This document shows positions 1-64,000 of a stretch of 64,000 nt of DNA, piece after piece; position 1 is the first letter of the stretch; the number at the start of each line of letters is the position of its first letter. Location of the stretch: NCBI RefSeq assembly GCF_000711195.1, contig NZ_JOMR01000001.1, positions 1,116,001 through 1,180,000 of the forward strand, written 5' to 3'. Both the position numbers and the translations under genes were made by a program. The DNA is from Thiomicrospira pelophila DSM 1534 (lineage in GTDB: Bacteria > Pseudomonadota > Gammaproteobacteria > Thiomicrospirales > Thiomicrospiraceae). The notes under the pieces were generated by a model. It was not told the DNA's origin and did not search any database. It saw nothing but the letters and a program-made list of their open reading frames with translations.

Positions 1-1066
1 ACAAGTCATGCGCTTTTTGCATGGCTTGTTGCATTAACCCTTCTTGTTGCTGACGACGTTCTTGGTTATCGGCTTCGAGTTGCTGCAGATGCAACCAGGC
101 CTGGTCGAGGCTGTCGGCATTTAAAAAATGAAAGGCTTGGGTCACGTCATTGACTCGGCTGGCCGCATTAATACGTGAAGCAACTTGGAAGGCTAAAAAC
201 TCGGCATTATAAGGACGGTCTGAGTTATTGTTTAACTTACGAAAGGCTTGCCAGGCTGGGTGTTCGAATTGATTTATTTGTTGTAAACCCGCCAATACAA
301 TGGCCCGATTATTTGGGCTTTTTAAACTCACACTGTCGGCGATAGTTCCCAATGCCACGTGCAAACTGAGGTCTTTTAAAGAGGGGGTATCCCTAGGTAA
401 CATGCCACGTTTTATGAGCTCGTTACGAACTTGTGTCATGACCAAGAAAATGACAAAACAACCTGCGATGGTTTTGTCGTATTCGCAACCGCTTTGCTGT
501 GGATTGACAGTGCAAGTAGCACTCGCGGGTGCCCCTTCTGCTGGGATACTATGGTGGTCGGTGACGCATACTTTGATACCGGCTTGTGCCAAACGTTCGA
601 TACGTGGTTGATCACTCGAACCTTGATCGGCTGAAATGACGAGCTCTACGTTTTGCTCTAAGCCTAAAATCTCATCACACATTTCATCAGTAATGCCGTA
701 ACCGTTTTTGCGTTCACCGATCAAATGAACAACGCGCGCTGGATTGACATCAAAGTGATCAATCAACGCACGATGGGCGACCCAAGCCGAGGTTACACCA
801 TCTGTATCGTAATCGGTCGCTAATACAATTAGACCATCTGACTCAATCGCATTGGCAATCAGCTGGGCGGCTTGTTGTGAGTTTTTGAGCTGGTTGGGGT
901 GTTGTAAGTGCTTGAGCTGGGGCGAAATAATGGCCTCTATTTGCTCGGGCGATTCTAAGCGCTGGGCAACTAAGCGCGCTTGCAGATCCGTTAAGCCCAA
1001 CGCTTTGGCGGCTTCATGGCTGCTCGGGTTTAGCGGGCGTTGTGTAATGCGAGGCGGCTTAAGCAT
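1..1066 (-). CDS. recJ: RecJ-like DHH-family single-strand exonuclease, 3' end cut by window
   Basis: Reading the minus strand from an ATG at 1066-1064 gives an uninterrupted frame of 355 codons to the window edge. It shows the DHH phosphoesterase motifs in order: DYDTDG (about residue 92), a motif with SADQG, VTDHH, then LGTIADSV and ASRINAASR, which match RecJ's usual LGTVADVVPL and GPRLNAAGR. RecJ degrades single-stranded DNA 5' to 3' in recombination and mismatch repair. The motifs are somewhat divergent (ADQG where RecJ usually has VDNG), so a RecJ paralogue is possible. The first 12-bp palindrome of the window lies inside it and encodes DQAWL. The C-terminal OB-fold part would lie outside the window. 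Confidence 0.8.
   Translation of the reverse strand, partial: MLKPPRITQRPLNPSSHEAAKALGLTDLQARLVAQRLESPEQIEAIISPQLKHLQHPNQLKNSQQAAQLIANAIESDGLIVLATDYDTDGVTSAWVAHRALIDHFDVNPARVVHLIGERKNGYGITDEMCDEILGLEQNVELVISADQGSSDQPRIERLAQAGIKVCVTDHHSIPAEGAPASATCTVNPQQSGCEYDKTIAGCFVIFLVMTQVRNELIKRGMLPRDTPSLKDLSLHVALGTIADSVSLKSPNNRAIVLAGLQQINQFEHPAWQAFRKLNNNSDRPYNAEFLAFQVASRINAASRVNDVTQAFHFLNADSLDQAWLHLQQLEADNQERRQQQEGLMQQAMQKAHDL
94..105. repeat. ACCAGGCCTGGT palindrome, copy 1
   Basis: Perfect copy inside the recJ-like gene; read on the gene strand it encodes Gln-Ala-Trp within DQAWL, in the region linking the DHH core to the rest of the protein. Confidence 0.95.
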
Positions 1067-1164
1067 AGGGTGTTATCGGTCATTTGTTAGGGACTGCATT
1101 TTAACAGACCTAACCCAGCGGGCGAACCCTTTTAGGGTTAATCTGTGCTAGTATTATTTATGCA

Positions 1165-1184
1165 TATTTTATTCGAATAAAATA
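1165..1184. promoter_or_regulatory. 20-bp perfect AT-rich palindrome, possible operator
   Basis: TATTTTATTCGAATAAAATA is a perfect inverted repeat in the 257-bp gap between the divergent recJ-like gene and the PAS-GGDEF-EAL gene. With no T-run after it and divergent promoters expected here, a dimeric repressor or activator site is more likely than a terminator. The rest of the gap (1067-1323) shows no gene that I can support. Confidence 0.45.
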
Positions 1185-1323
1185 GATTTTTTCGATGCTT
1201 GGTCCGGAACAAGCTTATCTGGTTATTAGTAATTGTGATAGTAGATTTGTTTGACCCCCATTTTGACTAAGGTTAATATGAATTCACGTTGTATAAAAAA
1301 TTTACTTTAGGCCTTGCCAAAAC

Positions 1324-3408
1324 ATGATCCAGCAACAAACAAAGACGAGTTTGACCCTGCTTAAACACATTATGGAGAATTTTCCAGACGGTGTGTTTAC
1401 TCTCAACAGCGATTTGAAAATTACTTATGTAAATCCTGCTTTTTGTCAGTTGATGGGTTATAAAGAAGCCGATTTGCTGGGCAGTGAGATCACGACGCAC
1501 TTACAGGACTTAAATATTCTGGCGGAATGCCAAGCTGAAATAAATGCAAAAGGCTTTTGTCAGGGTCAAGAAACCATTTTTAAACGCGCTGATGGTGCTT
1601 TTTTGAATATTTCCAAGAATGTTCAAACCCTGGTGGACGAAGAGGGTAAACCTGGATTAATCATCAGCGTGCGTGATTTAACACCTATCCACCAACTCAA
1701 CTCAAAATTGACTCAAACCAGCCAAGAACTTGAACATTACAATCAATATTTATCAGATATTGTGGCTGAGCGCACTCAGATTTTAAATGATCAAATGGCC
1801 GTGCTATCAAGTTATAAAAAAGCCATTGATGTCAGTAGTATGGTCAGCAAATGCGCACTAGATAAACGTTTGATTGAAGTTAACGATTCAATTTGCGAGC
1901 GTTCAGGCTATCAACGCGAGGAGTTAATCGGTCAAGCATGCACATTTTTGTGGAGCCAAGAATCAAAACAGTTGGTTCCCGAAATTACTGAAATGGTTTT
2001 AAGTGGCAAACATTGGAATGGCATGGTTACGATGCTGACTAAAGCCGGTACGATTTTTTATCTTGAGGCCTACATTGTTCCAATCAGTAATGAATCGGGT
2101 GAGGTTATTGAATTGGTTAATATCAGTCATGATGTGACCCCTTTGATGGAAACCACCCAGGCTTTAAGTCACCGATTGCACTATGATTCGCTGACGGAGT
2201 TACCTAACAGAGTTAAGCTCCTAGCGGATGCAGAGGCGTCTAATCAGTCAGAACATATTATTTTATTTAATGTTGATAGTTTCAACGAGATCAATACGTT
2301 TTATGGCCATTATTTGGCGGATAAGTTATTAAAAGTCTTGGCGCGAAAGTTCGTTGAATTGACCCTAGGGTTACCGGCTCAGGTGTATAAGTTGCCGATT
2401 GATGAATTTGCGATTGTAATTAAAAACGATTGGGCGCGCCCAGATCTTGAGCATTTTGTACAAGGCTTGCTAGAGGTCGTGTCGGCACGCAGTTTTAAAG
2501 TTGGATTAGAGCAAATTAATTTAACTTTAACGGCGGGTTTAGCATCTTCCAATGCGCTTAATAATCAAGCCAAAGATGCTCTTGTTGCGGCAGATATGGC
2601 ACTTAAAATGGCAAAAAGACAGCGTAAACCTTTTGTTTTTTACGAATCCAGTCTGAATATCAAACAAAGTTATGAGAATAATTTGGCTTGGATTAAGCGT
2701 TTACGCAGTGCGATGGAAGAAGATCGTTTGGTTCCCTTCTTCCAACCGGTGGTTAACGCTAAAACATTAAAGGTCGATTATTATGAATGTCTCGTTAGAA
2801 TCGTTGAAAGTGATGGCCAAGTCGTTTCACCATTTAACTTTTTAGAAACGGCGAAAAAACTCAAGCTTTATCCACAGTTAACTCGGCGTATGCTAGATAA
2901 AGCCTTCGAAAAGTTCGCGGAAGAACGAGACAGCTTTTCGATTAATTTATCAATTGAAGATATTGTTGACCCAGTTACCAGTGCATGGATTATTGAAAAA
3001 GTGAGTAACTGTTCGTTTGCCGAACGAGTGATTTTTGAAATTGTTGAGTCCGAAGGTATTCAAAACTACGATGTTGTAAATCACTTTATCCGGGATGTAA
3101 AACAATACGGTGTCAAAATTGCGATTGATGATTTTGGCGCAGGTTATTCAAACTTTATTTACATTATGCGTTTAGACGTTGATTTTATTAAGATTGACGG
3201 CTCGATTATCCGAGATATTCAACATAATAAATCCTCCCAGGTCATTACCGAAACCATTATTAATTTTGCGCGCAAACTTAATATACAAACCGTCGCTGAG
3301 TTTGTGGCGGATGAAAGCATTTATGACTATGTCAAGCACTTAGAGATTGATAATTTGCAGGGGTATTTGTTTGGCAAGCCAGAAAATCACTTGTTAAATG
3401 CTGGCTAA
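1324..3408 (+). CDS. PAS-PAS-GGDEF-EAL c-di-GMP signalling protein with degenerate catalytic motifs
   Basis: 694 aa without predicted membrane segments. Two PAS domains (about 13-120 and 165-285) are joined by a short coiled coil. They are followed by a GGDEF domain whose signature reads LPIDEF near residue 357, so cyclase activity is probably lost. A C-terminal EAL domain follows, with ECL instead of EAL near 487 but intact downstream motifs: NLS, FEIVESEG, DDFGAGYSN near 601, IKIDGSII and QGYLFGKP. The family makes or cleaves cyclic di-GMP; this member may be a phosphodiesterase or only a c-di-GMP sensor. The start is the ATG after GCCAAAAC; no strong ribosome site is visible. It converges on the DUF2062 gene, with the two stop codons 16 bp apart inside a shared palindrome. 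Confidence 0.85.
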   Translation: MIQQQTKTSLTLLKHIMENFPDGVFTLNSDLKITYVNPAFCQLMGYKEADLLGSEITTHLQDLNILAECQAEINAKGFCQGQETIFKRADGAFLNISKNVQTLVDEEGKPGLIISVRDLTPIHQLNSKLTQTSQELEHYNQYLSDIVAERTQILNDQMAVLSSYKKAIDVSSMVSKCALDKRLIEVNDSICERSGYQREELIGQACTFLWSQESKQLVPEITEMVLSGKHWNGMVTMLTKAGTIFYLEAYIVPISNESGEVIELVNISHDVTPLMETTQALSHRLHYDSLTELPNRVKLLADAEASNQSEHIILFNVDSFNEINTFYGHYLADKLLKVLARKFVELTLGLPAQVYKLPIDEFAIVIKNDWARPDLEHFVQGLLEVVSARSFKVGLEQINLTLTAGLASSNALNNQAKDALVAADMALKMAKRQRKPFVFYESSLNIKQSYENNLAWIKRLRSAMEEDRLVPFFQPVVNAKTLKVDYYECLVRIVESDGQVVSPFNFLETAKKLKLYPQLTRRMLDKAFEKFAEERDSFSINLSIEDIVDPVTSAWIIEKVSNCSFAERVIFEIVESEGIQNYDVVNHFIRDVKQYGVKIAIDDFGAGYSNFIYIMRLDVDFIKIDGSIIRDIQHNKSSQVITETIINFARKLNIQTVAEFVADESIYDYVKHLEIDNLQGYLFGKPENHLLNAG

Positions 3409-3428
3409 GCACCAGGCCTGGTGCTTAG
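3405..3428. repeat. 24-bp perfect palindrome around ACCAGGCCTGGT (copy 2) overlapping two convergent stop codons
   Basis: The core 12-mer is 3411-3422; symmetry extends six bases on each side (CTAAGC and GCTTAG). The plus-strand TAA at 3406-3408 and the minus-strand TAA (complement of 3425-3427) are mirror images within it. As RNA it would form a GC-rich hairpin from either strand, so it may also serve as a compact bidirectional terminator, although no T-run follows. Confidence 0.95.
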
Positions 3429-4012
3429 TGGTTGTCTTGTTTATGCACATTGTCGGGTGCATGAAAAGAGCGTGGTTTTTTAAATACCACTTTATTTTTT
3501 CTTGACGATAAGCGGCGACGCCAACTTAAGTTGACTTGAATGCGCCACAGCACGTGAATTCCTAAATAGCCAATACTACCTAATGCCAAACCAACTACAA
3601 AGCTACCAAGTAATAAGGGTTGCCAGATTACGGTAAAGGTATGGAAAATCCATTCCCAACTTATGACTAAGTTCAAACTCTCATTAGCTCGTTCCCCCAA
3701 TAATAATGAACCAACACGGTAGTTGAAGTACCAAATTGGTGCCATCGTGAATGGATTACTAATCCACACAAGCGCAATACTTAACGGTAAGTTTGCTCTC
3801 ACTATCATCGCTGATAATGCAGCCGTGACCATTTGCCAAGGCATTGGCATGGCGGCCCAAAAGGGGCCTACAAAAAAAGCCTTGGCAACCGAGTTTCGGT
3901 TTAAATGCCAGAGATTGGGGTCTTGAAACCAGTGCGCGATTGAACTAAACCCTTTTATCTTGAGCAGTTTTTTTGGGTCTGGAATCCATTTTTTAAAGAG
4001 TTTTTTTGGCAT
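3425..4012 (-). CDS. DUF2062 family membrane protein
   Basis: 195 aa. The family hallmark is visible: a positively charged N-terminus, FFVGPFWAAMPMPWQM and NLPLSIALVWISNPFTMAPIWY, then two or three hydrophobic segments (about residues 70-105 and 130-160). The basic C-terminus ends in a charged tail. DUF2062 proteins are inner-membrane proteins of unknown function, often near competence or cell-envelope genes. Its ATG (4012-4010) overlaps the comEC ATG face to face, so the two genes must share or interleave their promoters. Confidence 0.8.
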   Translation of the reverse strand: MPKKLFKKWIPDPKKLLKIKGFSSIAHWFQDPNLWHLNRNSVAKAFFVGPFWAAMPMPWQMVTAALSAMIVRANLPLSIALVWISNPFTMAPIWYFNYRVGSLLLGERANESLNLVISWEWIFHTFTVIWQPLLLGSFVVGLALGSIGYLGIHVLWRIQVNLSWRRRLSSRKNKVVFKKPRSFHAPDNVHKQDNH

Positions 4013-6437
4013 GTTTATCAGTTTTTCGCTTGGATTTGTTGGCGTTATATTTGGTCTTTATCAACTGGGTGACTGGCCGAGTTGGTTGTATCTAATGCCT
4101 GCGATTCTTGTTTTCAGTGTGGCAATATGGCGATCTTGGCTGCGAATTGAACATTTTAGTTTAGGCGTTATTATAGGCTGGATTTGGTTAAGTTTGTCTG
4201 TCTTTTTGACACCTAATTTGTCCGAGTCGATGATGGGCGAAACCCATTGGGTAGAAGGACGAATTGTGGGTTTGGTGCAAAATAATGTGCGTGAATCTAA
4301 CTCCTTACCAATTCAACGATATGAGATGCGTTTAACACGGCTGGAAAGCCTTGATCAAAATGCCTATCAGGCCTGGTCGTGGCCTAAACCGACCATTCGA
4401 TTAAGTTGTTATCGTTGCAATTGGACACCAAAACCAGGCGAGTCTTATCGGCTGGCGGTACGTATTAAACCCATTCATGGCAGTATGAACCCAGGCGGGT
4501 TTGATTATGAGGCTTGGGCGCATCAGCAGGATCTAAAAGCCACGGGATATGTGCGAATCAATGAAGCGGAACCACGCTTGCTTAAGCACAGCTTTGATCA
4601 CCATCAAATACGTGCGGCATTAGGACACCACTTAAATTCGGTTTGGGGTGATTCTCGTTTTGGCGGGATCTATAACGCTTTGTTATATGCTGATCGACAA
4701 GCTATCTCAGATAACGATTGGTCATTAATGCGCGCCACCGGAACCATTCACTTAATGGCCATCTCCGGCCTGCATTTGGCTTTGGTAGCTTTAATGGGGT
4801 ATGGCGTCGGGCGCTTGATTTGGCGTTTACCGATCCGACGTTTTGAGCGTTATCCGGTGCACTGGTTTGGTAGTGCAGTCGCACTGATGTTGGCGACTAT
4901 TTATGGCTTGTTGGCGGGCTTTAGTATTCCGACTCAGCGAGCCTGGATCATGGTAGCGGTGACGGTGGTGTTTTTGCTTTTAAGACGCCAGTTTCAACCT
5001 TGGTCAGTGTTATTATTGGCAGCTTTAGTAGTGGTCGTTTGGCAGCCGGAAAGTGTGTTATCACAGGGTTTTTGGTTGTCATTTTTAGCTGTGGGTTTGA
5101 TCTTTTTAGTGTTAAATCAGCCTCAGGTTAAAGCTCGGCCAGTTTGGCAAAAAGCCGTTTTAATTCAATTGGTTTTGTCGATAGGCCTGGCTCCGGCTTT
5201 ATGGTGGTTTTATCAACAAGTGCCGATATACAGTTTGCTCGCCAATTTGCTGGCTGTACCGTTTGTGAGTTTTATTGGCTTGCCATTGTTGTTTCTGACC
5301 ACGCTGGTTTCTTTTCTATCAAACGACCTTGCCGTGTTGTTGGTTTGGTTGAATGACTACTTATGGGCGGGCTTATGGTGGGCTTTAAACACCATTTCGC
5401 AATGGCCGTTGAGTGAATGGAAACCCGTACCAATTGCATTATGGCAAGTAGTGTTGGTCTATGGGTTGGTATTTAGTGGACTGTTATTTCGGTGGACGGC
5501 TTCAAAGCCAGTAGCAAAATCTCCGCGGCCGCCAAGCCGAAGTCATTTAAAGTCTAACTTGTTTGTCAAACTCATGAGTATTGGTTTAGCCGTCGGCATT
5601 TTGTTCTGGCCTAATAAACCAGAAAACGTGCCTTATGGTGGGTTTTGGTTAAGCTTGTTAGATGTTGGTCAAGGCCAAGCTTTGGTGATTGAAACCCAAA
5701 ATAAAACCTTGGTTTATGATACTGGACCGAGTTTTGGTGCCCGTTTCGATGGCGCGCAAATCGCAATTTCACCTTATTTGCGCTATAGAGGCAAGCGAAC
5801 CATTGAGATGTTAATGGTGAGCCATGCGGATCGAGATCATGCCGGCGGGGCTCGCAGCCTAGTGGAGGACTGGCCAATCGAAACGCGTTTAAGCGGCCAG
5901 GTTGAGCGTTTAAAACAGAATTTTGAATTGAGCGGTTTTGAGGCTTGCGAAGCATCGCAAAGTTGGTGGTGGGATGGAGTGAAATTTGAAGTCTTGGCGC
6001 CGGGTTTATTTGTGGCAGGAGATCATAATGATCAATCTTGTGTTTTGAAGGTGAGTACAACTGATGCCAGTGTGATGATTACTGGGGACTTAAGTTCCAA
6101 ACACGAAGCCAAGCTAATCGAGCATTATGGTCAATCTCATCTCCGGAGTTCAGTGTTGATTGCTGGACATCATGGCAGTCGTCATTCGACTCACCAGGCC
6201 TGGCTGCAGGCTTTACAGCCTGAATTAGTTTTGTTTAGCGCCGGCTATCGAAATGCCTTTGGCTTTCCCGCTCAGCAAACGCGTCAACGTATTGAGGCCA
6301 AACAGATTGATTGGTTAAATACCGCTTGCGAAGGGGCAATTCAAATTCGTTTTACGCCTCAAGAATGGCTAGTTTTTAATCGTTCGCGGGTCTCGAAAAA
6401 GCGTTGGTTCCATCACCAATGCGAATTGACTTTATAA
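4011..6437 (+). CDS. comEC: ComEC/Rec2 DNA uptake channel
   Basis: About 808 aa from the ATG at 4011; an in-frame TTG at 3960 would add 17 residues but has no ribosome site and would lie inside the divergent gene. Order: N-terminal membrane segments and soluble DUF4131 region, then the multi-helix Competence domain (AISGLHLALVAL near residue 250), then a C-terminal metallo-beta-lactamase-like domain with LLDVGQGQA, YDTG, VSHADRDHAGG and GHHGSRHS. The family carries transforming single-stranded DNA across the inner membrane. The gene suggests natural competence, though no pilus genes are in the window. Near-copies of the 12-bp palindrome occur at 4366 and 6193. Confidence 0.92.
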   Translation: MFISFSLGFVGVIFGLYQLGDWPSWLYLMPAILVFSVAIWRSWLRIEHFSLGVIIGWIWLSLSVFLTPNLSESMMGETHWVEGRIVGLVQNNVRESNSLPIQRYEMRLTRLESLDQNAYQAWSWPKPTIRLSCYRCNWTPKPGESYRLAVRIKPIHGSMNPGGFDYEAWAHQQDLKATGYVRINEAEPRLLKHSFDHHQIRAALGHHLNSVWGDSRFGGIYNALLYADRQAISDNDWSLMRATGTIHLMAISGLHLALVALMGYGVGRLIWRLPIRRFERYPVHWFGSAVALMLATIYGLLAGFSIPTQRAWIMVAVTVVFLLLRRQFQPWSVLLLAALVVVVWQPESVLSQGFWLSFLAVGLIFLVLNQPQVKARPVWQKAVLIQLVLSIGLAPALWWFYQQVPIYSLLANLLAVPFVSFIGLPLLFLTTLVSFLSNDLAVLLVWLNDYLWAGLWWALNTISQWPLSEWKPVPIALWQVVLVYGLVFSGLLFRWTASKPVAKSPRPPSRSHLKSNLFVKLMSIGLAVGILFWPNKPENVPYGGFWLSLLDVGQGQALVIETQNKTLVYDTGPSFGARFDGAQIAISPYLRYRGKRTIEMLMVSHADRDHAGGARSLVEDWPIETRLSGQVERLKQNFELSGFEACEASQSWWWDGVKFEVLAPGLFVAGDHNDQSCVLKVSTTDASVMITGDLSSKHEAKLIEHYGQSHLRSSVLIAGHHGSRHSTHQAWLQALQPELVLFSAGYRNAFGFPAQQTRQRIEAKQIDWLNTACEGAIQIRFTPQEWLVFNRSRVSKKRWFHHQCELTL
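4366..4377. repeat. near-copy of the 12-bp palindrome (ATCAGGCCTGGT)
   Basis: One mismatch; inside comEC, encoding YQAWS, the QAW reading. Confidence 0.7.
6193..6204. repeat. near-copy of the 12-bp palindrome (ACCAGGCCTGGC)
   Basis: One mismatch at the last base; inside the comEC beta-lactamase-like domain, encoding HQAWL. Confidence 0.8.
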
Positions 6438-6580
6438 TCCCTAATAATGTGAGGTTTTTCTTGTTGTATTTAGCTGTTTAGTATAATTTAATCATTAAAA
6501 ACGTTATTTGAGTTTAAATACTAGATGAAACTTATACTTATACCTAAGCCAGTACCCAAACCGTTTAAGCGAGATGCTTT

Positions 6581-7657
6581 ATGAAATCATCCCCCATTCC
6601 TATTGAAGACTCGAATTTCTTGATCATTGATGATAACAAAATGAACATTAATGTGGTCGAGGCCACCTTAGCATCAGGTGGCTACCGGAATTTTACCTCA
6701 GTGGTCAATGCGTTAGATATTGCCGACTTGATTCGAGATCAAGAATTTGACCTAGTGTTGTTAGATATCAACATGCCAATTATGGATGGCTTTTCGGTAT
6801 TGGCTTTATTTGAACAACATTGGAGTGTGGCTAACCGACCACCCGTAATTATGGTGACGGCACAAGTCGATGAAGAAAGCCGAATTCGTGCACTAGAGGT
6901 TGGTGCGAGCGATTATTTAACCAAGCCCTTTAACCGTATAGAGCTGTTAAAAAGGGTTGCGATTCATTTACAGAATTGGCATATGAAGCGCGCGCTGCAA
7001 TCGGAAAATAAAGTTTTGACCTCTGAAGTGCAAGCACGCACCAAAGCACTTGAAGAAGCAAAAATGGAAATGATTTACCGGCTAGGGCGTGCGGCTGAAT
7101 ACCGCGATAATGAAACCGGTAATCATGTCAAACGTGTGAGTTTGATTGCGCAAGCCATGGCTGAAGAGTTGGGAATGGATGCCGATTATTGTGAGTTGAT
7201 TGCTATCGCCTCTCCTATGCACGATATAGGTAAAATCGGGGTGTCGGATACTATTTTGCTCAAACCCGGCAAGTTAAATGATGACGAGTATTTATTAATG
7301 CAAGAACACGTTAAAATCGGCGCTGAAATCTTGTCTAATTCGGACTCTGACTTATTGAAAATGGCACACGAAATTGCCTTAACTCACCATGAAAAATACA
7401 ACGGAAAAGGCTATCCATATGGCTTAAAAGCCGAACAAATTCCATTATCTGGACGAATTGTTGCGGTAGCGGATGTGTTTGATGCCTTAACCTCAGAACG
7501 TCCTTATAAGAAGGCTTGGTCTACCGCGCAAGCGGTAGCATTAATTGAGCGTGAAAAAGGCCAGCATTTTGATCCAGTGTTGGTCGAGGTCTTTTTAAAA
7601 ATCCTTCCTAAAGTCCAGTTAATTTGCGATCGCTACCAAGAGCTCCCACCCACATGA
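6581..7657 (+). CDS. Response regulator with HD-GYP c-di-GMP phosphodiesterase output (RpfG-like)
   Basis: 358 aa. The N-terminal receiver (about 10-125) has the acidic pair IIDDN, the phospho-acceptor in LLLDINMPIMDG near residue 61, and the KPF lysine. A short coiled coil leads to a complete HD-GYP domain (about 160-350) with HDIGKIGV, LTHHEKYNGKGYP and a DVFDALTSERPYKK motif. The expected reaction is hydrolysis of c-di-GMP to GMP. The gene overlaps the next (a hybrid kinase) by ATGA, so the two are probably a cognate pair. The preceding 143 bp is AT-rich and probably holds the promoter. Confidence 0.92.
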   Translation: MKSSPIPIEDSNFLIIDDNKMNINVVEATLASGGYRNFTSVVNALDIADLIRDQEFDLVLLDINMPIMDGFSVLALFEQHWSVANRPPVIMVTAQVDEESRIRALEVGASDYLTKPFNRIELLKRVAIHLQNWHMKRALQSENKVLTSEVQARTKALEEAKMEMIYRLGRAAEYRDNETGNHVKRVSLIAQAMAEELGMDADYCELIAIASPMHDIGKIGVSDTILLKPGKLNDDEYLLMQEHVKIGAEILSNSDSDLLKMAHEIALTHHEKYNGKGYPYGLKAEQIPLSGRIVAVADVFDALTSERPYKKAWSTAQAVALIEREKGQHFDPVLVEVFLKILPKVQLICDRYQELPPT

Positions 7658-10341
7658 GAAATTCATTATTAGCTAAGAATGTTCAATTATCAATAATCAG
7701 CTTGTTATTGTTGTTTGCAGTGGGGTTGGTCTCGTTGTTTTTTGTGTATGAGTATTATTTAGACCAGGTAGAAAATCGCCATCAAACCCGCCAGGCTATA
7801 TTGCTAGAAGAACGCATTGATAAAAAACAAAAGATTTTGCATGGTGTGGCGGTTGCCTTGTCTAATGTTTCAACTATACGCGACGCACTAGCCTATCAAG
7901 ATCGTGAAGCGTTAATTCGCGAACTGGGTCATTTAAGACAAGAGTATGCTAAGTGGACTGGGTTTGTGAACTATGCGTTCCATGCCATTTCATATGATGG
8001 GCGCTCATTGTATAAGTCTTATGACCCCGACTCTTATGGTCAGGATGTGACTGAACACCCAATGATTAAAAAAGTGATGGCTGAAGCGACGACTGTAACC
8101 CAGGTGGATAAGGGTGGGTTTGGTAATGTTTATCGAGTCATTACTATTCAACCTGTGTTTGCTTTGGACTCTAATGAGTTGGTTGGTTATATGACGATTT
8201 CTCAAGGTCTTAAACAAATTTTGATGGAGTTTGAAGCCGATGGAATGGAGTATTTGGTCTTTGAGCAAGACACGGGTGCATCGATTGTAGAAGCCGATCA
8301 AAAATACGTCCTGGATAATGGACGTTATTTTGTAGATCGCCCATTAGCGGGTTGGACACTTTCTCGGGCTGAAGCTATTCAGCCTGAAATGCAAAAGAAA
8401 CAGGGCTGGTACTATCAGACCAAACCGATTTTTGATGAGTTGAATAATGTTCGAGCTTTTCATTTGATTGCTGTGCCAGAAAAGGTACTCAGACAGCAAG
8501 CATTGTCTTTAACGTTAAAATTGGCTTGGATTTTATTAGCCATTTATGCCTTAGTATTCCTAATGTTAATGATACAAATGGGGTTGTTGCGTTCAAGTGT
8601 ATTGAAGCCGATGCGTGACATGAGTCGTACAATTAAAAATATTATAAAAACTAAGCAGTACAATCAGTCTGTTGAAGTATTACGTAAAGATGAAATAGGT
8701 GAGATGTCAACGCTGTTTAACCAACTATTGGTCAGAACAAATAACCTAATTTTCAATCTGAAATATTTAAATATCGCAATAGATAAAACGCTAATTGTTT
8801 CTCGAGCTGATCGATATGGAAACATCACGAGTGTGAATGACAATTTTTGTCATATTAGCGGTTATACGGCTGAAGAGTTAATTGGTTCACCACATAACTT
8901 GGTACGTCACCCTGATATGTCGAAGGATGTGTTTGAGGACTTGTGGCACACAATCCAAAACAAACAAATATGGCGTGGTGAAATCAAAAACTTAGGTAAA
9001 GACGGCACAAGTTATTATGTTATGTCCTACATTATTCCAATCTTGGATCAGAAAGATAATCTAGTCGAATACCTTTCAATCCGTCAAGATATTACTTTAA
9101 TTGTTGAGTTGAGAGAAACCTTACAAAGGGCTTTGGTTTCGGCGGAATATGAGAAGTCGGTGGCGCAAACAGCCAATAAAGCCAAGTCTGAATTTTTATC
9201 TTCCATGACTCATGAACTTAGAACCCCTTTAAATGCGATTATCGGGTTTTCTCAATTGCTAAATATCTCAAACTTAACAGACGGGCAACGTGAACAAGTT
9301 GAGATTATTCAATCCAGTGGTAAACATTTGCTGCAGTTGATTAATGATGTTTTGGAATTTGCTAAACTCGAAAGTGGCAAACTTAAAATTTCACTTGAAC
9401 CGGTATTGGCGAAGAAGGTAGTTAAAGAAGCGATCACTTTGACCGAGTCAGAAGCCAAAGCTCATAATGTCACGTTGGTATATAAGACACTTGATACGGA
9501 TGAGGTGGTGATTGCGGATAGGTTAAGACTGAAACAAGTGATATTGAACTTAATCAGTAATGCAATCAAATACAATAAACCAAATGGTGAAGTCCGGCTC
9601 AGTTGCCAAATTACGCATAAATCAAATCAGGATTATTGGGAGTTAAGTGTAAAGGATACTGGGGTCGGAATTGCTAAGTCTTATCTTGATAAGGTGTTTG
9701 AACCCTTTAATCGCTTAGGGCATGAAACCTCTAATATTGAAGGGACTGGTATCGGTTTAAGTATTGCACTGGATTTGGTGAATCAAATGCAGGGTTATTT
9801 AAGTGTTACCAGTGAAGAAGGGCGCGGTTCTGATTTTAGGCTGGGTCTGCCGCTTCAAGCATCTAATCTAGAAAAATTGCCATCAACCTTAGAGGATGAA
9901 AACTTTCAATCTAAGCCGTCTAACTTAGTCCATTTAACCGAAGTCTCAAAAAAGTTTCGAATACTTTATATTGAAGATAATCATGCCAATATGAAGTCCA
10001 TGTCGAATATTGTCGCTTCCTTGAATGATTTGGAATTTAAAATTGCACCCACTGTAGAAAACGGTTTGGAGATCGCTAAGCGCTGGCCACCACATTTGGT
10101 ACTGCTGGATAGTAATTTACAGGGTTGGAATAATGGTGAGGCTTTAACTTTGTTTAAATCCATACCCACTCTTACCCGGTATAGTACGCAGTTTTATGCA
10201 ATAAACACGCAGAGCAATCCAGGGGAAATAGAGGATTTAATTAAACTTGGATTTGATGGTTCTATCACTAAGCCATTCGAGAGGGATGACATTTATAAAG
10301 TGATTAATGATTGCCGCAAGGTGGTTCGTGCTATCGAATAA
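7654..10341 (+). CDS. Membrane hybrid sensor histidine kinase (Cache-HAMP-PAS-HisKA-HATPase-receiver)
   Basis: 895 aa from the ATG overlapping the upstream stop. TM1 (about 10-32), a long periplasmic Cache-like sensor (about 45-280), TM2 (about 289-312), HAMP, a PAS domain (about 385-490), then HisKA with the phospho-accepting His in MTHELRTPLNAI near 519. HATPase_c follows (NLISNAIKYNKP, DTGVGIAKSYLDKVFEPF, GTGIGLSIA), and a C-terminal receiver with LYIEDN, LLDSN and the KPF lysine. It senses an unknown extracytoplasmic ligand and likely phosphorylates the HD-GYP regulator encoded just before it. A longer frame from TTG at 7624 is less likely. Confidence 0.9.
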   Translation: MRNSLLAKNVQLSIISLLLLFAVGLVSLFFVYEYYLDQVENRHQTRQAILLEERIDKKQKILHGVAVALSNVSTIRDALAYQDREALIRELGHLRQEYAKWTGFVNYAFHAISYDGRSLYKSYDPDSYGQDVTEHPMIKKVMAEATTVTQVDKGGFGNVYRVITIQPVFALDSNELVGYMTISQGLKQILMEFEADGMEYLVFEQDTGASIVEADQKYVLDNGRYFVDRPLAGWTLSRAEAIQPEMQKKQGWYYQTKPIFDELNNVRAFHLIAVPEKVLRQQALSLTLKLAWILLAIYALVFLMLMIQMGLLRSSVLKPMRDMSRTIKNIIKTKQYNQSVEVLRKDEIGEMSTLFNQLLVRTNNLIFNLKYLNIAIDKTLIVSRADRYGNITSVNDNFCHISGYTAEELIGSPHNLVRHPDMSKDVFEDLWHTIQNKQIWRGEIKNLGKDGTSYYVMSYIIPILDQKDNLVEYLSIRQDITLIVELRETLQRALVSAEYEKSVAQTANKAKSEFLSSMTHELRTPLNAIIGFSQLLNISNLTDGQREQVEIIQSSGKHLLQLINDVLEFAKLESGKLKISLEPVLAKKVVKEAITLTESEAKAHNVTLVYKTLDTDEVVIADRLRLKQVILNLISNAIKYNKPNGEVRLSCQITHKSNQDYWELSVKDTGVGIAKSYLDKVFEPFNRLGHETSNIEGTGIGLSIALDLVNQMQGYLSVTSEEGRGSDFRLGLPLQASNLEKLPSTLEDENFQSKPSNLVHLTEVSKKFRILYIEDNHANMKSMSNIVASLNDLEFKIAPTVENGLEIAKRWPPHLVLLDSNLQGWNNGEALTLFKSIPTLTRYSTQFYAINTQSNPGEIEDLIKLGFDGSITKPFERDDIYKVINDCRKVVRAIE

Positions 10342-10443
10342 TGAGTAAGTACCGCGTAAATTAATGTGATCAAGTTGGTTTTAGTTCTCTAGGTGCTAGA
10401 ATGTTACTCTATTTCATATTAACCAATCTCGATTGGAGAAGTT

Positions 10444-12120
10444 ATGTTTGAAAGTGCGTTTGTCGAGTTTGGTATTTTATTAGCTGTATCCGCTATTGTC
10501 GGTTTTATAGCGATGCAGCTTCGCCAGCCTTTAATTGTGGCGTTTATTGCGGTTGGGATTCTTGTCGGGCCAGCGGTGTTTGGCGTCGTAACACTAAATG
10601 AACAAATCAATCTGCTTGCGCATTTGGGCATCGCGATTCTATTATTTGTGGTGGGCTTAAAGCTCGATTTGCACATTATTCGAACCATGGGTGTGGTCGC
10701 TTTATTTACCGGCCTAGGTCAGGTTTTATTTACTTCGGTGTTTGGGTTTTTAATTGCTTTGTCCCTTGGTATGTCACCCATCGGAGCGCTCTATGTCGCC
10801 GTTGCGTTAACCTTCTCCAGTACCATTATTATCGTTAAACTTTTATCCGACAAACGTGAGCTAGATGCCCTACATGGTCGTATTGCAATCGGTTTTTTGA
10901 TTGTGCAGGATATCGTCGTTGTGTTGGCGATGATTGGTTTAACTGCATTGGGCCAAAACGATGGCACCACTAATATGGGTTTGGAAGCCTTTATGGTATT
11001 AACTAAAGGCGTGTTTATGCTGATGGTGGTCGCCTTGTTGATGCGTTATGTGATTCCGGGATTGCTTAATCGTTTAGCTCGTTCACCTGAGCTACTTATT
11101 CTGTTTGCCATTGCTTGGGCCGTTATGGGGGCTGCTGCGGGTCAAATGCTTGGCTTCAGCCAAGAGGTCGGAGCTTTCTTGGCCGGCATTTCACTTGCGT
11201 CAACCCATTATCGTGAATTGATTGGTGCACGTTTAGTCAGTTTGCGTGATTTTTTGTTGCTATTTTTCTTTATCAGCTTGGGCGCTAGCCTTGAGATGGA
11301 AACCCTTGGTGCTCAAGTAACCCCGGCGCTTATTTTGTCGGTGTTTGTTTTAATTGGTAACCCTTTGATTGTTATGGCGATTATGGGGTATATGGGGTAT
11401 CGAAAACGAACTGGTTTTTTAGCCGGTTTAACAGTCGCTCAGATTTCAGAGTTCTCTTTAATCTTAGCCGCTCTAGGCTTTAATTTAGGTCATATCGATC
11501 AAGAAACGGTCGGCTTAATTACGTTGGTTGGCTTAATCACAATTTCAGCTTCAACCTATATGATTCTTTATTCACACCCAATTTACGAAAAATTGGCTCC
11601 TTACATGAGTGTGTTTGAACGCAAAGTGCCATATCGAGAAACCGAGTTTGACCAAGACTTGCCGGCTAAATCAACAGATGTAATTGTATTTGGTCTAGGG
11701 CGTTTTGGTATGGTGATTGCACAAAACCTACAAAAACAAGGTAAAACGGTTTTAGCAATTGATTTTAATCCTGATTTGGTACGCGAGACTTCAAATCACG
11801 GTGTACCTACCCGTTATGGGGACGCCGAAGACCCCGAATTTATTGCTAGCTTGCCATTGCATGAAGCGAGTTGGGTGGTGGGGACGATGCGTGATCGGAA
11901 CTTAAGTTTGGCATTATACAAGTCATTAAAGTCCGATCAGTATCAAGGCAGGGTGGCCTTAGCAGCAACACATCAAAATGATGCCGAATATTTTAAAGAG
12001 TTGGGTGTGGATATGGTGATGGTTCCGTATCATGATGCGGCGTTAGAAGCGGTCAACCGATTAACAACCGATATTAGTACAGCAACAGCAAGCCAGGATT
12101 TAGGAGCAAAACATGTTTGA
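10444..12120 (+). CDS. CPA2 cation:proton antiporter with C-terminal RCK/TrkA-N domain
   Basis: 558 aa. About 12 hydrophobic helices form a Na_H_Exchanger domain (residues 1-385), with TFSSTIIIVKLLSDK and QDIVVVLAM typical of KefB/KefC-like carriers. A TrkA-N nucleotide-binding domain begins near 412 (VFGLGRFGMVIAQNLQ, then AIDFN and YGDAEDPEFI). It probably exchanges K+ or Na+ for protons across the inner membrane, gated by NAD(H). The ribosome site GGAGA lies a few bases before the ATG. It overlaps the following UspA gene by 8 bp, indicating one operon. Confidence 0.9.
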   Translation: MFESAFVEFGILLAVSAIVGFIAMQLRQPLIVAFIAVGILVGPAVFGVVTLNEQINLLAHLGIAILLFVVGLKLDLHIIRTMGVVALFTGLGQVLFTSVFGFLIALSLGMSPIGALYVAVALTFSSTIIIVKLLSDKRELDALHGRIAIGFLIVQDIVVVLAMIGLTALGQNDGTTNMGLEAFMVLTKGVFMLMVVALLMRYVIPGLLNRLARSPELLILFAIAWAVMGAAAGQMLGFSQEVGAFLAGISLASTHYRELIGARLVSLRDFLLLFFFISLGASLEMETLGAQVTPALILSVFVLIGNPLIVMAIMGYMGYRKRTGFLAGLTVAQISEFSLILAALGFNLGHIDQETVGLITLVGLITISASTYMILYSHPIYEKLAPYMSVFERKVPYRETEFDQDLPAKSTDVIVFGLGRFGMVIAQNLQKQGKTVLAIDFNPDLVRETSNHGVPTRYGDAEDPEFIASLPLHEASWVVGTMRDRNLSLALYKSLKSDQYQGRVALAATHQNDAEYFKELGVDMVMVPYHDAALEAVNRLTTDISTATASQDLGAKHV

Positions 12121-13066
12121 AGTAAATCGTATTTTATTGGTTTCTCAAAACCCGGCAGAAGAACAGTCGCTGTTCGATTGGAGTTTGGCTCTAGCCAAAC
12201 GTAAGCAGGCGAGTATTAAATGTTTGCGTGTATTGCCGGCTATGAGTTCGAGTGTCTCAGTTTTATTGGATGAGAGTTCAATTAGGGAGTTAGTAAAAAA
12301 ACAAACTCAGCATGCGTTCGAATCCATGCAAGATTGGTCTATTCAAGCGCGCGAACAGGGTGTTGTGCTTGAGACACAGGTTGAATTTGGCAAGCTTTTT
12401 TATAAAACTGTTCAACAAGTACTAATAGATCAAGTCGACTTGGTGGTTAAGCAAACAGATGAAGATGTAAAGAATCTAGCTCACCATGTGTTTGGTAGTC
12501 AGGATATGCATTTACTGCGCAAATGCCCCTGTCCTTTGTTATTACATCAACAAGGTTCGCCAGTCACTTTAAATAAGGTGATGGCAAGTATTGATGTGGA
12601 TATTGAGTCTGAAAGCTTACAAGTCGAGCCGTTAAATCAAGTGATTTTATCGGTAGCTCAGGATATGGCCCAAGCGGATAATGCCTTTTTGCATATTGCG
12701 CATGCTTGGCAGGCCGATGCTGAAAATTTGGTGCGGTATTGGAATAGTGATTTGTCTGATGAAGACATGTTGCGGTTTAGTGAAAAAATTCGTCAACAAC
12801 ATCTGTCGGCGCTTGAATATGAAATTCGTGCCGCGCGTGATGCGATGCCAGATGTTCAGGTGCATGCGGCTAAAGGTGATGCGAAAGAAGTCATACCAAA
12901 GTTGGTGTCAAACCACGGTATTGATTTGTTAGTTATGGGCACGATTGGTCGGATCGGTTTACCAGGCTTGATGATTGGTAATACCGCCGAATCCATTTTG
13001 GAACAAGTTGAGTGTTCGGTGTTGGCGATTAAACCAGCGAGTTTTATTACGCCTATCCGTATTTAA
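12113..13066 (+). CDS. Tandem universal stress protein (UspA family)
   Basis: 317 aa with two Usp folds (about 5-145 and 150-310). The second ends in the ATP-binding signature MGTIGRIGLPGLMIGNTAESILEQVECSVLAIKP; the first is more degenerate but keeps CPCPLLLH. Translational coupling to the antiporter, with a second antiporter next, suggests a stress-responsive role in pH or ion homeostasis. UspA proteins are known to regulate transporters. No membrane segment. Confidence 0.88.
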   Translation: MFEVNRILLVSQNPAEEQSLFDWSLALAKRKQASIKCLRVLPAMSSSVSVLLDESSIRELVKKQTQHAFESMQDWSIQAREQGVVLETQVEFGKLFYKTVQQVLIDQVDLVVKQTDEDVKNLAHHVFGSQDMHLLRKCPCPLLLHQQGSPVTLNKVMASIDVDIESESLQVEPLNQVILSVAQDMAQADNAFLHIAHAWQADAENLVRYWNSDLSDEDMLRFSEKIRQQHLSALEYEIRAARDAMPDVQVHAAKGDAKEVIPKLVSNHGIDLLVMGTIGRIGLPGLMIGNTAESILEQVECSVLAIKPASFITPIRI

Positions 13067-13150
13067 TAAAGCTTGCTGAAACTGGGTTATAAGAAAAGCT
13101 TATCGTTTGCTATAATTGCGATAATTTAAGCCTACGATAAGGATTGCCGC

Positions 13151-15133
13151 ATGCTAGAACAAGCGCTTACACAAGTTTTATTGTTGCTTGCGGTTACGGT
13201 TTTTATCATTTTGCTTTTCCAACGCTTACAAATTCCAGCCAGCTTAGCCTATCTGGCGGTTGGGATTTTGTTAGGTGAGCACACCGCCGGTCCGGTGGTC
13301 AGTGAAGAGTATGTCAGGTTAATCGCTCAGTTTGGTATTGTCTTTCTTCTTTTTACGATCGGTTTAAGTTTCTCTATGGCGCAAATTTATGCGTCGCGCC
13401 ACACTATTTTAGGCTTAGGCACTGCACAGGTGGTTTTAACCACTGCGGTGGTCGCGCTTATTTTATGGTTTATGGGTGTGCCGAGCGTTGCGGCTTTTGT
13501 CATCGGCGCTATTTTTGCCCAATCCTCAACCACCATTATCTCTAAACAACTGGTAGAACAGGGTGAAGATCAAACCCGTCATGGACGTTTGGGCGTGACT
13601 TTGTCGGTGTTTCAGGATATTACGGCGGTGCCGTTTGTCGTGATTATTCCGGTTTTGGCGGTAGCCTCCACCCAAGCTTTGGCGATGGATTTAGGCTGGG
13701 CGATGTTTAAAGCAGTATTAGCATTTTTGATCGTATTTGTTTTAGGACGTTATTTGCTTAAACCGTTTTTTCATATGGTCGCACAACGTGGTTCGGCGGA
13801 ACTGTTTACCTTAACGGTGCTATTGGTTTCTTTAGTAGCGGCTTGGACAACCATGAGTCTTGGTTTATCCATGGCGTTTGGCGCCTTTTTGGCTGGTATG
13901 ATGTTGGCCGAAACGGAGTTTCGCCATCAAGTTGAGTCTACGATTCGACCTTTTCGGGATGTATTGCTCGGTTTATTTTTTGTCAGTATTGGTATGTTGG
14001 TCAACCCGTCTATCCTGCCGGATATTTGGGTTGAAGCCTTATTGGGTGCATTGGCGTTATTGACGGTTAAGCTATTATTGGTGACGGCAATTGTTAAACT
14101 CTCAGGGGTCGATTTTGCGACCGCTTTGCGTACTGGTTTGTTATTGGCGGTGGGCGGTGAATTCGGGTTTGCCTTGCTGGCAATTGGGATTGAAAATTCG
14201 ATTTTAGAAGAACGTATGTCCCAAGTGGTTTTGACCGCCGTGCTGTTTTCTATGATCTTGGCACCGTTTTTAATTCGCTACAATCAGAGGATTGCGAGTT
14301 GGTTTAAACCTAAAGCTGATCAAGGTGTCAGTACGGATTTAACGATTGAACAAACCCCGCCTGATAATCAAAACAGCCACGTGATTATTGCTGGTTATGG
14401 TCGTATAGGTCAGATTGTGGGGCATATGCTGGAAAAAGAAAGTGTGCCCTATGTCGCACTTGATATGGATTCAGGGCGTGTAAAGGAAGCACGGTTAGGT
14501 GGTGAGCCAGTTTATTATGGTGATTCATCCGACATCGCCGTGCTTGAAAGTGTAGGCTTGATGCGGGCTAAATTGGTGTTAATTTGTCATGACGATTTGC
14601 CCTCTACTTTAAAAACACTCAAGCTGGTTCGTCAAACCAGTCCAAAAATTCCGATACTGGTTCGAACCCGCGACGAAATGCATGTTGAAGAATTGCAAAA
14701 AGCGGGCGCAACTGAAGTGATTCCAGAAACATTTGAAGCCGGTTTAATGTTAGGTTCACACGCAATGTTGGCATTAAAAATGCCTTTAGCCAAAGTCGCC
14801 CGAACCTTGCAGGACAACCGTGTAAGTCGTTACCAAATGATGCGAGAACTCTTTAGAAGCACGGTAGAAATTAACGATTGTCGAAACTTACCCGAATTTT
14901 TGCATTCGGTGGTCTTAACCGAAGGCAGTTCAGCCATTGGTCAAACCTTATCTGAACTCAAACTAGAACAAGATGACCTCGTCTTGAATGCCTTGGTGCG
15001 AAGTGGCGAGCGCAACTTAACGCCTGATCCAGAAACCCAGTTAGAGCGTGATGATGTGTTGGTATTGTTTGGCGCAAATGAAAACTTGAGACGAGTTGAA
15101 AGCCGTCTGACAAATTATTGTGCGATTAATTAG
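13151..15133 (+). CDS. KefB/YbaL-like CPA2 antiporter with TrkA-N and TrkA-C domains
   Basis: 660 aa. The Na_H_Exchanger domain (about 5-385) contains AQSSTTIISKQLVEQGEDQ. A TrkA-N domain begins near 409 (IIAGYGRIGQIVGHML, ALDMDSGRVKEAR, YYGDSSD) and a TrkA-C domain sits at the end (about 575-655). It is clearly a different paralogue from the one two genes upstream. Monovalent cation efflux or pH regulation is the likely job. A TATAAT box at 13111-13116 in the 84-bp gap suggests its own promoter. The start ATG follows AAGGATTGCCGC. Confidence 0.9.
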   Translation: MLEQALTQVLLLLAVTVFIILLFQRLQIPASLAYLAVGILLGEHTAGPVVSEEYVRLIAQFGIVFLLFTIGLSFSMAQIYASRHTILGLGTAQVVLTTAVVALILWFMGVPSVAAFVIGAIFAQSSTTIISKQLVEQGEDQTRHGRLGVTLSVFQDITAVPFVVIIPVLAVASTQALAMDLGWAMFKAVLAFLIVFVLGRYLLKPFFHMVAQRGSAELFTLTVLLVSLVAAWTTMSLGLSMAFGAFLAGMMLAETEFRHQVESTIRPFRDVLLGLFFVSIGMLVNPSILPDIWVEALLGALALLTVKLLLVTAIVKLSGVDFATALRTGLLLAVGGEFGFALLAIGIENSILEERMSQVVLTAVLFSMILAPFLIRYNQRIASWFKPKADQGVSTDLTIEQTPPDNQNSHVIIAGYGRIGQIVGHMLEKESVPYVALDMDSGRVKEARLGGEPVYYGDSSDIAVLESVGLMRAKLVLICHDDLPSTLKTLKLVRQTSPKIPILVRTRDEMHVEELQKAGATEVIPETFEAGLMLGSHAMLALKMPLAKVARTLQDNRVSRYQMMRELFRSTVEINDCRNLPEFLHSVVLTEGSSAIGQTLSELKLEQDDLVLNALVRSGERNLTPDPETQLERDDVLVLFGANENLRRVESRLTNYCAIN

Positions 15134-15158
15134 CTTTAAACGTCAGATGTGTTTAATC

Positions 15159-15170
15159 ACCAGGCCTGGT
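15159..15170. repeat. ACCAGGCCTGGT palindrome, copy 3 (intergenic)
   Basis: Between the antiporter gene and lpxK; symmetry extends one base pair each side (14 bp). Confidence 0.95.
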
Positions 15171-15221
15171 GCTAAGGAAAAAGATGATTACAGAAATAAA
15201 AGCTAACAAGAGGATGTTCAT

Positions 15222-16244
15222 TTGAGTTGGCCAAGTTTTTGGTTAAAAGCCGATTGGCGTAGCGCTTTATTAAAACCTTTATCTAAAGCAGTGTGTTGGT
15301 TGGCGCGTCGTCGGCTCGCCCAGTTTCGCCAAGCCCCACCACAATCACCAGGCCTGGTGGTTGTGGTGGGCAATATTGTAGTCGGCGGTTCGGGTAAAAC
15401 GCCATTTATTCAATGGCTCGGTCGTCAGCTCAAAGCGCGTGGATTGACCTTTGGGGTTATTAGCCGTGGCTATGGTGGTCAGTCCAAAACCTGGCCACAA
15501 GTTGTTACGTCAGATTCAGCACCAGGCCTGGTAGGGGACGAGCCGGTATTAATTGCACAAAGCTTAGCCTGTCCGGTGGTGGTGGCGCCGAAACGTGCTG
15601 AGGCTTTAGCGCTAATGCAGCGGCAGTTTGGTGTGGATGTGGTGATTAGTGATGATGGTTTGCAACACTATGCTTTGGCACGTGATATTGAGGTCGTGCT
15701 ACTGGACTCTTCGCGCCCGAATAATGGTTTAGGTAATGGATTATGTATGCCAGCCGGACCTTTACGTGAACCCCCTTTGCGATTAAATGAGGTGGGTTTC
15801 GTGGTGTTTAATGGCGATCAACCCGCTTTGTTTGAGTTTAATAGACCATTGCTCGGTACAATGCGACTCAAACCTCACTATTTTTATGCGCTTAATCAGC
15901 CTGGCAAACGGCTTGATATTCAAGCATTTTCAGGTCAATCCGGTTATGCGATGGCCGGAATCGGCAATCCCGCACGTTTTTATCAGACTTTGGAGGAATT
16001 GGCGGTGAAGGTGGAACCACTGAACTTTAGTGATCATCATGCTTATAGGCTTGAGGACTTTAAATCGTTAGACACACAAAAACCCGTGTTTATGACAGCT
16101 AAAGATGCGGTAAAATGTCAAGAATTCGCAGCAGACAACTGGTGGGTGTTGGAAGTGGAGCCTGAATGTTCCGACGAATTCGCGCAAGGTTTATTGAATC
16201 AAATAAGCCAGCACCCCAAACTTAAACATAAGGCAAGCACATGA
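15222..16244 (+). CDS. lpxK: Tetraacyldisaccharide 4'-kinase
   Basis: 340 aa. LpxK phosphorylates the 4' position of the lipid A disaccharide at the inner membrane. The P-loop reads [16 protein letters not shown] (about 47-62), followed by the family motifs [29 protein letters not shown] and [10 protein letters not shown]-like [11 protein letters not shown], and near the end FSDHHAY. The start is a TTG with AGAGG about nine bases upstream. Two perfect palindrome copies are embedded here, both encoding PGLV; one directly precedes the P-loop. It overlaps the Trm112-like gene by ATGA. Confidence 0.95.
15336..15369. repeat. 34-bp near-perfect palindrome in lpxK around copy 4 (12-mer 15347-15358)
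   Basis: Sixteen of seventeen base pairs match about the centre between 15352 and 15353; only 15345/15360 fail. It encodes [11 protein letters not shown] just before the LpxK P-loop. Confidence 0.9.
15521..15532. repeat. ACCAGGCCTGGT palindrome, copy 5
   Basis: Inside lpxK, 162 bp after the preceding copy; encodes APGLVGDEP, the PGL reading, where the family normally has a conserved GDEP. Confidence 0.95.
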
Positions 16245-16447
16245 CGTTAAACCCGAACTTATTGGATATTCTGGTTTGTCCTATCAGCAAAACCAAGCTG
16301 GTGTATGACAAGTCCAAGCAAGAGTTGATTTCGACCGCGGCTAATTTAGCGTTTCCGGTGCGTGATGGTATTCCGGTTATGCTAGAGGAAGAGGCACGCC
16401 AGATTACGCCAGATGAGGCCGAACACTACCGTAAGCTGAAGTCTTAA
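16241..16447 (+). CDS. ycaR: Trm112/YcaR family small protein
   Basis: 68 aa. Typical YcaR pattern: [23 protein letters not shown] then [18 protein letters not shown]. The family resembles the Trm112 activator of methyltransferases. In Enterobacteria it sits between lpxK and kdsB, exactly as here. Only one of the usual zinc cysteines is evident (VCP). ATGA overlap with lpxK implies coupled translation. Confidence 0.9.
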
Positions 16448-16488
16448 TCCAAGCTTGTTTATTTCGCACTTACCTTTAAGGCTCAACT

Positions 16489-17256
16489 ATGTCTTTTAAT
16501 GTGATCATTCCCGCGCGTTTTGCATCCAGTCGTTTACACGGTAAACCTTTGATGGATATTCACGGTCATCCGATGATTTATTGGACCTGGCAGCAAGCAC
16601 TTAAGTCCGGAGCGCAACGTGTCGTGATTGCAACCGAATCTGAGCAAGTCAAAGCCGTTTGCGAAGCGTTTGGTGCAGAGGTGTGTTTAACCAGCGAACA
16701 CCATCAATCCGGCACCGAACGCATTGCTGAGGTGATTGATCAACTGTGCTTATTAGATAACGAAATTATCGTTAATTTGCAGGGCGATGAACCCATGTTA
16801 CCGGAAGATCTTATTCACCAGGTCGCGCAAGCCTTAGAAGGTCGTCATGACGTGTTTATGGCCACGTTATGTGAGCCAATTGAGGATTTGGATACTTTAT
16901 TCAGCCCTCACGCCGTTAAAGTGAGTCGTGACGCACAGAATTTTGCGATCAACTTTAGTCGTGCGCCTTTACCTTGGGCGCGTGACGAGTTTGCCAATGA
17001 ACCTAAGGTTTTGCCGACCAATTGGCACTATAAGCGTCATATCGGTTTGTATGCCTACCGCGCAGGCTTTGTGAAACGTTATGTGGCGTGGCCGGAGTGC
17101 GATTTGGAACAGGTTGAAAAGTTAGAGCAATTGCGTGTGTTGTGGCACGGCGAAAAAATATTAGTAGAAGATGCTTTGTGTGATGCCGGAGTAGGGGTGG
17201 ATACCCAAGCGCAACTGGAAAAAGTGCGCCAGTTGATTAAACCCGTAAAACCTTAA
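16489..17256 (+). CDS. kdsB: 3-deoxy-manno-octulosonate cytidylyltransferase (CMP-Kdo synthetase)
   Basis: 255 aa, the usual length. It activates Kdo with CTP for addition to lipid A in the cytoplasm. Motifs: IPARFASSRLHGKPL at the N-terminus, TSEHHQSGTERIAEV, VNLQGDEPMLP, FSRAPLPWARD, YKRHIGLYAYRAGF and LEQVEKLEQLRVL. Placement after lpxK and ycaR matches the common lipid A gene cluster. Confidence 0.96.
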   Translation: MSFNVIIPARFASSRLHGKPLMDIHGHPMIYWTWQQALKSGAQRVVIATESEQVKAVCEAFGAEVCLTSEHHQSGTERIAEVIDQLCLLDNEIIVNLQGDEPMLPEDLIHQVAQALEGRHDVFMATLCEPIEDLDTLFSPHAVKVSRDAQNFAINFSRAPLPWARDEFANEPKVLPTNWHYKRHIGLYAYRAGFVKRYVAWPECDLEQVEKLEQLRVLWHGEKILVEDALCDAGVGVDTQAQLEKVRQLIKPVKP

Positions 17257-17265
17257 TGAGATTGA

Positions 17266-17481
17266 ATGTTTAAGTATATAACCCTAATTGGTGTTGTCAT
17301 TTTTTTAGGCTGGCTATTAAAACGCCAGTGGCGTTTAAAAAAAATGCAGTGGAAAGGCGAACGTGTTCCAGAACAAAAAGGCTTACGCCCGATCACGTTA
17401 TTAAGTGTGGTAATGGTCGTTTTATATGGCGGCTATATGCTGTGGTATCTAATCAATCAAATGTTGCAAACGGTGACATGA
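17266..17481 (+). CDS. Small two-helix membrane protein, unknown
   Basis: 71 aa. Two hydrophobic stretches (about 3-18 and 45-66) are separated by a basic, Lys/Arg-rich loop. I do not recognise the family. It lies 9 bp after kdsB and overlaps the next gene by ATGA, so it is expressed with them. Confidence 0.65.
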   Translation: MFKYITLIGVVIFLGWLLKRQWRLKKMQWKGERVPEQKGLRPITLLSVVMVVLYGGYMLWYLINQMLQTVT

Positions 17482-17990
17482 GTCAGTCTGAAAAAATCAA
17501 ACTTGAACATGCCGCCGCCAAGCTTTTTATGCGGCTTTACGAAGCGAAGTATGGCATTAAAATGCGTCATATTTGGCATAATGAGCCACGTAAGCCCGAT
17601 GTGACCTGCTATTTCGACCATCAAAAACTCGATTTAGAAATCGCGCATTTGTACGGAAGCGAAGCTGAAGCCATGCATTTGTTAGGTCGCGAACTAAAAG
17701 ATGAAACCCGCCAAGCCTTAATCAATCTAATCCAAACCCCGCCAGATCATCGCTTACTTGAAGCTTTAAATCTATTGCTCAAAAACAAGGGCGATAAACA
17801 TTATCATTCTGAACAAACTTGGCTCATCATTCGTAATGCCAATCCGCTTTGGACACGTGAAGATTTTGAGCGCAACTTACATTTGGTAAATTTACCGAAA
17901 TCGCATCCTTTTGAACAAATCTGGCTGTTGGGGGATCTGCGAGGTGAAACCGGGATTTTGCAGCTTTATACTGATAACAGGGATAACTGA
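17478..17990 (+). CDS. Conserved hypothetical, possible degenerate PD-(D/E)xK fold
   Basis: 170 aa from the ATG overlapping the upstream stop; a longer frame from 17328 would run inside the previous gene and is unlikely. The N-terminal half has a helix with Glu10, then KPDVTCYFDHQKLDLEIAH (Asp41, Glu54). This recalls the E-x(n)-PD-x(12)-E core of restriction-like nucleases, but the usual final lysine is absent (EIA). No name can be given. It is the last gene of the lpxK-kdsB run and is followed by a strong terminator. Confidence 0.6.
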   Translation: MSQSEKIKLEHAAAKLFMRLYEAKYGIKMRHIWHNEPRKPDVTCYFDHQKLDLEIAHLYGSEAEAMHLLGRELKDETRQALINLIQTPPDHRLLEALNLLLKNKGDKHYHSEQTWLIIRNANPLWTREDFERNLHLVNLPKSHPFEQIWLLGDLRGETGILQLYTDNRDN

Positions 17991-18016
17991 GTATAAGGAA
18001 AGAGTTAGTGAAAACA

Positions 18017-18056
18017 AAAAAGCCAGCGTTTGATAAATTCAATACGCTGGCTTTTT
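18017..18056. terminator. Bidirectional rho-independent terminator
   Basis: Thirteen-base arms AAAAAGCCAGCGT and ACGCTGGCTTTTT flank a 14-base loop. A-rich and T-rich ends let it serve both the plus-strand unknown gene (stop at 17990) and minus-strand infA. Confidence 0.9.
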
Positions 18057-18075
18057 CTATCAATCGCGCAGACGA

Positions 18076-18294
18076 TTATTTTCCGCGGTAGGTGATGCGA
18101 CCTTTAGTTAAGTCGTAAGGTGTTAGTTCAACCTTAACCTTGTCGCCAGCCAAAATGCGAATGTAGTTCTTGCGCATACGACCCGAAATGTGAGCCAGAA
18201 TTTCATGTCCATTTTCAAGTTGTACTTTGAACATAGTGTTTGGCAAGGTTTCTAGAACCGTGCCTTCAAATTCGATTACGTCTTGTTTTGCCAT
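18076..18294 (-). CDS. infA: Translation initiation factor IF-1
   Basis: 72 aa, the canonical length. It binds the 30S A site during initiation. The S1-like OB fold is intact from [15 protein letters not shown] through [19 protein letters not shown] to the C-terminal GRITYRGK. It is a single-gene unit between the shared terminator and the sdh operon. Confidence 0.97.
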
Positions 18295-18380
18295 AAGTCC
18301 TTTCTAGGAATTGCCCTTGGATTAAAATTGTTGCGGATTATACCATGTTTTGAATAGGAAAATTTAAAAAATAATGAAAC

Positions 18381-18641
18381 TCAACTAGGGGTTAAGTAGG
18401 TTTTGCGAATATCGGTTATCAGGGATTGAAAGCGGGGTGGACTAGAGTCAGGATGCATTAGCCAGTCAAATAATGTTTGATCATCTTGTTCGAGCAATTG
18501 GGTAAATTGGCTGATTAATTCGGGGTTATTCTGCTGACTTAATACTTTGTCAATATAAGCATCCAGCAATAATTCAGCTTCTAAATTACCGCGTCGAGCC
18601 GCTATCCGAATGGGGTTTAACCAGGCCTGGTGGTTCTTCAT
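18381..18641 (-). CDS. sdhE: SdhE FAD assembly factor
   Basis: 86 aa, usual length. The SdhE/YgfY/DUF339 signature is visible: RIAARRGNLEAELLLDAYI (with the RGxxE motif needed for flavinylation), then LLEQDDQTLFDWLM. It promotes covalent attachment of FAD to SdhA. Its ATG overlaps the sdhB stop by ATGA, making it the last gene of the sdhCDABE operon. A perfect palindrome copy encodes HQAWL right at its N-terminus. Confidence 0.92.
   Translation of the reverse strand: MKNHQAWLNPIRIAARRGNLEAELLLDAYIDKVLSQQNNPELISQFTQLLEQDDQTLFDWLMHPDSSPPRFQSLITDIRKTYLTPS
18620..18631. repeat. ACCAGGCCTGGT palindrome, copy 6
   Basis: Codons 4-7 of sdhE (HQAW), ahead of the conserved helix bundle. Confidence 0.95.
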
Positions 18642-19339
18642 AGCGATTTTTTAAGCATCATATGCTTGATTTCAGAAATGGCTTTGCTTGGATCTAAGCC
18701 TTTTGGGCAGCTGCTGGTGCAATTTTGAATGTTGCGACAGCGGAAGGTTTTGTAGGGGTCATCCAAACTTTCTAAACGCAATTCGGTCTGTTGGTCGCGG
18801 CTGTCTTTTAAAAATCGACTCGCGGCTAGCAGCGCCGCTGGGCCTAAAAACTTATCCGGGTTCCACCAAAAGGAGGGACAGCTGGTGGTGCAACAGCCGC
18901 ATAAAATACACTCATAACGGCCATCCAGTTGATCACGTTCCTGCGGACTTTGTAGATGCTCATGATCCAAATCTTTAATCGGCGCTTCGAGATAAGGGTC
19001 AACCGCGTGGTAGTGTTGGTAGAAGGTGTCCATATCAATTACCAGATCACGAATAACCGGCAGGCCGGGCAGAGGACGAATCGTAATGGGCTGGCTGAGT
19101 TCGGATAAACGTGTGATGCAACTTAGGCCATTTTTTCCATTAATATTCATGCCATCCGAGCCGCAAACCCCTTCACGGCAGGAGCTGCGAAAAGTGAGAG
19201 TTGGATCTTGTTCCTTTAGTTTTTGCAAGGCTTCGAGCAGCATCATATCGTCATTCAGCTCGGCTGAATTTAATTCAAACGTCTGAGTATAAGGAACGGC
19301 ATCGACTTCTGGGTTAAAGCGGTAAATGATAAATTTCAT
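18638..19339 (-). CDS. sdhB: Succinate dehydrogenase iron-sulfur subunit
   Basis: 233 aa from ATG 19339-19337, with AAGG just upstream; a longer frame to 19384 would overlap sdhA. It carries all three clusters: the [2Fe-2S] ligands in CREGVCGSDGMNINGKNGLSC, the [4Fe-4S] motif CILCGCC-TTSCP, and the [3Fe-4S]/[4Fe-4S] region CRNIQNCTSSCPKGLDP. It passes electrons from SdhA flavin to quinone at the inner membrane. The gene follows sdhA by 19 bp. Confidence 0.96.
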   Translation of the reverse strand: MKFIIYRFNPEVDAVPYTQTFELNSAELNDDMMLLEALQKLKEQDPTLTFRSSCREGVCGSDGMNINGKNGLSCITRLSELSQPITIRPLPGLPVIRDLVIDMDTFYQHYHAVDPYLEAPIKDLDHEHLQSPQERDQLDGRYECILCGCCTTSCPSFWWNPDKFLGPAALLAASRFLKDSRDQQTELRLESLDDPYKTFRCRNIQNCTSSCPKGLDPSKAISEIKHMMLKKSL

Positions 19340-19358
19340 AATGAGACCTTTAAAACCT

Positions 19359-21152
19359 TTAATAAACGCGAGCTTTGGGTTCAAAGCTTTCCACAGTGAG
19401 CGGTTTCAGTTGCACTGGTTTGTAATCCAGTTGATGTAAGTTAGAAAAATACAAACTGTGTTTTAACCAGGCCTGGTCGTCACGTTCAGGAAAGTCGATA
19501 CGCGAGTGAGCGCCTCGGCTTTCTTCGCGCGCTAACGCACTGTGCAGCGTGGCGTAGCCGATGCTTAACAAATTATCCAACTCAAAGGCTTGCAGGCGTT
19601 CGGTATTAAAAACATTGGATTGATCCTGCAATCCCACCTTGCTTAAACGTTGGCTTAAGGCCTCGAGCTTAGGTAAAGCTTGCTGCATGGTGTCGTGATT
19701 ACGGAATACGCCGCAGTGGTGTTCCATTACTTGTTGAAGGTCTTGTTTGATTTGACGAATTGAGTCGGTAGTGGTGTTTGAGTCGACTGAATTTTCAGTG
19801 GTTTGCCATTTTTGAATACGTTGTTCAACGGACGTTAAATCCAACACTGGATCAAAGCGTTCAGTTGATTTGTTTTTTAAACTCTGATTTAGGTGGCGAG
19901 CCGCCTCTCGACCAAAAACCACCAGGTCGAGTAGAGAGTTCCCTCCTAAACGGTTCGCGCCGTGTACGGAGACGCAAGCGGCTTCTCCAATTGCGTATAG
20001 CCCCGGCACCACACTAACTTGACCGTTTTCTTTTGTGATGACTTGGCCGTGTAAATTGGTGGGAATGCCACCCATCATATAGTGACAAGTCGGGTGAATC
20101 GGAATAGGGCTGTCAATCGGATCTTTACCCACAAAGGTTAAACAAATGTCACGAATACCGGGTAGGCGTTTTTTGATGAGCTCAGGATCAAGGTGAGTTA
20201 AGTCGAGCTCAATGTAGTCCTTATTGGGTCCACAACCACGACCTTCACGGATTTCAATCGAAATGGCTCGCGCCACCACATCACGAGAAGCCAAATCTTT
20301 CACTTTAGGGGCATAGCGTTCCATAAAAGTTTCGCCACTGGCGTTGCGTAATAGACCACCTTCTCCGCGTGCGCCTTCGGACATTAACATCCCTTTGCCT
20401 GCCACGCCGGTGGGGTGGAATTGCCAGAATTCCATGTCCATTAAGGGTAAACCGGCGCGTAACACCATGCCTAAACCGTCGCCGGTATTAATGGTGGCAT
20501 TGGTGTTGGTGCGATAAACTTGGCCGGCTCCGCCGGTGGCGATCAGGATATGCTGTGCGCGCATTAAACGGTATTCACCGGTTTGAATGTCCAAACACAT
20601 GACACCTGCAATTTGGCCAGCTTGGTTTTTGATTAAATCAAGCGCATAGTGTTCGGAAAAAATGCTGGAGCCGGCTTTCAGATTCTGTTGGTAAAGGCTA
20701 TGCAAAATCGCATGACCAGTTCGGTCGGCCGCGGCGCAGGTGCGGGTCGCTTGTGATTTGCCAAACTCCTGACTTTGTCCACCAAACGGCCGTTGATAAA
20801 TTTTGCCTGAGTCTAAGCGCGAGAAGGGCACGCCAAAATGTTCAAGTTCGCGCACAATTTCACTGGCCTCGCGGCACATAAACTCAATCGCATCTTGGTC
20901 GCCTAAATAATCACTGCCTTTGATCGTATCAAACATATGCCAGTGCCAATTGTCAGCGGAGACATTACCCAGAGCCGCGTTGATGCCGCCTTGCGCCGCC
21001 ACGGTATGCGAGCGCGTCGGAAAAACTTTGGAAATAACCGCGACCTGGTATTTTGACTCGGCCAATTCTAAAGCGGCACGTAAACCCGCACCGCCTGCGC
21101 CAATGATAATCGCGTCAAAATGAAAATTATCCGCTTGTAAGTTTGAGTTCAT
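19359..21152 (-). CDS. sdhA: Succinate dehydrogenase flavoprotein subunit
   Basis: 597 aa from ATG 21152, which overlaps the sdhD stop (ATGA). FAD-binding GAGGAGLRAALELAE is near residue 15, and the His for covalent FAD lies in TRSHTVAAQGGINAALGN. Active-site regions are HPTGVAGKGMLMSEGARGEGG, HPTCHYMMGGIPTN and VHGANRLGGNSLLDLVVFG. It oxidises succinate to fumarate. The C-terminal part is slightly longer around 450-500 (a Thr/Ser-rich insertion near ENSVDSNTTTDS). A palindrome copy encodes DQAWLKHSL near the C-terminus. Confidence 0.97.
   Translation of the reverse strand: MNSNLQADNFHFDAIIIGAGGAGLRAALELAESKYQVAVISKVFPTRSHTVAAQGGINAALGNVSADNWHWHMFDTIKGSDYLGDQDAIEFMCREASEIVRELEHFGVPFSRLDSGKIYQRPFGGQSQEFGKSQATRTCAAADRTGHAILHSLYQQNLKAGSSIFSEHYALDLIKNQAGQIAGVMCLDIQTGEYRLMRAQHILIATGGAGQVYRTNTNATINTGDGLGMVLRAGLPLMDMEFWQFHPTGVAGKGMLMSEGARGEGGLLRNASGETFMERYAPKVKDLASRDVVARAISIEIREGRGCGPNKDYIELDLTHLDPELIKKRLPGIRDICLTFVGKDPIDSPIPIHPTCHYMMGGIPTNLHGQVITKENGQVSVVPGLYAIGEAACVSVHGANRLGGNSLLDLVVFGREAARHLNQSLKNKSTERFDPVLDLTSVEQRIQKWQTTENSVDSNTTTDSIRQIKQDLQQVMEHHCGVFRNHDTMQQALPKLEALSQRLSKVGLQDQSNVFNTERLQAFELDNLLSIGYATLHSALAREESRGAHSRIDFPERDDQAWLKHSLYFSNLHQLDYKPVQLKPLTVESFEPKARVY
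19466..19477. repeat. ACCAGGCCTGGT palindrome, copy 7
   Basis: In the sdhA C-terminal helical region, encoding DDQAWL where many SdhA proteins have a similar ..W.KH segment. Confidence 0.95.
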
Positions 21153-21490
21153 ATAGACATTCCTATCAGTTGTGCCACTAACCAAGCTAAATTGGCGATG
21201 AGGAATAGCCAAAACAAGGCCATGCTTGATAATAAAGCAATTAAATAGCGTCTGGGCGCATAGTCAATCAACACATCACGCAGCCCAACCCAGGCGTGGA
21301 TTAAACCTAAACCGACCGCCACCAGGCCTGGTATTAAAACGCCGGGTGAGGTTAAGAGGGTGGCTAATTGGTTAGCTGAATCAATGGCTTGGCTCAAGCT
21401 TAGCCAAGCCACATAAGGGAAAAAGATGGCAAGATAGAACCCACTAAGCATTTGCCAGACAAATGCACGTTGACCGCTTATTAATTTCAT
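21149..21490 (-). CDS. sdhD: Succinate dehydrogenase membrane anchor subunit
   Basis: 113 aa from ATG 21490. Three hydrophobic helices (about 15-37, 45-68 and 86-110), with HAWVGLRDVLIDY, the conserved quinone/haem-region motif of SdhD, in the second-to-third helix region. Both ends overlap its neighbours by ATGA. A palindrome copy encodes PGLVAVGLG in the second helix. Confidence 0.92.
   Translation of the reverse strand: MKLISGQRAFVWQMLSGFYLAIFFPYVAWLSLSQAIDSANQLATLLTSPGVLIPGLVAVGLGLIHAWVGLRDVLIDYAPRRYLIALLSSMALFWLFLIANLAWLVAQLIGMSI
21321..21332. repeat. ACCAGGCCTGGT palindrome, copy 8
   Basis: Inside sdhD, encoding IPGLV (PGL reading) at the start of a membrane helix. Confidence 0.95.
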
Positions 21491-21882
21491 AACCAAATCC
21501 TCACCAAGATGAGCAAAGTGCCCACGCCCCAAACAGTAAAGCAGCCAATGGCCGCTTGCGGGGTTCTTAAAGCCGTTTTGATTCGGTTGCTGAGACAGAA
21601 TTCAATTAATAAATGCCGAACTCCAGCGAGCCAGTGAAACCAGAGCGCCAGCCAAAACAAGCTCAAAAAAACTTGACCGCTTAGACTCGACAACCAGGCC
21701 TGGTGCTGAGCAAAGTCAGTCGGCATTAATATCATTTGATTAAGCAGAAGGAGCCAAATAAATAAGCTGAGGATTAAAATCACGCCACTAATACGATGGC
21801 TGATGGAAACAAGGGCGTTGAGCGGGAAATGGAAGTGCCATAAGCTTAAATTGACGGGCCGTTTATCGGTGCGCGGTATCAT
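21487..21882 (-). CDS. sdhC: Succinate dehydrogenase cytochrome b556 subunit
   Basis: 131 aa. RPVNLSLWHFHFPLNALVSISHRISGVIL is the SdhC signature (quinone site Ser/Arg), and HWLAGVRHLLIEF supplies the haem b histidine. Three membrane helices. First gene of the operon; its promoter should lie in the 104 bp before aat's 3' end. A palindrome copy encodes HQAWLSSL in the periplasmic or cytoplasmic loop between helices 1 and 2. Confidence 0.95.
   Translation of the reverse strand: MIPRTDKRPVNLSLWHFHFPLNALVSISHRISGVILILSLFIWLLLLNQMILMPTDFAQHQAWLSSLSGQVFLSLFWLALWFHWLAGVRHLLIEFCLSNRIKTALRTPQAAIGCFTVWGVGTLLILVRIWL
21693..21704. repeat. ACCAGGCCTGGT palindrome, copy 9
   Basis: Inside sdhC, encoding HQAWL in the loop after the first membrane helix. 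Confidence 0.95.
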
Positions 21883-21991
21883 GAGCCTCTCTTCACTATC
21901 AAGGTGTTGCTGTTGGCTGACGGACGAACTGTGTTTGAATCTTATTCTATGACCGATGCTAAAGCAAATACGGCATTACCCTGTTTTACAT

Positions 21992-22714
21992 TTATATAGG
22001 CTTAACTTTCCACGGATGAGGTTCGACCACGAGTGCGGTTTGTTGGTGAATAATGGCTTCAAACTCTTCACGCGCCAGCGTGGTTGCACCTAAACTTTTG
22101 AGATGGTCTGTTTCCATCTGGCAGTCAATCATCGGCCAGTTCCAGGCTTTAAGTTGCTGGCATAACGTCACTAAGGCGACTTTGGAGGCATCCGACATCA
22201 ACGCAAACATGGATTCGCCAAAGAACATTTGGCCGACACTTAAACCATATAAGCCGCCAACCAATTGATCCTGATACCAAACTTCAACCGAATGTGCATT
22301 CCCACTTTGATGAAGTTGTAGCAAAGCTTGCTGCATATCCTGGCGAATCCACGTACCGTCCTGACCAGGCCTGGTGGTGGTTGCGCAAGCTTTTACTACG
22401 TCTAAAAAAGCCTGGTCAAAGCTGACCGTGAACTTCTCAGAGTTAAGGGTTTTGCGCAGGCTTTTACTGATTTTGACCTGGTCGGTAAACAGCACCGCAC
22501 GCGGGTTGGGTGTCCACCAAGTGATAGGTTCATCGTCTCCCGACCAAGGAAAGATGCCTTGTGTATAGCTTTCCAACATCCACTCGGGGGTGAGTTTTTC
22601 AACCCCAACCGCTAATAAACCATTTGGCTCATCCAACGCTAAATGAGTGGGGGGAAAATGCGGTGGGAGCGAGTCATCAATCCAAATAGGTAGGTGGTCA
22701 GGGTAACTTCTCAT
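21992..22714 (-). CDS. aat: Leucyl/phenylalanyl-tRNA--protein transferase
   Basis: 240 aa, usual length. It adds Leu or Phe to N-terminal Arg or Lys of proteins for N-end-rule degradation. Motifs: LLAVGVEKLTPEWMLESYTQGIFPWS, WWTPNPRAVLF, GTWI, HSVEVW, LVGGLYGLSVGQMFFGESMFA and a final IDCQ. It is divergent from dnaE across a 148-bp gap. A palindrome copy encodes TTTRPGQDG, the RPG reading, in the loop just before GTWI. Confidence 0.95.
   Translation of the reverse strand: MRSYPDHLPIWIDDSLPPHFPPTHLALDEPNGLLAVGVEKLTPEWMLESYTQGIFPWSGDDEPITWWTPNPRAVLFTDQVKISKSLRKTLNSEKFTVSFDQAFLDVVKACATTTRPGQDGTWIRQDMQQALLQLHQSGNAHSVEVWYQDQLVGGLYGLSVGQMFFGESMFALMSDASKVALVTLCQQLKAWNWPMIDCQMETDHLKSLGATTLAREEFEAIIHQQTALVVEPHPWKVKPI
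22364..22375. repeat. ACCAGGCCTGGT palindrome, copy 10
   Basis: In aat, read as Thr-Arg-Pro-Gly: the third of the three possible reading frames. Confidence 0.95.
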
Positions 22715-22862
22715 AAGGGGTTTTGGGCTCTCATTCGGTTAAACAATTGGTTTAAATGACTTGTTAAAGGTTTTATGTCTGGCATTACCCGTGCATTATA
22801 TTTAAAATAGCTTGCTTGTTTCGCGATGTTTAACGAGCCCCTCAATCTTTTATGCAAATTCT

Positions 22863-25800
22863 ATGAATCAATTCGTCCACCTGCATGTTCACTCAGAATA
22901 CTCTGTGGTGGATAGTCTGCTGCATATTAAGCCGTTGGTTTCGCAAGCGAGTAGCTTTCAGCAACCGGCTTTAGCCTTGACCGATCAAGGCAATATGTTT
23001 GCGCTGGTCAAATTCTACAATGCGGCGCGTAACGCGGGCGTTAAACCGATTCTGGGAGCGGATTTATTAGTCGAGCAGCCTGAAGGTGAAGTGTTCCGCA
23101 TCACGGTTTTATGCCAAAACCAGCAGGGTTATTTAAACCTGTCTAAGTTGATCTCTAAAAGTTACTTATCTAATCAAAAAATCTGGAATCTACAGCAAGT
23201 TCCCTTGGTTGAACAGGCCTGGTTGTCGCAACATAATGCCGGTTTGATTGTATTGTCGGGTGCGCGTCAGGGTGATGTGGGTTTGGCGATTCTGGCCGAA
23301 AAACCAAACTTGGTTGCCAAGCGTGTCGAATGGTGGAGAACCCATTTTGATGGTCGCTATTATTTAGAATTAGTGCGCACTAATCGAGAGAATGAAGAAC
23401 GCTATATTCAGGCCGCACTCGATGTAGCGGAGCGTTATGAGTTACCGGTGGTGGCCACCAACGATGTGCGATTCATGCAAGCGCAGGACTTTGAAGCACA
23501 TGAAGTGCGCTGTTGTATTAACGGCGGTTATGTTTTAGATGATCCAAACCGTCCTAAACCTTTTTCGGAAGAGCAATATTTTCGTTCAAGCGATGAAATG
23601 TTGGCCTTGTTTGAGGATATTCCGGAGGCGATTCAAAACACGGTTGAAATCGCCAAACGCTGTAATTTAGAACTGGTCTTGGATGAATACTTCCTGCCAA
23701 ACTTTCCGATTCCGGAAGGCTTGACGATGGATGAATTTTTCGATTTAGAGTGCCGTAAAGGCTTGGATGAACGTTTAGCGTTTTTATTTGGTCATTTAAG
23801 CGCGGATGAGCAGGCGGCTAAAAAGCAAGAATATGTGGCGCGCTTAGAGTTTGAGCTAAAAACCATTTTGCAAATGGGTTTCCCAGGTTACTTTTTAATT
23901 GTGGCCGACTTTATTCAATGGGCTAAAAATCATGCCATTCCGGTAGGCCCTGGACGAGGTTCTGGCGCAGGTTCGTTAGTGGCTTACTCGCTTAAAATTA
24001 CCGACTTAGACCCGATTGAATACGATTTGCTTTTCGAACGTTTTCTAAACCCAGAACGTGTTTCCATGCCCGATTTCGACGTCGACTTTTGTATGGAGCG
24101 ACGCGACGAAGTGATTGATTATGTGTCCCAGCATTATGGGCGCGACCATGTATCGCAAATTATCACCTATGGCACCATGGCCGCTAAAGCGGTGGTGCGC
24201 GACGTGGGGCGCGTATTAGGCAATGCTTACGGTATGGTGGATGGCGTCGCCAAGCTCATTCCCAACGAGCTGGGGATTAAGTTGGGCGAAGCGCTAGAAA
24301 AAGAAGAAGAATTAAAAAATCGTTATAACGAAGACGAAGATGTTAAAACCTTACTTGATTTGGGTTTAAAGCTTGAAGGCACAGTTCGTAATGTCGGTAA
24401 ACACGCCGGCGGGGTGGTAATTGGCCCAAGGCCATTGGATGAGTTCTGTCCGCTTTATTCGGAAGCCGATGGTCGCAGCGTGGTTACTCAATTAGATAAA
24501 AACGATGTTGAAACCATTGGTTTGGTGAAGTTTGACTTCCTGGGTTTGCGTACCTTAACCATTATTGATTGGGCCTTGCAAGCGATTAACGAAGGCAAAC
24601 AACCAGGAGATGAAGGTTTTGTTGATATCGCGCGCATTCCATTGGCTGATCAAAAAGTATTTGACCTGATTAAAACTGGCCGAACTACCGGTGTGTTCCA
24701 GCTGGAATCGAGCGGTATGCAAGATTTAATTCGTCGTCTGAAGCCGGATTCTTTTGAAGATATTATCGCCTTAGTGGCTTTGTTCCGTCCTGGCCCATTA
24801 GAGTCAGGCATGGTAGATAACTTTATTGCACGTAAGCACAAAAAAGAACCAGTCTCTTATCCGGATGCGCAATATCAGCACGAGTGTTTAAAGGAAACTC
24901 TAGAACCGACTTACGGCATTATTTTGTACCAAGAGCAGGTTATGCAGATCGCCCAGGTTATGTCGGGTTACACCCTAGGTCAAGCTGACATGCTGCGCCG
25001 AGCCATGGGTAAGAAAAAGCCAGAAGAAATGGCAAAGCAACGCGCTGGTTTTGCCGAAGGTGCGGCTAAAAACAATATTGATGCTGATTTGGCAATGAAA
25101 ATTTTCGACCTGGTAGAAAAGTTCGCCGGTTACGGTTTTAACAAATCTCACTCGGCCGCTTATGCGTTGGTGTCTTATCAGTCTGCTTGGTTAAAAACTC
25201 ACTACCCGGCGCACTTTATGGCGGCGCAAATTTCATCCGACATGGACAACACCGAAAAAGTCGTGCATATGATCAACGAGTGTTATGCGATGAACTTGAA
25301 CCTTGTATCACCAGATATTAACCAGTGCCATATCAAGTTTAAAGCGAGCTCGACCGATACCATTTTGTATGGTTTAGGCGCGATTAAAGGGGTGGGGGAA
25401 GCCGCGTTAGTTGGGGTGATTCAGGATCGCAAAGAAAACGGGCCGTTTAAGGACTTGTTTGACTTTACCGCACGCGCTGGCAAAAAAATTAATCGTCGCT
25501 TAATTGAGGCGTTGATCCGCGCTGGCGCGTTAGATTGTTTGCACACCAATCGTCAAGCCATGTTATCCAGTGTGACTTTAGCCTTGCACCAAGCCGAACA
25601 ACAACAAAAGAATGCGGACTCTGGTCAAGAAGACTTATTTGGTGCGCTCAGTTCAGATGAACCTGATTTAACCCCTGCGGCCAGCTTGGTAGACGTTCCG
25701 GAAATGATTGAGCGCCATAAATTAAAAGGCGAAAAGGACACACTTGGATTGTATTTGAGCGGTCACCCGATCGAAGCTTATCGTCAAGAACTCACCCATT

Positions 25801-26342
25801 ATGTGTCGCAAAACCTGTCTAAGTTGACCCCAAATAAATACGATAAACGTTGGGTGGCAGGCCTGGTGGTCGGTGTTCGCGCTAAAAACACACGCAGTGG
25901 CGATAAAATGGGGTTTGTGACTTTAGATGACCGAACCGCACGTTTAGAAGCTGTGTTACGACCGGCGGTATTTAGCAGTGCGAAAGACATAATTGAACCT
26001 GATGTCGTGTTGCTAATGTATGGTACGGTGGCCGAAGATAGTTTTAATGGCGGAATTAAGCTCGATGCCGAACAGGTGGTTGCCTTGTCAGAAATGCGTA
26101 TTAAAGAAGCGCGTGCTTTAAAACTCTACGCAGAATCGACTAGAATGAGCGAAACGGCACTGCAAGAGCTGTTGACGTTAGTGATGCCTTATAAATCTGA
26201 AACCGGCTTACCGTTGGTGCTGGAGTATCAAAACCGACAAGCCAAAGCACAGTTAAAATCAAACTGGTGGATTCGACCAGAAGACGATTTAATCGAAGCT
26301 TTAAACGCATTGGGATGGCAACCGGAAGTGGTGATGAAATGA
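22863..26342 (+). CDS. dnaE: DNA polymerase III alpha subunit
   Basis: 1159 aa from the ATG at 22863 (a longer frame from 22812 lacks the conserved start). PHP domain with HLHVHSEYSVVDS at residues 6-18, catalytic GPGRGSGAGSLVAYSL and PDFDVDFCMERRDEVI (near 403), finger and thumb regions with YGFNKSHSAAYALVSYQ, an HhH region, and a C-terminal OB fold (about 985-1060). Replicative chain elongation. It overlaps the next gene, a diguanylate cyclase, by ATGA, which is an unusual partner. Near-palindromes at 23212 and 25856. Confidence 0.97.
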   Translation: MNQFVHLHVHSEYSVVDSLLHIKPLVSQASSFQQPALALTDQGNMFALVKFYNAARNAGVKPILGADLLVEQPEGEVFRITVLCQNQQGYLNLSKLISKSYLSNQKIWNLQQVPLVEQAWLSQHNAGLIVLSGARQGDVGLAILAEKPNLVAKRVEWWRTHFDGRYYLELVRTNRENEERYIQAALDVAERYELPVVATNDVRFMQAQDFEAHEVRCCINGGYVLDDPNRPKPFSEEQYFRSSDEMLALFEDIPEAIQNTVEIAKRCNLELVLDEYFLPNFPIPEGLTMDEFFDLECRKGLDERLAFLFGHLSADEQAAKKQEYVARLEFELKTILQMGFPGYFLIVADFIQWAKNHAIPVGPGRGSGAGSLVAYSLKITDLDPIEYDLLFERFLNPERVSMPDFDVDFCMERRDEVIDYVSQHYGRDHVSQIITYGTMAAKAVVRDVGRVLGNAYGMVDGVAKLIPNELGIKLGEALEKEEELKNRYNEDEDVKTLLDLGLKLEGTVRNVGKHAGGVVIGPRPLDEFCPLYSEADGRSVVTQLDKNDVETIGLVKFDFLGLRTLTIIDWALQAINEGKQPGDEGFVDIARIPLADQKVFDLIKTGRTTGVFQLESSGMQDLIRRLKPDSFEDIIALVALFRPGPLESGMVDNFIARKHKKEPVSYPDAQYQHECLKETLEPTYGIILYQEQVMQIAQVMSGYTLGQADMLRRAMGKKKPEEMAKQRAGFAEGAAKNNIDADLAMKIFDLVEKFAGYGFNKSHSAAYALVSYQSAWLKTHYPAHFMAAQISSDMDNTEKVVHMINECYAMNLNLVSPDINQCHIKFKASSTDTILYGLGAIKGVGEAALVGVIQDRKENGPFKDLFDFTARAGKKINRRLIEALIRAGALDCLHTNRQAMLSSVTLALHQAEQQQKNADSGQEDLFGALSSDEPDLTPAASLVDVPEMIERHKLKGEKDTLGLYLSGHPIEAYRQELTHYVSQNLSKLTPNKYDKRWVAGLVVGVRAKNTRSGDKMGFVTLDDRTARLEAVLRPAVFSSAKDIIEPDVVLLMYGTVAEDSFNGGIKLDAEQVVALSEMRIKEARALKLYAESTRMSETALQELLTLVMPYKSETGLPLVLEYQNRQAKAQLKSNWWIRPEDDLIEALNALGWQPEVVMK
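23212..23223. repeat. near-copy of the 12-bp palindrome (AACAGGCCTGGT)
   Basis: One mismatch; in dnaE, encoding EQAWLSQH. Confidence 0.7.
25856..25867. repeat. near-copy of the 12-bp palindrome (GGCAGGCCTGGT)
   Basis: Two mismatches; in the dnaE OB-fold region, encoding AGLVVG. Weakest member counted. Confidence 0.45.
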
Positions 26343-27859
26343 CAAATAAAATAAAGTGGAAATACCTAAGCATTATCTTTGGCTTTATTTTGATCAGTGT
26401 CGTAGTACAGACTATTAACGCGAATATAAAGCATCAAAAACAGCTGGAGTCTCAGGTTCAAAATCTGGGTGCGGATGCGCATTTATATTTTCAAGACTTA
26501 ATTAAGGGGTTGAGTGATAAATATCTAATGCTTTCAATGCATTATGCTTATGAACCTCTTATGACGCCCTTAATGCAAGAACGTAATCATGAAGCTTTGT
26601 TAAATTATGTAAAGTCTGATTATGATCGTATGCGTTCCATTGAACCCAATCTTCACATAATGCATTTTATTGCGCCAGACAATCGTACAATTTTAAGATT
26701 ACATCAACCGGAAGTTTATGGTGATGATTTGACTGAAATTCGCCCGATTGTTCGGGATGTAAATGCCACTAAACAATCGTTACAGGGTTTTGAAGTTGGC
26801 AAAAATGGTATTACTTATCGAATTACCACGCCCCTTATTAACCAAAATAAAGAATATTTAGGATTATTGGAGTTCGGTATCCGTCCTAACTATTTTGTTG
26901 AAAAGTTAGTGGATCGATTTGATGTTGAGTCTATGATTTTAGTGGAGTCAAGTTCTTTAGGTAAGTTGCAGACCACTTATGGCTTTGATAATTTAAACGG
27001 CTTTTCTATTATTCAACAAACGGCTCTGTTTGAAGAATTAGCTAATCAGATTAACTTAAAGCGCAACTCTCAGTTAGTTAAGTATCAAGGTCGAACCTAT
27101 CTGGTGTTGACTCACTTGGACCAACCTAATCATCAAGGTGAAGTCGTGTCGAAAGTAGTGATCGCCACAGATATTACCGATATTCAAAATCAAAATCAGC
27201 GTTCATTGATAGCCGAATCCGTTCTTAACTTGCTCGTGTTACTGTTTTTATGGACGGTCATATATGTAATTTTTAGTCGTTATACCTATGCGTTAGAAAA
27301 CTCTTACGACATGATTCAAGCTCTACATTTAAAAAGTCATCAACTACGTACTCAAGCGAATACGGATGAACTAACCGGATTGTATAATCGACGTTTTTTT
27401 AACGAGTCTTTGCAAAAAATACTTGATTATGGCCAAGCCGGAACCATGTTGTTTTTTGATATTGACCACTTTAAACAGCTTAACGATGCGCATGGACATC
27501 AGGCAGGTGATCAAGTATTAGTTGAGTTTGCGCAAATGTTGACCGGTTTTTTCCGTCAAGATGATTTAATTGTGCGCTGGGGCGGTGAAGAGTTTGCGGT
27601 TTTTATTAATAATATGCCAGAAGACGAAGCCTATCAAAAAGCGGAACGTTTCCGACAGTTTGTTGAAGCCTCAAGTAACAGTCATCAACCTTTCATGTTT
27701 ACGATTAGTGGCGGGGTGGCCGCTATTGATTCAACGGGATCGCTGGATGAAGCTTTTAAATTGGCTGATCAACGTTTATATCAAGCGAAAGAAAAGGGCC
27801 GAAATCAAATTATTGGTCAGTTTAATAAAACAACCAGGCCTGGTAATAAAGAAGTTTAA
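26339..27859 (+). CDS. Membrane diguanylate cyclase (Cache-like sensor plus GGDEF)
   Basis: 506 aa from the ATG overlapping the dnaE stop. TM1 (about 9-27), an extracytoplasmic sensor related to double-Cache (about 35-280) and TM2 (about 298-318) lead to a GGDEF domain (about 340-500). The active site is intact (RWGGEEF), preceded five residues earlier by RQDD, the RxxD inhibitory site. It should make c-di-GMP from two GTP in response to a periplasmic ligand. The last codons contain a palindrome copy (TRPG) and look like a non-conserved tail. Confidence 0.92.
   Translation: MTNKIKWKYLSIIFGFILISVVVQTINANIKHQKQLESQVQNLGADAHLYFQDLIKGLSDKYLMLSMHYAYEPLMTPLMQERNHEALLNYVKSDYDRMRSIEPNLHIMHFIAPDNRTILRLHQPEVYGDDLTEIRPIVRDVNATKQSLQGFEVGKNGITYRITTPLINQNKEYLGLLEFGIRPNYFVEKLVDRFDVESMILVESSSLGKLQTTYGFDNLNGFSIIQQTALFEELANQINLKRNSQLVKYQGRTYLVLTHLDQPNHQGEVVSKVVIATDITDIQNQNQRSLIAESVLNLLVLLFLWTVIYVIFSRYTYALENSYDMIQALHLKSHQLRTQANTDELTGLYNRRFFNESLQKILDYGQAGTMLFFDIDHFKQLNDAHGHQAGDQVLVEFAQMLTGFFRQDDLIVRWGGEEFAVFINNMPEDEAYQKAERFRQFVEASSNSHQPFMFTISGGVAAIDSTGSLDEAFKLADQRLYQAKEKGRNQIIGQFNKTTRPGNKEV
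27833..27844. repeat. ACCAGGCCTGGT palindrome, copy 11
   Basis: Last 27 bases of the diguanylate cyclase gene, encoding TTRPGNKEV, outside the conserved domain. Confidence 0.95.
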
Positions 27860-27983
27860 AGCCGAGAAGGGCCAAAACGCGTTAGAATACGCCAAATTTT
27901 AGTAATACCTATTTGTACTTTGCAATGCGCTAAGCATTGTACAAGATCCTATTTTCGAATTTTTAGAGTGAGTGGAGGTGGAG

Positions 27984-29939
27984 ATGTCTAACAATATTGA
28001 ATCAATCCTAACCGAGAGCCGTGTTTTTGAGCCCTCAGAAATGATCAAGAGCCAAGCGGGCATCAATAAAGAAATTTTGGATGCGATGTATGAAAAAGCA
28101 GACAAAGATCACATTGGATTTTGGGCAGATTTAGCGCGCGAAAAACTAAGTTGGTCTAAGCCATTCACCCAGGCATTGGACGATTCAAAAGCCCCGCTTT
28201 ATCGTTGGTTTAGTGATGGTGAGTTAAATGTCTCCTATAACTGTATTGACCGTCATTTGGAAAACAAAAGTGATAAGTTAGCGATTATTTTCGAAGGTGA
28301 CCAAGGGGATGTGCATCATTACACCTACCAAGAGTTGCATGATGAAGTGGCGCGTTTTGCCAATGCTTTAACGGCGCAAGGCATTACTAAGGGTGATCGC
28401 GTTATTATCTATATGCCAATGATTCCACAAGCGGTATTTGCAATGCAAGCCTGTGCACGTATTGGGGCAATTCATTCTATCGTGTTTGGTGGCTTCTCGG
28501 CTGAGGCTTTAAGAGACCGTGTTGAAAATGCAGGTGCTAAGATGGTGATCACCACCGATGGTGGTTTGCGTGGTGGTAAATCAGTGCCACTTAAGGCTTC
28601 GGTGGATGAAGCCTTAGAGAAAGGTTGCGATACAGTTAAGAACGTGATTGTGTATCAGCGCACCAAGCAAGATGTCAATATGAAAGAAGGGCGTGATATT
28701 TGGTGGCATGAAGCCGAAGCCGGTATGAGCAATTATCACGACCCAGTGATGGTGAATGCCGATCATCCATTATTCTTGCTTTACACCTCTGGTTCAACTG
28801 GCACACCAAAAGGTATTCAACACGGTTCAGGTGGTTATTTGCTTAACGCCATGTTGACCAACGAATGGATGTTTGATCTAAAAGACAGTGATGTGTTTTG
28901 GTGTACCGCCGATGTGGGCTGGATTACCGGTCATAGTTACGTAGCCTATGGTCCGTTGGCAATGGGTCAAACCATCTTAATGTTTGAAGGTGTTCCGACT
29001 TATCCAGATGCGGGCCGTTTCTGGCAGATCTGTCAGGATCATGGTGTTACGGTGTTCTATACCGCACCAACCGCTATCCGTGCCTTAATGAAGTTTGGTA
29101 AAGAGGTTCCTGAGAAATATGACCTATCTAAATTACGTATTTTAGGTACCGTGGGCGAGCCGATTAATCCAGAAGCTTGGATGTGGTATCACGACGTGAT
29201 TGGTCGTGGCGAGTGTCCGATTATTGATACTTGGTGGCAGACAGAAACGGGTGCTCATATGATTGCTCCTTTCCCAGGTGTGACACCATTAAAACCGGGC
29301 TCTTGTACGCGCCCATTACCTGGCATTGATGCCGTAGTGGTAGACGAAGAAGGCAATGAAATTGGTAATAACTCAGGTGGCTATTTAGTAGTACGCAAGC
29401 CTTGGCCTTCAATGCTACAGACTGTTTGGGGTGATGATCAGCGATATATCGACACCTATTATGCGAAGTTTAATAACAAATACTATGTAGTAGGTGACAG
29501 TGCGCACAAGGATGAAGATGGTTATATTTGGATTCTAGGGCGTATTGATGACGTTTTGAATGTATCCGGTCATCGTTTAGGCACAATGGAAATTGAATCG
29601 GCTTTAGTCGCGCATCCAAAAGTTGCTGAGGCCGCCGTGGTAGGCAAACCGCATGATGTAAAAGGTGAATCGGTATTTGCGTTTGTGGTATTGAACCAAG
29701 ATTTACCAGAGGGAGCCGAACGTGATGCGATGGTAACGGAGTTACGTAATTGGGTGGCCAAAGAAATTGGTCCGATAGCGAAGCCGGATGATATTCGTTT
29801 TGGAACGAATTTACCTAAAACACGCTCCGGTAAGATTATGCGTCGTCTATTACGTACCTTGGCGAAAGGTGAAGAAATTACTCAAGATACGTCTACCCTG
29901 GAAGATCCAGGTATTTTGAAGCAATTCCAACAGAAGTAA
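27984..29939 (+). CDS. acs: Acetyl-CoA synthetase (AMP-forming)
   Basis: 651 aa from ATG 27984, five bases after GGAGG; an in-frame GTG at 27972 is less well placed. It turns acetate, ATP and CoA into acetyl-CoA, AMP and PPi. Motifs: [14 protein letters not shown] (P-loop-like), [51 protein letters not shown] and the acetylatable lysine in [12 protein letters not shown]. It stands next to the acetate symporter genes. Confidence 0.97.
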
Positions 29940-29965
29940 AAAAAGCTAATTAAAATCTAATTTTA

Positions 29966-30022
29966 TGCACAATTTTGAACAGTTTTTGGGCGTGCACAAA
30001 AAAATTCTGGTCAAATTGTGCA
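29966..30022. promoter_or_regulatory. Inverted repeat with TGCACAA arms upstream of the acetate symporter genes
   Basis: Arms TGCACAATTTTGA (29966-29978) and TCAAATTGTGCA (30011-30022), with an extra TGCACAAA at 29993-30000 between them. Three copies of a TGCACAA half-site in 57 bp suggest a regulator site for the downstream operon. The 230-bp gap otherwise contains AT-rich sequence and probably the promoter. Confidence 0.5.
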
Positions 30023-30134
30023 ATTTTTTGTTGCGAATTTAACCCCAAAAAAAACATAATACGAAGCGAGGTCGATTTTAGCCCTAGATTCTAGAGGTAA
30101 AGTCGAATTTATATCAATTAGGAGAGTTTTAACT

Positions 30135-30173
30135 ATGAATAAAACAATAAATGTTGTGGGAGGTTTCCTATGA
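30135..30173 (+). CDS. 12-codon leader ORF before the symporter operon
   Basis: ATG at 30135 preceded by TAGGAGAG, encoding MNKTINVVGGFL, ending with TGA that overlaps the next gene's ATG (ATGA at 30170-30173). Its codons for GGG-AGG also supply the ribosome site of the next gene. This looks like a real translated leader for coupling, but peptide production cannot be shown from sequence. Confidence 0.5.
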   Translation: MNKTINVVGGFL

Positions 30174-30394
30174 ATGGAAGTAAAGTAAAATTTGCCGCCA
30201 TTCTATTGGCGATTTACACGGTATTATATTTTGGAGTGGCTTTGATGACATCGGCTACGTTTAAAGATATTGCCGCATTCGAAATAATTGGTTTGCCATT
30301 GGCTATTTGGGGTGGATTAATCATTATTATCTCAGGCGTAGTCATAACTCACCTTTATCTTAAAAAATCAGAATTAGAAGAAGGAGCTAATTAG
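30170..30394 (+). CDS. Small membrane subunit paired with sodium/solute symporter (DUF4212/DUF485-like)
   Basis: 74 aa with two helices (about 8-27 and 41-64) and a charged, Glu-rich end. Proteins of this size and shape are typically encoded directly before acetate-type SSS symporters, as here (2-bp gap). Function unknown; probably an accessory or stabilising subunit. Confidence 0.75.
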   Translation: MNGSKVKFAAILLAIYTVLYFGVALMTSATFKDIAAFEIIGLPLAIWGGLIIIISGVVITHLYLKKSELEEGAN

Positions 30395-30395
30395 T

Positions 30396-32012
30396 ATGGA
30401 AAATATAGTAGCTCTTAGTGTTGTAATATTAGGCATATTATTATCGCTTTATATCAGTTATTTCCATCGCCGTTCAACAGCCAGAACAGCGGATTTTTAT
30501 GTTGCTGGTGGTGGTATTTCCCCACGTGTTAACGGTATGGCCATGTTTGGTGACTATGCCAGTGCCGCAAGTTTCTTAGGTGTCGCGGGTGCCGTAGCCT
30601 TAATGGGTGTTGACGGTTGGTGGCTAGCCATTGGTTTCTTTGCTGCATGGATTGTGGTTTTGCTCGTTATTGCAGGTCCATTGAAAAATGTTGGTAAATT
30701 TACTGTAGCTGACGTTTTGAACTCTCGTTACCAAGGTAGTGAGCGTGGTATTCGTTTGGTTGCCATGATCTCAACCTTAGTGCTTTGTGTTATGTATTTG
30801 GTACCACAGATTGTGGGCGCAGGTTTATTGTTCGGCCTGTTGCTTGACTGGGATTATTTGCCAACGGTCATCGTTACCGGTTCATTGATGGCGATTTTCG
30901 TTATCATGGGTGGTATGAAAGGTACCAGTTATAACCAAGCGGTACAGGGTGCGATTTTATTCGGTGCGCTAATTTTCTTACTAATTTTCGGTGTAGTGCA
31001 CTTCTTCGGTGGTAACCCAGTAGGTATGGTTATCGAAGGTAAGGATATGGTTCCGCCTGTTTTAGCGGCAGGTAATGCTGAAGCGGTATCCGCGATTGCA
31101 GGTATGACGAATGCTGAAAGCGCCGTTGCTATTGAAACCGTGCGTGGCATTATGTCTGAAGCGCCTACTGCAATTACACCAGGTGTGCAGCTACGTAGCT
31201 TGATGGACAACGCCAGTTTGGTTTTAGCTTTGTTCTTGGGTGTATTGGGTCTGCCACATATTTTGATCCGTTTTTATACCGTTTCGAATGCAAAAGATGC
31301 GCGTAAATCAGCCCAGTTCACTATTTGGGGTCTAGCCATTTTCTACGCTAGTGTATTCTTTGTTGGTTTGATTGCTATGTACGCCTTGTACCCAACTTTA
31401 GTTGAGTTGATTGCTAGTGGTCAGCGTGGTGTAGCAACTAACATGACGATGCCAATGTTAGGTGAGATGATGGGTGGTCAATTGCTAATGGGTGTGATTG
31501 CCGCTGGTGCAATGGCCGCGATGTTAAGTACCTCTGCCGGCTTATTGATCTCTGCGACGACGAGTTTGTCACATGATTTGTTTAAAGGTGTGATTCACCC
31601 TAATTCAACCGATGAGCAGCAAGTACGTTTTGCAAAAGCAGGGGCGGCTGTGTTAGCCGTTATCGCTATCGCGATGTCAATTTGGTTGAAAGAACAAAAC
31701 GTGGCCATGTTGGTTGCGATGTGTTTTGGTATTGCAGCTAGTACGTTCGCTCCAGCTTTAGTATTTGCAGTTTGGTGGAAGCGTATGACAAGCCAGGCAG
31801 TAATTTGGGGTATGGCTGCTGGTCTAGTCTCTTCTTTACTGTTTACGTTTGCTCGTTTCTTCGGCGAAGCATCAATGCTAGGCTTAGATGTACTGGTTAA
31901 CCCAGCACTTTACTCTGTGCCATTTGCGGTATTGGTTACGATTGTTGTTAGTTTCATAACAAGCGATCGTGGTAATACGGATGAGTTTATGGCGCAAGCC
32001 CATGGTAAATAA
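30396..32012 (+). CDS. actP: Acetate/cation symporter, SSS family (ActP-like)
   Basis: 538 aa, about 13 membrane helices. SSS signatures: [30 protein letters not shown] near residue 25, [14 protein letters not shown]-like, then [36 protein letters not shown]-like region (about 270-310) and [24 protein letters not shown] (about 375). Uptake of acetate, coupled to Na+, feeding Acs encoded upstream. The exact substrate is inferred from context. A tetraloop terminator follows. Confidence 0.88.
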   Translation: [538 protein letters not shown]

Positions 32013-32042
32013 GTTTCTTAAAACAGAAATTTAAACCATAAT

Positions 32043-32069
32043 AAAGGGGAGCTTCGGCTCCCTTTTTTT
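32043..32069 (+). terminator. UUCG-tetraloop rho-independent terminator
   Basis: GGGAGC-TTCG-GCTCCC followed by seven T residues, 30 bp after the symporter stop and just before the DUF294 gene. Confidence 0.92.
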
Positions 32070-32089
32070 ATTTGTTTTATGAGGTGTTT

Positions 32090-33922
32090 ATGTCTATTGT
32101 TGAACAAGTCAGCTTTTTAACAAAAATTCATCCGTTTGATCGGTTGAGCACGACGCATTTAAATGAAGCGGCGGCGGCATTAGATGTTGTGTATTTTCCA
32201 TTAAATGCCAAGATCCCTTTGGATTTAATGGAAAATGCATTTATCTATATTGTGATTAAAGGGCGAGTTTCTGAGTGCATGGGCGAGGATGGTAGTGGTC
32301 AGTGTGGACTCTATGGAATTAACTCACAGTTTGGCGCCTCAACCCTGCTGGATCAGAAAGCTAGGTTGAGTTATCAGGCTATTGAAGAAACGTTGGCTTA
32401 TCGTTTACCTTTTGCTACTTTTCAGAATCTGCTTAAACATAATCCGGAGTTTGAATCATTTTATTTTAATGATATTACCCAGAAACTCAGTCATTTTCAC
32501 CGTCAATTACAAATCGAATCATCGAGTGAAGCGATGATGGATGCGGTTAAAATTGCACCACTACACGCTTTAGTTGAAATAAGCAGTCAAACCAGTATTA
32601 AAGAATGTGTTGAGCGGATGGAGGCTGAAAAAACGGATGCTTGCTTGGTGAGTGATAATGATCGTTTGGGCGTGATTACATCCTCCGATCTTTTAAGAGG
32701 TCTCGCGATTCAGGGTTTTGATTTAAGCAGCCCCGTTAATGATTTGGTCAGTTACCCGGTCATTTCAATTAATCAAAATGACTACTTGTTTAATGCTTTA
32801 TTAAAAATGACACGATACGGTGTAGACCGTTTAATGGTGCGAGATAAACAAGGCTTTATTGGCGTCTTACACCAAAAAGAGTTAATGAGTCTGTTTGCTA
32901 ACCAATCAGGCCTGGTGATGTTAACGCTCGAACGTGCTGAGTGTTTTGATGATCTGAAAAAAGTCACCCAACAGGTTGATGAACTGGTCGCAGGTTTGTC
33001 TAATAAAGGCGTAAAAACCCATTATATCGCTAAGTTAGTGAATGAATTGCATCGCAAACTTCAAGCTAAGCTTTGGCAGATTTTGGATCAAAAACAACAG
33101 TTTTCTGACGCAACATTTATCGTTATGGGTAGTGAAGGGCGTTCTGAACAAGTCGTGCGTACGGATCAAGATAATGCGGTCATACATGCAGACCACCTTG
33201 ATTCAAAGGCTTTGATGTCGTTTTGCCAAACCTATTCAGCCAAATTAATTGAATTAGGGTTTCCGCCATGTCCGGGTGGAATTATGGTGTCCAACCCACA
33301 GTGGTGTGTAAGCGAGAGTGCATTTGAATCTCAGATAATTGATTGGTTTGAACGTCCATCATTGCAAAGTTTTATGAGCTTGGCCATTCTGTTTGATGCT
33401 CAAACCGTTCACGGTGATGCTGAACGTTTGATAAGAATCAAAGCGGTTCTGCAGAAACAAGTACAAAAACGTCAAATGTTTTTGGCGCAATTTGCACGTA
33501 GTGTCCTTCAGTTTGACACGCCAATCGGGTTATTTGGGCGGTTAATTACGGAAAAAGATGAAGGTCATTCTATTGATTTAAAAAAAGGCGGCATTTTTCC
33601 GATTGTGCATGGTGTGCGTTGTTTAGCGATGGAAAAAGGGATTGAAAAAACAAACACCCACTGGCGCATTCGAGAGTTGATTAATCAACACGTTTTTGAT
33701 GAAGCCTTTGGGGTTGAGTTGGGGGAAACCTTAAACTTTTTAAATACCTTAAGGCTAGAGTCTATGCTGGAAAAGAAGTCGCGAGAAAAAGTCGTCGACA
33801 ATTCAATTGAGACCGATCATCTAAATCATTTTCAACAGGATCTTTTAAAAGATGCATTTAGTGTCGTGCATAAGTTTAAAAAAATGATTGAACAACATTT
33901 TAAAATGGATGGTGCGATCTAA
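32090..33922 (+). CDS. Cyclic-nucleotide-binding/CBS/DUF294 putative nucleotidyltransferase
   Basis: 610 aa from ATG 32090 (GAGGTG just upstream). Order: cNMP-binding domain (about 5-125), two CBS domains (about 145-270), DUF294 nucleotidyltransferase with GSEGRSEQVVRTDQDNAVI (about 345-365), and a DUF294_C domain. The family resembles GlnD-type signal transferases, with GlnB-like uridylylation speculative here. In many gammaproteobacteria this gene and a DnaQ-like exonuclease gene flank the acetate symporter genes, as here. Confidence 0.88.
   Translation: MSIVEQVSFLTKIHPFDRLSTTHLNEAAAALDVVYFPLNAKIPLDLMENAFIYIVIKGRVSECMGEDGSGQCGLYGINSQFGASTLLDQKARLSYQAIEETLAYRLPFATFQNLLKHNPEFESFYFNDITQKLSHFHRQLQIESSSEAMMDAVKIAPLHALVEISSQTSIKECVERMEAEKTDACLVSDNDRLGVITSSDLLRGLAIQGFDLSSPVNDLVSYPVISINQNDYLFNALLKMTRYGVDRLMVRDKQGFIGVLHQKELMSLFANQSGLVMLTLERAECFDDLKKVTQQVDELVAGLSNKGVKTHYIAKLVNELHRKLQAKLWQILDQKQQFSDATFIVMGSEGRSEQVVRTDQDNAVIHADHLDSKALMSFCQTYSAKLIELGFPPCPGGIMVSNPQWCVSESAFESQIIDWFERPSLQSFMSLAILFDAQTVHGDAERLIRIKAVLQKQVQKRQMFLAQFARSVLQFDTPIGLFGRLITEKDEGHSIDLKKGGIFPIVHGVRCLAMEKGIEKTNTHWRIRELINQHVFDEAFGVELGETLNFLNTLRLESMLEKKSREKVVDNSIETDHLNHFQQDLLKDAFSVVHKFKKMIEQHFKMDGAI
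32905..32916. repeat. near-copy of the 12-bp palindrome (ATCAGGCCTGGT)
   Basis: One mismatch; in the CBS-nucleotidyltransferase gene, encoding QSGLVM (PGL frame). Confidence 0.7.
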
Positions 33923-34542
33923 TGTTGGCAAGGCTGCACCAGGCCTGGTTGAAAAGGCGTCTCAAAATTCCCGATTATTGTTTTCTATTTGAGGCGGCTG
34001 AGGACCAGGATGTAGTTTGTTTTGACTGTGAAACCACAGGCTTGGATACCAAAACAGATAAAATAATATCCCTTAGTGCAATCAAGATCCGACGAAATCA
34101 AATTTTATCGAGTCAAAGCTTAAATCTTAAGTTTAAACAGCAACACAGTATTAACCCTGAAAGCATTGTTATTCACCGTTTACGCAATGTTGATGTCGTG
34201 GTTGGACTTGATGAAATAGAGGCGATTAAGCAATTTATTGAGTTTATTGGTTCAAGGCCTTTGGTTGGGTATTATTTGGAGTTTGATATGGCGATGGTTA
34301 ACGCAATAATTAAGCCTTGGTTGGGTATAAAATTACCGAATAAACAAATTGAAGTCTCAGAGCTATACCATAAACAGTTCTACCAAGACTGGCTGCAGCC
34401 TGAACATGAAGTTTTTGATCTTAGTTTTAATGCTATTCTGGATAGATTAGATCTGCCCAAAATGGGCCAACATGATGCATTTAACGATGCTTTAATGACC
34501 GCGATGATTTACGTTAAGTTGCAGGATTTAAGTGGTTCATAG
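33922..34542 (+). CDS. DnaQ-like 3'-5' exonuclease
   Basis: 206 aa. Start codon overlaps the previous stop (TAATG). DEDDh motifs: FDCETTGLDTKTDKIISLSAI (ExoI, about 40), GYYLEFDMAMVN (ExoII) and QHDAFNDALMTAMI (ExoIII, about 185). Without polymerase domain. It may act on RNA or DNA; the conserved linkage with DUF294 suggests regulation, not replication. Palindrome copy encodes HQAWLKRR at the N-terminus. Confidence 0.88.
   Translation: MLARLHQAWLKRRLKIPDYCFLFEAAEDQDVVCFDCETTGLDTKTDKIISLSAIKIRRNQILSSQSLNLKFKQQHSINPESIVIHRLRNVDVVVGLDEIEAIKQFIEFIGSRPLVGYYLEFDMAMVNAIIKPWLGIKLPNKQIEVSELYHKQFYQDWLQPEHEVFDLSFNAILDRLDLPKMGQHDAFNDALMTAMIYVKLQDLSGS
33938..33949. repeat. ACCAGGCCTGGT palindrome, copy 12
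   Basis: N-terminal leader of the DnaQ-like gene (HQAW), before the nuclease fold. Confidence 0.95.
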
Positions 34543-34609
34543 TTTGCTAATTCAAAGTGTAAAGATTTAAAGATATTTGCTTAAAACTCTGTAAATAAAG
34601 GCTTTCGCC

Positions 34610-34638
34610 TTGACAGAATCTGATTCTAGGAGTATTCT
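34610..34638 (+). promoter_or_regulatory. Sigma-70-type promoter of rimP-nusA-infB
   Basis: TTGACA (34610-34615), a 17-bp spacer, then TATTCT (34633-34638). It lies 138 bp before rimP, leaving a long untranslated leader. Confidence 0.8.
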
Positions 34639-34723
34639 TAGCGCAGTTTTTCTGAAATGTATTTTTCAAAAAGCGGTTACAGGTAAGTTATAATCTTAAT
34701 TTAACCGTTTTTTGGCCTTAGAG

Positions 34724-34747
34724 AACCCCGTTTTTACGGGGTTTTTT
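34724..34747 (+). terminator. Leader terminator / attenuator ahead of rimP
   Basis: AACCCCG-loop-CGGGGTT followed by Ts, ending about 28 bp before the rimP start and downstream of the promoter. As in the E. coli rimP-nusA-infB operon, a terminator in the leader fits NusA-dependent control of its own transcription. Confidence 0.75.
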
Positions 34748-34775
34748 GTTGGTTTTTTTTGACTATAGGTGAAGT

Positions 34776-35231
34776 GTGACGTTAGAACAAAAAATTGAAT
34801 CGCTTGTCGCTCCTGCGATTGAAGCCCTAGGAATGGATTTATGGGGCTGCGAATATATCCCGGCCGGTAAAGATTCAACCTTGCGTATTTATATTGATCG
34901 TCCCGGTGTCGGTGTCACGGTTGATGATTGTGCAAAAGTGAGTCGTCAGGTGAGTGCGATCATGGATGTTGAAGATCCGATTTCAGCGGCTTATCTGCTT
35001 GAAATCTCATCGCCGGGTATGGAGCGCCCTTTGTTCAAGCCCGAACATTACACACCCTATATTGGTAAAACAGTAAATGTACGTGCGCGCTCACCTATTA
35101 TGGGGCGCCGCAAGTTTAAAGGGGAATTGATCCAAGCGGATCAAGACCAAATCGAGGTGGAAGTGGATCGTGAAGTATATGAGATTCCATTTTCGAGTAT
35201 TGATAAAGCAAATTTAGTCGTAGAACTGTAA
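34776..35231 (+). CDS. rimP: Ribosome maturation factor RimP
   Basis: 151 aa, usual length, from a GTG start after AGGTGAAGT. Conserved: GMDLWGCEYIPAGKDSTLRIYID, SRQVSAIMD, YLLEISSPGMERPLFK. Needed for 30S subunit maturation. First gene of the translation operon; nusA starts 12 bp on. Confidence 0.95.
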   Translation: MTLEQKIESLVAPAIEALGMDLWGCEYIPAGKDSTLRIYIDRPGVGVTVDDCAKVSRQVSAIMDVEDPISAAYLLEISSPGMERPLFKPEHYTPYIGKTVNVRARSPIMGRRKFKGELIQADQDQIEVEVDREVYEIPFSSIDKANLVVEL

Positions 35232-35243
35232 GGCGGTTGAATC

Positions 35244-36731
35244 ATGAGTAAAGAAGTATTATCCGTTGTTGAAATCATGTCTAACGAAAAAGGCGTGGAT
35301 GAAGAAATCATTTTTGAGGCGATTGAAACCGCTTTAGCGATGGCGACCACCAAAAGTTATGATGACAAGATAGATGCACGTGTTGAGATCGACCGTCATA
35401 CAGGTGACTACAAAACCTTCCGTCGTTGGTTAGTGATTGAAGACGATGTGGCTATTGAAGGTGAAGCGGGTTTATATATTCGTATGATGGATGCGGTGGA
35501 TGTTGATCCACACGCTCAGCCAGACGAGTATGTTGAAGAGGAAATTGAATCCATTGAGTTTGGCCGTATTGGTGCTCAAACGGCTAAACAAGTGATCATT
35601 CAGAAAGTCCGCGAAGCCGAACGCAAAAAAGTGGTTGAAGACTATTCAGGACGTGTTGGTGAAATCCTAACCGGCCAAGTTAAACGCGTTGATCGCGGTG
35701 ATGTGATTCTGGATATGGGCGATAACGTTGATGCCATTATTCCACGCAGTGAATTGGTCGCGCGTGAAACCTTCCGTATCGGTGATCGTGTGCGTGCTTA
35801 TTTAAAAGAAGTCAGCTTCCGTCCACGTGGCCCACAGTTGTTTATGTCGCGTGCTTGTAAAGAAATGCTGATGGAATTGTTTAAAATTGAAGTACCCGAG
35901 ATTGGTGATGATTTAATTGACATTATGGCCGCCGCGCGTGATGTCGGTTTCCGTGCCAAAATCGCTGTGCGTGCAAATGACCCGCGCCTAGATCCAATTG
36001 GTGCTTGTGTGGGTATGCGTGGTGGCCGTGTTCAAGCGGTTACTAACGAGTTGAATGGCGAACGTATTGATATTATTCAGTGGGATCCAAACGATGCTCA
36101 GTTTGTTATCAACGCGATGGCACCCGCTGAAATCACCTCAATTATGGTGGACGAAGATCGTCACGAAATGGATTTAGCGGTAGAGGACGAACAGTTATCT
36201 TTAGCAATTGGTAAAGGTGGCCAAAACATTCGTTTGGCATCTGAGTTAACCGGTTGGGAATTAAACATCATGTCAAAAACGGACATGGAAGAAAAACACA
36301 ATAATGAAGCTGGTAAATACATCGACACCTTTGTAACCCTGCTTGAAGTTGACGAAGAGTTGGCTCAAGTATTGGTAGAAGAAGGCTTTACCACGATCGA
36401 AGAAGTGGCGTATGTACCGACCGCTGAAATGTTAGAAATTGATGGCTTTGACGAAGATTTAGTCAACGAGCTGAAGCAGCGCGCTAAAGACGCATTGTTA
36501 ACGCAAGCCATTGTAAATGAAGAAAAAACCGCGCTTGCCGAGCCCGCTGATGATTTATTGGCGCTTGAAGGCATGAACGATGACATGGCCAAACAGTTGG
36601 CGTCTAAAGGCATAGTGACTCAAGAAGATTTAGCCGAGCTTGGTACGGATGAATTACTTGAGTTAGTCAATTTAGATGCAGACGCCGCTGCTGCGCTCAT
36701 TATGAAAGCACGCGCACCATGGTTTGAATAA
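35244..36731 (+). CDS. nusA: Transcription termination/antitermination factor NusA
   Basis: 495 aa. NusA_N (about 1-125), S1 domain (about 135-200), KH domains with [26 protein letters not shown] and [13 protein letters not shown] (about 245-340), then two acidic C-terminal HhH-type repeats (about 365-490), the E. coli-style AR domains. It binds RNA polymerase and nascent RNA and may regulate the attenuator before rimP. Confidence 0.97.
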
Positions 36732-36754
36732 CAGGAAAAGGGAGAGGCGAGATT

Positions 36755-39250
36755 ATGGCCGAAGTATCGATATTAAAGTTTTCAGAAACACTCAACCTTT
36801 CTGTAGATAAATTATTAGCGCAGCTTGAAGCATCGGGCGTCAAAAACAAGACCAAAGATGATGCAATCAGCGAAGAAGAAAAACGCACTTTGTTGGCTTA
36901 TCTAAAAAGCCTGCACGGGGATGTTGCAGAAGACGAGCCTAAAAAAGTTACTTTACGTCGTAAAGAAGTTAAGACATTAAATTTGTCATCAGGTTCAAAT
37001 AAAAGAACAGTCAATGTTGAAGTACGTAAAAAGCGTACCTACGTTAAGCGTTCTGAGTTAGAAGAAACGAAGCCGGAAGAGATTGAAGAGGTAGCGGCGG
37101 TTACGACTGATGAAGTTAAAACCCCCGATGCTACACCTGAAACTACAACAGCCGTAGAAACCAAAGAGACGGTGGAAGCCACAACAGAAGCTAAGACAGC
37201 TGATACTAAGGCCGCTCAAGCAGCAGAGCCAGTGGTGGATCCAGCTACGGTTGAACCAGAAGCAGTGGTGGATTCTAAAAACGATAAAAAATCTAAAGCC
37301 AAAAAAGGCAAAACGCTTGATAGTCGTTTAGAAGATGGTCCACCTAAAGCTAAGAAAACCATTAAAACTAAAATTGTCAGTGATGATAATGAAAAAATGA
37401 GCTTGGGTCGTCGTAAGTCTAAGAAGCGTTTTGACTATAGAAAGCCAAGCAATTCACAAGCGGCGCATGATAATCAGCACGGTTTCCAAAAACCAGTTGG
37501 CCCGGTTGTGCGTGATGTCGCCATTCCTGAAACGATTCAGGTCGCCGAACTGGCTGATAAAATGTCGGTTAAGGTCGCCGAAGTAATTAAGTTTATGATG
37601 GGCATGGTCACCATTAACCAAGTGCTTGATCAGGAAACGGCCGCGATCGTGGTAGAAGAGCTAGGTCATAAGCCAGTTCTACTTAAAGAAAACGCGCTGG
37701 AAGAAGAAGTGCTACAGCAAGAATATCACGGTGAATTTGTTCACCGTGCACCGGTGGTCACTATCATGGGTCACGTTGACCATGGTAAAACCTCCTTGCT
37801 TGACCATATTCGTAAAGCCAAAGTAGCCACGGGTGAAGCCGGTGGGATTACCCAGCATATTGGTGCTTATCATGTTGAAACGCCAAATGGTGATATCACA
37901 TTTATCGATACCCCGGGTCACCAGGCCTTTACCGCGATGCGTGCACGTGGTGCCAAAGTAACGGACATTGTGGTTATCGTTGTGGCAGCTGATGATGGTG
38001 TGATGCCGCAAACAAAAGAAGCCATTCAACATGCGAAAGCCGCAGGCGTTGGCATTGTGGTGGCGATCAACAAGATGGATAAAGAGGGCGCCAATCCTGA
38101 CCGTGTATTACAAGAATTGGCAAACGAAGACGTCATCTCAGAAGAATGGGGTGGGGATATCCAGTTTGTACCTGTATCGGCTAAGACGGGTATGGGGATT
38201 GACGCCTTGCTAGAAGCGATTTTATTAAGTGCTGAAATTCTAGAGTTAGATGCGCCTACAGAAGGACATGCAAAAGGTGTGGTAATCGAATCGCGTCTAG
38301 ATAAAGGTCGCGGTCCAGTCGCTACCGTATTGGTCCAGTCTGGTACCTTAAGAAAAGGCGATATCGCCTTGTGTGGTATGGAATTCGGTCGTGTACGTGC
38401 ATTGGTGAACGAACAAGGCAAAGTTGTCGATAGCGCAGGCCCATCTTTCCCAGTTGAGATTTTAGGTCTATCTGGCGTACCGGCCGCGGGTGACGAAATG
38501 ATCACGGTCGACAATGAGCGTAAAGCTCGTGAAGTCGCGTTGTTCCGTCAAGGTAAATATAAAGAAGTTAAGATCGCGCGTCAGCAAAGTGCTAAGTTGG
38601 ATAATATGTTCAACAAGATGGCCGAGGGCGAAATGAAGACCGTCAATATCGTGCTAAAAGCCGATGTACAAGGTTCGATCGAAGCCATCAGTAATGCCTT
38701 AACCGATCTAAGTAACGACGAAGTACGTGTAACCGTCGTAAGCAGTGGCGTAGGTGGGATCACCGAAAGTGATGTAAACCTTGCCATTGCGTCCGATGCC
38801 TTAGTATTTGGTTTCAACGTGCGTGCGGATGCATCGGCTAAGCGTTTGATTGAACGTGAAGGTGTTGGCTTGTACTACTACAGCATTATTTATGAAGTAG
38901 TCGACGAAGTTAAACGCGCAATTGAAGGTAAGCTATCGGCTGAACAACGTGAAGAAATCATCGGTATTGCTGAAGTACGTGATGTATTTAAAGCACCTAA
39001 AATCGGCATGATTGCGGGTTGTATGGTTACCGAAGGTATTGTTGAACGTAGCCAGCCAATCCGTGTATTACGTGATAACGTGGTTATTTACGAAGGTGAA
39101 CTTGAATCTTTACGTCGTTTTAAAGATGACGTGAAAGAAGTTCGTCAAGGTATGGAATGTGGTATTGGCGTGAAAGACTATAATGATGTTAAAGTTGGCG
39201 ATCAAATCGAAGTCTTTAAGCGTTATGAAGTCAAGCGTACTTTAGATTAA
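36755..39250 (+). CDS. infB: Translation initiation factor IF-2
   Basis: 831 aa. N-terminal IF2_N helix bundle ([22 protein letters not shown]), then a long Lys/Glu/Thr-rich linker (about 75-250), then the GTPase with [12 protein letters not shown] (near 338), [14 protein letters not shown] and SAKTG, and C-terminal domains. It brings initiator tRNA to the ribosome. In a run after nusA with a 23-bp gap. No perfect palindrome copies occur from rimP to the infB end. Confidence 0.97.
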
Positions 39251-39360
39251 GATTCTATTCTGGCCTTGTGTCTATTCATCGGTGCTTATCTACTCAGACA
39301 ACAGCCGATGAAAAGCCGCAAGGTTAGGCGTTAAAGAAGACGTTTAAATAACTACATTAG

Positions 39361-39384
39361 AATGCCCTTCGGGGCATTTTGTTT
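39361..39384 (+). terminator. UUCG-tetraloop terminator after infB
   Basis: AATGCCC-TTCG-GGGCATT then TTTGTTTTT. It sits 52 bp before rbfA, so rbfA-truB may need readthrough or its own promoter. The preceding 39251-39345 also holds nested inverted repeats (CATCGG/CCGATG inside CCTTGTG/CGCAAGG). Confidence 0.85.
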
Positions 39385-39401
39385 TTACAGAAAACAAAAT
39401 A

Positions 39402-39413
39402 ACCAGGCCTGGT
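39402..39413. repeat. ACCAGGCCTGGT palindrome, copy 13 (intergenic)
   Basis: Between the infB terminator and the rbfA start codon, 22 bp before the ATG. Confidence 0.95.
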
Positions 39414-39435
39414 GGTCTGATGGAAATGGAAAATC

Positions 39436-39792
39436 ATGAGTCAAGAATTTAGCCGCACCGATCGTGTGTCGCAAGAAATATTTCGTTTGTTATCAAACAT
39501 GTTGCGTCGTGAGACCAAAGATCCACGCCTGCAAGGTTTGACCCTGACAGAATGTAAAGTCACGAAAGACATGAGCTTGGCGAAAATCTATTTTACCGTG
39601 CTGGGTGCTAAGTCTGGTGATGTTGAAGTGGAAGAGGCGATTAAAGCCTTAGAAAAAGCCAAAGGGTTTTTCCGCACCGAGCTGGGCAAACAATTACGTT
39701 TGCGTATTACGCCAAATTTACGTTTTTACCACGATACCGTTCCCGAACATGTTGATCACATTGAACAGTTGATCAAAAAGGCCCTGTATTAA
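39436..39792 (+). CDS. rbfA: Ribosome-binding factor A
   Basis: 118 aa, usual length. SRTDRVSQEIFRLLSNMLRRETKDPRL, then VTKDMSLAKIYFTVLG and LGKQLRLRITPNLRFYHD, the RbfA KH-like fold. Needed for 16S 5'-end processing and cold adaptation. Two bases before truB. Confidence 0.96.
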   Translation: MSQEFSRTDRVSQEIFRLLSNMLRRETKDPRLQGLTLTECKVTKDMSLAKIYFTVLGAKSGDVEVEEAIKALEKAKGFFRTELGKQLRLRITPNLRFYHDTVPEHVDHIEQLIKKALY

Positions 39793-39794
39793 GC

Positions 39795-40727
39795 ATGGCG
39801 GCGAGAGGTAGACGAAAAAAAGTTGTCAATGGCATAGTGTTGGTTAATAAAGCGGCGGGCTTGACCTCAAGAGATGTCGTTCAAAAGGTCACCAGAATTT
39901 ATTCGGCTAAAAAAGCGGGCCATACCGGCACCTTAGATCCATTTGCCACCGGATTGTTGCCAGTTTGTTTGGGTGAAGCAACAAAAGTCTCGGGATTATT
40001 ACTCGCTTCTGACAAACGTTATATTGCCACCTTGGGGTTAGGGGTCGAAACGGATACCGGCGATCATGACGGCGAAATTATTGAACAGATGGCTGTGCCT
40101 GCTTTAACACGCGAAAAAATTGAATCGGTTTTAGAACGGTTTCGTGGTGAGATTTTACAAGTGCCCCCCATGTATTCGTCGCTTAAATTTGAAGGTAAAT
40201 CCCTACATGTCTATGCCCGTAAAGGCATCGAAATTGAGCGTGAGCCGCGCCAAGTTCAGATTATGGAATTAAGCCTATTAGATTTCGATCAACACCAAAT
40301 CCGTTTTGAAGTACATTGTTCAAAAGGCACTTATGTGCGGGTTTTGGGTGAAGATATTGCCAAGGCTTTAGGCACAGTAGGGCATCTAACCGCCTTGCAC
40401 CGTACCCAAACCGGCGTGTTCAAAGCCGATATGATGCGTGATTTGGATGAAATCGCCATGTTTCGTGTTACTAATCTGTTACCGATTGATATTGCCTTGG
40501 TCGATTATGAAGCGATTTATCTCACAGTTGAACAAAAAAATCATCTATGGTTGGGCGGGTTTTTATTTGATGTAAAACCGCAAAACCCAGAAAAAGATTG
40601 CTTGGTACGATTATATAACGAGCATCAGCAGATTTTTGCGATTGGTGAGTGGCGTGCAGATAAACAACGCTTAAAAATAAAGCGTGGTTTTAACGTCGAT
40701 CCAAGCCTCGACTCCCATGCTCAATAG
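39795..40727 (+). CDS. truB: tRNA pseudouridine-55 synthase
   Basis: 310 aa. Catalytic region KAGHTGTLDPFATGLLPVCLGEATK (Asp in the LDPFATG motif), then QVPPMYSSLKFEGKSLHVYARKGIEIER and CSKGTYVRVLGEDIAKALG, plus a C-terminal PUA-like domain. The 3' end overlaps the next gene by 11 bp. Confidence 0.96.
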   Translation: MAARGRRKKVVNGIVLVNKAAGLTSRDVVQKVTRIYSAKKAGHTGTLDPFATGLLPVCLGEATKVSGLLLASDKRYIATLGLGVETDTGDHDGEIIEQMAVPALTREKIESVLERFRGEILQVPPMYSSLKFEGKSLHVYARKGIEIEREPRQVQIMELSLLDFDQHQIRFEVHCSKGTYVRVLGEDIAKALGTVGHLTALHRTQTGVFKADMMRDLDEIAMFRVTNLLPIDIALVDYEAIYLTVEQKNHLWLGGFLFDVKPQNPEKDCLVRLYNEHQQIFAIGEWRADKQRLKIKRGFNVDPSLDSHAQ

Positions 40728-41547
40728 TGACCACCAGGCCTGGTTAGACTGTCGTTCGTTGCAAGAATATAGTGCCGGGCACTTTCCCAATGCGGCGTTT
40801 TTTAGCTGGCCTGAATTACAACATCGTTTAAACGAATTGCCGGCCGCTCCAGCGAACTTGGGTTTAATCGCTCCCGAAGCTCAGCTGGGCTTAATCCTAA
40901 CTTTTTTGCGTGAAAAAGGTTATAAAATTAGCGCCTGTTTAACCGATATTGAATTTGCTAATCTGAAAGCACCAGGCCTAGTGGTCGGAGTTAAATCCAC
41001 ACGTTTATGGTCGCCAAACCCCTTGTTGCAGCAAGTGAATGAAAAGAATCTACTGACGTTTTTGCACAGTGAACCATTAAACGCGCTAGATTTAGGTTGT
41101 GGCGGTGGACGTGATGCCGTGTATTTAGCTGAGCAGGGCTGGCAAGTTACCGCGATTGATCAGCAAGCTCGAGTGATTCAACGTGCCAAAACCCTAGCCA
41201 AACACAATGGGGTAGACGTGAATTGGCACTGTTGTGATCTACGTTCGCAAGATTGTTTGCCTAATCAATCGTTTGATTTAATCCTGATGAATCGTTTCCT
41301 TAATCGCAGCTTATATCCTTATATGCGCGCACATACCAGGCCTGGTGGTTATGTCTTGATTTCTACCTTTGCCGAGGGTGCCGAAGTCTTTGGCTCCCCC
41401 AAAAATCCCAATTTATTAATAAAAAAACACGAATTAGCAAAAGAATTTGCCGAGTTTGAAGTGATAGTTGATAAAATAAGCCGCATTGAAGATGGCCGCC
41501 CGGTTGCGTCCTTCTTGGCGCGACGATTAGAGGAGAATAAAACATGA
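40717..41547 (+). CDS. Rhodanese-like domain fused to a class I SAM methyltransferase
   Basis: 276 aa from the ATG at 40717 within the truB end; a longer frame from 40684 is mostly truB shadow. N-terminal rhodanese-like region (about 5-85: DCRSLQEYSAGHFPNAAFFSW) lacks the active-site Cys loop, so it is probably structural. The methyltransferase (about 125-270) has LDLGCGGGRDAVYLAEQGWQVTAID (motif I) and FDLILMNRFLNRSLYPYM. Substrate unknown; a tellurite/thiopurine-type methyltransferase is a loose possibility. Two perfect palindrome copies and one near-copy are embedded, the densest cluster within one gene of the window apart from lpxK. Confidence 0.75.
   Translation: MLNSDHQAWLDCRSLQEYSAGHFPNAAFFSWPELQHRLNELPAAPANLGLIAPEAQLGLILTFLREKGYKISACLTDIEFANLKAPGLVVGVKSTRLWSPNPLLQQVNEKNLLTFLHSEPLNALDLGCGGGRDAVYLAEQGWQVTAIDQQARVIQRAKTLAKHNGVDVNWHCCDLRSQDCLPNQSFDLILMNRFLNRSLYPYMRAHTRPGGYVLISTFAEGAEVFGSPKNPNLLIKKHELAKEFAEFEVIVDKISRIEDGRPVASFLARRLEENKT
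40733..40744. repeat. ACCAGGCCTGGT palindrome, copy 14
   Basis: Six codons into the rhodanese-methyltransferase gene (DHQAWLDC). Confidence 0.95.
40971..40982. repeat. near-copy of the 12-bp palindrome (ACCAGGCCTAGT)
   Basis: One mismatch; encodes APGLVVG at the linker between the two domains. Confidence 0.75.
41335..41346. repeat. ACCAGGCCTGGT palindrome, copy 15
   Basis: Encodes HTRPGGYVL, the RPG reading; this position is a natural (K/R)PGG strand in methyltransferases, so it may be fixed partly by the protein. Confidence 0.95.
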
Positions 41548-42035
41548 CGAATATGACAGCCACTGAACTTTTTGAATTTTTCCAGCAACACTTTATTTGC
41601 GAGTCATTAACTCGTAATGAGGTTGAAACCTTGACCAGTTACTTGCAAGAGAAAACTTACGAGCGTGATCAGATTATTTCAGACCTCGGTGAGGTGGGCG
41701 ACTGCCTCATGTTTGTGATTCAAGGCAAAGTTGGCTTTACCAGTTATGATGGTCAGAACGAAGTGAATGTTGGCCATCAAGGTGAGGGTAGTTTGATTGG
41801 TGAAATGTCATTTTTCGACCGCAAACCACGTAATTTAAGAATGTATTGCTCCTCTAAAAAAGTCACCTTATTGGCCTTAACACGCTCCATGTACGACCGC
41901 CTAAAAGTCGAGCATCCATATATTGCGGTAAATATTCTTGAAAATGCCGTAGTCAGCTTAGATCATTTGGTGCGCGCAATGAGTGAATCCATGGCGCAGA
42001 TCGAGCATTATATGCACGGCTATGGTAAGCATTAA
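41544..42035 (+). CDS. Cyclic nucleotide-binding domain protein
   Basis: 163 aa; start overlaps the previous stop (ATGA). A single Crp-like sensor fold (about 15-130): RDQIISDLGEVGDCLMFVIQGKVGFT, GEGSLIGEMSFFDRKPRN. No helix-turn-helix follows, only a helical tail with SESMAQIEHYMHG, so it is not a transcription factor by itself. The ligand is unknown. Confidence 0.85.
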   Translation: MTNMTATELFEFFQQHFICESLTRNEVETLTSYLQEKTYERDQIISDLGEVGDCLMFVIQGKVGFTSYDGQNEVNVGHQGEGSLIGEMSFFDRKPRNLRMYCSSKKVTLLALTRSMYDRLKVEHPYIAVNILENAVVSLDHLVRAMSESMAQIEHYMHGYGKH

Positions 42036-42048
42036 TTACGAAATTAGA

Positions 42049-42076
42049 TTGAAAAACGCAATAAAATCTGTATAGT
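42049..42076 (+). promoter_or_regulatory. Sigma-70-type promoter of rpsO
   Basis: TTGAAA (42049-42054), 16-bp spacer, TATAGT (42071-42076), 74 bp before the rpsO ATG. Confidence 0.75.
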
Positions 42077-42149
42077 ACGTCGTTCAGTTTCTGCTATCGG
42101 TTGCGGAAATTGACTTTTAATAAAAAACCGATCTCTAGGAGAGAAGATA

Positions 42150-42416
42150 ATGTTTGATGCTGAAACTAAAGCAAAAATCATCGCTGAATATGGCGCAAAC
42201 GCAAACGATTCAGGTTCAACTGAAGTTCAGGTTGCTTTGTTAACTCACCGTATTCAATACTTAACTGGTCACTTCAAAACGCATAAGCAAGACAATCACT
42301 CACGTGTTGGTCTACTACGTTTAGTTGGTCGTCGTCGTAAGTTGCTAGACTACTTACACAAAAAAGACGGTCAGCGTTATTTAGATTTGATCGCACGTCT
42401 TGGCTTACGTAAGTAA
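42150..42416 (+). CDS. rpsO: 30S ribosomal protein S15
   Basis: 88 aa, typical length. [48 protein letters not shown] is the S15 core that binds 16S rRNA. Good ribosome site (AGGAGAG). Followed by a perfect terminator and then pnp, the classic order. Confidence 0.97.
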
Positions 42417-42430
42417 GATTTCAAGCTGCT

Positions 42431-42460
42431 AAAAAAGCCCCGCTTAGTCGGGGCTTTTTT
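42431..42460. terminator. rpsO rho-independent terminator
   Basis: Perfect 12-bp arms AAAAAAGCCCCG and CGGGGCTTTTTT around CTTAGT. Confidence 0.93.
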
Positions 42461-42536
42461 GTAGGCGCAAGGCCAACAAAGTCTGTACAATATGTAGCTG
42501 AATAAAAACCTGATATTTTTGATTATTTAAACGAAT

Positions 42537-42651
42537 TAACTGAAAACCCTTTATAACCTGAATCCCTAAACCCATCCGTTTTTATCCATCACCAGGACTG
42601 GTGGTTTGGCTTATTAACTAGGTGACTTTAGGGATTCAGGTTTCCAGTTAA
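42537..42651 (+). promoter_or_regulatory. Long inverted repeat in the pnp leader, possible RNase III/PNPase autoregulation hairpin
   Basis: Perfect 16-base arms AACCTGAATCCCTAAA (42555-42570) and TTTAGGGATTCAGGTT (42627-42642), extended outward by TTAACTGAAAA (42537-42547) against TTTCCAGTTAA. A near-copy of the 12-bp palindrome (ACCAGGACTGGT, 42591-42602) forms the internal loop. In E. coli the pnp leader hairpin is cut by RNase III and lets PNPase regulate itself; this has similar placement but an unrelated sequence. Confidence 0.7.
42591..42602. repeat. near-copy of the 12-bp palindrome (ACCAGGACTGGT)
   Basis: One mismatch; sits centrally in the pnp leader inverted repeat and would form a nested small hairpin. 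Confidence 0.75.
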
Positions 42652-42673
42652 AGCAAGCAGAAAGGAAACTCTG

Positions 42674-44758
42674 ATGGCAAAACATGTAAAAAGCTTCCAG
42701 TATGGTCACCACACCATTACGTTAGAAACGGGCGAAATTGCGCGTCAAGCCGATGGTGCGGTTGTAATCGGCATGGGTGATACTCGCATTTTAGTCACGG
42801 TGGTCGGTGCTAAAAAAGCCAAAGAAGGCCAAGACTTCTTCCCCTTAACGGTTAACTACCAAGAAAAAGCCTACGCGGCCGGTAAAATCCCAGGTGGATT
42901 TTTAAAGCGTGAAGCGCGTCCATCGGAATTTGAAACCTTAACCTCGCGTTTGATTGACCGTCCTATTCGCCCACTGTTTCCAAAAGGCTTTATGAATGAA
43001 GTGCAGGTCGTGGCTACGGTATTAGCTTTAGACCCAGATGCGGGAACAGAAGTGGCGGCTATGTTAGGTACCTCAGCCGCTTTAGCCATATCTGGTATTC
43101 CATTTAATGGCCCGATTGGGGCGGCGATTGTCGGTTTCCGTGACGGCGAATATATCTTAAACCCATCGGTTCAACACCTTGATGAGTCAGATTTAGAGTT
43201 AAGTGTGGCCGGTACAGAATCAGCAGTATTAATGGTGGAATCTGAAGCCAGCGAACTACCAGAAGACGTGATGTTAGGCGCGGTCATGTTTGGTCACCAG
43301 CAGATGCAAGTGGCGATTCAAGCGATTCGTGAACTGGCTGAAGAAGTCGGTAAACCACGTTGGGATTGGCAACCAGTTGCCGAAAACACCGCATTAAAAG
43401 ATCAAGTATTTAGCTTAATCCGTTCGGATGTTGAATCGGCTTATAACATTGCTGACAAAATGGCGCGTTACGCGGCTTTAGATGAAGCTAAAGCAAAACT
43501 AATTCAGACCTTGGCAGCCACGGAAGAAAATCCAGATGGGGCGTCAGAGAAAGAATTAGAAGGTTTATTTGGTAAATTACAAAAAGACATCGTGCGCGGC
43601 CGTAGCGTATCGGGTCAGCCACGTATTGATGGTCGTGATAACCAAACCATTCGTGGAATTGATTGCAAAGTTGGCGTATTGCCAAAAGTACACGGTTCAG
43701 CCTTGTTTACGCGTGGTGAAACCCAGGCGTTAGTTGTGACCACATTGGGTACCGAACAAGATGCCAAAATTGTTGACGAGCTAACCGGTTCTTACAAAGA
43801 TCGCTTTATGTTGCATTACAACTTCCCTCCATATTCAGTTGGTGAGTGTGGTCGTATGGGTACACCAGGGCGTCGTGAAATTGGACACGGTATGTTAGCG
43901 CGTCGCGGCGTTGCGGCTATGCTACCGACAGCCGACGAGTTCCCTTATACCGTTCGTGTGGTGTCTGAAATTACCGAATCAAACGGTTCAAGCTCGATGG
44001 CGACCGTTTGTGGTACCAGTATGTCCTTAATGCACGCCGGGGTACCAATTGCGGCACCAGTAGCCGGTATTGCGATGGGTCTGATTAAAGAAGAATCAGG
44101 CTTTGCCGTTCTGTCAGACATTTTAGGTGACGAAGATCATCTAGGTGATATGGACTTTAAAGTAGCCGGGACGGATCAAGGTATTACCGCACTTCAAATG
44201 GATATTAAAATCGAAGGCATTACTGAAGAAATTATGCAAATCGCGCTAGATCAAGCGAAAGCAGGGCGTTTGCATATTTTGGGTGAAATGAATAAAGCCA
44301 TTACCTCATCTAATACTGATGTCGCAGCAACGGCTCCACGTATTACCACGATTAAAGTTAAACCTGAAAAAGTGCGTGAAATCATCGGTAAAGGTGGCGC
44401 AACCATCCGTATGCTAACCGAGCAATCGGGTGCGGTCATCGAGCTAGACGACGATGGTACGGTGCGTATTGCAGCGTCCGATCAGTCCTGTGCGGATGAT
44501 GCGATTGCGCGTATTATGCAGATCGTGGCTGAACCGGAAATCGGTAAAGTATATGATGCTAAAGTGGTTAAAATCGTCGATTTTGGCGCGTTTGTATCTT
44601 ACATGCCAGGTCGTGAAGGCTTAGTTCACGTTTCGCAAATTTCGGATGAGCGTGTTGAGAATGTCGAAGACTATCTAAAAGAAGGTCAAGAGATCAAAGT
44701 GCGCTTAACAGAAATTGACAAACAGGGGCGTGTTAAGCTGTCAATCAAAGCGGTTTAA
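42674..44758 (+). CDS. pnp: Polyribonucleotide nucleotidyltransferase (PNPase)
   Basis: 694 aa. Two RNase PH-like domains (motifs [37 protein letters not shown] and [33 protein letters not shown]), then KH ([21 protein letters not shown], near 565) and S1 ([30 protein letters not shown]). Phosphorolytic 3'-5' RNA decay in the degradosome. Ribosome site AGAAAGGAAAC. Confidence 0.97.
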
Positions 44759-44785
44759 ACAGCAGCCAACATACCAATACTCTGT

Positions 44786-44834
44786 TATGGACGTAGCTTG
44801 TTTTAAACCCTTGTTTAAACGAGTCACGTCCATA
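44786..44834. repeat. Stem-loop downstream of pnp
   Basis: Perfect 9-bp arms TATGGACGT (44786-44794) and ACGTCCATA (44826-44834), with further internal pairing (CTTGTTTTAAAC against GTTTAAACGAG). No T-run, so it may block 3'-exonucleases or be a protein site. Confidence 0.6.
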
Positions 44835-44861
44835 TAGACATGAGTTTGCACTCAAATATTT

Positions 44862-44886
44862 AAACCGTTGTTAAGACGGTTTTTTA
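44862..44886 (+). terminator. pnp rho-independent terminator
   Basis: AAACCGT-loop-ACGGTTT followed by T-run, 104 bp after the pnp stop. Confidence 0.85.
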
Positions 44887-44920
44887 TTTTAGGCACGCCG
44901 AAATAATCAAAAGGAAGGCT

Positions 44921-47818
44921 ATGCAACCCAGTCACACAACATTCGAATTCATCAGTGAACATGCGATAGAAAGTTTGTCGGTTAATGTACTAACTTATCG
45001 CCATAAAATTACCGGTGCCATGCACTATCATTTAGCGGCCGATGATGAGCATAAAGTATTTATGGTAGCGTTGCGCACGGTTCCTGAAGACTCAACTGGA
45101 GTGGCGCATATACTGGAACACACCACCTTGTGTAGCAGTGAGCGGTTTCCGGTGCGTGATCCATTCTTTATGATGATTCGTCGCTCCATCAACACCTTTA
45201 TGAACGCGTTTACCTCAAGTGACTGGACAGCCTATCCGTTTGCGACTGAAAACGACAAGGATTATCAAAACTTACTGCAAGTCTATATGGATGCCGTGTT
45301 TTTCCCCAATTTGGATCCGCTTGATTTTGCCCAGGAAGGTCACCGTTTTGAGTTTGAAACCATGGACGATGCCAACTCAGCTTTAACCTACAAAGGCGTG
45401 GTGTTCAATGAAATGAAAGGGGCCATGAGTTCACCGATTTCAACGCTTTGGCAAACCTTAACCACTGAACTTTATCCAACCTCGACTTATCATTACAACA
45501 GTGGTGGTGATCCTGAAGCGATCCCGGATTTAACCTACCAGCAATTGGTTGATTTCCATCGCACGCATTATCATCCGTCTAATGCCGTGTTTATGACCTA
45601 TGGCAACCAAAATCCAGCCGATCTGCAAGCCGATTTTGAAGCCTTGGCGTTGGCGCGTTTTAAAGATCAAATCGAACCAACTTATGTCGTCACCGAGCAA
45701 CGCTTTACCACGCCCAAAGCGATTGAACAAACCTATGCGTTAGAGGAAGAAGATACTAGCAAAAAAACCCACGTTGTACTGGGTTGGTTATTAGGTCTGA
45801 ATAAAAACCCAATGGACGTATTAAAAGGCCATTTATTGTCGTCCGTGTTGTTGGATAACAGCGCGTCACCATTGCGTTATGTGCTAGAGCAATCCGAGTT
45901 GGCAACCGCGCCATCACCGCTTTGTGGCATCGAAGATTCCAATAAAGAAATGGCGTTCGTGGTTGGTTTACAAGGCACCGAACCAGAACATGCGCAGGCT
46001 ATTGAAGCCTTAATTATCAATGAGCTAGAACGTATTGTTAAGGAAGGGGTTGACCAGTCTCATGTTGAAGCTATGTTGCATCAACTTGAACTATCACAAC
46101 GTGAAGTGGGCGGCGATAGTTATCCTTATGGTTTGGAGCTCATGCTTGGTGCATTGCCGGGTGCATTGCATCAAGGTGATCCGGTCGCGTTACTCGATGT
46201 CGATAAGATTTTATTAGAGCTGCAAGCTGAAGTGCGTCAACCCGAATTTATCCCTAACTTGATTCAAAGCTGGTTGCTGGATAATCCGCATCGTGTGCGT
46301 TTAACCCTAAAACCTGATTCAGAATTAGCGGCCAAGCGTGAGCAGGCTGAAAAAGCTAAACTCGCTAAAATTCAAGTGGGTTTAACTGACGAACAAAAAC
46401 AAGCGATTATTGATCAAGCCAAAGCGTTGGAAGTGCGTCAAGCGCAGGAAGATGATCCTGACATTTTGCCGAAAGTCACCAAGGATGATGTTGAGCCAGA
46501 ACTGCCAAAGATTGAGCCAAAACACAAGCAGGCGAACCTAACCAGCTACGAACGCGGTACGAATGGCTTGGTGTATCAACAACTCATTATGGATACGCCC
46601 GATTTAACTGAACAAGAACAGGCTTTAATGCCGTTGTTTAATAGCTGTTTAACCGAAGTCGGCAGTGGTGGGCGTGATTATTTAGCGACTCAATCATTGC
46701 AAGCCTCGGTAACAGGCGGCTTAAGTGCGCGTTCTGCGGTACGAGCTGATTTAAGCGATCCAACCAAGTATCAAAGCCATTTTGTGCTGGCTGGTAAAGC
46801 TTTAAACCGTCACCAAGCCGACCTAAGCCAAATGATGACCGAAACCCTGCATCAAGTGGATTTTAGCGAAACCCAACGTTTAAAAGACTTGATTGCTCAA
46901 ATTCGTTCTTCTATGGAACATCGCATTACTGGCGCGGGTCACAGCTTGGCTATGAGTGCGGCTTCGCAAAGCTTCTCAGTCGCCGCAAAATGGAGTTTTG
47001 AACGTTCTGGTTTAGCCGGTATTCGGTTTATCAAACAACTGGATAAAGATTTAGCCAACGACGAGAAACTAAGCCAGTTTTCACAAACCTTGGCGCAATT
47101 GCGTGACAAGATTGCGCATGCACCCAAGCAAGGCTTGTTAGTAGCGGATGAACAGGGCTATGACTCGGCTAAAGCAGGCTTTACCGATTTACTGGCCGAT
47201 CCGGTCAATAGTCAATCTGGCGTTTTAAACCTAGCTAAGCCTGATCCGGTTAAGCACCAGGCCTGGTTGACGTCTACTCAGGTTAATTTCTGTGCGCAAG
47301 CTTATCCTGCCGTTATGTGGGGGCATGAAGATGCACCTTTATTATCGGTTTTAAGTGCGTGTTTGCGAAACGGCTTTCTGCACAGTGCGATTCGTGAAAA
47401 GGGCGGAGCTTATGGTGGCGGCGCGAGTTTTGATGCCGAAGCCGGCGCATTTGTATTCTTCTCGTATCGCGATCCACGTTTAATGGAAACCTATGCGGAT
47501 TTTGAGCGCGCTTTAAATTGGCTCATGACCGATGCAACCCAAGCGCAAGTTGATGAGGCAATTTTAAATGTGGTGAGTGCGATGGATAAACCTGGTTCAC
47601 CAGCGGGTGAAGCCAAAAAGGCTTTCTATCAAGAGCTTTATGGCCGCACTCACGCAAAACGTTTTGCTTATCGCCAGCGTGTTTTGAATGCTGAATTGGC
47701 GCAATTGCGTGAAGTCGCGCAGCGTTATTTAACCACGCCTTATACACGTGCCGTGGTCACTCAGTCCAGTCATTCAGAATTACTCAGCTCACAAGGCTTT
47801 GAGTTAATTAAGCTGTAA
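44921..47818 (+). CDS. M16C family zinc metallopeptidase (presequence-protease-like)
   Basis: 965 aa. The inverted zinc motif HxxEH is HILEH at 63-67, with the distal Glu expected near VVFNEMKGAM (about 145-155). The architecture matches PreP/falcilysin: two pairs of M16 domains linked by a charged helical hinge (about 455-530, KREQAEKAKLAKIQ). It degrades unstructured peptides in a closed chamber; the cellular substrate is unknown. Palindrome copy encodes HQAWLTST (about residue 780). Confidence 0.9.
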   Translation: MQPSHTTFEFISEHAIESLSVNVLTYRHKITGAMHYHLAADDEHKVFMVALRTVPEDSTGVAHILEHTTLCSSERFPVRDPFFMMIRRSINTFMNAFTSSDWTAYPFATENDKDYQNLLQVYMDAVFFPNLDPLDFAQEGHRFEFETMDDANSALTYKGVVFNEMKGAMSSPISTLWQTLTTELYPTSTYHYNSGGDPEAIPDLTYQQLVDFHRTHYHPSNAVFMTYGNQNPADLQADFEALALARFKDQIEPTYVVTEQRFTTPKAIEQTYALEEEDTSKKTHVVLGWLLGLNKNPMDVLKGHLLSSVLLDNSASPLRYVLEQSELATAPSPLCGIEDSNKEMAFVVGLQGTEPEHAQAIEALIINELERIVKEGVDQSHVEAMLHQLELSQREVGGDSYPYGLELMLGALPGALHQGDPVALLDVDKILLELQAEVRQPEFIPNLIQSWLLDNPHRVRLTLKPDSELAAKREQAEKAKLAKIQVGLTDEQKQAIIDQAKALEVRQAQEDDPDILPKVTKDDVEPELPKIEPKHKQANLTSYERGTNGLVYQQLIMDTPDLTEQEQALMPLFNSCLTEVGSGGRDYLATQSLQASVTGGLSARSAVRADLSDPTKYQSHFVLAGKALNRHQADLSQMMTETLHQVDFSETQRLKDLIAQIRSSMEHRITGAGHSLAMSAASQSFSVAAKWSFERSGLAGIRFIKQLDKDLANDEKLSQFSQTLAQLRDKIAHAPKQGLLVADEQGYDSAKAGFTDLLADPVNSQSGVLNLAKPDPVKHQAWLTSTQVNFCAQAYPAVMWGHEDAPLLSVLSACLRNGFLHSAIREKGGAYGGGASFDAEAGAFVFFSYRDPRLMETYADFERALNWLMTDATQAQVDEAILNVVSAMDKPGSPAGEAKKAFYQELYGRTHAKRFAYRQRVLNAELAQLREVAQRYLTTPYTRAVVTQSSHSELLSSQGFELIKL
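47256..47267. repeat. ACCAGGCCTGGT palindrome, copy 16
   Basis: In the M16C peptidase gene, encoding HQAWL in a linker-like segment. Confidence 0.95.
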
Positions 47819-47826
47819 ATTAAGAC

Positions 47827-48171
47827 ATGACGGATTCCAAAACGGCTCGTTGTATTTCTAACGCAAGCCGGACGTCTGATGAACCAACAGAATCCAAGCA
47901 CCAGGCCTGGTATACCTATCTGGTGTGTTGCTCGGATGAATCACTTTACTGTGGCGTGACCAATAATTTGGCGCGCCGTCTTAAGCAACATAATGGCGAA
48001 TTAGTCGGTGGAGCCAAGTATACCGCCACACGTCGTCCCGTCGAAATTAAAGCTTTTTGGCCGCATCCTAATCGATCCCAAGCATCACAGCACGAATACC
48101 AAATCAAACAACTTTCACGTCCGCGAAAACTGGCTTTAATCCAGCAATTCTTAGTTGAAAACCCAGCTTAA
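47827..48171 (+). CDS. GIY-YIG nuclease superfamily protein (UPF0213/YhbQ-like)
   Basis: 114 aa. The short fold is WYTYLVCCSDESLYCGVTNNLARRLKQHN (TYL and YCG replace GIY and YIG; Arg in RRLKQH), GGAKYTATRRPVEI and a final EYQIKQLSRPRKLALI. Function of the family is unsettled; it may act on DNA. The N-terminal 27 residues are extra and Ser/Thr-rich. Copy 17 encodes HQAWY immediately before the fold, so it may mark a longer start; an alternative start cannot be excluded. Confidence 0.85.
   Translation: MTDSKTARCISNASRTSDEPTESKHQAWYTYLVCCSDESLYCGVTNNLARRLKQHNGELVGGAKYTATRRPVEIKAFWPHPNRSQASQHEYQIKQLSRPRKLALIQQFLVENPA
47900..47911. repeat. ACCAGGCCTGGT palindrome, copy 17
   Basis: At the boundary between the non-conserved N-terminus and the GIY-YIG fold (HQAW-YTYL). 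Confidence 0.95.
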
Positions 48172-48312
48172 AAACCGCTCTTATAAACTATTCATAAACT
48201 TGTATTAAAACAATAATAATTTATTTTAACTTGTTATTTTTTAATAAATTATGTTATTTTAAAACTATTCACTAATCTATTCATTTTTCAAGTATCGGAT
48301 AAGCCTTTAGGT

Positions 48313-49569
48313 ATGAAAGATAATCGCATTAAAATTCAGAAAGCCTTGGCATTGGACAACTTAAGTAGCGTGCAAATCGCAAACAAAACTGGCTTGAGTC
48401 AGCCCACGGTGAGTCGAAGCTTAGCTGAGTTACCGGTTAAAAAAATAGGGGCGGGTCGCGCCACACGTTTTGCTTGGATTGAAGATTCGGCTGAGCCGAT
48501 TTTTCAAATTAACCCACAAGGTAAAGCTGAAAAAGTGGCTTATTTTTATCGACAGCCAAATCAACGATGCTTGGTGGCGTTCAGCCAAAATAACAAAACT
48601 CAAGCTTTTACAAAGTTACCGCATTTTATGATGGATTTAATACCAAGCGGTTTTTTGGCCGAAATTGGTTTGGAGCAAATTCATCGTTTAGATAGTCGCG
48701 TTACCATGAACTCATTACATTGGTCGCATCAAGATTTCGTGTATTTTTTAACCCATTACGGCACTGACTTAAGCGGCAATTTAATGTTCGGACGTCATAC
48801 CGTTGAAACCTGGTTACATACAGAAATGCCGATTGTGAAAGAGGCCGATTATACGAAGGTTGTTAAGGAATTGGCTAGCGGCGTAAATCGTGGCGGTTGG
48901 GTTGTTGGCAAACAACCCAAGTTTACTTGCTATAACGGCACGGATCATTTATTGGTCAAATACACGCCTAAGCTTGATGCGCATGACCCCCTCGCTATTC
49001 GTTATAAAGACTTATTGGTGTGTGAGTTTTTAGCTTTACAAACCTTAGGTCAGACGGGTCTGGCTGTATCGGAAGCGAAACTAGTGCAGGCGGAGCGATT
49101 ATATCTACAGCTCAAACGTTTTGATCGCGTTGGTGAAAAGGGGCGACGAGGTTTGATTTCATTAAAAGCCTTGGCCGATCATTACATCGGCGAGACCCAA
49201 AACTGGCCCTTAACGGCGGATGCGTTGTTTCAGCAGGGTGTGATTAATGAAGACGAAAAAAACACCATCCATTTGCTGTATGCCTTTGGCGCCTATATAG
49301 GTAATAACGATCGACATTTGGCGAATATTTCATTCTACTTTGAAGACTTTGAGCTAAAAGGACTCGCGCCTATTTACGACATGTTGCCGATGCGATTGAT
49401 GCCTAAAAATGGTGAACTACCAAGCCCTAAATGGCAAGAACCGGCTTTATTTGATGTGGCGCCCGAGTTAGTGAATCAAGCCAAAGAACTGGCTAAATAC
49501 TATATCAAGCGGGTATTTGAAAATTATCTGATTTCTTACGACACCAAAAAACTGTTTAATCAGGGTTAA
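48313..49569 (+). CDS. yjjJ: YjjJ/HipH-like HipA-family kinase with N-terminal HTH
   Basis: 418 aa. An N-terminal winged helix-turn-helix (LSSVQIANKTGLSQPTVSRSLAELP, about 15-40) is fused to a HipA-like kinase core. Core signs: LVKYTPK, YLQLKRFDR, then GAYIGNNDRHLANISFY (catalytic Asp, about 330) and IYDMLPMRLMP (metal-binding Asp). HipA kinases phosphorylate tRNA synthetases or related targets and induce dormancy. No separate hipB precedes it; the fused HTH may be the autoregulator. Upstream (48172-48312) is strongly AT-rich, with direct runs of ATTTTAA-type sequence that could hold its operator. Confidence 0.88.
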   Translation: MKDNRIKIQKALALDNLSSVQIANKTGLSQPTVSRSLAELPVKKIGAGRATRFAWIEDSAEPIFQINPQGKAEKVAYFYRQPNQRCLVAFSQNNKTQAFTKLPHFMMDLIPSGFLAEIGLEQIHRLDSRVTMNSLHWSHQDFVYFLTHYGTDLSGNLMFGRHTVETWLHTEMPIVKEADYTKVVKELASGVNRGGWVVGKQPKFTCYNGTDHLLVKYTPKLDAHDPLAIRYKDLLVCEFLALQTLGQTGLAVSEAKLVQAERLYLQLKRFDRVGEKGRRGLISLKALADHYIGETQNWPLTADALFQQGVINEDEKNTIHLLYAFGAYIGNNDRHLANISFYFEDFELKGLAPIYDMLPMRLMPKNGELPSPKWQEPALFDVAPELVNQAKELAKYYIKRVFENYLISYDTKKLFNQG

Positions 49570-49578
49570 AAGTGCGTT

Positions 49579-49654
49579 GTCATGTTGAGTGAAGCGAAAC
49601 ATCTCCCACCGAGTTGCTCGGCTACAAGATCCTTCGTTTCACTCAGGATGACAT
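49579..49654. repeat. Intergenic imperfect palindromic repeat of the GTCAT-CTGAG-GAAGCGAA type
   Basis: Left arm begins GTCATGTTGAGTGAAGCGAA, right arm reads GATCCTTCG...CAGGATGAC; the arms pair with a few mismatches over about 26 bases. Repeats of this style are known between genes in many bacteria. It occupies nearly the whole gap between yjjJ and fabI and may end both transcripts. Confidence 0.75.
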
Positions 49655-49664
49655 GCGGAAAAAC

Positions 49665-50444
49665 TTAGGTTGAAGCGGTGATGTTGTAACCACCGTCTAC
49701 ATAAGTAATTTCGCCGGTCACGCCTGACGCTAGGTCAGAACATAAGAAGGCGCAAGTGTTGCCGACTTCTTCGATTGTGACGTTACGACGTAAAGGCGTC
49801 GCTTGTGCCGCTTTGTCTAGCATAGAGCGGAAGTCTTTAATACCAGATGCCGCCAAAGTACGGATTGGACCTGCTGAAACTGCGTTTACACGGATACCGT
49901 CTTGACCTAAGTCAGCGGCCAAATAACGTACGGTCGCTTCTAAAGAAGCTTTCGCAATACCCATTACGTTATAGTTAGGTACGGCACGTTCAGCGCCCAA
50001 ATAAGACAAGGTCATCACAGAACCTTTGCGTGCTTTTAGCATTTCAAAACCGGCTTTAGTTAAAGCAGTTAAGCTATAAGCACTGATGTCATGCGCGGTT
50101 TTGAAACCTTCACGGGTAGACGCATCAATCATGCGGCCTTCTAATTCTTCACGTGGTGCAAAGGCCACTGAGTGAACCAAAATATCCAAGCCTTCAGGCC
50201 ATTGTTTCTTCAATTCGCTAAATACGTTTTCAATTTGTGCGTCGTCAGCCACATCCAAAGGTAAAACGATTTTTGAACCTAATTCTTCGGCCACACCTTC
50301 TACACGACTCTTCAATTTTTCAGTTTGGTAGGTTAGGGCGATCTCTGCGCCTTGCTCATGCATTTGTTTTGCAATACCATAAGCGATGGATTTGTTGTTG
50401 GCGACGCCTACGATTAAGGCACGTTTGCCCGTTAAGAATCCCAT
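49665..50444 (-). CDS. fabI: Enoyl-[acyl-carrier-protein] reductase (NADH)
   Basis: 259 aa, usual length. [35 protein letters not shown] (nucleotide-binding with the FabI-type GVANxxSIA), [28 protein letters not shown] with the Tyr-x6-Lys catalytic pair. Last step of fatty-acid elongation and the triclosan target class. Only 55 bp separates its start from the divergent peptide transporter gene. Confidence 0.96.
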
Positions 50445-50499
50445 AATTTACTCCGTAACTATAATTCAATTCTAAATAAAACAGTGGCGCCATTATAAC

Positions 50500-52701
50500 G
50501 TGAAATTAAAATCGAAGATAAAAATGCTGTTTGAAGGCGCACGATTTGTTTTATTAAGCCTGACGGCTTTAGCACTAACGGCCTGTTCGGATCAATGGAA
50601 CACGCCTTATACCGCCCAGCAAGTGTCCTCTAACACTTTATTTAGTGCTTTTTCCGCACCGCCCAAACATCTCGATCCGGTTCGTTCCTATAGCTCAAAC
50701 GAATGGGCGATCAACGCACAAATTTTAGAACCGCCACTGCAATATCACTATTTAAAACGTCCTTATACGCTAGAGCCGCTCACACTCAGCAAAATGCCAG
50801 AGGTGCGTTATTTAAACCAACAAGGCGAACTGGTGTCAGCCACAGCTAAGGATATGACTTATTCGGAAGTCATTTTAAGCATTAAACCCGGTATTCAATA
50901 TCAACCCCATCCGGCTTTTGTCAAAGATGAACAGGGCGATTTGCGCTACGCAACTTTATCGGCAAAGGACTTAAGCGGACTAAAATCGCCATTTGAGCTT
51001 AAAGACCAAGCCAGTCGTGAACTGGTGGCGGACGATTATGCTTATGCGATTAAACGCATGGCGGTGCGTCAAAACCATTCGCCCATTTTGGACAGCATGA
51101 ATGAACACATTGTTGGTTTGAAGGCCTTTTCGGAACAGATCAGCGAACTACGTTCTAAAGCCGATAATCACGAGTTTTTTGATTTAAGATCCCATCAAAT
51201 TGATGGCGTAAACGTTGTCAATGACCACGAACTGCGTATTCGTTTACATGGCATCTACCCCCAGTTTATGTATTGGCTGAGCATGAACTTTTTTGCGCCT
51301 GTGCCTTGGGAAGTCATGCAGTTTTACGCACAACCAGGCCTGGTGGACTTGAATATCAGTTTTGATACCTTTCCGGTTGGCACTGGGCCTTATCGTTTGG
51401 TGGAAAACAACCCGAATAGCCGCATGCGTTTGCAAAAACACCCGCAATACCAAGCTCAGTTTTACCCAAGCGAAGGCCTAGCCGACACTATGCCAGCAAG
51501 CTTGTTAGCCGATGCCGGTAAACGCTTACCGATGATAGACGAAGTGATCTACACACTCGAAAAGGAAAGCGTGCCTTATTGGAATAAGTTTTTACAAGGA
51601 TATTACGATGCCTCGGGCGTGAGCTCAGATAGCTTTGACCAAGCGGTGCAAGTATCGGTGAATGGCGATTTAGACTTGACCGGCGATATGAAAACCAAAG
51701 GCATTCAAATGCGCTCCAGCGTACAGCCAACCATTTTTTATCTGGCGTTTAATATGCTCGATGAGGTGGTCGGCGGTTACGATGAAAAAGCGCAAAAACT
51801 GCGTCAAGCCATTAGTATTGCGGTGAACTATGAAGAGTTTATTTCGATCTTTATGAACGAACGCGGTTTAGCGGCACAAGGCCCCATACCGCCCGGCATT
51901 TTTGGTCATTTAGAAGGGCAAGCCGGCATCAATCCTTATGTGCACGAGTGGCATGAAGGTGAGGCACAACGTAAATCGCTTGAAACCGCCCGTCAACTCT
52001 TGGCAGAAGCCGGTTATCCGGAAGGCCGAAACCTTGAAACGGGGCGCCGATTACAATTGCATTATGATGCCGTCGCCACTGGCCCAGATGATCGCAGCCG
52101 TATGGATTGGATGCGCAAACAATTTGAACAGCTCGGCATAGAACTGATGATTCGTTCGACCGATTACAACCGCTTTCAGGACAAGGTGCGTAAAGGCGAT
52201 GCGCAGATCTTCTTCTGGGGGTGGAATGCGGATTATCCAGATCCAGAAAACTTCTTATTCTTGTTATATGGCCCAAATAGCTCAGTCGCAACGAATGGAG
52301 CAGGGATTAACTCGTCCAATTACGCCAACCCAGAATTTGACCGCTTATTTGAGCAAATTCGTACCATGGAAAACACGCCAGAGCGCATGGAAAAACTGCA
52401 AGAAATGTTAAGTATTGCACGTCAAGATGCGCCTTGGATTTGGGGTTTGCACCCACGCTCGCTCAGCTTGTATCACAGCTGGTATAAAAACGTCTGGCCA
52501 AACAGTTTGGCCAACAATACAGTCAAATATCTCGCGATTGATGCCGAGCAACGTGCGCAACAACAAGCTCAATGGAATCAACCGATAGTTTGGCCGCTGT
52601 GGTTAATCGCGGGCGCGACCTTATTACTGATTATTTGGGCGGTGTGGGCTTATCGCCAACGCCAACAACAGCGTGTAATGACAGGAGATACCGCCTCATG
52701 A
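50500..52701 (+). CDS. Peptide ABC transporter substrate-binding lipoprotein (YejA-like) with C-terminal helix
   Basis: 733 aa from GTG (an ATG at 50524 is an alternative). Signal sequence ends in the lipobox LTAC-S near residue 29. SBP_bac_5 domain (about 60-660) with typical AINAQILEPPL and DPENFLFLLYG. It also has a C-terminal membrane helix (WPLWLIAGATLLLIIWAVWAY, about 695-720) followed by RQRQQQR, unusual for a lipoprotein of this family. Palindrome copy 18 encodes QPGLVDLN. Overlaps the first permease by ATGA. Confidence 0.88.
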   Translation: MKLKSKIKMLFEGARFVLLSLTALALTACSDQWNTPYTAQQVSSNTLFSAFSAPPKHLDPVRSYSSNEWAINAQILEPPLQYHYLKRPYTLEPLTLSKMPEVRYLNQQGELVSATAKDMTYSEVILSIKPGIQYQPHPAFVKDEQGDLRYATLSAKDLSGLKSPFELKDQASRELVADDYAYAIKRMAVRQNHSPILDSMNEHIVGLKAFSEQISELRSKADNHEFFDLRSHQIDGVNVVNDHELRIRLHGIYPQFMYWLSMNFFAPVPWEVMQFYAQPGLVDLNISFDTFPVGTGPYRLVENNPNSRMRLQKHPQYQAQFYPSEGLADTMPASLLADAGKRLPMIDEVIYTLEKESVPYWNKFLQGYYDASGVSSDSFDQAVQVSVNGDLDLTGDMKTKGIQMRSSVQPTIFYLAFNMLDEVVGGYDEKAQKLRQAISIAVNYEEFISIFMNERGLAAQGPIPPGIFGHLEGQAGINPYVHEWHEGEAQRKSLETARQLLAEAGYPEGRNLETGRRLQLHYDAVATGPDDRSRMDWMRKQFEQLGIELMIRSTDYNRFQDKVRKGDAQIFFWGWNADYPDPENFLFLLYGPNSSVATNGAGINSSNYANPEFDRLFEQIRTMENTPERMEKLQEMLSIARQDAPWIWGLHPRSLSLYHSWYKNVWPNSLANNTVKYLAIDAEQRAQQQAQWNQPIVWPLWLIAGATLLLIIWAVWAYRQRQQQRVMTGDTAS
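51333..51344. repeat. ACCAGGCCTGGT palindrome, copy 18
   Basis: In the binding-protein gene, encoding QPGLVDL. Confidence 0.95.
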
Positions 52702-53675
52702 TGGCTTATATTGCACGGCGTTTGTTATATGCGATTCCGATTTTAATTGGCGTAAACTTGATTACGTTTGTGCTGTTTTTTATGGTCAATAGTCCAGATG
52801 ATATGGCGCGCGCGCAACTGGGCGCCAAACAAACCACGCCCGCGATGATTGAAACTTGGAAAGCCGAACGCGGCTACGACAAACCTTTGTTCTTTAATAA
52901 CGAAGCACCAGGCCTGGTGAAGTTCACCAATACATTATTTGTTGAAGAATCGCTTAAATTATTTGTGTTTGATTTCGGCCGCTCGGATTCGGGGCGCGAC
53001 ATTGGCGCGGATATTTTAGAGCGAATGTGGCCAAGCTTGCAGATCGCCTTGCCCACCTTTGCGATTGGCCTGATCACGACCATAACCTTGGCCTTATTGA
53101 TTGTGCTATTCCGAGGCACTGCGTTAGATACATCCGCGATGGTGATTGCGGTGATGATTATGTCGATTTCTGGGCTGTTTTATATCATTGCCGGCCAAGT
53201 GTTATTTAGCAAAATCCTCCACTGGGTGCCGATCTCCGGCTATGAATCCGGCTGGGCGGGCGTCAAATTTGTCATATTACCGGTGCTGATCGGTGTATTT
53301 GCCGGATTAGGCGCAGGCACACGTTGGTATCGCAGTATTTTTCTCGAAGAAATCAACCGCGATTACGTACGCACCGCGCGCGCCAAAGGCCTGTCGGAAA
53401 TCAAAGTCTTGTTTAAACACGTTTTACCCAATGGCATGTTGCCGATTTTAACCGGGGTGGTGGTCGTCATTCCCAGCCTGTTTATGGGCAGTTTAATTAT
53501 GGAATCCTTCTTTGGTATTCCCGGTTTGGGTAGCTATACAATTGATGCCATCAACGCCCAAGACTTTGCGATTGTAAAAGCCATGGTGTTTTTTGGCGCA
53601 GTGCTTTATATCATTGGCCTGATTTTGACCGATATTTCCTACACAATTTTTGATCCAAGGGTGCGTTTATCATGA
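52698..53675 (+). CDS. Peptide ABC transporter permease (DppB/YejB-type)
   Basis: 325 aa from the ATG overlapping the preceding stop; the longer frame is unlikely. RRLLYAIPILIGVNLITFVLFF N-terminal helix, DMARAQLG loop, EAA loop near NRDYVRTARAKGLSEIKVLFKHVLPN (about 225-250) that contacts the ATPase, and six helices. Typical of dipeptide/oligopeptide importers. A perfect palindrome copy encodes EAPGLVKFT in the periplasmic loop. Confidence 0.92.
   Translation: MMAYIARRLLYAIPILIGVNLITFVLFFMVNSPDDMARAQLGAKQTTPAMIETWKAERGYDKPLFFNNEAPGLVKFTNTLFVEESLKLFVFDFGRSDSGRDIGADILERMWPSLQIALPTFAIGLITTITLALLIVLFRGTALDTSAMVIAVMIMSISGLFYIIAGQVLFSKILHWVPISGYESGWAGVKFVILPVLIGVFAGLGAGTRWYRSIFLEEINRDYVRTARAKGLSEIKVLFKHVLPNGMLPILTGVVVVIPSLFMGSLIMESFFGIPGLGSYTIDAINAQDFAIVKAMVFFGAVLYIIGLILTDISYTIFDPRVRLS
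52907..52918. repeat. ACCAGGCCTGGT palindrome, copy 19
   Basis: In the permease gene; symmetry extends one pair (14 bp). Encodes APGLVK. Confidence 0.95.
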
Positions 53676-55069
53676 TGTGGGTATGGTTATGGACAGACAT
53701 CATGATTTGGCTCTTGGTGGTGTCGCTAGGTTTGTGGGGCTGGACAATCTCGCGTTCGCCGCAGGTTAAAGCCCAATGGATCGCAATTTTCCGCTCTAAA
53801 ATCGCGATGACCTCGGCGATTGTCTTATTAATGTACGTTTCCATCGCATTGCTGGATTCATTGCATTTTAGATTAGCCTTGCCCGATCAACCCGTGGGTG
53901 AAAAAGTCCAATATCAAGGTCAAACCCTGAGTGTTTTGGATTGGGTGTTTGGTGAAATTCGCGGCAAAGTAGAGCGCACTTATTCCGCGCCTTTTGCTTT
54001 AAAAGAACACAGTAGCTCCATTGTTAAAACCGACGACGGCCAAATCAAACAAGTCGCGCTCGATTTAACCCATGCTGGCTCGCATTTAGTAGCGGCGGAG
54101 GATCGAAACCAAGATATTCTGCTTAAATCCCTCTGGGCGATATTTGTGGCTGGGTTATTAAGCCTGTTATTCATTAGCCTGCATCTTTACTGGCGCGCGC
54201 GCGCAACAAACGTCCGTTGGCGGCAACAAGCAGGCCTGGTGCTTAAAGGTAAAACCGATCTGCCATGGCGCACCGCGTATTTAACCTTTAGTATCGGTTT
54301 AATTGTGTTAGCTTGGCTTTATCATTTAGGGCATTATTATCATGTGCTCGGCACCGATAAAGTGGGTGGCGATGTGCTTTATCAAAGCTTTAAAAGTGTC
54401 AGAACCGGCGTATTGATTGGCGTTTTAACCACCTTGGTGATGTTACCTTTGGCACTGATTTTAGGTATCAGCGCCGGTTTGTTCCGTGGTTGGATTGATG
54501 ATGTCATTCAATATCTCTACACCACGTTGAACTCAATCCCCGGCATTTTATTAATCGCCGCCGCCGTGCTAGTCATGCAAACCATGATTATGAACAACCC
54601 GCACTGGTTTGAAACCGCCACCGAACGTGCTGATATTCGTCTGCTCGTATTGGTGCTGATTCTAGGTCTCACCAGCTGGACAGGGCTGTGTCGTTTATTG
54701 CGCGCCGAAACCCTAAAAATCAGCCAAGTCGAATACGTCACCGCCGCCCGCGCATTTGGCGTAAGCCGTTTTAAAATTATCGGCCGCCATATTCTGCCTA
54801 ACGTCATGCATATCGTATTGATCGCGGTGGTGTTGGACTTTAGCGCCTTAGTGTTAGCGGAAGCCGTACTTTCATATGTCGGTGTCGGTGTCGATCCAAC
54901 TATGTACAGCTGGGGTAATATGATTAACCAAGCCCGCTTAGAAATGGCACGCGAACCCATGGTATGGTGGTCGCTACTAAGTGCGTTTATCTTTATGTTT
55001 ATTCTGGTACTGGCCGCCAATCTGTTCTCAGATCGAGTTCAACGCGTACTAGACCCCAAAAATAATTAA
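53672..55069 (+). CDS. Peptide ABC transporter permease (DppC/YejE-type), enlarged
   Basis: 465 aa, about 120 residues longer than typical DppC. The extra part is a periplasmic or loop region (about 60-170: SLHFRLALPDQPVGEKVQYQG...) plus an additional helix region before the standard permease core. The core has NPHWFETATERADIR and the EAA-type QVEYVTAARAFGVSRFKIIGRHILPN (about 350). ATGA overlap with the preceding permease. Near-palindrome at 54229 (QAGLVLKGK). Confidence 0.9.
   Translation: MMWVWLWTDIMIWLLVVSLGLWGWTISRSPQVKAQWIAIFRSKIAMTSAIVLLMYVSIALLDSLHFRLALPDQPVGEKVQYQGQTLSVLDWVFGEIRGKVERTYSAPFALKEHSSSIVKTDDGQIKQVALDLTHAGSHLVAAEDRNQDILLKSLWAIFVAGLLSLLFISLHLYWRARATNVRWRQQAGLVLKGKTDLPWRTAYLTFSIGLIVLAWLYHLGHYYHVLGTDKVGGDVLYQSFKSVRTGVLIGVLTTLVMLPLALILGISAGLFRGWIDDVIQYLYTTLNSIPGILLIAAAVLVMQTMIMNNPHWFETATERADIRLLVLVLILGLTSWTGLCRLLRAETLKISQVEYVTAARAFGVSRFKIIGRHILPNVMHIVLIAVVLDFSALVLAEAVLSYVGVGVDPTMYSWGNMINQARLEMAREPMVWWSLLSAFIFMFILVLAANLFSDRVQRVLDPKNN
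54229..54240. repeat. near-copy of the 12-bp palindrome (AGCAGGCCTGGT)
   Basis: One mismatch; in the YejE-type permease extra region. Confidence 0.7.
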
Positions 55070-55114
55070 GCGCTTGCAAGGCACGAGACAATCAATTTTA
55101 AATAGGAATGCAAA

Positions 55115-56725
55115 GTGAATAAGCCCGTTTTAGACATACACAACCTGGTGATTAAAGTAGGCGAAAACACGCTGATTGACCGTATTAGCTTTAGCATTCA
55201 GCCGGGTGAGATTTTTGCGCTGGTGGGTGAGTCGGGCAGTGGTAAATCTTTAACCTCACTGGCGATTATGCGTTTATTGCCAGAGGCGTTAAATATTGCT
55301 GCTGGCGAAATTCAATTGCATCAAAAATCCCTGTTAAGTTTGTCCGAAGCGCAAATGCAAAAAGTGCGCGGCAAATCGGTCGCGATGATCTTCCAAGAAC
55401 CCATGACCTCGCTTAATCCAGTGATGCGAGTAGGGGATCAAGTATCCGAAGTGTTACGTGTTCATTTAGGCTTGTCATCCAAACACGCCAAACTGCGCAC
55501 CATCGAGCTGTTTAATGAAGTCGGCATTCCTGAAGCATCAGATCGGGTGGATTGGTATCCACATCAGTTATCAGGCGGTCAAAAGCAACGTGTGATGATT
55601 GCGATGGCTTTGGCTTGCGAACCGGATGTATTAATCGCAGACGAACCCACCACCGCCCTAGATGTCACCATCCAAGCCCAAGTACTCACTTTGCTGAAAA
55701 AGCTGCGTGACGAGCGCGGTTTGTCGATTTTATTTATCACCCACGATATGGGTGTGGTCGCGCAAATGGCGGACCGAGTTGCGGTCATGCAAAAAGGCAA
55801 AATCCTAGAAACCGCCGAATGTGAACACTTTATTACCGCGCCCACCCATCCTTACACTCAACAACTACTGGCGGATGCGTTACCAACTCGCGATTACAAA
55901 CCCGCGACAAGCCAAGATTCGCTGTTGGATTTGCGTGGTTTAAAAGTGCATTTCCCGATTAAAAAAGGCTTATTACAACGTACCGTCGGTTATGTAAAAG
56001 CGGTAGATGGCGTCGATTTAGTGATTAATCGCGGCGAAACTCTAGCTTTGGTGGGTGAATCCGGCAGTGGCAAAAGCACCATCGGCCAAGCCATTTTGCG
56101 ATTAATCGACAGCACCGATGGCGAAATTCGTTATCAAGATGTTGATTTAGCCAAGCTAAAAGAAAATAAAATCAAACCCTTACGCCAAAAAATACAAGTC
56201 ATTTTCCAAGACCCATATTCGGCCTTAAACCCGCGTATGACCATTGGCGAAATCATTCGCGAAGGCATGGTAAGCCTTAAAGTTGGCTCGCAGAAAAAAT
56301 CCGATCAAGACGCGCGCATTACCGAACTACTTAGCCAAGTAGGGCTATTGCCGGAACACAAACTACGTTACCCGCATGAGTTTTCCGGTGGCCAACGCCA
56401 ACGTATCGGCATCGCGCGCGCCTTAGCGGTAGAGCCAGAACTAATCATCTGCGATGAACCCACCAGCGCGCTAGATGTCACCGTGCGTGCACAGGTTTTA
56501 GACCTGTTAAACAACCTACAAAAAACCTACAACCTATCGTTATTATTTATCACCCACGATCTATCCATCATCCCACGCATCGCCCACCGCGTCGCCGTGA
56601 TGTCAGAAGGCCGAATCGTAGAGCAGGGCGACGTGCAATCCATCCTAGAAAACCCACAACACCACTACACCCAAACGCTATTAGCGGCTGCTCCGAGTTT
56701 TCATGATATGCAGCATAGTTTGTAA
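55115..56725 (+). CDS. Fused dual ATPase of peptide ABC importer (YejF-like)
   Basis: 536 aa from GTG, with two ABC domains. First: Walker [12 protein letters not shown] (about 37), signature [15 protein letters not shown], Walker [14 protein letters not shown]. Second: Walker [12 protein letters not shown] (about 315), signature [15 protein letters not shown], Walker [14 protein letters not shown]. The DppD/DppF fusion is the YejF arrangement, making the four-gene set YejABEF-like (peptide or microcin C-type uptake). Last gene of the operon and the last backbone gene before the accessory block. Confidence 0.94.
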
Positions 56726-56942
56726 AACCGAGAAATTGCACAAAGCGCTGTATCCAATCGTAATGCCTATTCACTATAGAATAGATATACCGCTTACGGC
56801 GCAAATGTTACGGCATTTCACCTAGTCAGGCCGGTGCCTTTAGTGTATTATTCATAAAGTTTCTTTTTCATTATGATAATCAATAGCGGTAAAGTGCCAA
56901 GCAAAGTTGAGGTAATTTATTGGTCAAATTATTCCAAATCTG

Positions 56943-57000
56943 TGGCCAAAAAACTTGGCCACTATACTGCGCCACTCAGCTTGGTGTGTTATGTGAAAAG
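56943..57000 (+). other. Possible attC right half, left edge of accessory block
   Basis: A perfect 19-base hairpin (TGGCCAA-AAAAC-TTGGCCA, 56943-56961) is followed by CCACTCAGCTTGGTGTGTTATG, which resembles the right (L'-R') end of integron attC sites ending in GTT. Twelve bases later begins the first accessory gene. The left half was not found. 56726-56942 is otherwise AT-rich without a supportable gene. Confidence 0.35.
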
Positions 57001-57011
57001 GAAAAAAATTC

Positions 57012-57686
57012 ATGAAACGAGAAGTTGAGAGAGAAAAGAACTTGCCCGCATTCGAGCTAGATATCGTCGAGCTTGGGGTTCTGGTAGACCGCCTCGTTGC
57101 TTTGTTTGATAATCCTGATAGCGTACGCTGTAGTATTGACTTTAAACTTAAGAATGAGTTCCTGGAGTTTGATTCTGTTGAAGAAATAAAAAATTATAAG
57201 GAACTAAAGGGTAAGGTTAATGGCTTTGTCGTGCGGATTAGTCGAGGCGACAAGGTAGTGTCAATAAGAACATACTCATTTATAAGATCTTTGGTCACTG
57301 TGTCTGCCAAAGCTGATAATGAAGCATGGTGCGCTGGTGCTATAGAAACAGTTTATTCATTCATTTCGTCTCATCGTACTTGGTATTACTGGTTTGTGAA
57401 ATGGCCTTTAGGCACCATGCTATTAGCAATGGTATTGGTACCGACAGTATTGGCTACCTTGGGGTATGAAGATGTACTCAAAAACGAAGCATTGTCGACA
57501 GCTTGGCTGTTATTGGTTCTGTTCTTATGGTTAATTTTTATTTCAAGCGGAAGATTATTGCCCGTGGCTACCTTGCGCATCACAAACGAAGACGGATTTA
57601 TAAGGCGTAGGGCGCCAGAACTAAGTTTGGCTATAGCATTATTAACTACAGTATTAACAGTTGCAGGGTGGTTTTTGGGGGGGTGA
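57012..57686 (+). CDS. Unknown three-helix membrane protein
   Basis: 224 aa. Soluble N-terminal part (about 1-125), then hydrophobic helices near 131-150, 163-180 and 205-222; a cytosolic basic loop RITNEDGFIRRRAPE lies between the last two. I recognise no domain. AAAAGG precedes its ATG at a proper distance. It is the first of several unidirectional genes each followed by a structured spacer, the layout of gene cassettes. Confidence 0.7.
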   Translation: MKREVEREKNLPAFELDIVELGVLVDRLVALFDNPDSVRCSIDFKLKNEFLEFDSVEEIKNYKELKGKVNGFVVRISRGDKVVSIRTYSFIRSLVTVSAKADNEAWCAGAIETVYSFISSHRTWYYWFVKWPLGTMLLAMVLVPTVLATLGYEDVLKNEALSTAWLLLVLFLWLIFISSGRLLPVATLRITNEDGFIRRRAPELSLAIALLTTVLTVAGWFLGG

Positions 57687-57690
57687 TGCA

Positions 57691-57757
57691 CATAACACTG
57701 TGCTCCCCCAAAAAATCGCTGCGCGGTTTTCGTCGGATTAGCTAGGTCGTTATATGC
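57691..57757 (+). other. Putative attC-like site after the membrane protein gene
   Basis: CATAAC (57691-57696) at the left and GTTATAT (57749-57755) at the right match the loose RYYYAAC/GTTRRRY ends, pairing ATAAC with GTTAT. Inside, AAAATCGC-TGC-GCGGTTTT forms a strong hairpin and GCTCC pairs with GGATTAGC apart from bulged bases. The arms are imperfect. The next 200 bp (57758-57968) leads to the ATPase gene and holds nothing else that I can support. Confidence 0.5.
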
Positions 57758-57968
57758 CAAAACTTGCAAAAATTAGATGTCTTGTAAGTGATCAACAAAA
57801 ATTTGTTCTCAGAACAGGATATGACCGACTAGCGATCCATGTTGCTTAAAATAGGAGCAGCGCGGAGACATACACAGATCGTATCTATAATTCACTGGAT
57901 AGCATTATAAGCCTTTGACGACAGGTTCCAAAAGTTAAGGGATTGAATCTAAATTCTAAGGAAGCATT

Positions 57969-60605
57969 ATGATTAAGTCTGAATATCTACGCTTTTTGCG
58001 AACTCTTAATTCAAACGAAGTTATTCCGGGAGTGTGTAAGCTAGCGAATCTTGTACTGGCAAATCTTGATGATCTTGCTGCTCTAGGAACCTATCAAGGT
58101 CAGCGGGTTAAGAGAATGATTGCTTTGGCACAGGCTAACTGGGATACCTTAAGCGCAGAGATTCAGTCATCACCGGAGCAGGGCGTCGAGAAAACTTCTC
58201 CCATTACTCAGATAAAAAGTATGGCAGTGGGGCCGTTTCGTGGTTTCTCCAGGCAAGAGGTTTTTGATTTAGAAAGCCGTTTGGTCCTTATATACGGCCC
58301 AAATGGAACTGGCAAATCTAGCTTCTGCGAAGCCCTTGAATATAGCCTTCTGGGTAACGTAGCTGAAGCGGAAAGCAAGCGTTTTCGAGATCAGGGTGAT
58401 TACCTGAAAAACGCACATGTTAATCGTTTTGCGACGCCAGTTGTTACGGGCTTAAACGAGCAAGACGCTGAGGTTGAAATTGAAGAAAATGAGGAACTAT
58501 TTAGATTTTGTTTCGTTGAAAAAAATCGTATCGATAACTTTTCTAGAATTGCCGCTCAGGCGCCCGCCAAGCAAACTGAGCTTATATCAACGTTATTTGG
58601 CTTAGACTCTTTCAACGATTTTGTACGCAATTTTACTTATGAGCTTGACCCAAAATATATTGATCTTACTGGTGTTAAAACAGCTCAGTTAGCGCAAAAA
58701 AGGCAGGCACTTTCTGGTTCACAGCAGCAGATAACGACTAACAATGCAGAGCTACAAAGGCTAAATGTGGAGGAGCAAACACTAGCCAGCCAGTACCGAG
58801 ACGGAGCAATCTTTAGCCAATTGGACTTCGAACTAAACGGTGATGATGAAAATCCAGGAGCAATCCAGCGACTAGAAACCGATTTGCAACAGCCCCAAGC
58901 AAGTAAAACTAACTTAACAATTAGCGCATTGCAGACACTTGGTAGCTCCATTAGAAGCGGCCTCAGCGAGCTGGAGTTGAAGCAAAAAGACCTGGAAAAT
59001 GCAAGTCAAGAGGTATCATTCAAGAATCTATACGACGCAGTTGTTCAGCTACAATCGAGTAGTCCAGAGCATTGTCCAGCGTGTAAAACGCCGCTCACCC
59101 AGGTATCCGTAAACCCTTACGGTAACGCTAATGAAGAACTTCAAAAGTTGCAACACTTGGCAGAGCTTCAGAAAACAGCACAACAGCTTCAACAAAATGT
59201 TAGTAGATGGTTGCTGGATCTCTCGCAAATATTGAATGTTTGTTTGACGTTTCTGCCACAAAACAATGCTATCCGAAATTTCCATATTTCACCTGGCTCA
59301 CAAATCGATATCGGGTGGTGGTACTCCTTGCAGCAACAGTTAGCGGATGGTTTTACGCCATGGCAGCACCTGGAAGCTCAGGTAAAGTATCTCGAGGAAG
59401 CCGACAAAAATACTGATCAGGACGCTCAAAAACGTTCAACCAAGCAAGCTGAGCTAAATCGTTTGCGCTGGTTTAAAGAGCAAATCACTGTCTTAGAAAC
59501 ACGCAGAAACACTGCTAGACAAGCAATTATTGCTGCGCAACAGGCAATGACCAGTTTTGATACGGAGAATGCTCAACTTATAGCTGATGTGGATGCTGAG
59601 CATGCCAAAGTTCAAATAAATCAAGAGATTGCAGCTTCTTATAAGAGCTTTGTTGAAAGATTGAATGCATATAAGAATCGATTGCCGAGCCAGTTGGTTG
59701 CTGACCTAGGTGACCTAGTTGTGAGACTTTATAATGCTTTTAATCGTTACGATTCAGAAGCAGATAAATTAGCTTCTGTTCAACTTCCGTTATCTCAAAA
59801 TCAACGGTTGGGCATTGCATTTTTTAAAGACCCTTCTTCCTCATTTGATGCTCTCCATATTCTGAGTGAGGGTCATATTCGTTGCCTTGGGCTAGCAATA
59901 TTGCTTGCTAAGAACGTAAAAGAGCGTTGTCCGGTGCTTATTTTTGATGACCCAGTGAACGCAATTGATGATGAGCATCGTCGTGCCATAAGGGAAACGC
60001 TATTTGTTGATGATTTTTTCAAAGGTCGTCAGATCATTTTGGCAGTGCATGGTGAGGAGTTCTTTAATAACACACATCAACTGCTAGGTAAGAGTCAGTC
60101 ACTTGCGTCTCAGTCATATATTTTCCTATCAAGCGCTGGCGAAGACCATATTCAAGTTGACTCATTAAGGCGACCCAAAAATTATGTATTAGCTGCGCGC
60201 AATCTATATGCACAAGGGGAGTATCGCGACGCGTTGATGTCGGCAAGAAGAGCGCTAGAGAACCTATGTGAAAAAACTTGGTTTCATTACGGAAAGCATA
60301 GTGATAAGGAGGACAGCCTAATTAGTGTCTCTCGTCGTTCTCCTTCAGCGCCATGGGATCTAAGGGCATTAGCTGAAAATCTAAGAACTAAGCTGAATCG
60401 TTCTCAGTCAAATATACCTAATAAAGAGCTGATAGTGTCTGCACTCACTTCTGTGCTAGGTCAAGATGGAAGAAACGCATATTGGTCGTACTTGAACAAA
60501 GGTACACATGACGAGACTGACTTGCCTGAGTTCGATCAGCATACTGTCAACGAGGTGATTTCTGCTTTAGAAAGCTTGGACGCTGCCCTAAGTGAGACGA
60601 ACTGA
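57969..60605 (+). CDS. SMC/RecF-type ABC ATPase with zinc-hook motif and possible HEPN-like tail
   Basis: 878 aa. Order: N-terminal helical part (1-85), Walker A GPNGTGKSS (110-118), a long coiled-coil-prone Gln/Leu-rich region (about 235-345), a CPAC zinc-hook-type motif at 369-372, a second coiled coil (about 385-580), ABC signature LSEGHIR (632-638) and Walker B PVLIFDDPVNAIDDEH (655-670). The C-terminus (about 755-878) is helical with ARRALENLCEK and YLNKGTHDE, reminiscent of HEPN or DUF4145-like modules. It resembles phage-exclusion ATPases such as RloC and PrrC in architecture, not demonstrably in activity. ATG is preceded by AAGGAAGC. A PD-(D/E)xK-like gene follows. Confidence 0.85.
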   Translation: MIKSEYLRFLRTLNSNEVIPGVCKLANLVLANLDDLAALGTYQGQRVKRMIALAQANWDTLSAEIQSSPEQGVEKTSPITQIKSMAVGPFRGFSRQEVFDLESRLVLIYGPNGTGKSSFCEALEYSLLGNVAEAESKRFRDQGDYLKNAHVNRFATPVVTGLNEQDAEVEIEENEELFRFCFVEKNRIDNFSRIAAQAPAKQTELISTLFGLDSFNDFVRNFTYELDPKYIDLTGVKTAQLAQKRQALSGSQQQITTNNAELQRLNVEEQTLASQYRDGAIFSQLDFELNGDDENPGAIQRLETDLQQPQASKTNLTISALQTLGSSIRSGLSELELKQKDLENASQEVSFKNLYDAVVQLQSSSPEHCPACKTPLTQVSVNPYGNANEELQKLQHLAELQKTAQQLQQNVSRWLLDLSQILNVCLTFLPQNNAIRNFHISPGSQIDIGWWYSLQQQLADGFTPWQHLEAQVKYLEEADKNTDQDAQKRSTKQAELNRLRWFKEQITVLETRRNTARQAIIAAQQAMTSFDTENAQLIADVDAEHAKVQINQEIAASYKSFVERLNAYKNRLPSQLVADLGDLVVRLYNAFNRYDSEADKLASVQLPLSQNQRLGIAFFKDPSSSFDALHILSEGHIRCLGLAILLAKNVKERCPVLIFDDPVNAIDDEHRRAIRETLFVDDFFKGRQIILAVHGEEFFNNTHQLLGKSQSLASQSYIFLSSAGEDHIQVDSLRRPKNYVLAARNLYAQGEYRDALMSARRALENLCEKTWFHYGKHSDKEDSLISVSRRSPSAPWDLRALAENLRTKLNRSQSNIPNKELIVSALTSVLGQDGRNAYWSYLNKGTHDETDLPEFDQHTVNEVISALESLDAALSETN

Positions 60606-60621
60606 ATTGGCGGTACCGGTA

Positions 60622-60694
60622 TATAACAAGTTGCTACACGCGGATAAATTACTCGCTGCGCTTGCAATTTACCGGTGAGCAAAGCTTAACTTAG
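60622..60694 (+). other. Well-formed attC-like site between ATPase and nuclease-like genes
   Basis: R-box-like TAACAA (60624-60629) leads to a stem GCT-CAC-CGG-TAAATT (60633-60650) that pairs exactly with AATTTA-CCG-GTG-AGC (60666-60680), leaving three unpaired bases, A60636, G60640 and A60644, all on one side. Such extrahelical bases are the hallmark of attC recognition. The right box (CTTAACTTAG) departs from GTT, so it may be weakened. Confidence 0.6.
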
Positions 60695-60711
60695 AAAAGT
60701 GAGGAGTACGA

Positions 60712-61302
60712 GTGTCAATGTGGTGGGAAAAAACTGTTGAGTACCTGTTTGTTATTACCTGTATGAACAGGGACGCTCTGATGGCTCCCTTGGATGGGAA
60801 CTACGAGGCGGGTGCTGACTTGATGGCTCGACACAACGATAAGTGGGTGCTGATCGAGTTTAAGCGGAATGCACAGACCATTGATGATGAGGTTCAGAAA
60901 TTTGCTGAACCCTCTTTAGATTCGTATGAAAGCGCTAAAGCTGCGCTCGCTGAAGAAGATAGCCACCACCTGCTAATTTTTGGTGAAAGAGGTGACCATC
61001 AGCCAATTGAACTGAAAGCACTTTCTTATTTTCGGCACCAAACAGTTGATCCCAAAGAGGCTCTTGGCTGCGGTGTGGCTCAAAAGAAGTTCAATAATTA
61101 CTTGTCTGACTTTTTGTATTTCAAATTCGGAGAGGCGGAAGAAGGATCGGGCGGGCGGAGCCTAGATTATTCGACAGTTGTAGCGGTCAGTAGTGATGGT
61201 GAGATAACTCATTGCGAAGGACTTGCAAACTATTGTGAGCATATGAATCTTGGTCCGGATTTGACCCCAGTCCCGGACCGCGGTATGGGTGGGCCACGCT
61301 GA
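60712..61302 (+). CDS. PD-(D/E)xK-like predicted nuclease
   Basis: 196 aa from GTG (with AAGTGAGGAG upstream), or from ATG 60718. Restriction-like core: helix with WEKTVEYLFV, then Asp36 in YEAGADLMARHNDKW and IEFKRN with Glu49-x-Lys51, separated by 13 residues, a good D-(x)-ExK pattern. No DNA-binding domain is obvious. It follows the ATPase gene through an attC-like spacer. A role as a partner nuclease is inference. Confidence 0.7.
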   Translation: MSMWWEKTVEYLFVITCMNRDALMAPLDGNYEAGADLMARHNDKWVLIEFKRNAQTIDDEVQKFAEPSLDSYESAKAALAEEDSHHLLIFGERGDHQPIELKALSYFRHQTVDPKEALGCGVAQKKFNNYLSDFLYFKFGEAEEGSGGRSLDYSTVVAVSSDGEITHCEGLANYCEHMNLGPDLTPVPDRGMGGPR

Positions 61303-61316
61303 TGCATGCTAATGAA

Positions 61317-62097
61317 AAAAGGGGTCAGAGCCCTTATTGTTAGTAACTTTACTTTTTACCACGCCTGGATTATTTATGCCACGTAAACCAAGATTCTTCT
61401 TACCTGATGTACCTAACCATATTGTGCAACGTGGGCGCAATCGTGACCCTATTTTCTTTGAATCTTCGGACTATTATTTTTACCTGGACAAGCTTCGCGA
61501 GGCGTTGGATAAATATGACGTTTCGTTACATGCTTATGTTCTGATGACCAATCACGTACATTTATTGATGTCTGCCCCTGGTGAAGATGCTATCAGTCAC
61601 CTGATGCAGTTTGTAGGGCGGCATTATGTACCTTATTTTAATAAAAAATATGGTTTCAGCGGCAGTTTGTGGGAAGGACGTTTTAAGAGCAGTTTGATTG
61701 ATTCAGAGCGCTATTTATTTGCATGTATGCGATATATTGAATTGAATCCAATTAGAGCAGGGATAGTAAGCTCACCTGAGGCGTATCTTTATTCTAGCTA
61801 CAATGCAAATGCGCTTGCCCAGCCTAATTTGTTGGTGACACCCCATTCGGAATTTGTAAAGTTAAGTGAAAACCCGCTGGTGCGTAGTCAGTGTTGTGCT
61901 GAGCTTTTCCAACAAGCGATCGCTGAAGATTTGCTTATGGATTTAAGGAAAGGTGTATCTTCTGGTACGCCAATTGGGTCAGAACGTTTTAAAGAGCAGA
62001 TCGAATCGACTTTAGGTCGAAAGGTCGGACAACTAAACCGTGGTCGGTCGCCCACGAAAATACTTATTAATGCATAATAAGGGCTTTGACCCCTTTT
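61317..62097 (+). mobile_element. REP-associated tyrosine transposase element with terminal inverted repeats
   Basis: 22-bp ends, 61317-61338 and 62076-62097, are inverted copies with one mismatch; each contains GGGGTCA and AGCCCTTATT. They enclose one gene coding for a Y1-type transposase. The right end overlaps the gene's last codons. The element lies within or beside an attC-like site (right part at 62098-62125). No target-site duplication is obvious. Confidence 0.85.
61376..62077 (+). CDS. REP-associated tyrosine transposase (RAYT, Y1_Tnp)
   Basis: 233 aa from ATG 61376 (MPRKPRFFLPDVPNHIVQRGRN). HUH motif in YVLMTNHVHLLM (near residue 60), then a conserved YIELNPIRAGIV with the catalytic Tyr (about 120). 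No obvious frameshift. Such enzymes move short palindromes of the same type as those at the ends. Confidence 0.93.
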   Translation: MPRKPRFFLPDVPNHIVQRGRNRDPIFFESSDYYFYLDKLREALDKYDVSLHAYVLMTNHVHLLMSAPGEDAISHLMQFVGRHYVPYFNKKYGFSGSLWEGRFKSSLIDSERYLFACMRYIELNPIRAGIVSSPEAYLYSSYNANALAQPNLLVTPHSEFVKLSENPLVRSQCCAELFQQAIAEDLLMDLRKGVSSGTPIGSERFKEQIESTLGRKVGQLNRGRSPTKILINA

Positions 62098-62125
62098 AAC
62101 TCCTCCGCTGTTGCGGGCGTTATGA
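62098..62125 (+). other. Possible attC right half next to the transposase element
   Basis: CTCCTCCGCTGTTGCGGGCGTTATGA contains an 8-bp-scale hairpin (CCGC-TGTT-GCGG) and ends in GCGTTATGA, the form expected of an attC right end. The left half may be upstream of the element, near TGCTAATG at 61307-61314, which would mean insertion within the site. Confidence 0.4.
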
Positions 62126-62151
62126 CTACTAAACCAGAAGGAGAGTGCTGT

Positions 62152-62796
62152 TTGAATAACGAAAATAAGAAACCTGTCGGAGTAATTGGGTGTATTTTTG
62201 CAGGGGGTTACTCTTTTATAGTTCTGGCGAGCGGACTTGCCTGGGTCGTAGCCTTCTTTGATTTGGAACTCGTACCTGCGGATTCTGTCGTGTCCGTTGC
62301 CGACCTCCAAGCCGACTACGTACATCGTTCAGTCATCGGGGCTGGATATGTCGAAAAGAGCAAGGTTCACAAAGAGTATGTCCTCAAGGAGGATGTAGAT
62401 GAAATCCTTCAAGATTACCTTCCTTCCAAAACAATCAGCCGAGATTACGTCCCGAGAGAAGAATACGAAGCCATTGCTGAAGAAAACCGGCGCCTTAAAG
62501 CCGAGTTTCAAAGCATTCCGTCTCCGTTTGAGCCAGTTCGGCGAGAGTTAAGTCTCTTTGGCAAGTGGCACAACCAGCGCTTGGGCGTATATATAGAAAT
62601 CAAGGATGCTGGTGGCTCCAAGGGGAAAATGGATGTCACATTCTCCCTAGAGTTGCCAGACTCACCCCGACATGACGAGCGCGTTTCAGAGGACCGAGAC
62701 GGCGTGCATCAGTGGCAGTTCAACAAAGCTGGCAGGGATTTTGAGTTGTTTCTGGAACGCGTATACCCTCCAATATTCGTAGTTCGTGAAATCTAA
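62152..62796 (+). CDS. Unknown single-helix membrane protein with periplasmic or cytoplasmic tail
   Basis: 214 aa from a TTG at 62152, preceded by AGAAGGAGAG at 62136-62145; ATGs at 62086 and 62122 lie within the attC-like sequence and have no ribosome site. One helix (about 7-33: VGVIGCIFAGGYSFIVLASGLAWVVAFF) is followed by a charged, coiled-coil-prone region (about 60-120) with repeated DYV/EYV motifs and a beta-rich C-terminus. I recognise no family. Confidence 0.65.
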   Translation: MNNENKKPVGVIGCIFAGGYSFIVLASGLAWVVAFFDLELVPADSVVSVADLQADYVHRSVIGAGYVEKSKVHKEYVLKEDVDEILQDYLPSKTISRDYVPREEYEAIAEENRRLKAEFQSIPSPFEPVRRELSLFGKWHNQRLGVYIEIKDAGGSKGKMDVTFSLELPDSPRHDERVSEDRDGVHQWQFNKAGRDFELFLERVYPPIFVVREI

Positions 62797-63153
62797 CGCA
62801 ATAACGAGTTTAATCTCCGAGTAAGAAGTGAGCATCGAATGGAGATATTTTTCTCTCAAGTGATTGACTCACTCTGGTAAGGCCTGAATTTACTCGACCA
62901 CAAAAAGCGCCGCTCTTTCTTCGCTATGCTTTTTGTGTCCGGTGATGCAGGGTGTTCAGCAGTCACGAGTTGAAATACGGAAGCAAAAAAGGGATGCGAC
63001 CCATTAATTTGGTAAAGCGTTAATGAATTGCGTTCCCGTTGCATGAAAAAGAGTTCAAACAAGAAATGTAAAAAGTATTTTCTGCTAAGACTTTTAACTC
63101 TCCGTAACAACTTCAGAAACTTAAAAGCCGCAATTTGATATTATTCCTTTCAA
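62797..63153. other. Gene-free 395-bp gap, attC remnant and nothing else certain (right edge of block)
   Basis: Between the last accessory gene and the MscS-like gene. It starts with the TCTAACGC box overlapping the stop, has ATCTCC/GGAGAT arms near 62814-62845, and a perfect 10-bp hairpin CACAAAAAGC/GCTTTTTGTG at 62899-62937 followed by GGTGATGC and GTTCAGC (62954-62960), all attC-like parts. AAAAAAGGGATGCGACCC (62985-63002) has the same outline as the transposase element's ends and might be an old end. The 84-codon minus-strand frame across this gap is not convincing. Confidence 0.4.
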
Positions 63154-63171
63154 ACCACCAGGCCTGGTGGT
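63154..63171. repeat. 18-bp perfect palindrome around ACCAGGCCTGGT (copy 20)
   Basis: Core 12-mer 63157-63168. It is intergenic, 20 bp before the MscS-like gene and immediately to the right of the accessory block. Confidence 0.95.
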
Positions 63172-63191
63172 GACTATTAAGAGTTAAATAT

Positions 63192-63755
63192 ATGGATTTA
63201 TTTGAGCAGTATCGCTGGGTAACACAGTTGGCCTTTACGCTAGGTGCATTTATTGCCTATTTAATGGTCTTTAAGTTAGTCGCCAAGGGCGTTCGCTCTT
63301 GGGCGGCACAGCACAGCAAACGAAAAGTGCGGGTTGAGCAGGTAGTCCGTTACTTTAAGGTGTTAATGTTAGTTGTTTTGTTTATTTTGGTTACGTTGAT
63401 CTGGGGTGTGGATTATCGTGGCTTGTGGTTAGTGGCCTCATCTGTTTTGGCCGTTTTGGGTGTGGCGTTATTTGCTCAGTGGTCGATTTTAAGCAACGTA
63501 ACATCCGGTGTTATCGTGTTTTTTACTTTTCCGGCCAGAGTCGGGGATTCGATAGAGATTGTGGATGGCGTTAACTCAGTGAAAGGTGAGTTGTTAGAAA
63601 TTGGGATGTTTCAGATTCATGTGCGCGATGATGAAGGGCATACGTTAGTCTATCCAAACAATCTGTTGTTGCAAAAACCAGTCAAGAAAATTAAACCTTT
63701 GAAAACAAAGCCTACAAATCAGGCGCTTAACTGGAAAAAGCGTAGGGCGGATTAA
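63192..63755 (+). CDS. Small MscS-family mechanosensitive channel
   Basis: 187 aa. Three hydrophobic helices (about 10-30, 52-72 and 78-98), the last glycine/alanine-rich as in the MscS pore (LAVLGVALFAQWSILSNVTSGVIVFF), then the beta domain FPARVGDSIEIVDGVNSVKGELLEIGMFQIHVRDDEGHTLVYPNN. Shorter than E. coli MscS and without the full C-terminal domain. Releases osmolytes on hypo-osmotic shock. Confidence 0.9.
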   Translation: MDLFEQYRWVTQLAFTLGAFIAYLMVFKLVAKGVRSWAAQHSKRKVRVEQVVRYFKVLMLVVLFILVTLIWGVDYRGLWLVASSVLAVLGVALFAQWSILSNVTSGVIVFFTFPARVGDSIEIVDGVNSVKGELLEIGMFQIHVRDDEGHTLVYPNNLLLQKPVKKIKPLKTKPTNQALNWKKRRAD

Positions 63756-63878
63756 AACTATCCGTCATGGCTTTTGATAAATGGGGATGCTCCCATTAAA
63801 CGCTGTCGAAAGCTGCAACTGTATAACCAGGGCTTACATTCTCAATCTCAATAAAGGCTTATCTCTAAACGTTAACTT

Positions 63879-64000
63879 ATGAATCCAGAAAACTTAAAAA
63901 AACTCGTTACCGTCACGATGCCTTATGGCAAATACAAGGGACGAATTATTGCTGATTTACCAGGAAATTACCTTAATTGGTTTGCGCGTGAGGGCTTTCC
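63879..64000 (+). CDS. DUF3820 family protein, 3' end cut by window
   Basis: Start ATG at 63879; 40 complete codons are visible (MNPENLKKLVTVTMPYGKYKGRIIADLPGNYLNWFAREGF...). The MPYGKYKGRIIADLP...YLNWFAREGFP pattern is characteristic of DUF3820 (about 70-75 aa, putative quorum-sensing-regulated factor). The stop codon lies beyond 64000. Confidence 0.85.
   Translation, partial: MNPENLKKLVTVTMPYGKYKGRIIADLPGNYLNWFAREGF

Follow-up and report, generated by a model that had tools for sequence, protein, structure and literature searches.

A zinc-hook ATPase with a HEPN-like C-terminal domain in a gene cassette of Thiomicrospira pelophila: a candidate stand-alone defence protein

The 878 aa ATPase encoded at 57969..60605 carries a HEPN-like C-terminal domain and travels as a cassette of its own. 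In our judgement the balance tips slightly toward a mobile protein that acts alone in growth arrest or defence and would sense DNA and cut RNA in the manner of RloC. All coordinates are those of the window, i.e., the complete stretch of 64,000 nucleotides from Thiomicrospira pelophila DSM 1534 that was analysed, and all features lie on its + strand. By analogy to RloC, the coiled-coil and hook ATPase would sense DNA ends or invading DNA. An ATP-driven rearrangement would then free the HEPN-like domain, the freed domain would cleave host RNA, most likely tRNA, and translation would be halted until the invader is lost. Integron cassettes act as defence stores according to the available text of PMC12409362. 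If the proposal is right, a self-contained DNA-sensing RNase joins the defence genes which are traded by integrons, prophages, and plasmids, and candidate residues for mutation are named below.

The gene resides in a row of cassettes. The preceding cassette contains an ORF of 224 aa (57012..57686) in which a Pfam scan identified no family above cut-off. It is closed by an attC-like site at 57688..57756 with the arms ACATAAC ... GTTATAT. The bottom strand of this site folds with the outer arms paired, at a z of only -0.77, and its junction GTTATATGCC is common to loci L006 and L007. The subsequent ATPase cassette of about 2.9 kb (57749..60686) is delimited by blastn matches to L007 from Halomonas over 57745-60683 and to L006 over 57931-60689. 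Its own attC site at 60620..60692 has the 3' core TTAAC, lacking the expected G; the fold has a z of -2.24, the L007 copy of -2.31, and the L006 copy of +0.40. At this degenerate site, at about 60683-60689, the ATPase cassette and the nuclease cassette (60686..61302) are joined. The latter is 89.5% identical in DNA to L075 over 60686-61274, and the genome of L075 is unrelated to that of the Halomonas match. In L075 an attC site, recognised by eye, follows the nuclease gene. In the window the right end of the nuclease cassette is lost or disrupted, and its attC region holds a Y1 transposase element of REP type (61317..62097) bounded by terminal inverted repeats of 22 nt. The transposase scores 44.4 bits with Pfam (cut-off 23) and 69 bits with the REP-type NCBIfam model, which is under the cut-off of 80. 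The next cassette (62119..62796) starts with the core GTTATGA at 62119, its ORF likely begins with ATG 62122, and no Pfam family is above cut-off. The description of a cassette-like block beside a transposase, as given in the first-pass annotation, is thus confirmed by the flanking attC-like sites and the adjoining Y1 element.

At least two attC sites surround mobile single-gene units, as is expected of a CALIN, a set of integron cassettes with no integrase close by. The attC sites in the window were identified by eye, without IntegronFinder, one of them being degenerate; the boundaries derive from DNA homology to L006, L007, and L075. The integron integrase model TIGR02249 produced four partial matches in the genome, the best reaching 74 of the 265 bits required; sub-cut-off matches are also seen in 14 of 14 control genomes. 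A genome-wide search for more attC sites of this type, with a strict pattern and with the DNA of the first site, recovered only that site, and both searches are insensitive.

The second gene of the first-pass annotation was listed as an ORF of 196 aa at 60712-61302, and it exists as described, as does that of the ATPase. The conserved start is probably ATG 60718 (CDS 60718..61302), because the closest homologue has GTT in place of GTG 60712. The proposed core D36...E49-x-K51 is invariant in seven of seven homologues, together with E10, as is appropriate for a PD-(D/E)xK protein. A match to the NucS model is at chance level (E 0.071), no Pfam family and no relevant PDB sequence match were obtained, and the viral contigs searched for this gene contained none. 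The two genes had been proposed to form an ATPase-nuclease system. This part of the annotation has to be abandoned: none of the 38 further ATPase loci fetched contains the small gene (3 of these offered just 340-622 bp of downstream sequence), and the ATPase is absent from the stretches fetched around all seven other places of the small gene. Independent occurrence had been named beforehand as an observation which would refute a pair. A Septu- or Lamassu-like operon with the small protein as effector could draw on the shared strand, a gap of about 110 bp, the conserved nuclease-like residues, and the match of LmuB models to the ATPase head (E 1e-26). Nevertheless, a cassette junction separates the genes, their independent occurrence already contradicts an operon, and PADLOC, with E up to 1 allowed, returned nothing for the small protein; we consider this operon highly improbable. 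Judged by the sequences, the small gene is an independent single-gene cassette, placed beside the ATPase by chance of cassette order. Neighbouring cassettes in an integrase-less array mimic operons, and co-orientation and tight spacing are no proof of a joint system there.

The ATPase itself starts with a helical domain of 79 residues (57969..58205), in which AF2 places helices within residues 2-57. The ABC motifs had been reported as complete, and they are: Walker A GPNGTGKSS (residues 110-118, 58296..58322), signature LSEGH (632-636, 59862..59876), and Walker B VLIFDD (656-661, 59934..59951). A zinc-hook CPAC (369-372, 59073..59084) is positioned between coiled coils. In 17 homologues the following residues do not vary: G110, N112, G113, G115, K116, and S118 of Walker A; C369-P-A-C372 of the hook; S633-E-G-H636 of the signature; F659-D660-D661 of Walker B. 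The hook is invariant in both homologue alignments, A1 and A2. Head fold, motifs, and hook are those of a Rad50/SMC-type ABC protein. Residues 80-741 of the AF2 model superimpose on SMC/Rad50 heads, for example with a Z of 20.9 and an rmsd of 3.8 over 273 residues for 5h68, and a Z of 20.3 and an rmsd of 3.3 over 265 for 4nck. Three general Pfam models, SMC_N, AAA_23, and AAA_21, pass cut-off. Among four close copies (six pairs) the whole-gene dN/dS is 0.23-0.28. This is purifying selection and indicates a working gene. The N-terminal domain is the fastest-changing part, with the highest dN in five of the six pairs.

The C-terminal helical domain, residues 739-878 (60183..60602), was already recognised in the first-pass annotation and is present in the AF2 models. 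Modelled alone (pLDDT 80.4), it resembles HEPN RNase domains: 4nqf aligns with a Z of 10.8 (rmsd 3.3 over 115) and 2hsb with a Z of 10.8 (rmsd 2.6 over 111), both being HEPN proteins, and the first clearly unrelated structure is at 8.2. Helical bundles with a Z under about 13 may, however, share no more than a common arrangement. Foldseek E-values are weak (best 0.16). In the search with the full-length ATPase the lists are filled by the head, and missing HEPN rows there are uninformative. Published HEPN domains have an acid in helix 2, an insert before helix 3, and a His ending helix 3 (PMC3710099, in the part available). The AF2 model agrees with this four-helix order including the insert between helices 2 and 3. 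No Pfam family, HEPN included, is above cut-off in the domain; PF05168 is sub-threshold in one of 14 members (E 0.099). Below threshold the domain comes closest to Pannexin_like (E 1.9e-4, 21.1 of 25 bits), followed by DUF5113 (E 8.3e-4, 19.8 of 27.1 bits), neither of them readily interpretable.

Five residues of this domain, R753, R760 (60246-60248), E764 (60258-60260), N843, and H847 (60507-60509), are identical in 17 of 17 homologues. The R-x3-E...N-x3-H layout is legible by eye even in L048-L050, three relatives at 24% identity, and E764 and H847 are spaced x78-92 across the 17 sequences. The HEPN motif Rx4-6H is missing; N843 occupies the position of the Arg, as N-x3-H in 17 of 17. In the available text of PMC3710099 Rx4-6H is present in most, not all, HEPN domains, and those without it are proposed as probably non-catalytic RNA binders. 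This would suit another view, which we regard as rather unlikely: an SbcC/Rad50-like ATPase that serves mobile elements in DNA maintenance or repair, with a C-terminal domain which would be structural or bind RNA without cleavage. The Rad50-like head and hook fit such a protein, as does the PHROG hit (SbcC-like proteins, E 1.4e-11). Further, SOS or umuDC-type genes are close by in six of 24 loci viewed, two of these being near-identical and one assignment resting on ORF reading. Against it, R760, E764, N843, and H847 are the same in all 17 sequences, which points to an active site. The loci viewed show no neighbour with an SbcD/Mre11 annotation, and the NCBI repair models remain far under cut-off (RecF 38.5 bits vs 172; Rad50 36.6 bits vs 700), so that a housekeeping repair identity, the other objection raised in advance, is not borne out. 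SOS control was considered and dropped: CTG-N10-CAG is found in one of 30 upstream regions of 200 bp (30 of 39 loci, window included), and about one is expected from shuffles.

Members of the ATPase family have about 870 residues and occur as a lone gene on plasmids, in prophages, and in integron cassettes. No constant partner gene is seen in the loci viewed. None of 50,697 phage records matched. In viral contigs a single-sequence scan revealed no relative, and a profile scan yielded 18 loci, i.e., nine full-length members, three distant relatives, and six short matches. R-M genes are within the viewed stretch at no fewer than five of 24 loci, and most loci viewed are without an annotated defence gene close by. 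Of the plasmid records which match, 28 of 30 are typed as conjugative or mobilizable. One might hence think of an anti-plasmid or inter-element exclusion factor of plasmids and prophages, which would act on DNA like other SMC-type systems and use the C-terminal domain for regulation; SMC-like DdmABC/Lamassu acts on plasmids and phages (PMC12409362, in part). We think this quite unlikely: DdmABC/Lamassu requires partner proteins, no constant partner of the ATPase is seen, and the C-terminal residues look catalytic. The mobile contexts, the Rad50-like hooked head, and the HEPN-like model make the ATPase alone a plausible defence candidate. That much of the original defence assignment survives, whereas independent occurrence removes it from the pair.

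A more specific proposal has in our view a little less than an even chance: the ATPase may represent an unrecognised single-gene immune family. In its members a divergent HEPN RNase would be driven by a zinc-hook ATPase of Rad50-like type that has an N-terminal domain of its own, and the gene would be spread as a cassette of about 2.9 kb, as a prophage moron, and as plasmid cargo. A partial literature search, including portions of PMC13092281, PMC9519451, and PMC9122126 with supplements aside, uncovered no text attributable to this family, which may nonetheless have been described already.

Among known systems, Lamassu LmuB and MADS mad3 share the SMC-like head and score best in PADLOC (E 1e-26 and 8.2e-18, respectively), yet the matches end near residue 700. 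Neither LmuA, LmuC, nor other mad genes were found beside the ATPase in the window, so the effector and, for the three-gene type, the LmuC expected of a Lamassu operon are missing. PADLOC matches to Lamassu, MADS, Septu, PARIS, Dnd, and PDC-S06 lie within the ABC head and the coiled coil that these proteins have in common, and membership was rejected. PADLOC scans of two other neighbours, again allowing E up to 1, were negative. Rad50/SbcC have the head fold and the zinc hook in common with the ATPase, but the latter possesses a C-terminal domain and an N-terminal extension, and no annotated nuclease partner. The APECO1_4465 and ERFG_01251 groups, ABC ATPases with a C-terminal HEPN domain, were proposed as anti-phage in 2013, the former being often in prophages (PMC3710099, in part). 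They are similar to the ATPase by their descriptions alone and may belong together with it at greater distance. DNA matches to the family are present in 19 E. coli genomes, to which the APEC O1 chromosome does not belong; this excludes a close relative only.

AAA_13 (PF13166), which we take to be the family covering PrrC and RloC, does not include the ATPase: it scores 16 bits where 36 are required, and 20.9 bits in the genome search. In three AAA_13 proteins found (L057, L058, and L060) the alignment shows R-x3-E and, further on, a His. Kinship by profile-profile comparison was discarded, as the head alone aligned, with three AAA_13 sequences on the other side. PrrC is likewise an ABC ATPase with a C-terminal R-x3-E...H RNase domain, but is without the coiled-coil and hook insert and is linked with an R-M enzyme of type I (PMC2610378, in part); no such linkage is seen in the ATPase loci viewed. 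The similarity to RloC, whose C-terminal domain is a HEPN anticodon nuclease, goes further. According to the available text of PMC2610378, RloC combines an N-terminal ABC head, a coiled coil with a CxxC hook, and a C-terminal R-x3-E...H, and is mostly unlinked to an R-M locus, all as in the ATPase. The ATPase has the ABC motifs and the CxxC zinc hook within a coiled coil by which RloC is defined. The LSEG-type signature is also common to both, the RloC side being judged from the AAA_13 proteins examined. On the other hand, the RloC triad is R-x3-E-x36-52-H, and activity was lost when any one of its residues was changed (PMC2610378, same portion). The ATPase does not conform to this pattern, with 78-92 residues from E to H; it has an N-x-G-x-H motif, and it carries an additional N-terminal domain of about 79 residues. 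The best reading is that the ATPase works like RloC, yet by sequence is not RloC. Should the ATPase indeed represent an unrecognised family, the same design as in RloC would have been reached with another RNase domain, directed at another target.

Both ORFs described in the first-pass annotation are present in the window, which covers positions 1116001-1180000 of a 2.1 Mb genome assembled as one contig. In the ATPase (878 aa, 57969-60605, + strand) the Walker A, signature, Walker B and CPAC hook motifs reported there are confirmed, and their key residues do not vary across an alignment of 17 family sequences. The small PD-(D/E)xK-like protein (196 aa, listed ORF 60712-61302, + strand) keeps D36, E49 and K51 in 7/7 homologues, and likewise E10. 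The conserved start of this protein is probably ATG 60718, since its closest relative has GTT in place of the upstream GTG. The observation was correct, but the pairing of the two genes as one defence system was wrong: they are separate cassettes which occur independently.

A co-occurrence survey found neither gene with the other. Apart from four stretches of the genome itself, 38 ATPase-family loci were compared, i.e., 5 genome contigs, 4 further genomes, 18 of 30 plasmid records, 2 of 19 E. coli genomes and 9 viral contigs. Two of these loci, L027 and L028, are near-identical, and the partial, interrupted, truncated or split loci L010, L018, L023 and L037 are included in the count. The small protein is encoded in none of the 38 (tblastn, E up to 0.01), of which L011, L042 and L044 offer only 340-622 bp downstream. 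Conversely, the small gene was located at seven other places (L014/L075, L015, L024, L071-L074), and the stretches fetched for these contain no ATPase (0/7).

The boundaries of DNA similarity lead to the same separation. Near-identical ATPase genes exist in Halomonas borealis (93% protein identity), Halomonas sp. SSL-5 (90%) and Salinivibrio siamensis (89%). DNA similarity to SSL-5 spans 57745 to 60683, that to H. borealis 57931 to 60689, and there it stops. The left homology end is the GTTATATGCC junction; the right end is an attC-type palindrome, TATAAC...GTTATAT in SSL-5, of which the window copy is missing one core G. The closest relative of the small gene, in L075, is 89.5% identical over 60686 to 61274; there a clean GTTAGCT core stands before the gene and, by eye, an attC after it. 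The end of the ATPase homology and the start of the nuclease homology are a few bases apart. Bottom-strand DNA folds of the right-hand site gave z values of -2.31 (SSL-5), -2.24 (window) and +0.40 (H. borealis), that of the left-hand site of the window -0.77. Since these values are mixed, the attC-type sites are unproven by fold alone and the case rests on the homology boundaries. The H. borealis cassette (7940-8003 of its locus versus window 57749-57969) is without about 170 bp of the leader that separates the attC junction from the start of the ATPase; this stretch is common to the window and SSL-5.

No integron integrase reaches the cut-off in the genome; the best of four partial matches scores 74 versus 265 bits, and below-cut-off matches to this family also appear in 14/14 control genomes. 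The array therefore consists of integrase-less cassettes (CALIN, a term from PMC12444791). The attC region of the nuclease cassette is occupied by a Y1 transposase element of REP type (61317-62097), which is bounded by 22-nt terminal inverted repeats and is single-copy in the genome by DNA search; the cassette after it starts with GTTATGA at 62119. For the flanking cassette ORFs 57012-57686 and 62122-62796, no Pfam family scores above cut-off. Rfam yields a single match at gathering threshold in the window, an ordinary ribosomal S15 leader (42083-42203).

The ATPase on its own is a good single-gene candidate, and its conservation and mobility are directly supported. It occurs in 3/369 genomes of a class sample (E up to 1e-30, its own genome counted) and 4/398 of a phylum sample (E up to 1e-60; its own and one more are common to the class sample). 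It is absent from the one other sampled genome of the same genus and from both of those sampled from the same family. Plasmid records contain it in 30 of 72,556 cases, 23 covering at least 80% of the protein; 50,697 phage records yielded none. With an E. coli member as query, 19 of 5,426 E. coli genomes carry the family (17 over at least 80%), and both E. coli loci viewed adjoin phage tail genes. Nine full-length members reside in viral contigs, and the range extends to Liquorilactobacillus and a Melainabacteria MAG. Whole-gene dN/dS is 0.23-0.28 (6 pairs from four close copies). In one viral contig (L045, 5983-8649) a member sits moron-like amid phage-like genes, oriented opposite to its large neighbours; in Erwinia billingiae pEB102 (L034, 5992-8616) the gene has inserted into a conserved conjugation gene cluster.

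For 24 loci the neighbours were viewed, 19 in annotation tables and 5 in ORF lists; they were judged by their annotated names and not systematically. At least five have R-M genes within the stretch (L008, L017, L019, L032, L033); that of L008 is a type IIG enzyme (PADLOC E 1.2e-300), that of L017 is assigned by annotation only, with no PADLOC match. SOS or umuDC-type genes are found in six (L016, L020, L022, L027, L028 and, from reading of ORFs, L043). Among the more divergent loci viewed no recurring partner was seen besides these classes.

The anatomy of the ATPase is equally directly supported. An AF2 model of the full-length protein (14 sequences, pLDDT 81.5, pTM 0.58) predicts an SMC/Rad50 head within residues 80-741 (e.g., 5h68, Z 20.9, rmsd 3.8 over 273) and coiled coils that carry the CPAC hook; the first 79 residues form a helical part, and a further helical domain makes up the C terminus. 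Modelled alone (pLDDT 80.4), this C-terminal domain has HEPN structures as top matches (4nqf and 2hsb, each Z 10.8; the first hit that is clearly unrelated has 8.2). This suggests a HEPN domain without proving it, at a Foldseek E of 0.16 and at a Z of about 10.8 which helical bundles may reach without kinship. The predicted layout agrees with the description of HEPN in PMC3710099: E764 is the acidic residue of helix 2, a long insert separates helices 2 and 3, and H847 is the histidine just past helix 3. R753, R760, E764, N843 and H847 are identical in 17/17 homologues. The pattern R-x3-E...N-x3-H is readable even in L048-L050, three distantly related viral-contig proteins (24% identity) with a similar head, a CPxC hook and an extra C-terminal tail. 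Against the HEPN reading, the canonical Rx4-6H motif is absent from the domain, and the same 2013 paper considers HEPN domains of this kind probably non-catalytic. No Pfam HEPN model passes either; the best sub-threshold Pfam matches of the domain are Pannexin_like and DUF5113.

The kind of protein is already known, since prophage ABC-HEPN proteins such as the APECO1_4465 group, of which this family may be a relative, were put forward as anti-phage in 2013 (PMC3710099) and integron cassettes have been documented as a reservoir of anti-phage genes (PMC12409362). The nearest precedent for a mechanism is RloC: double-strand breaks in DNA switch this tRNA-disabling protein on (PMC3874168), and mutation of its zinc hook raises its nuclease activity (PMC2610378). 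By this analogy, head and hook would sense DNA ends or invading DNA, whereupon the HEPN-like domain might be set free to cut host RNA. The RloC triad is R-x3-E-x36-52-H, with every residue needed (PMC2610378), whereas E and H are spaced x78-92 in the ATPase family; in a profile comparison with AAA_13 proteins the head alone aligns. The family is a new variant and, by sequence, not RloC.
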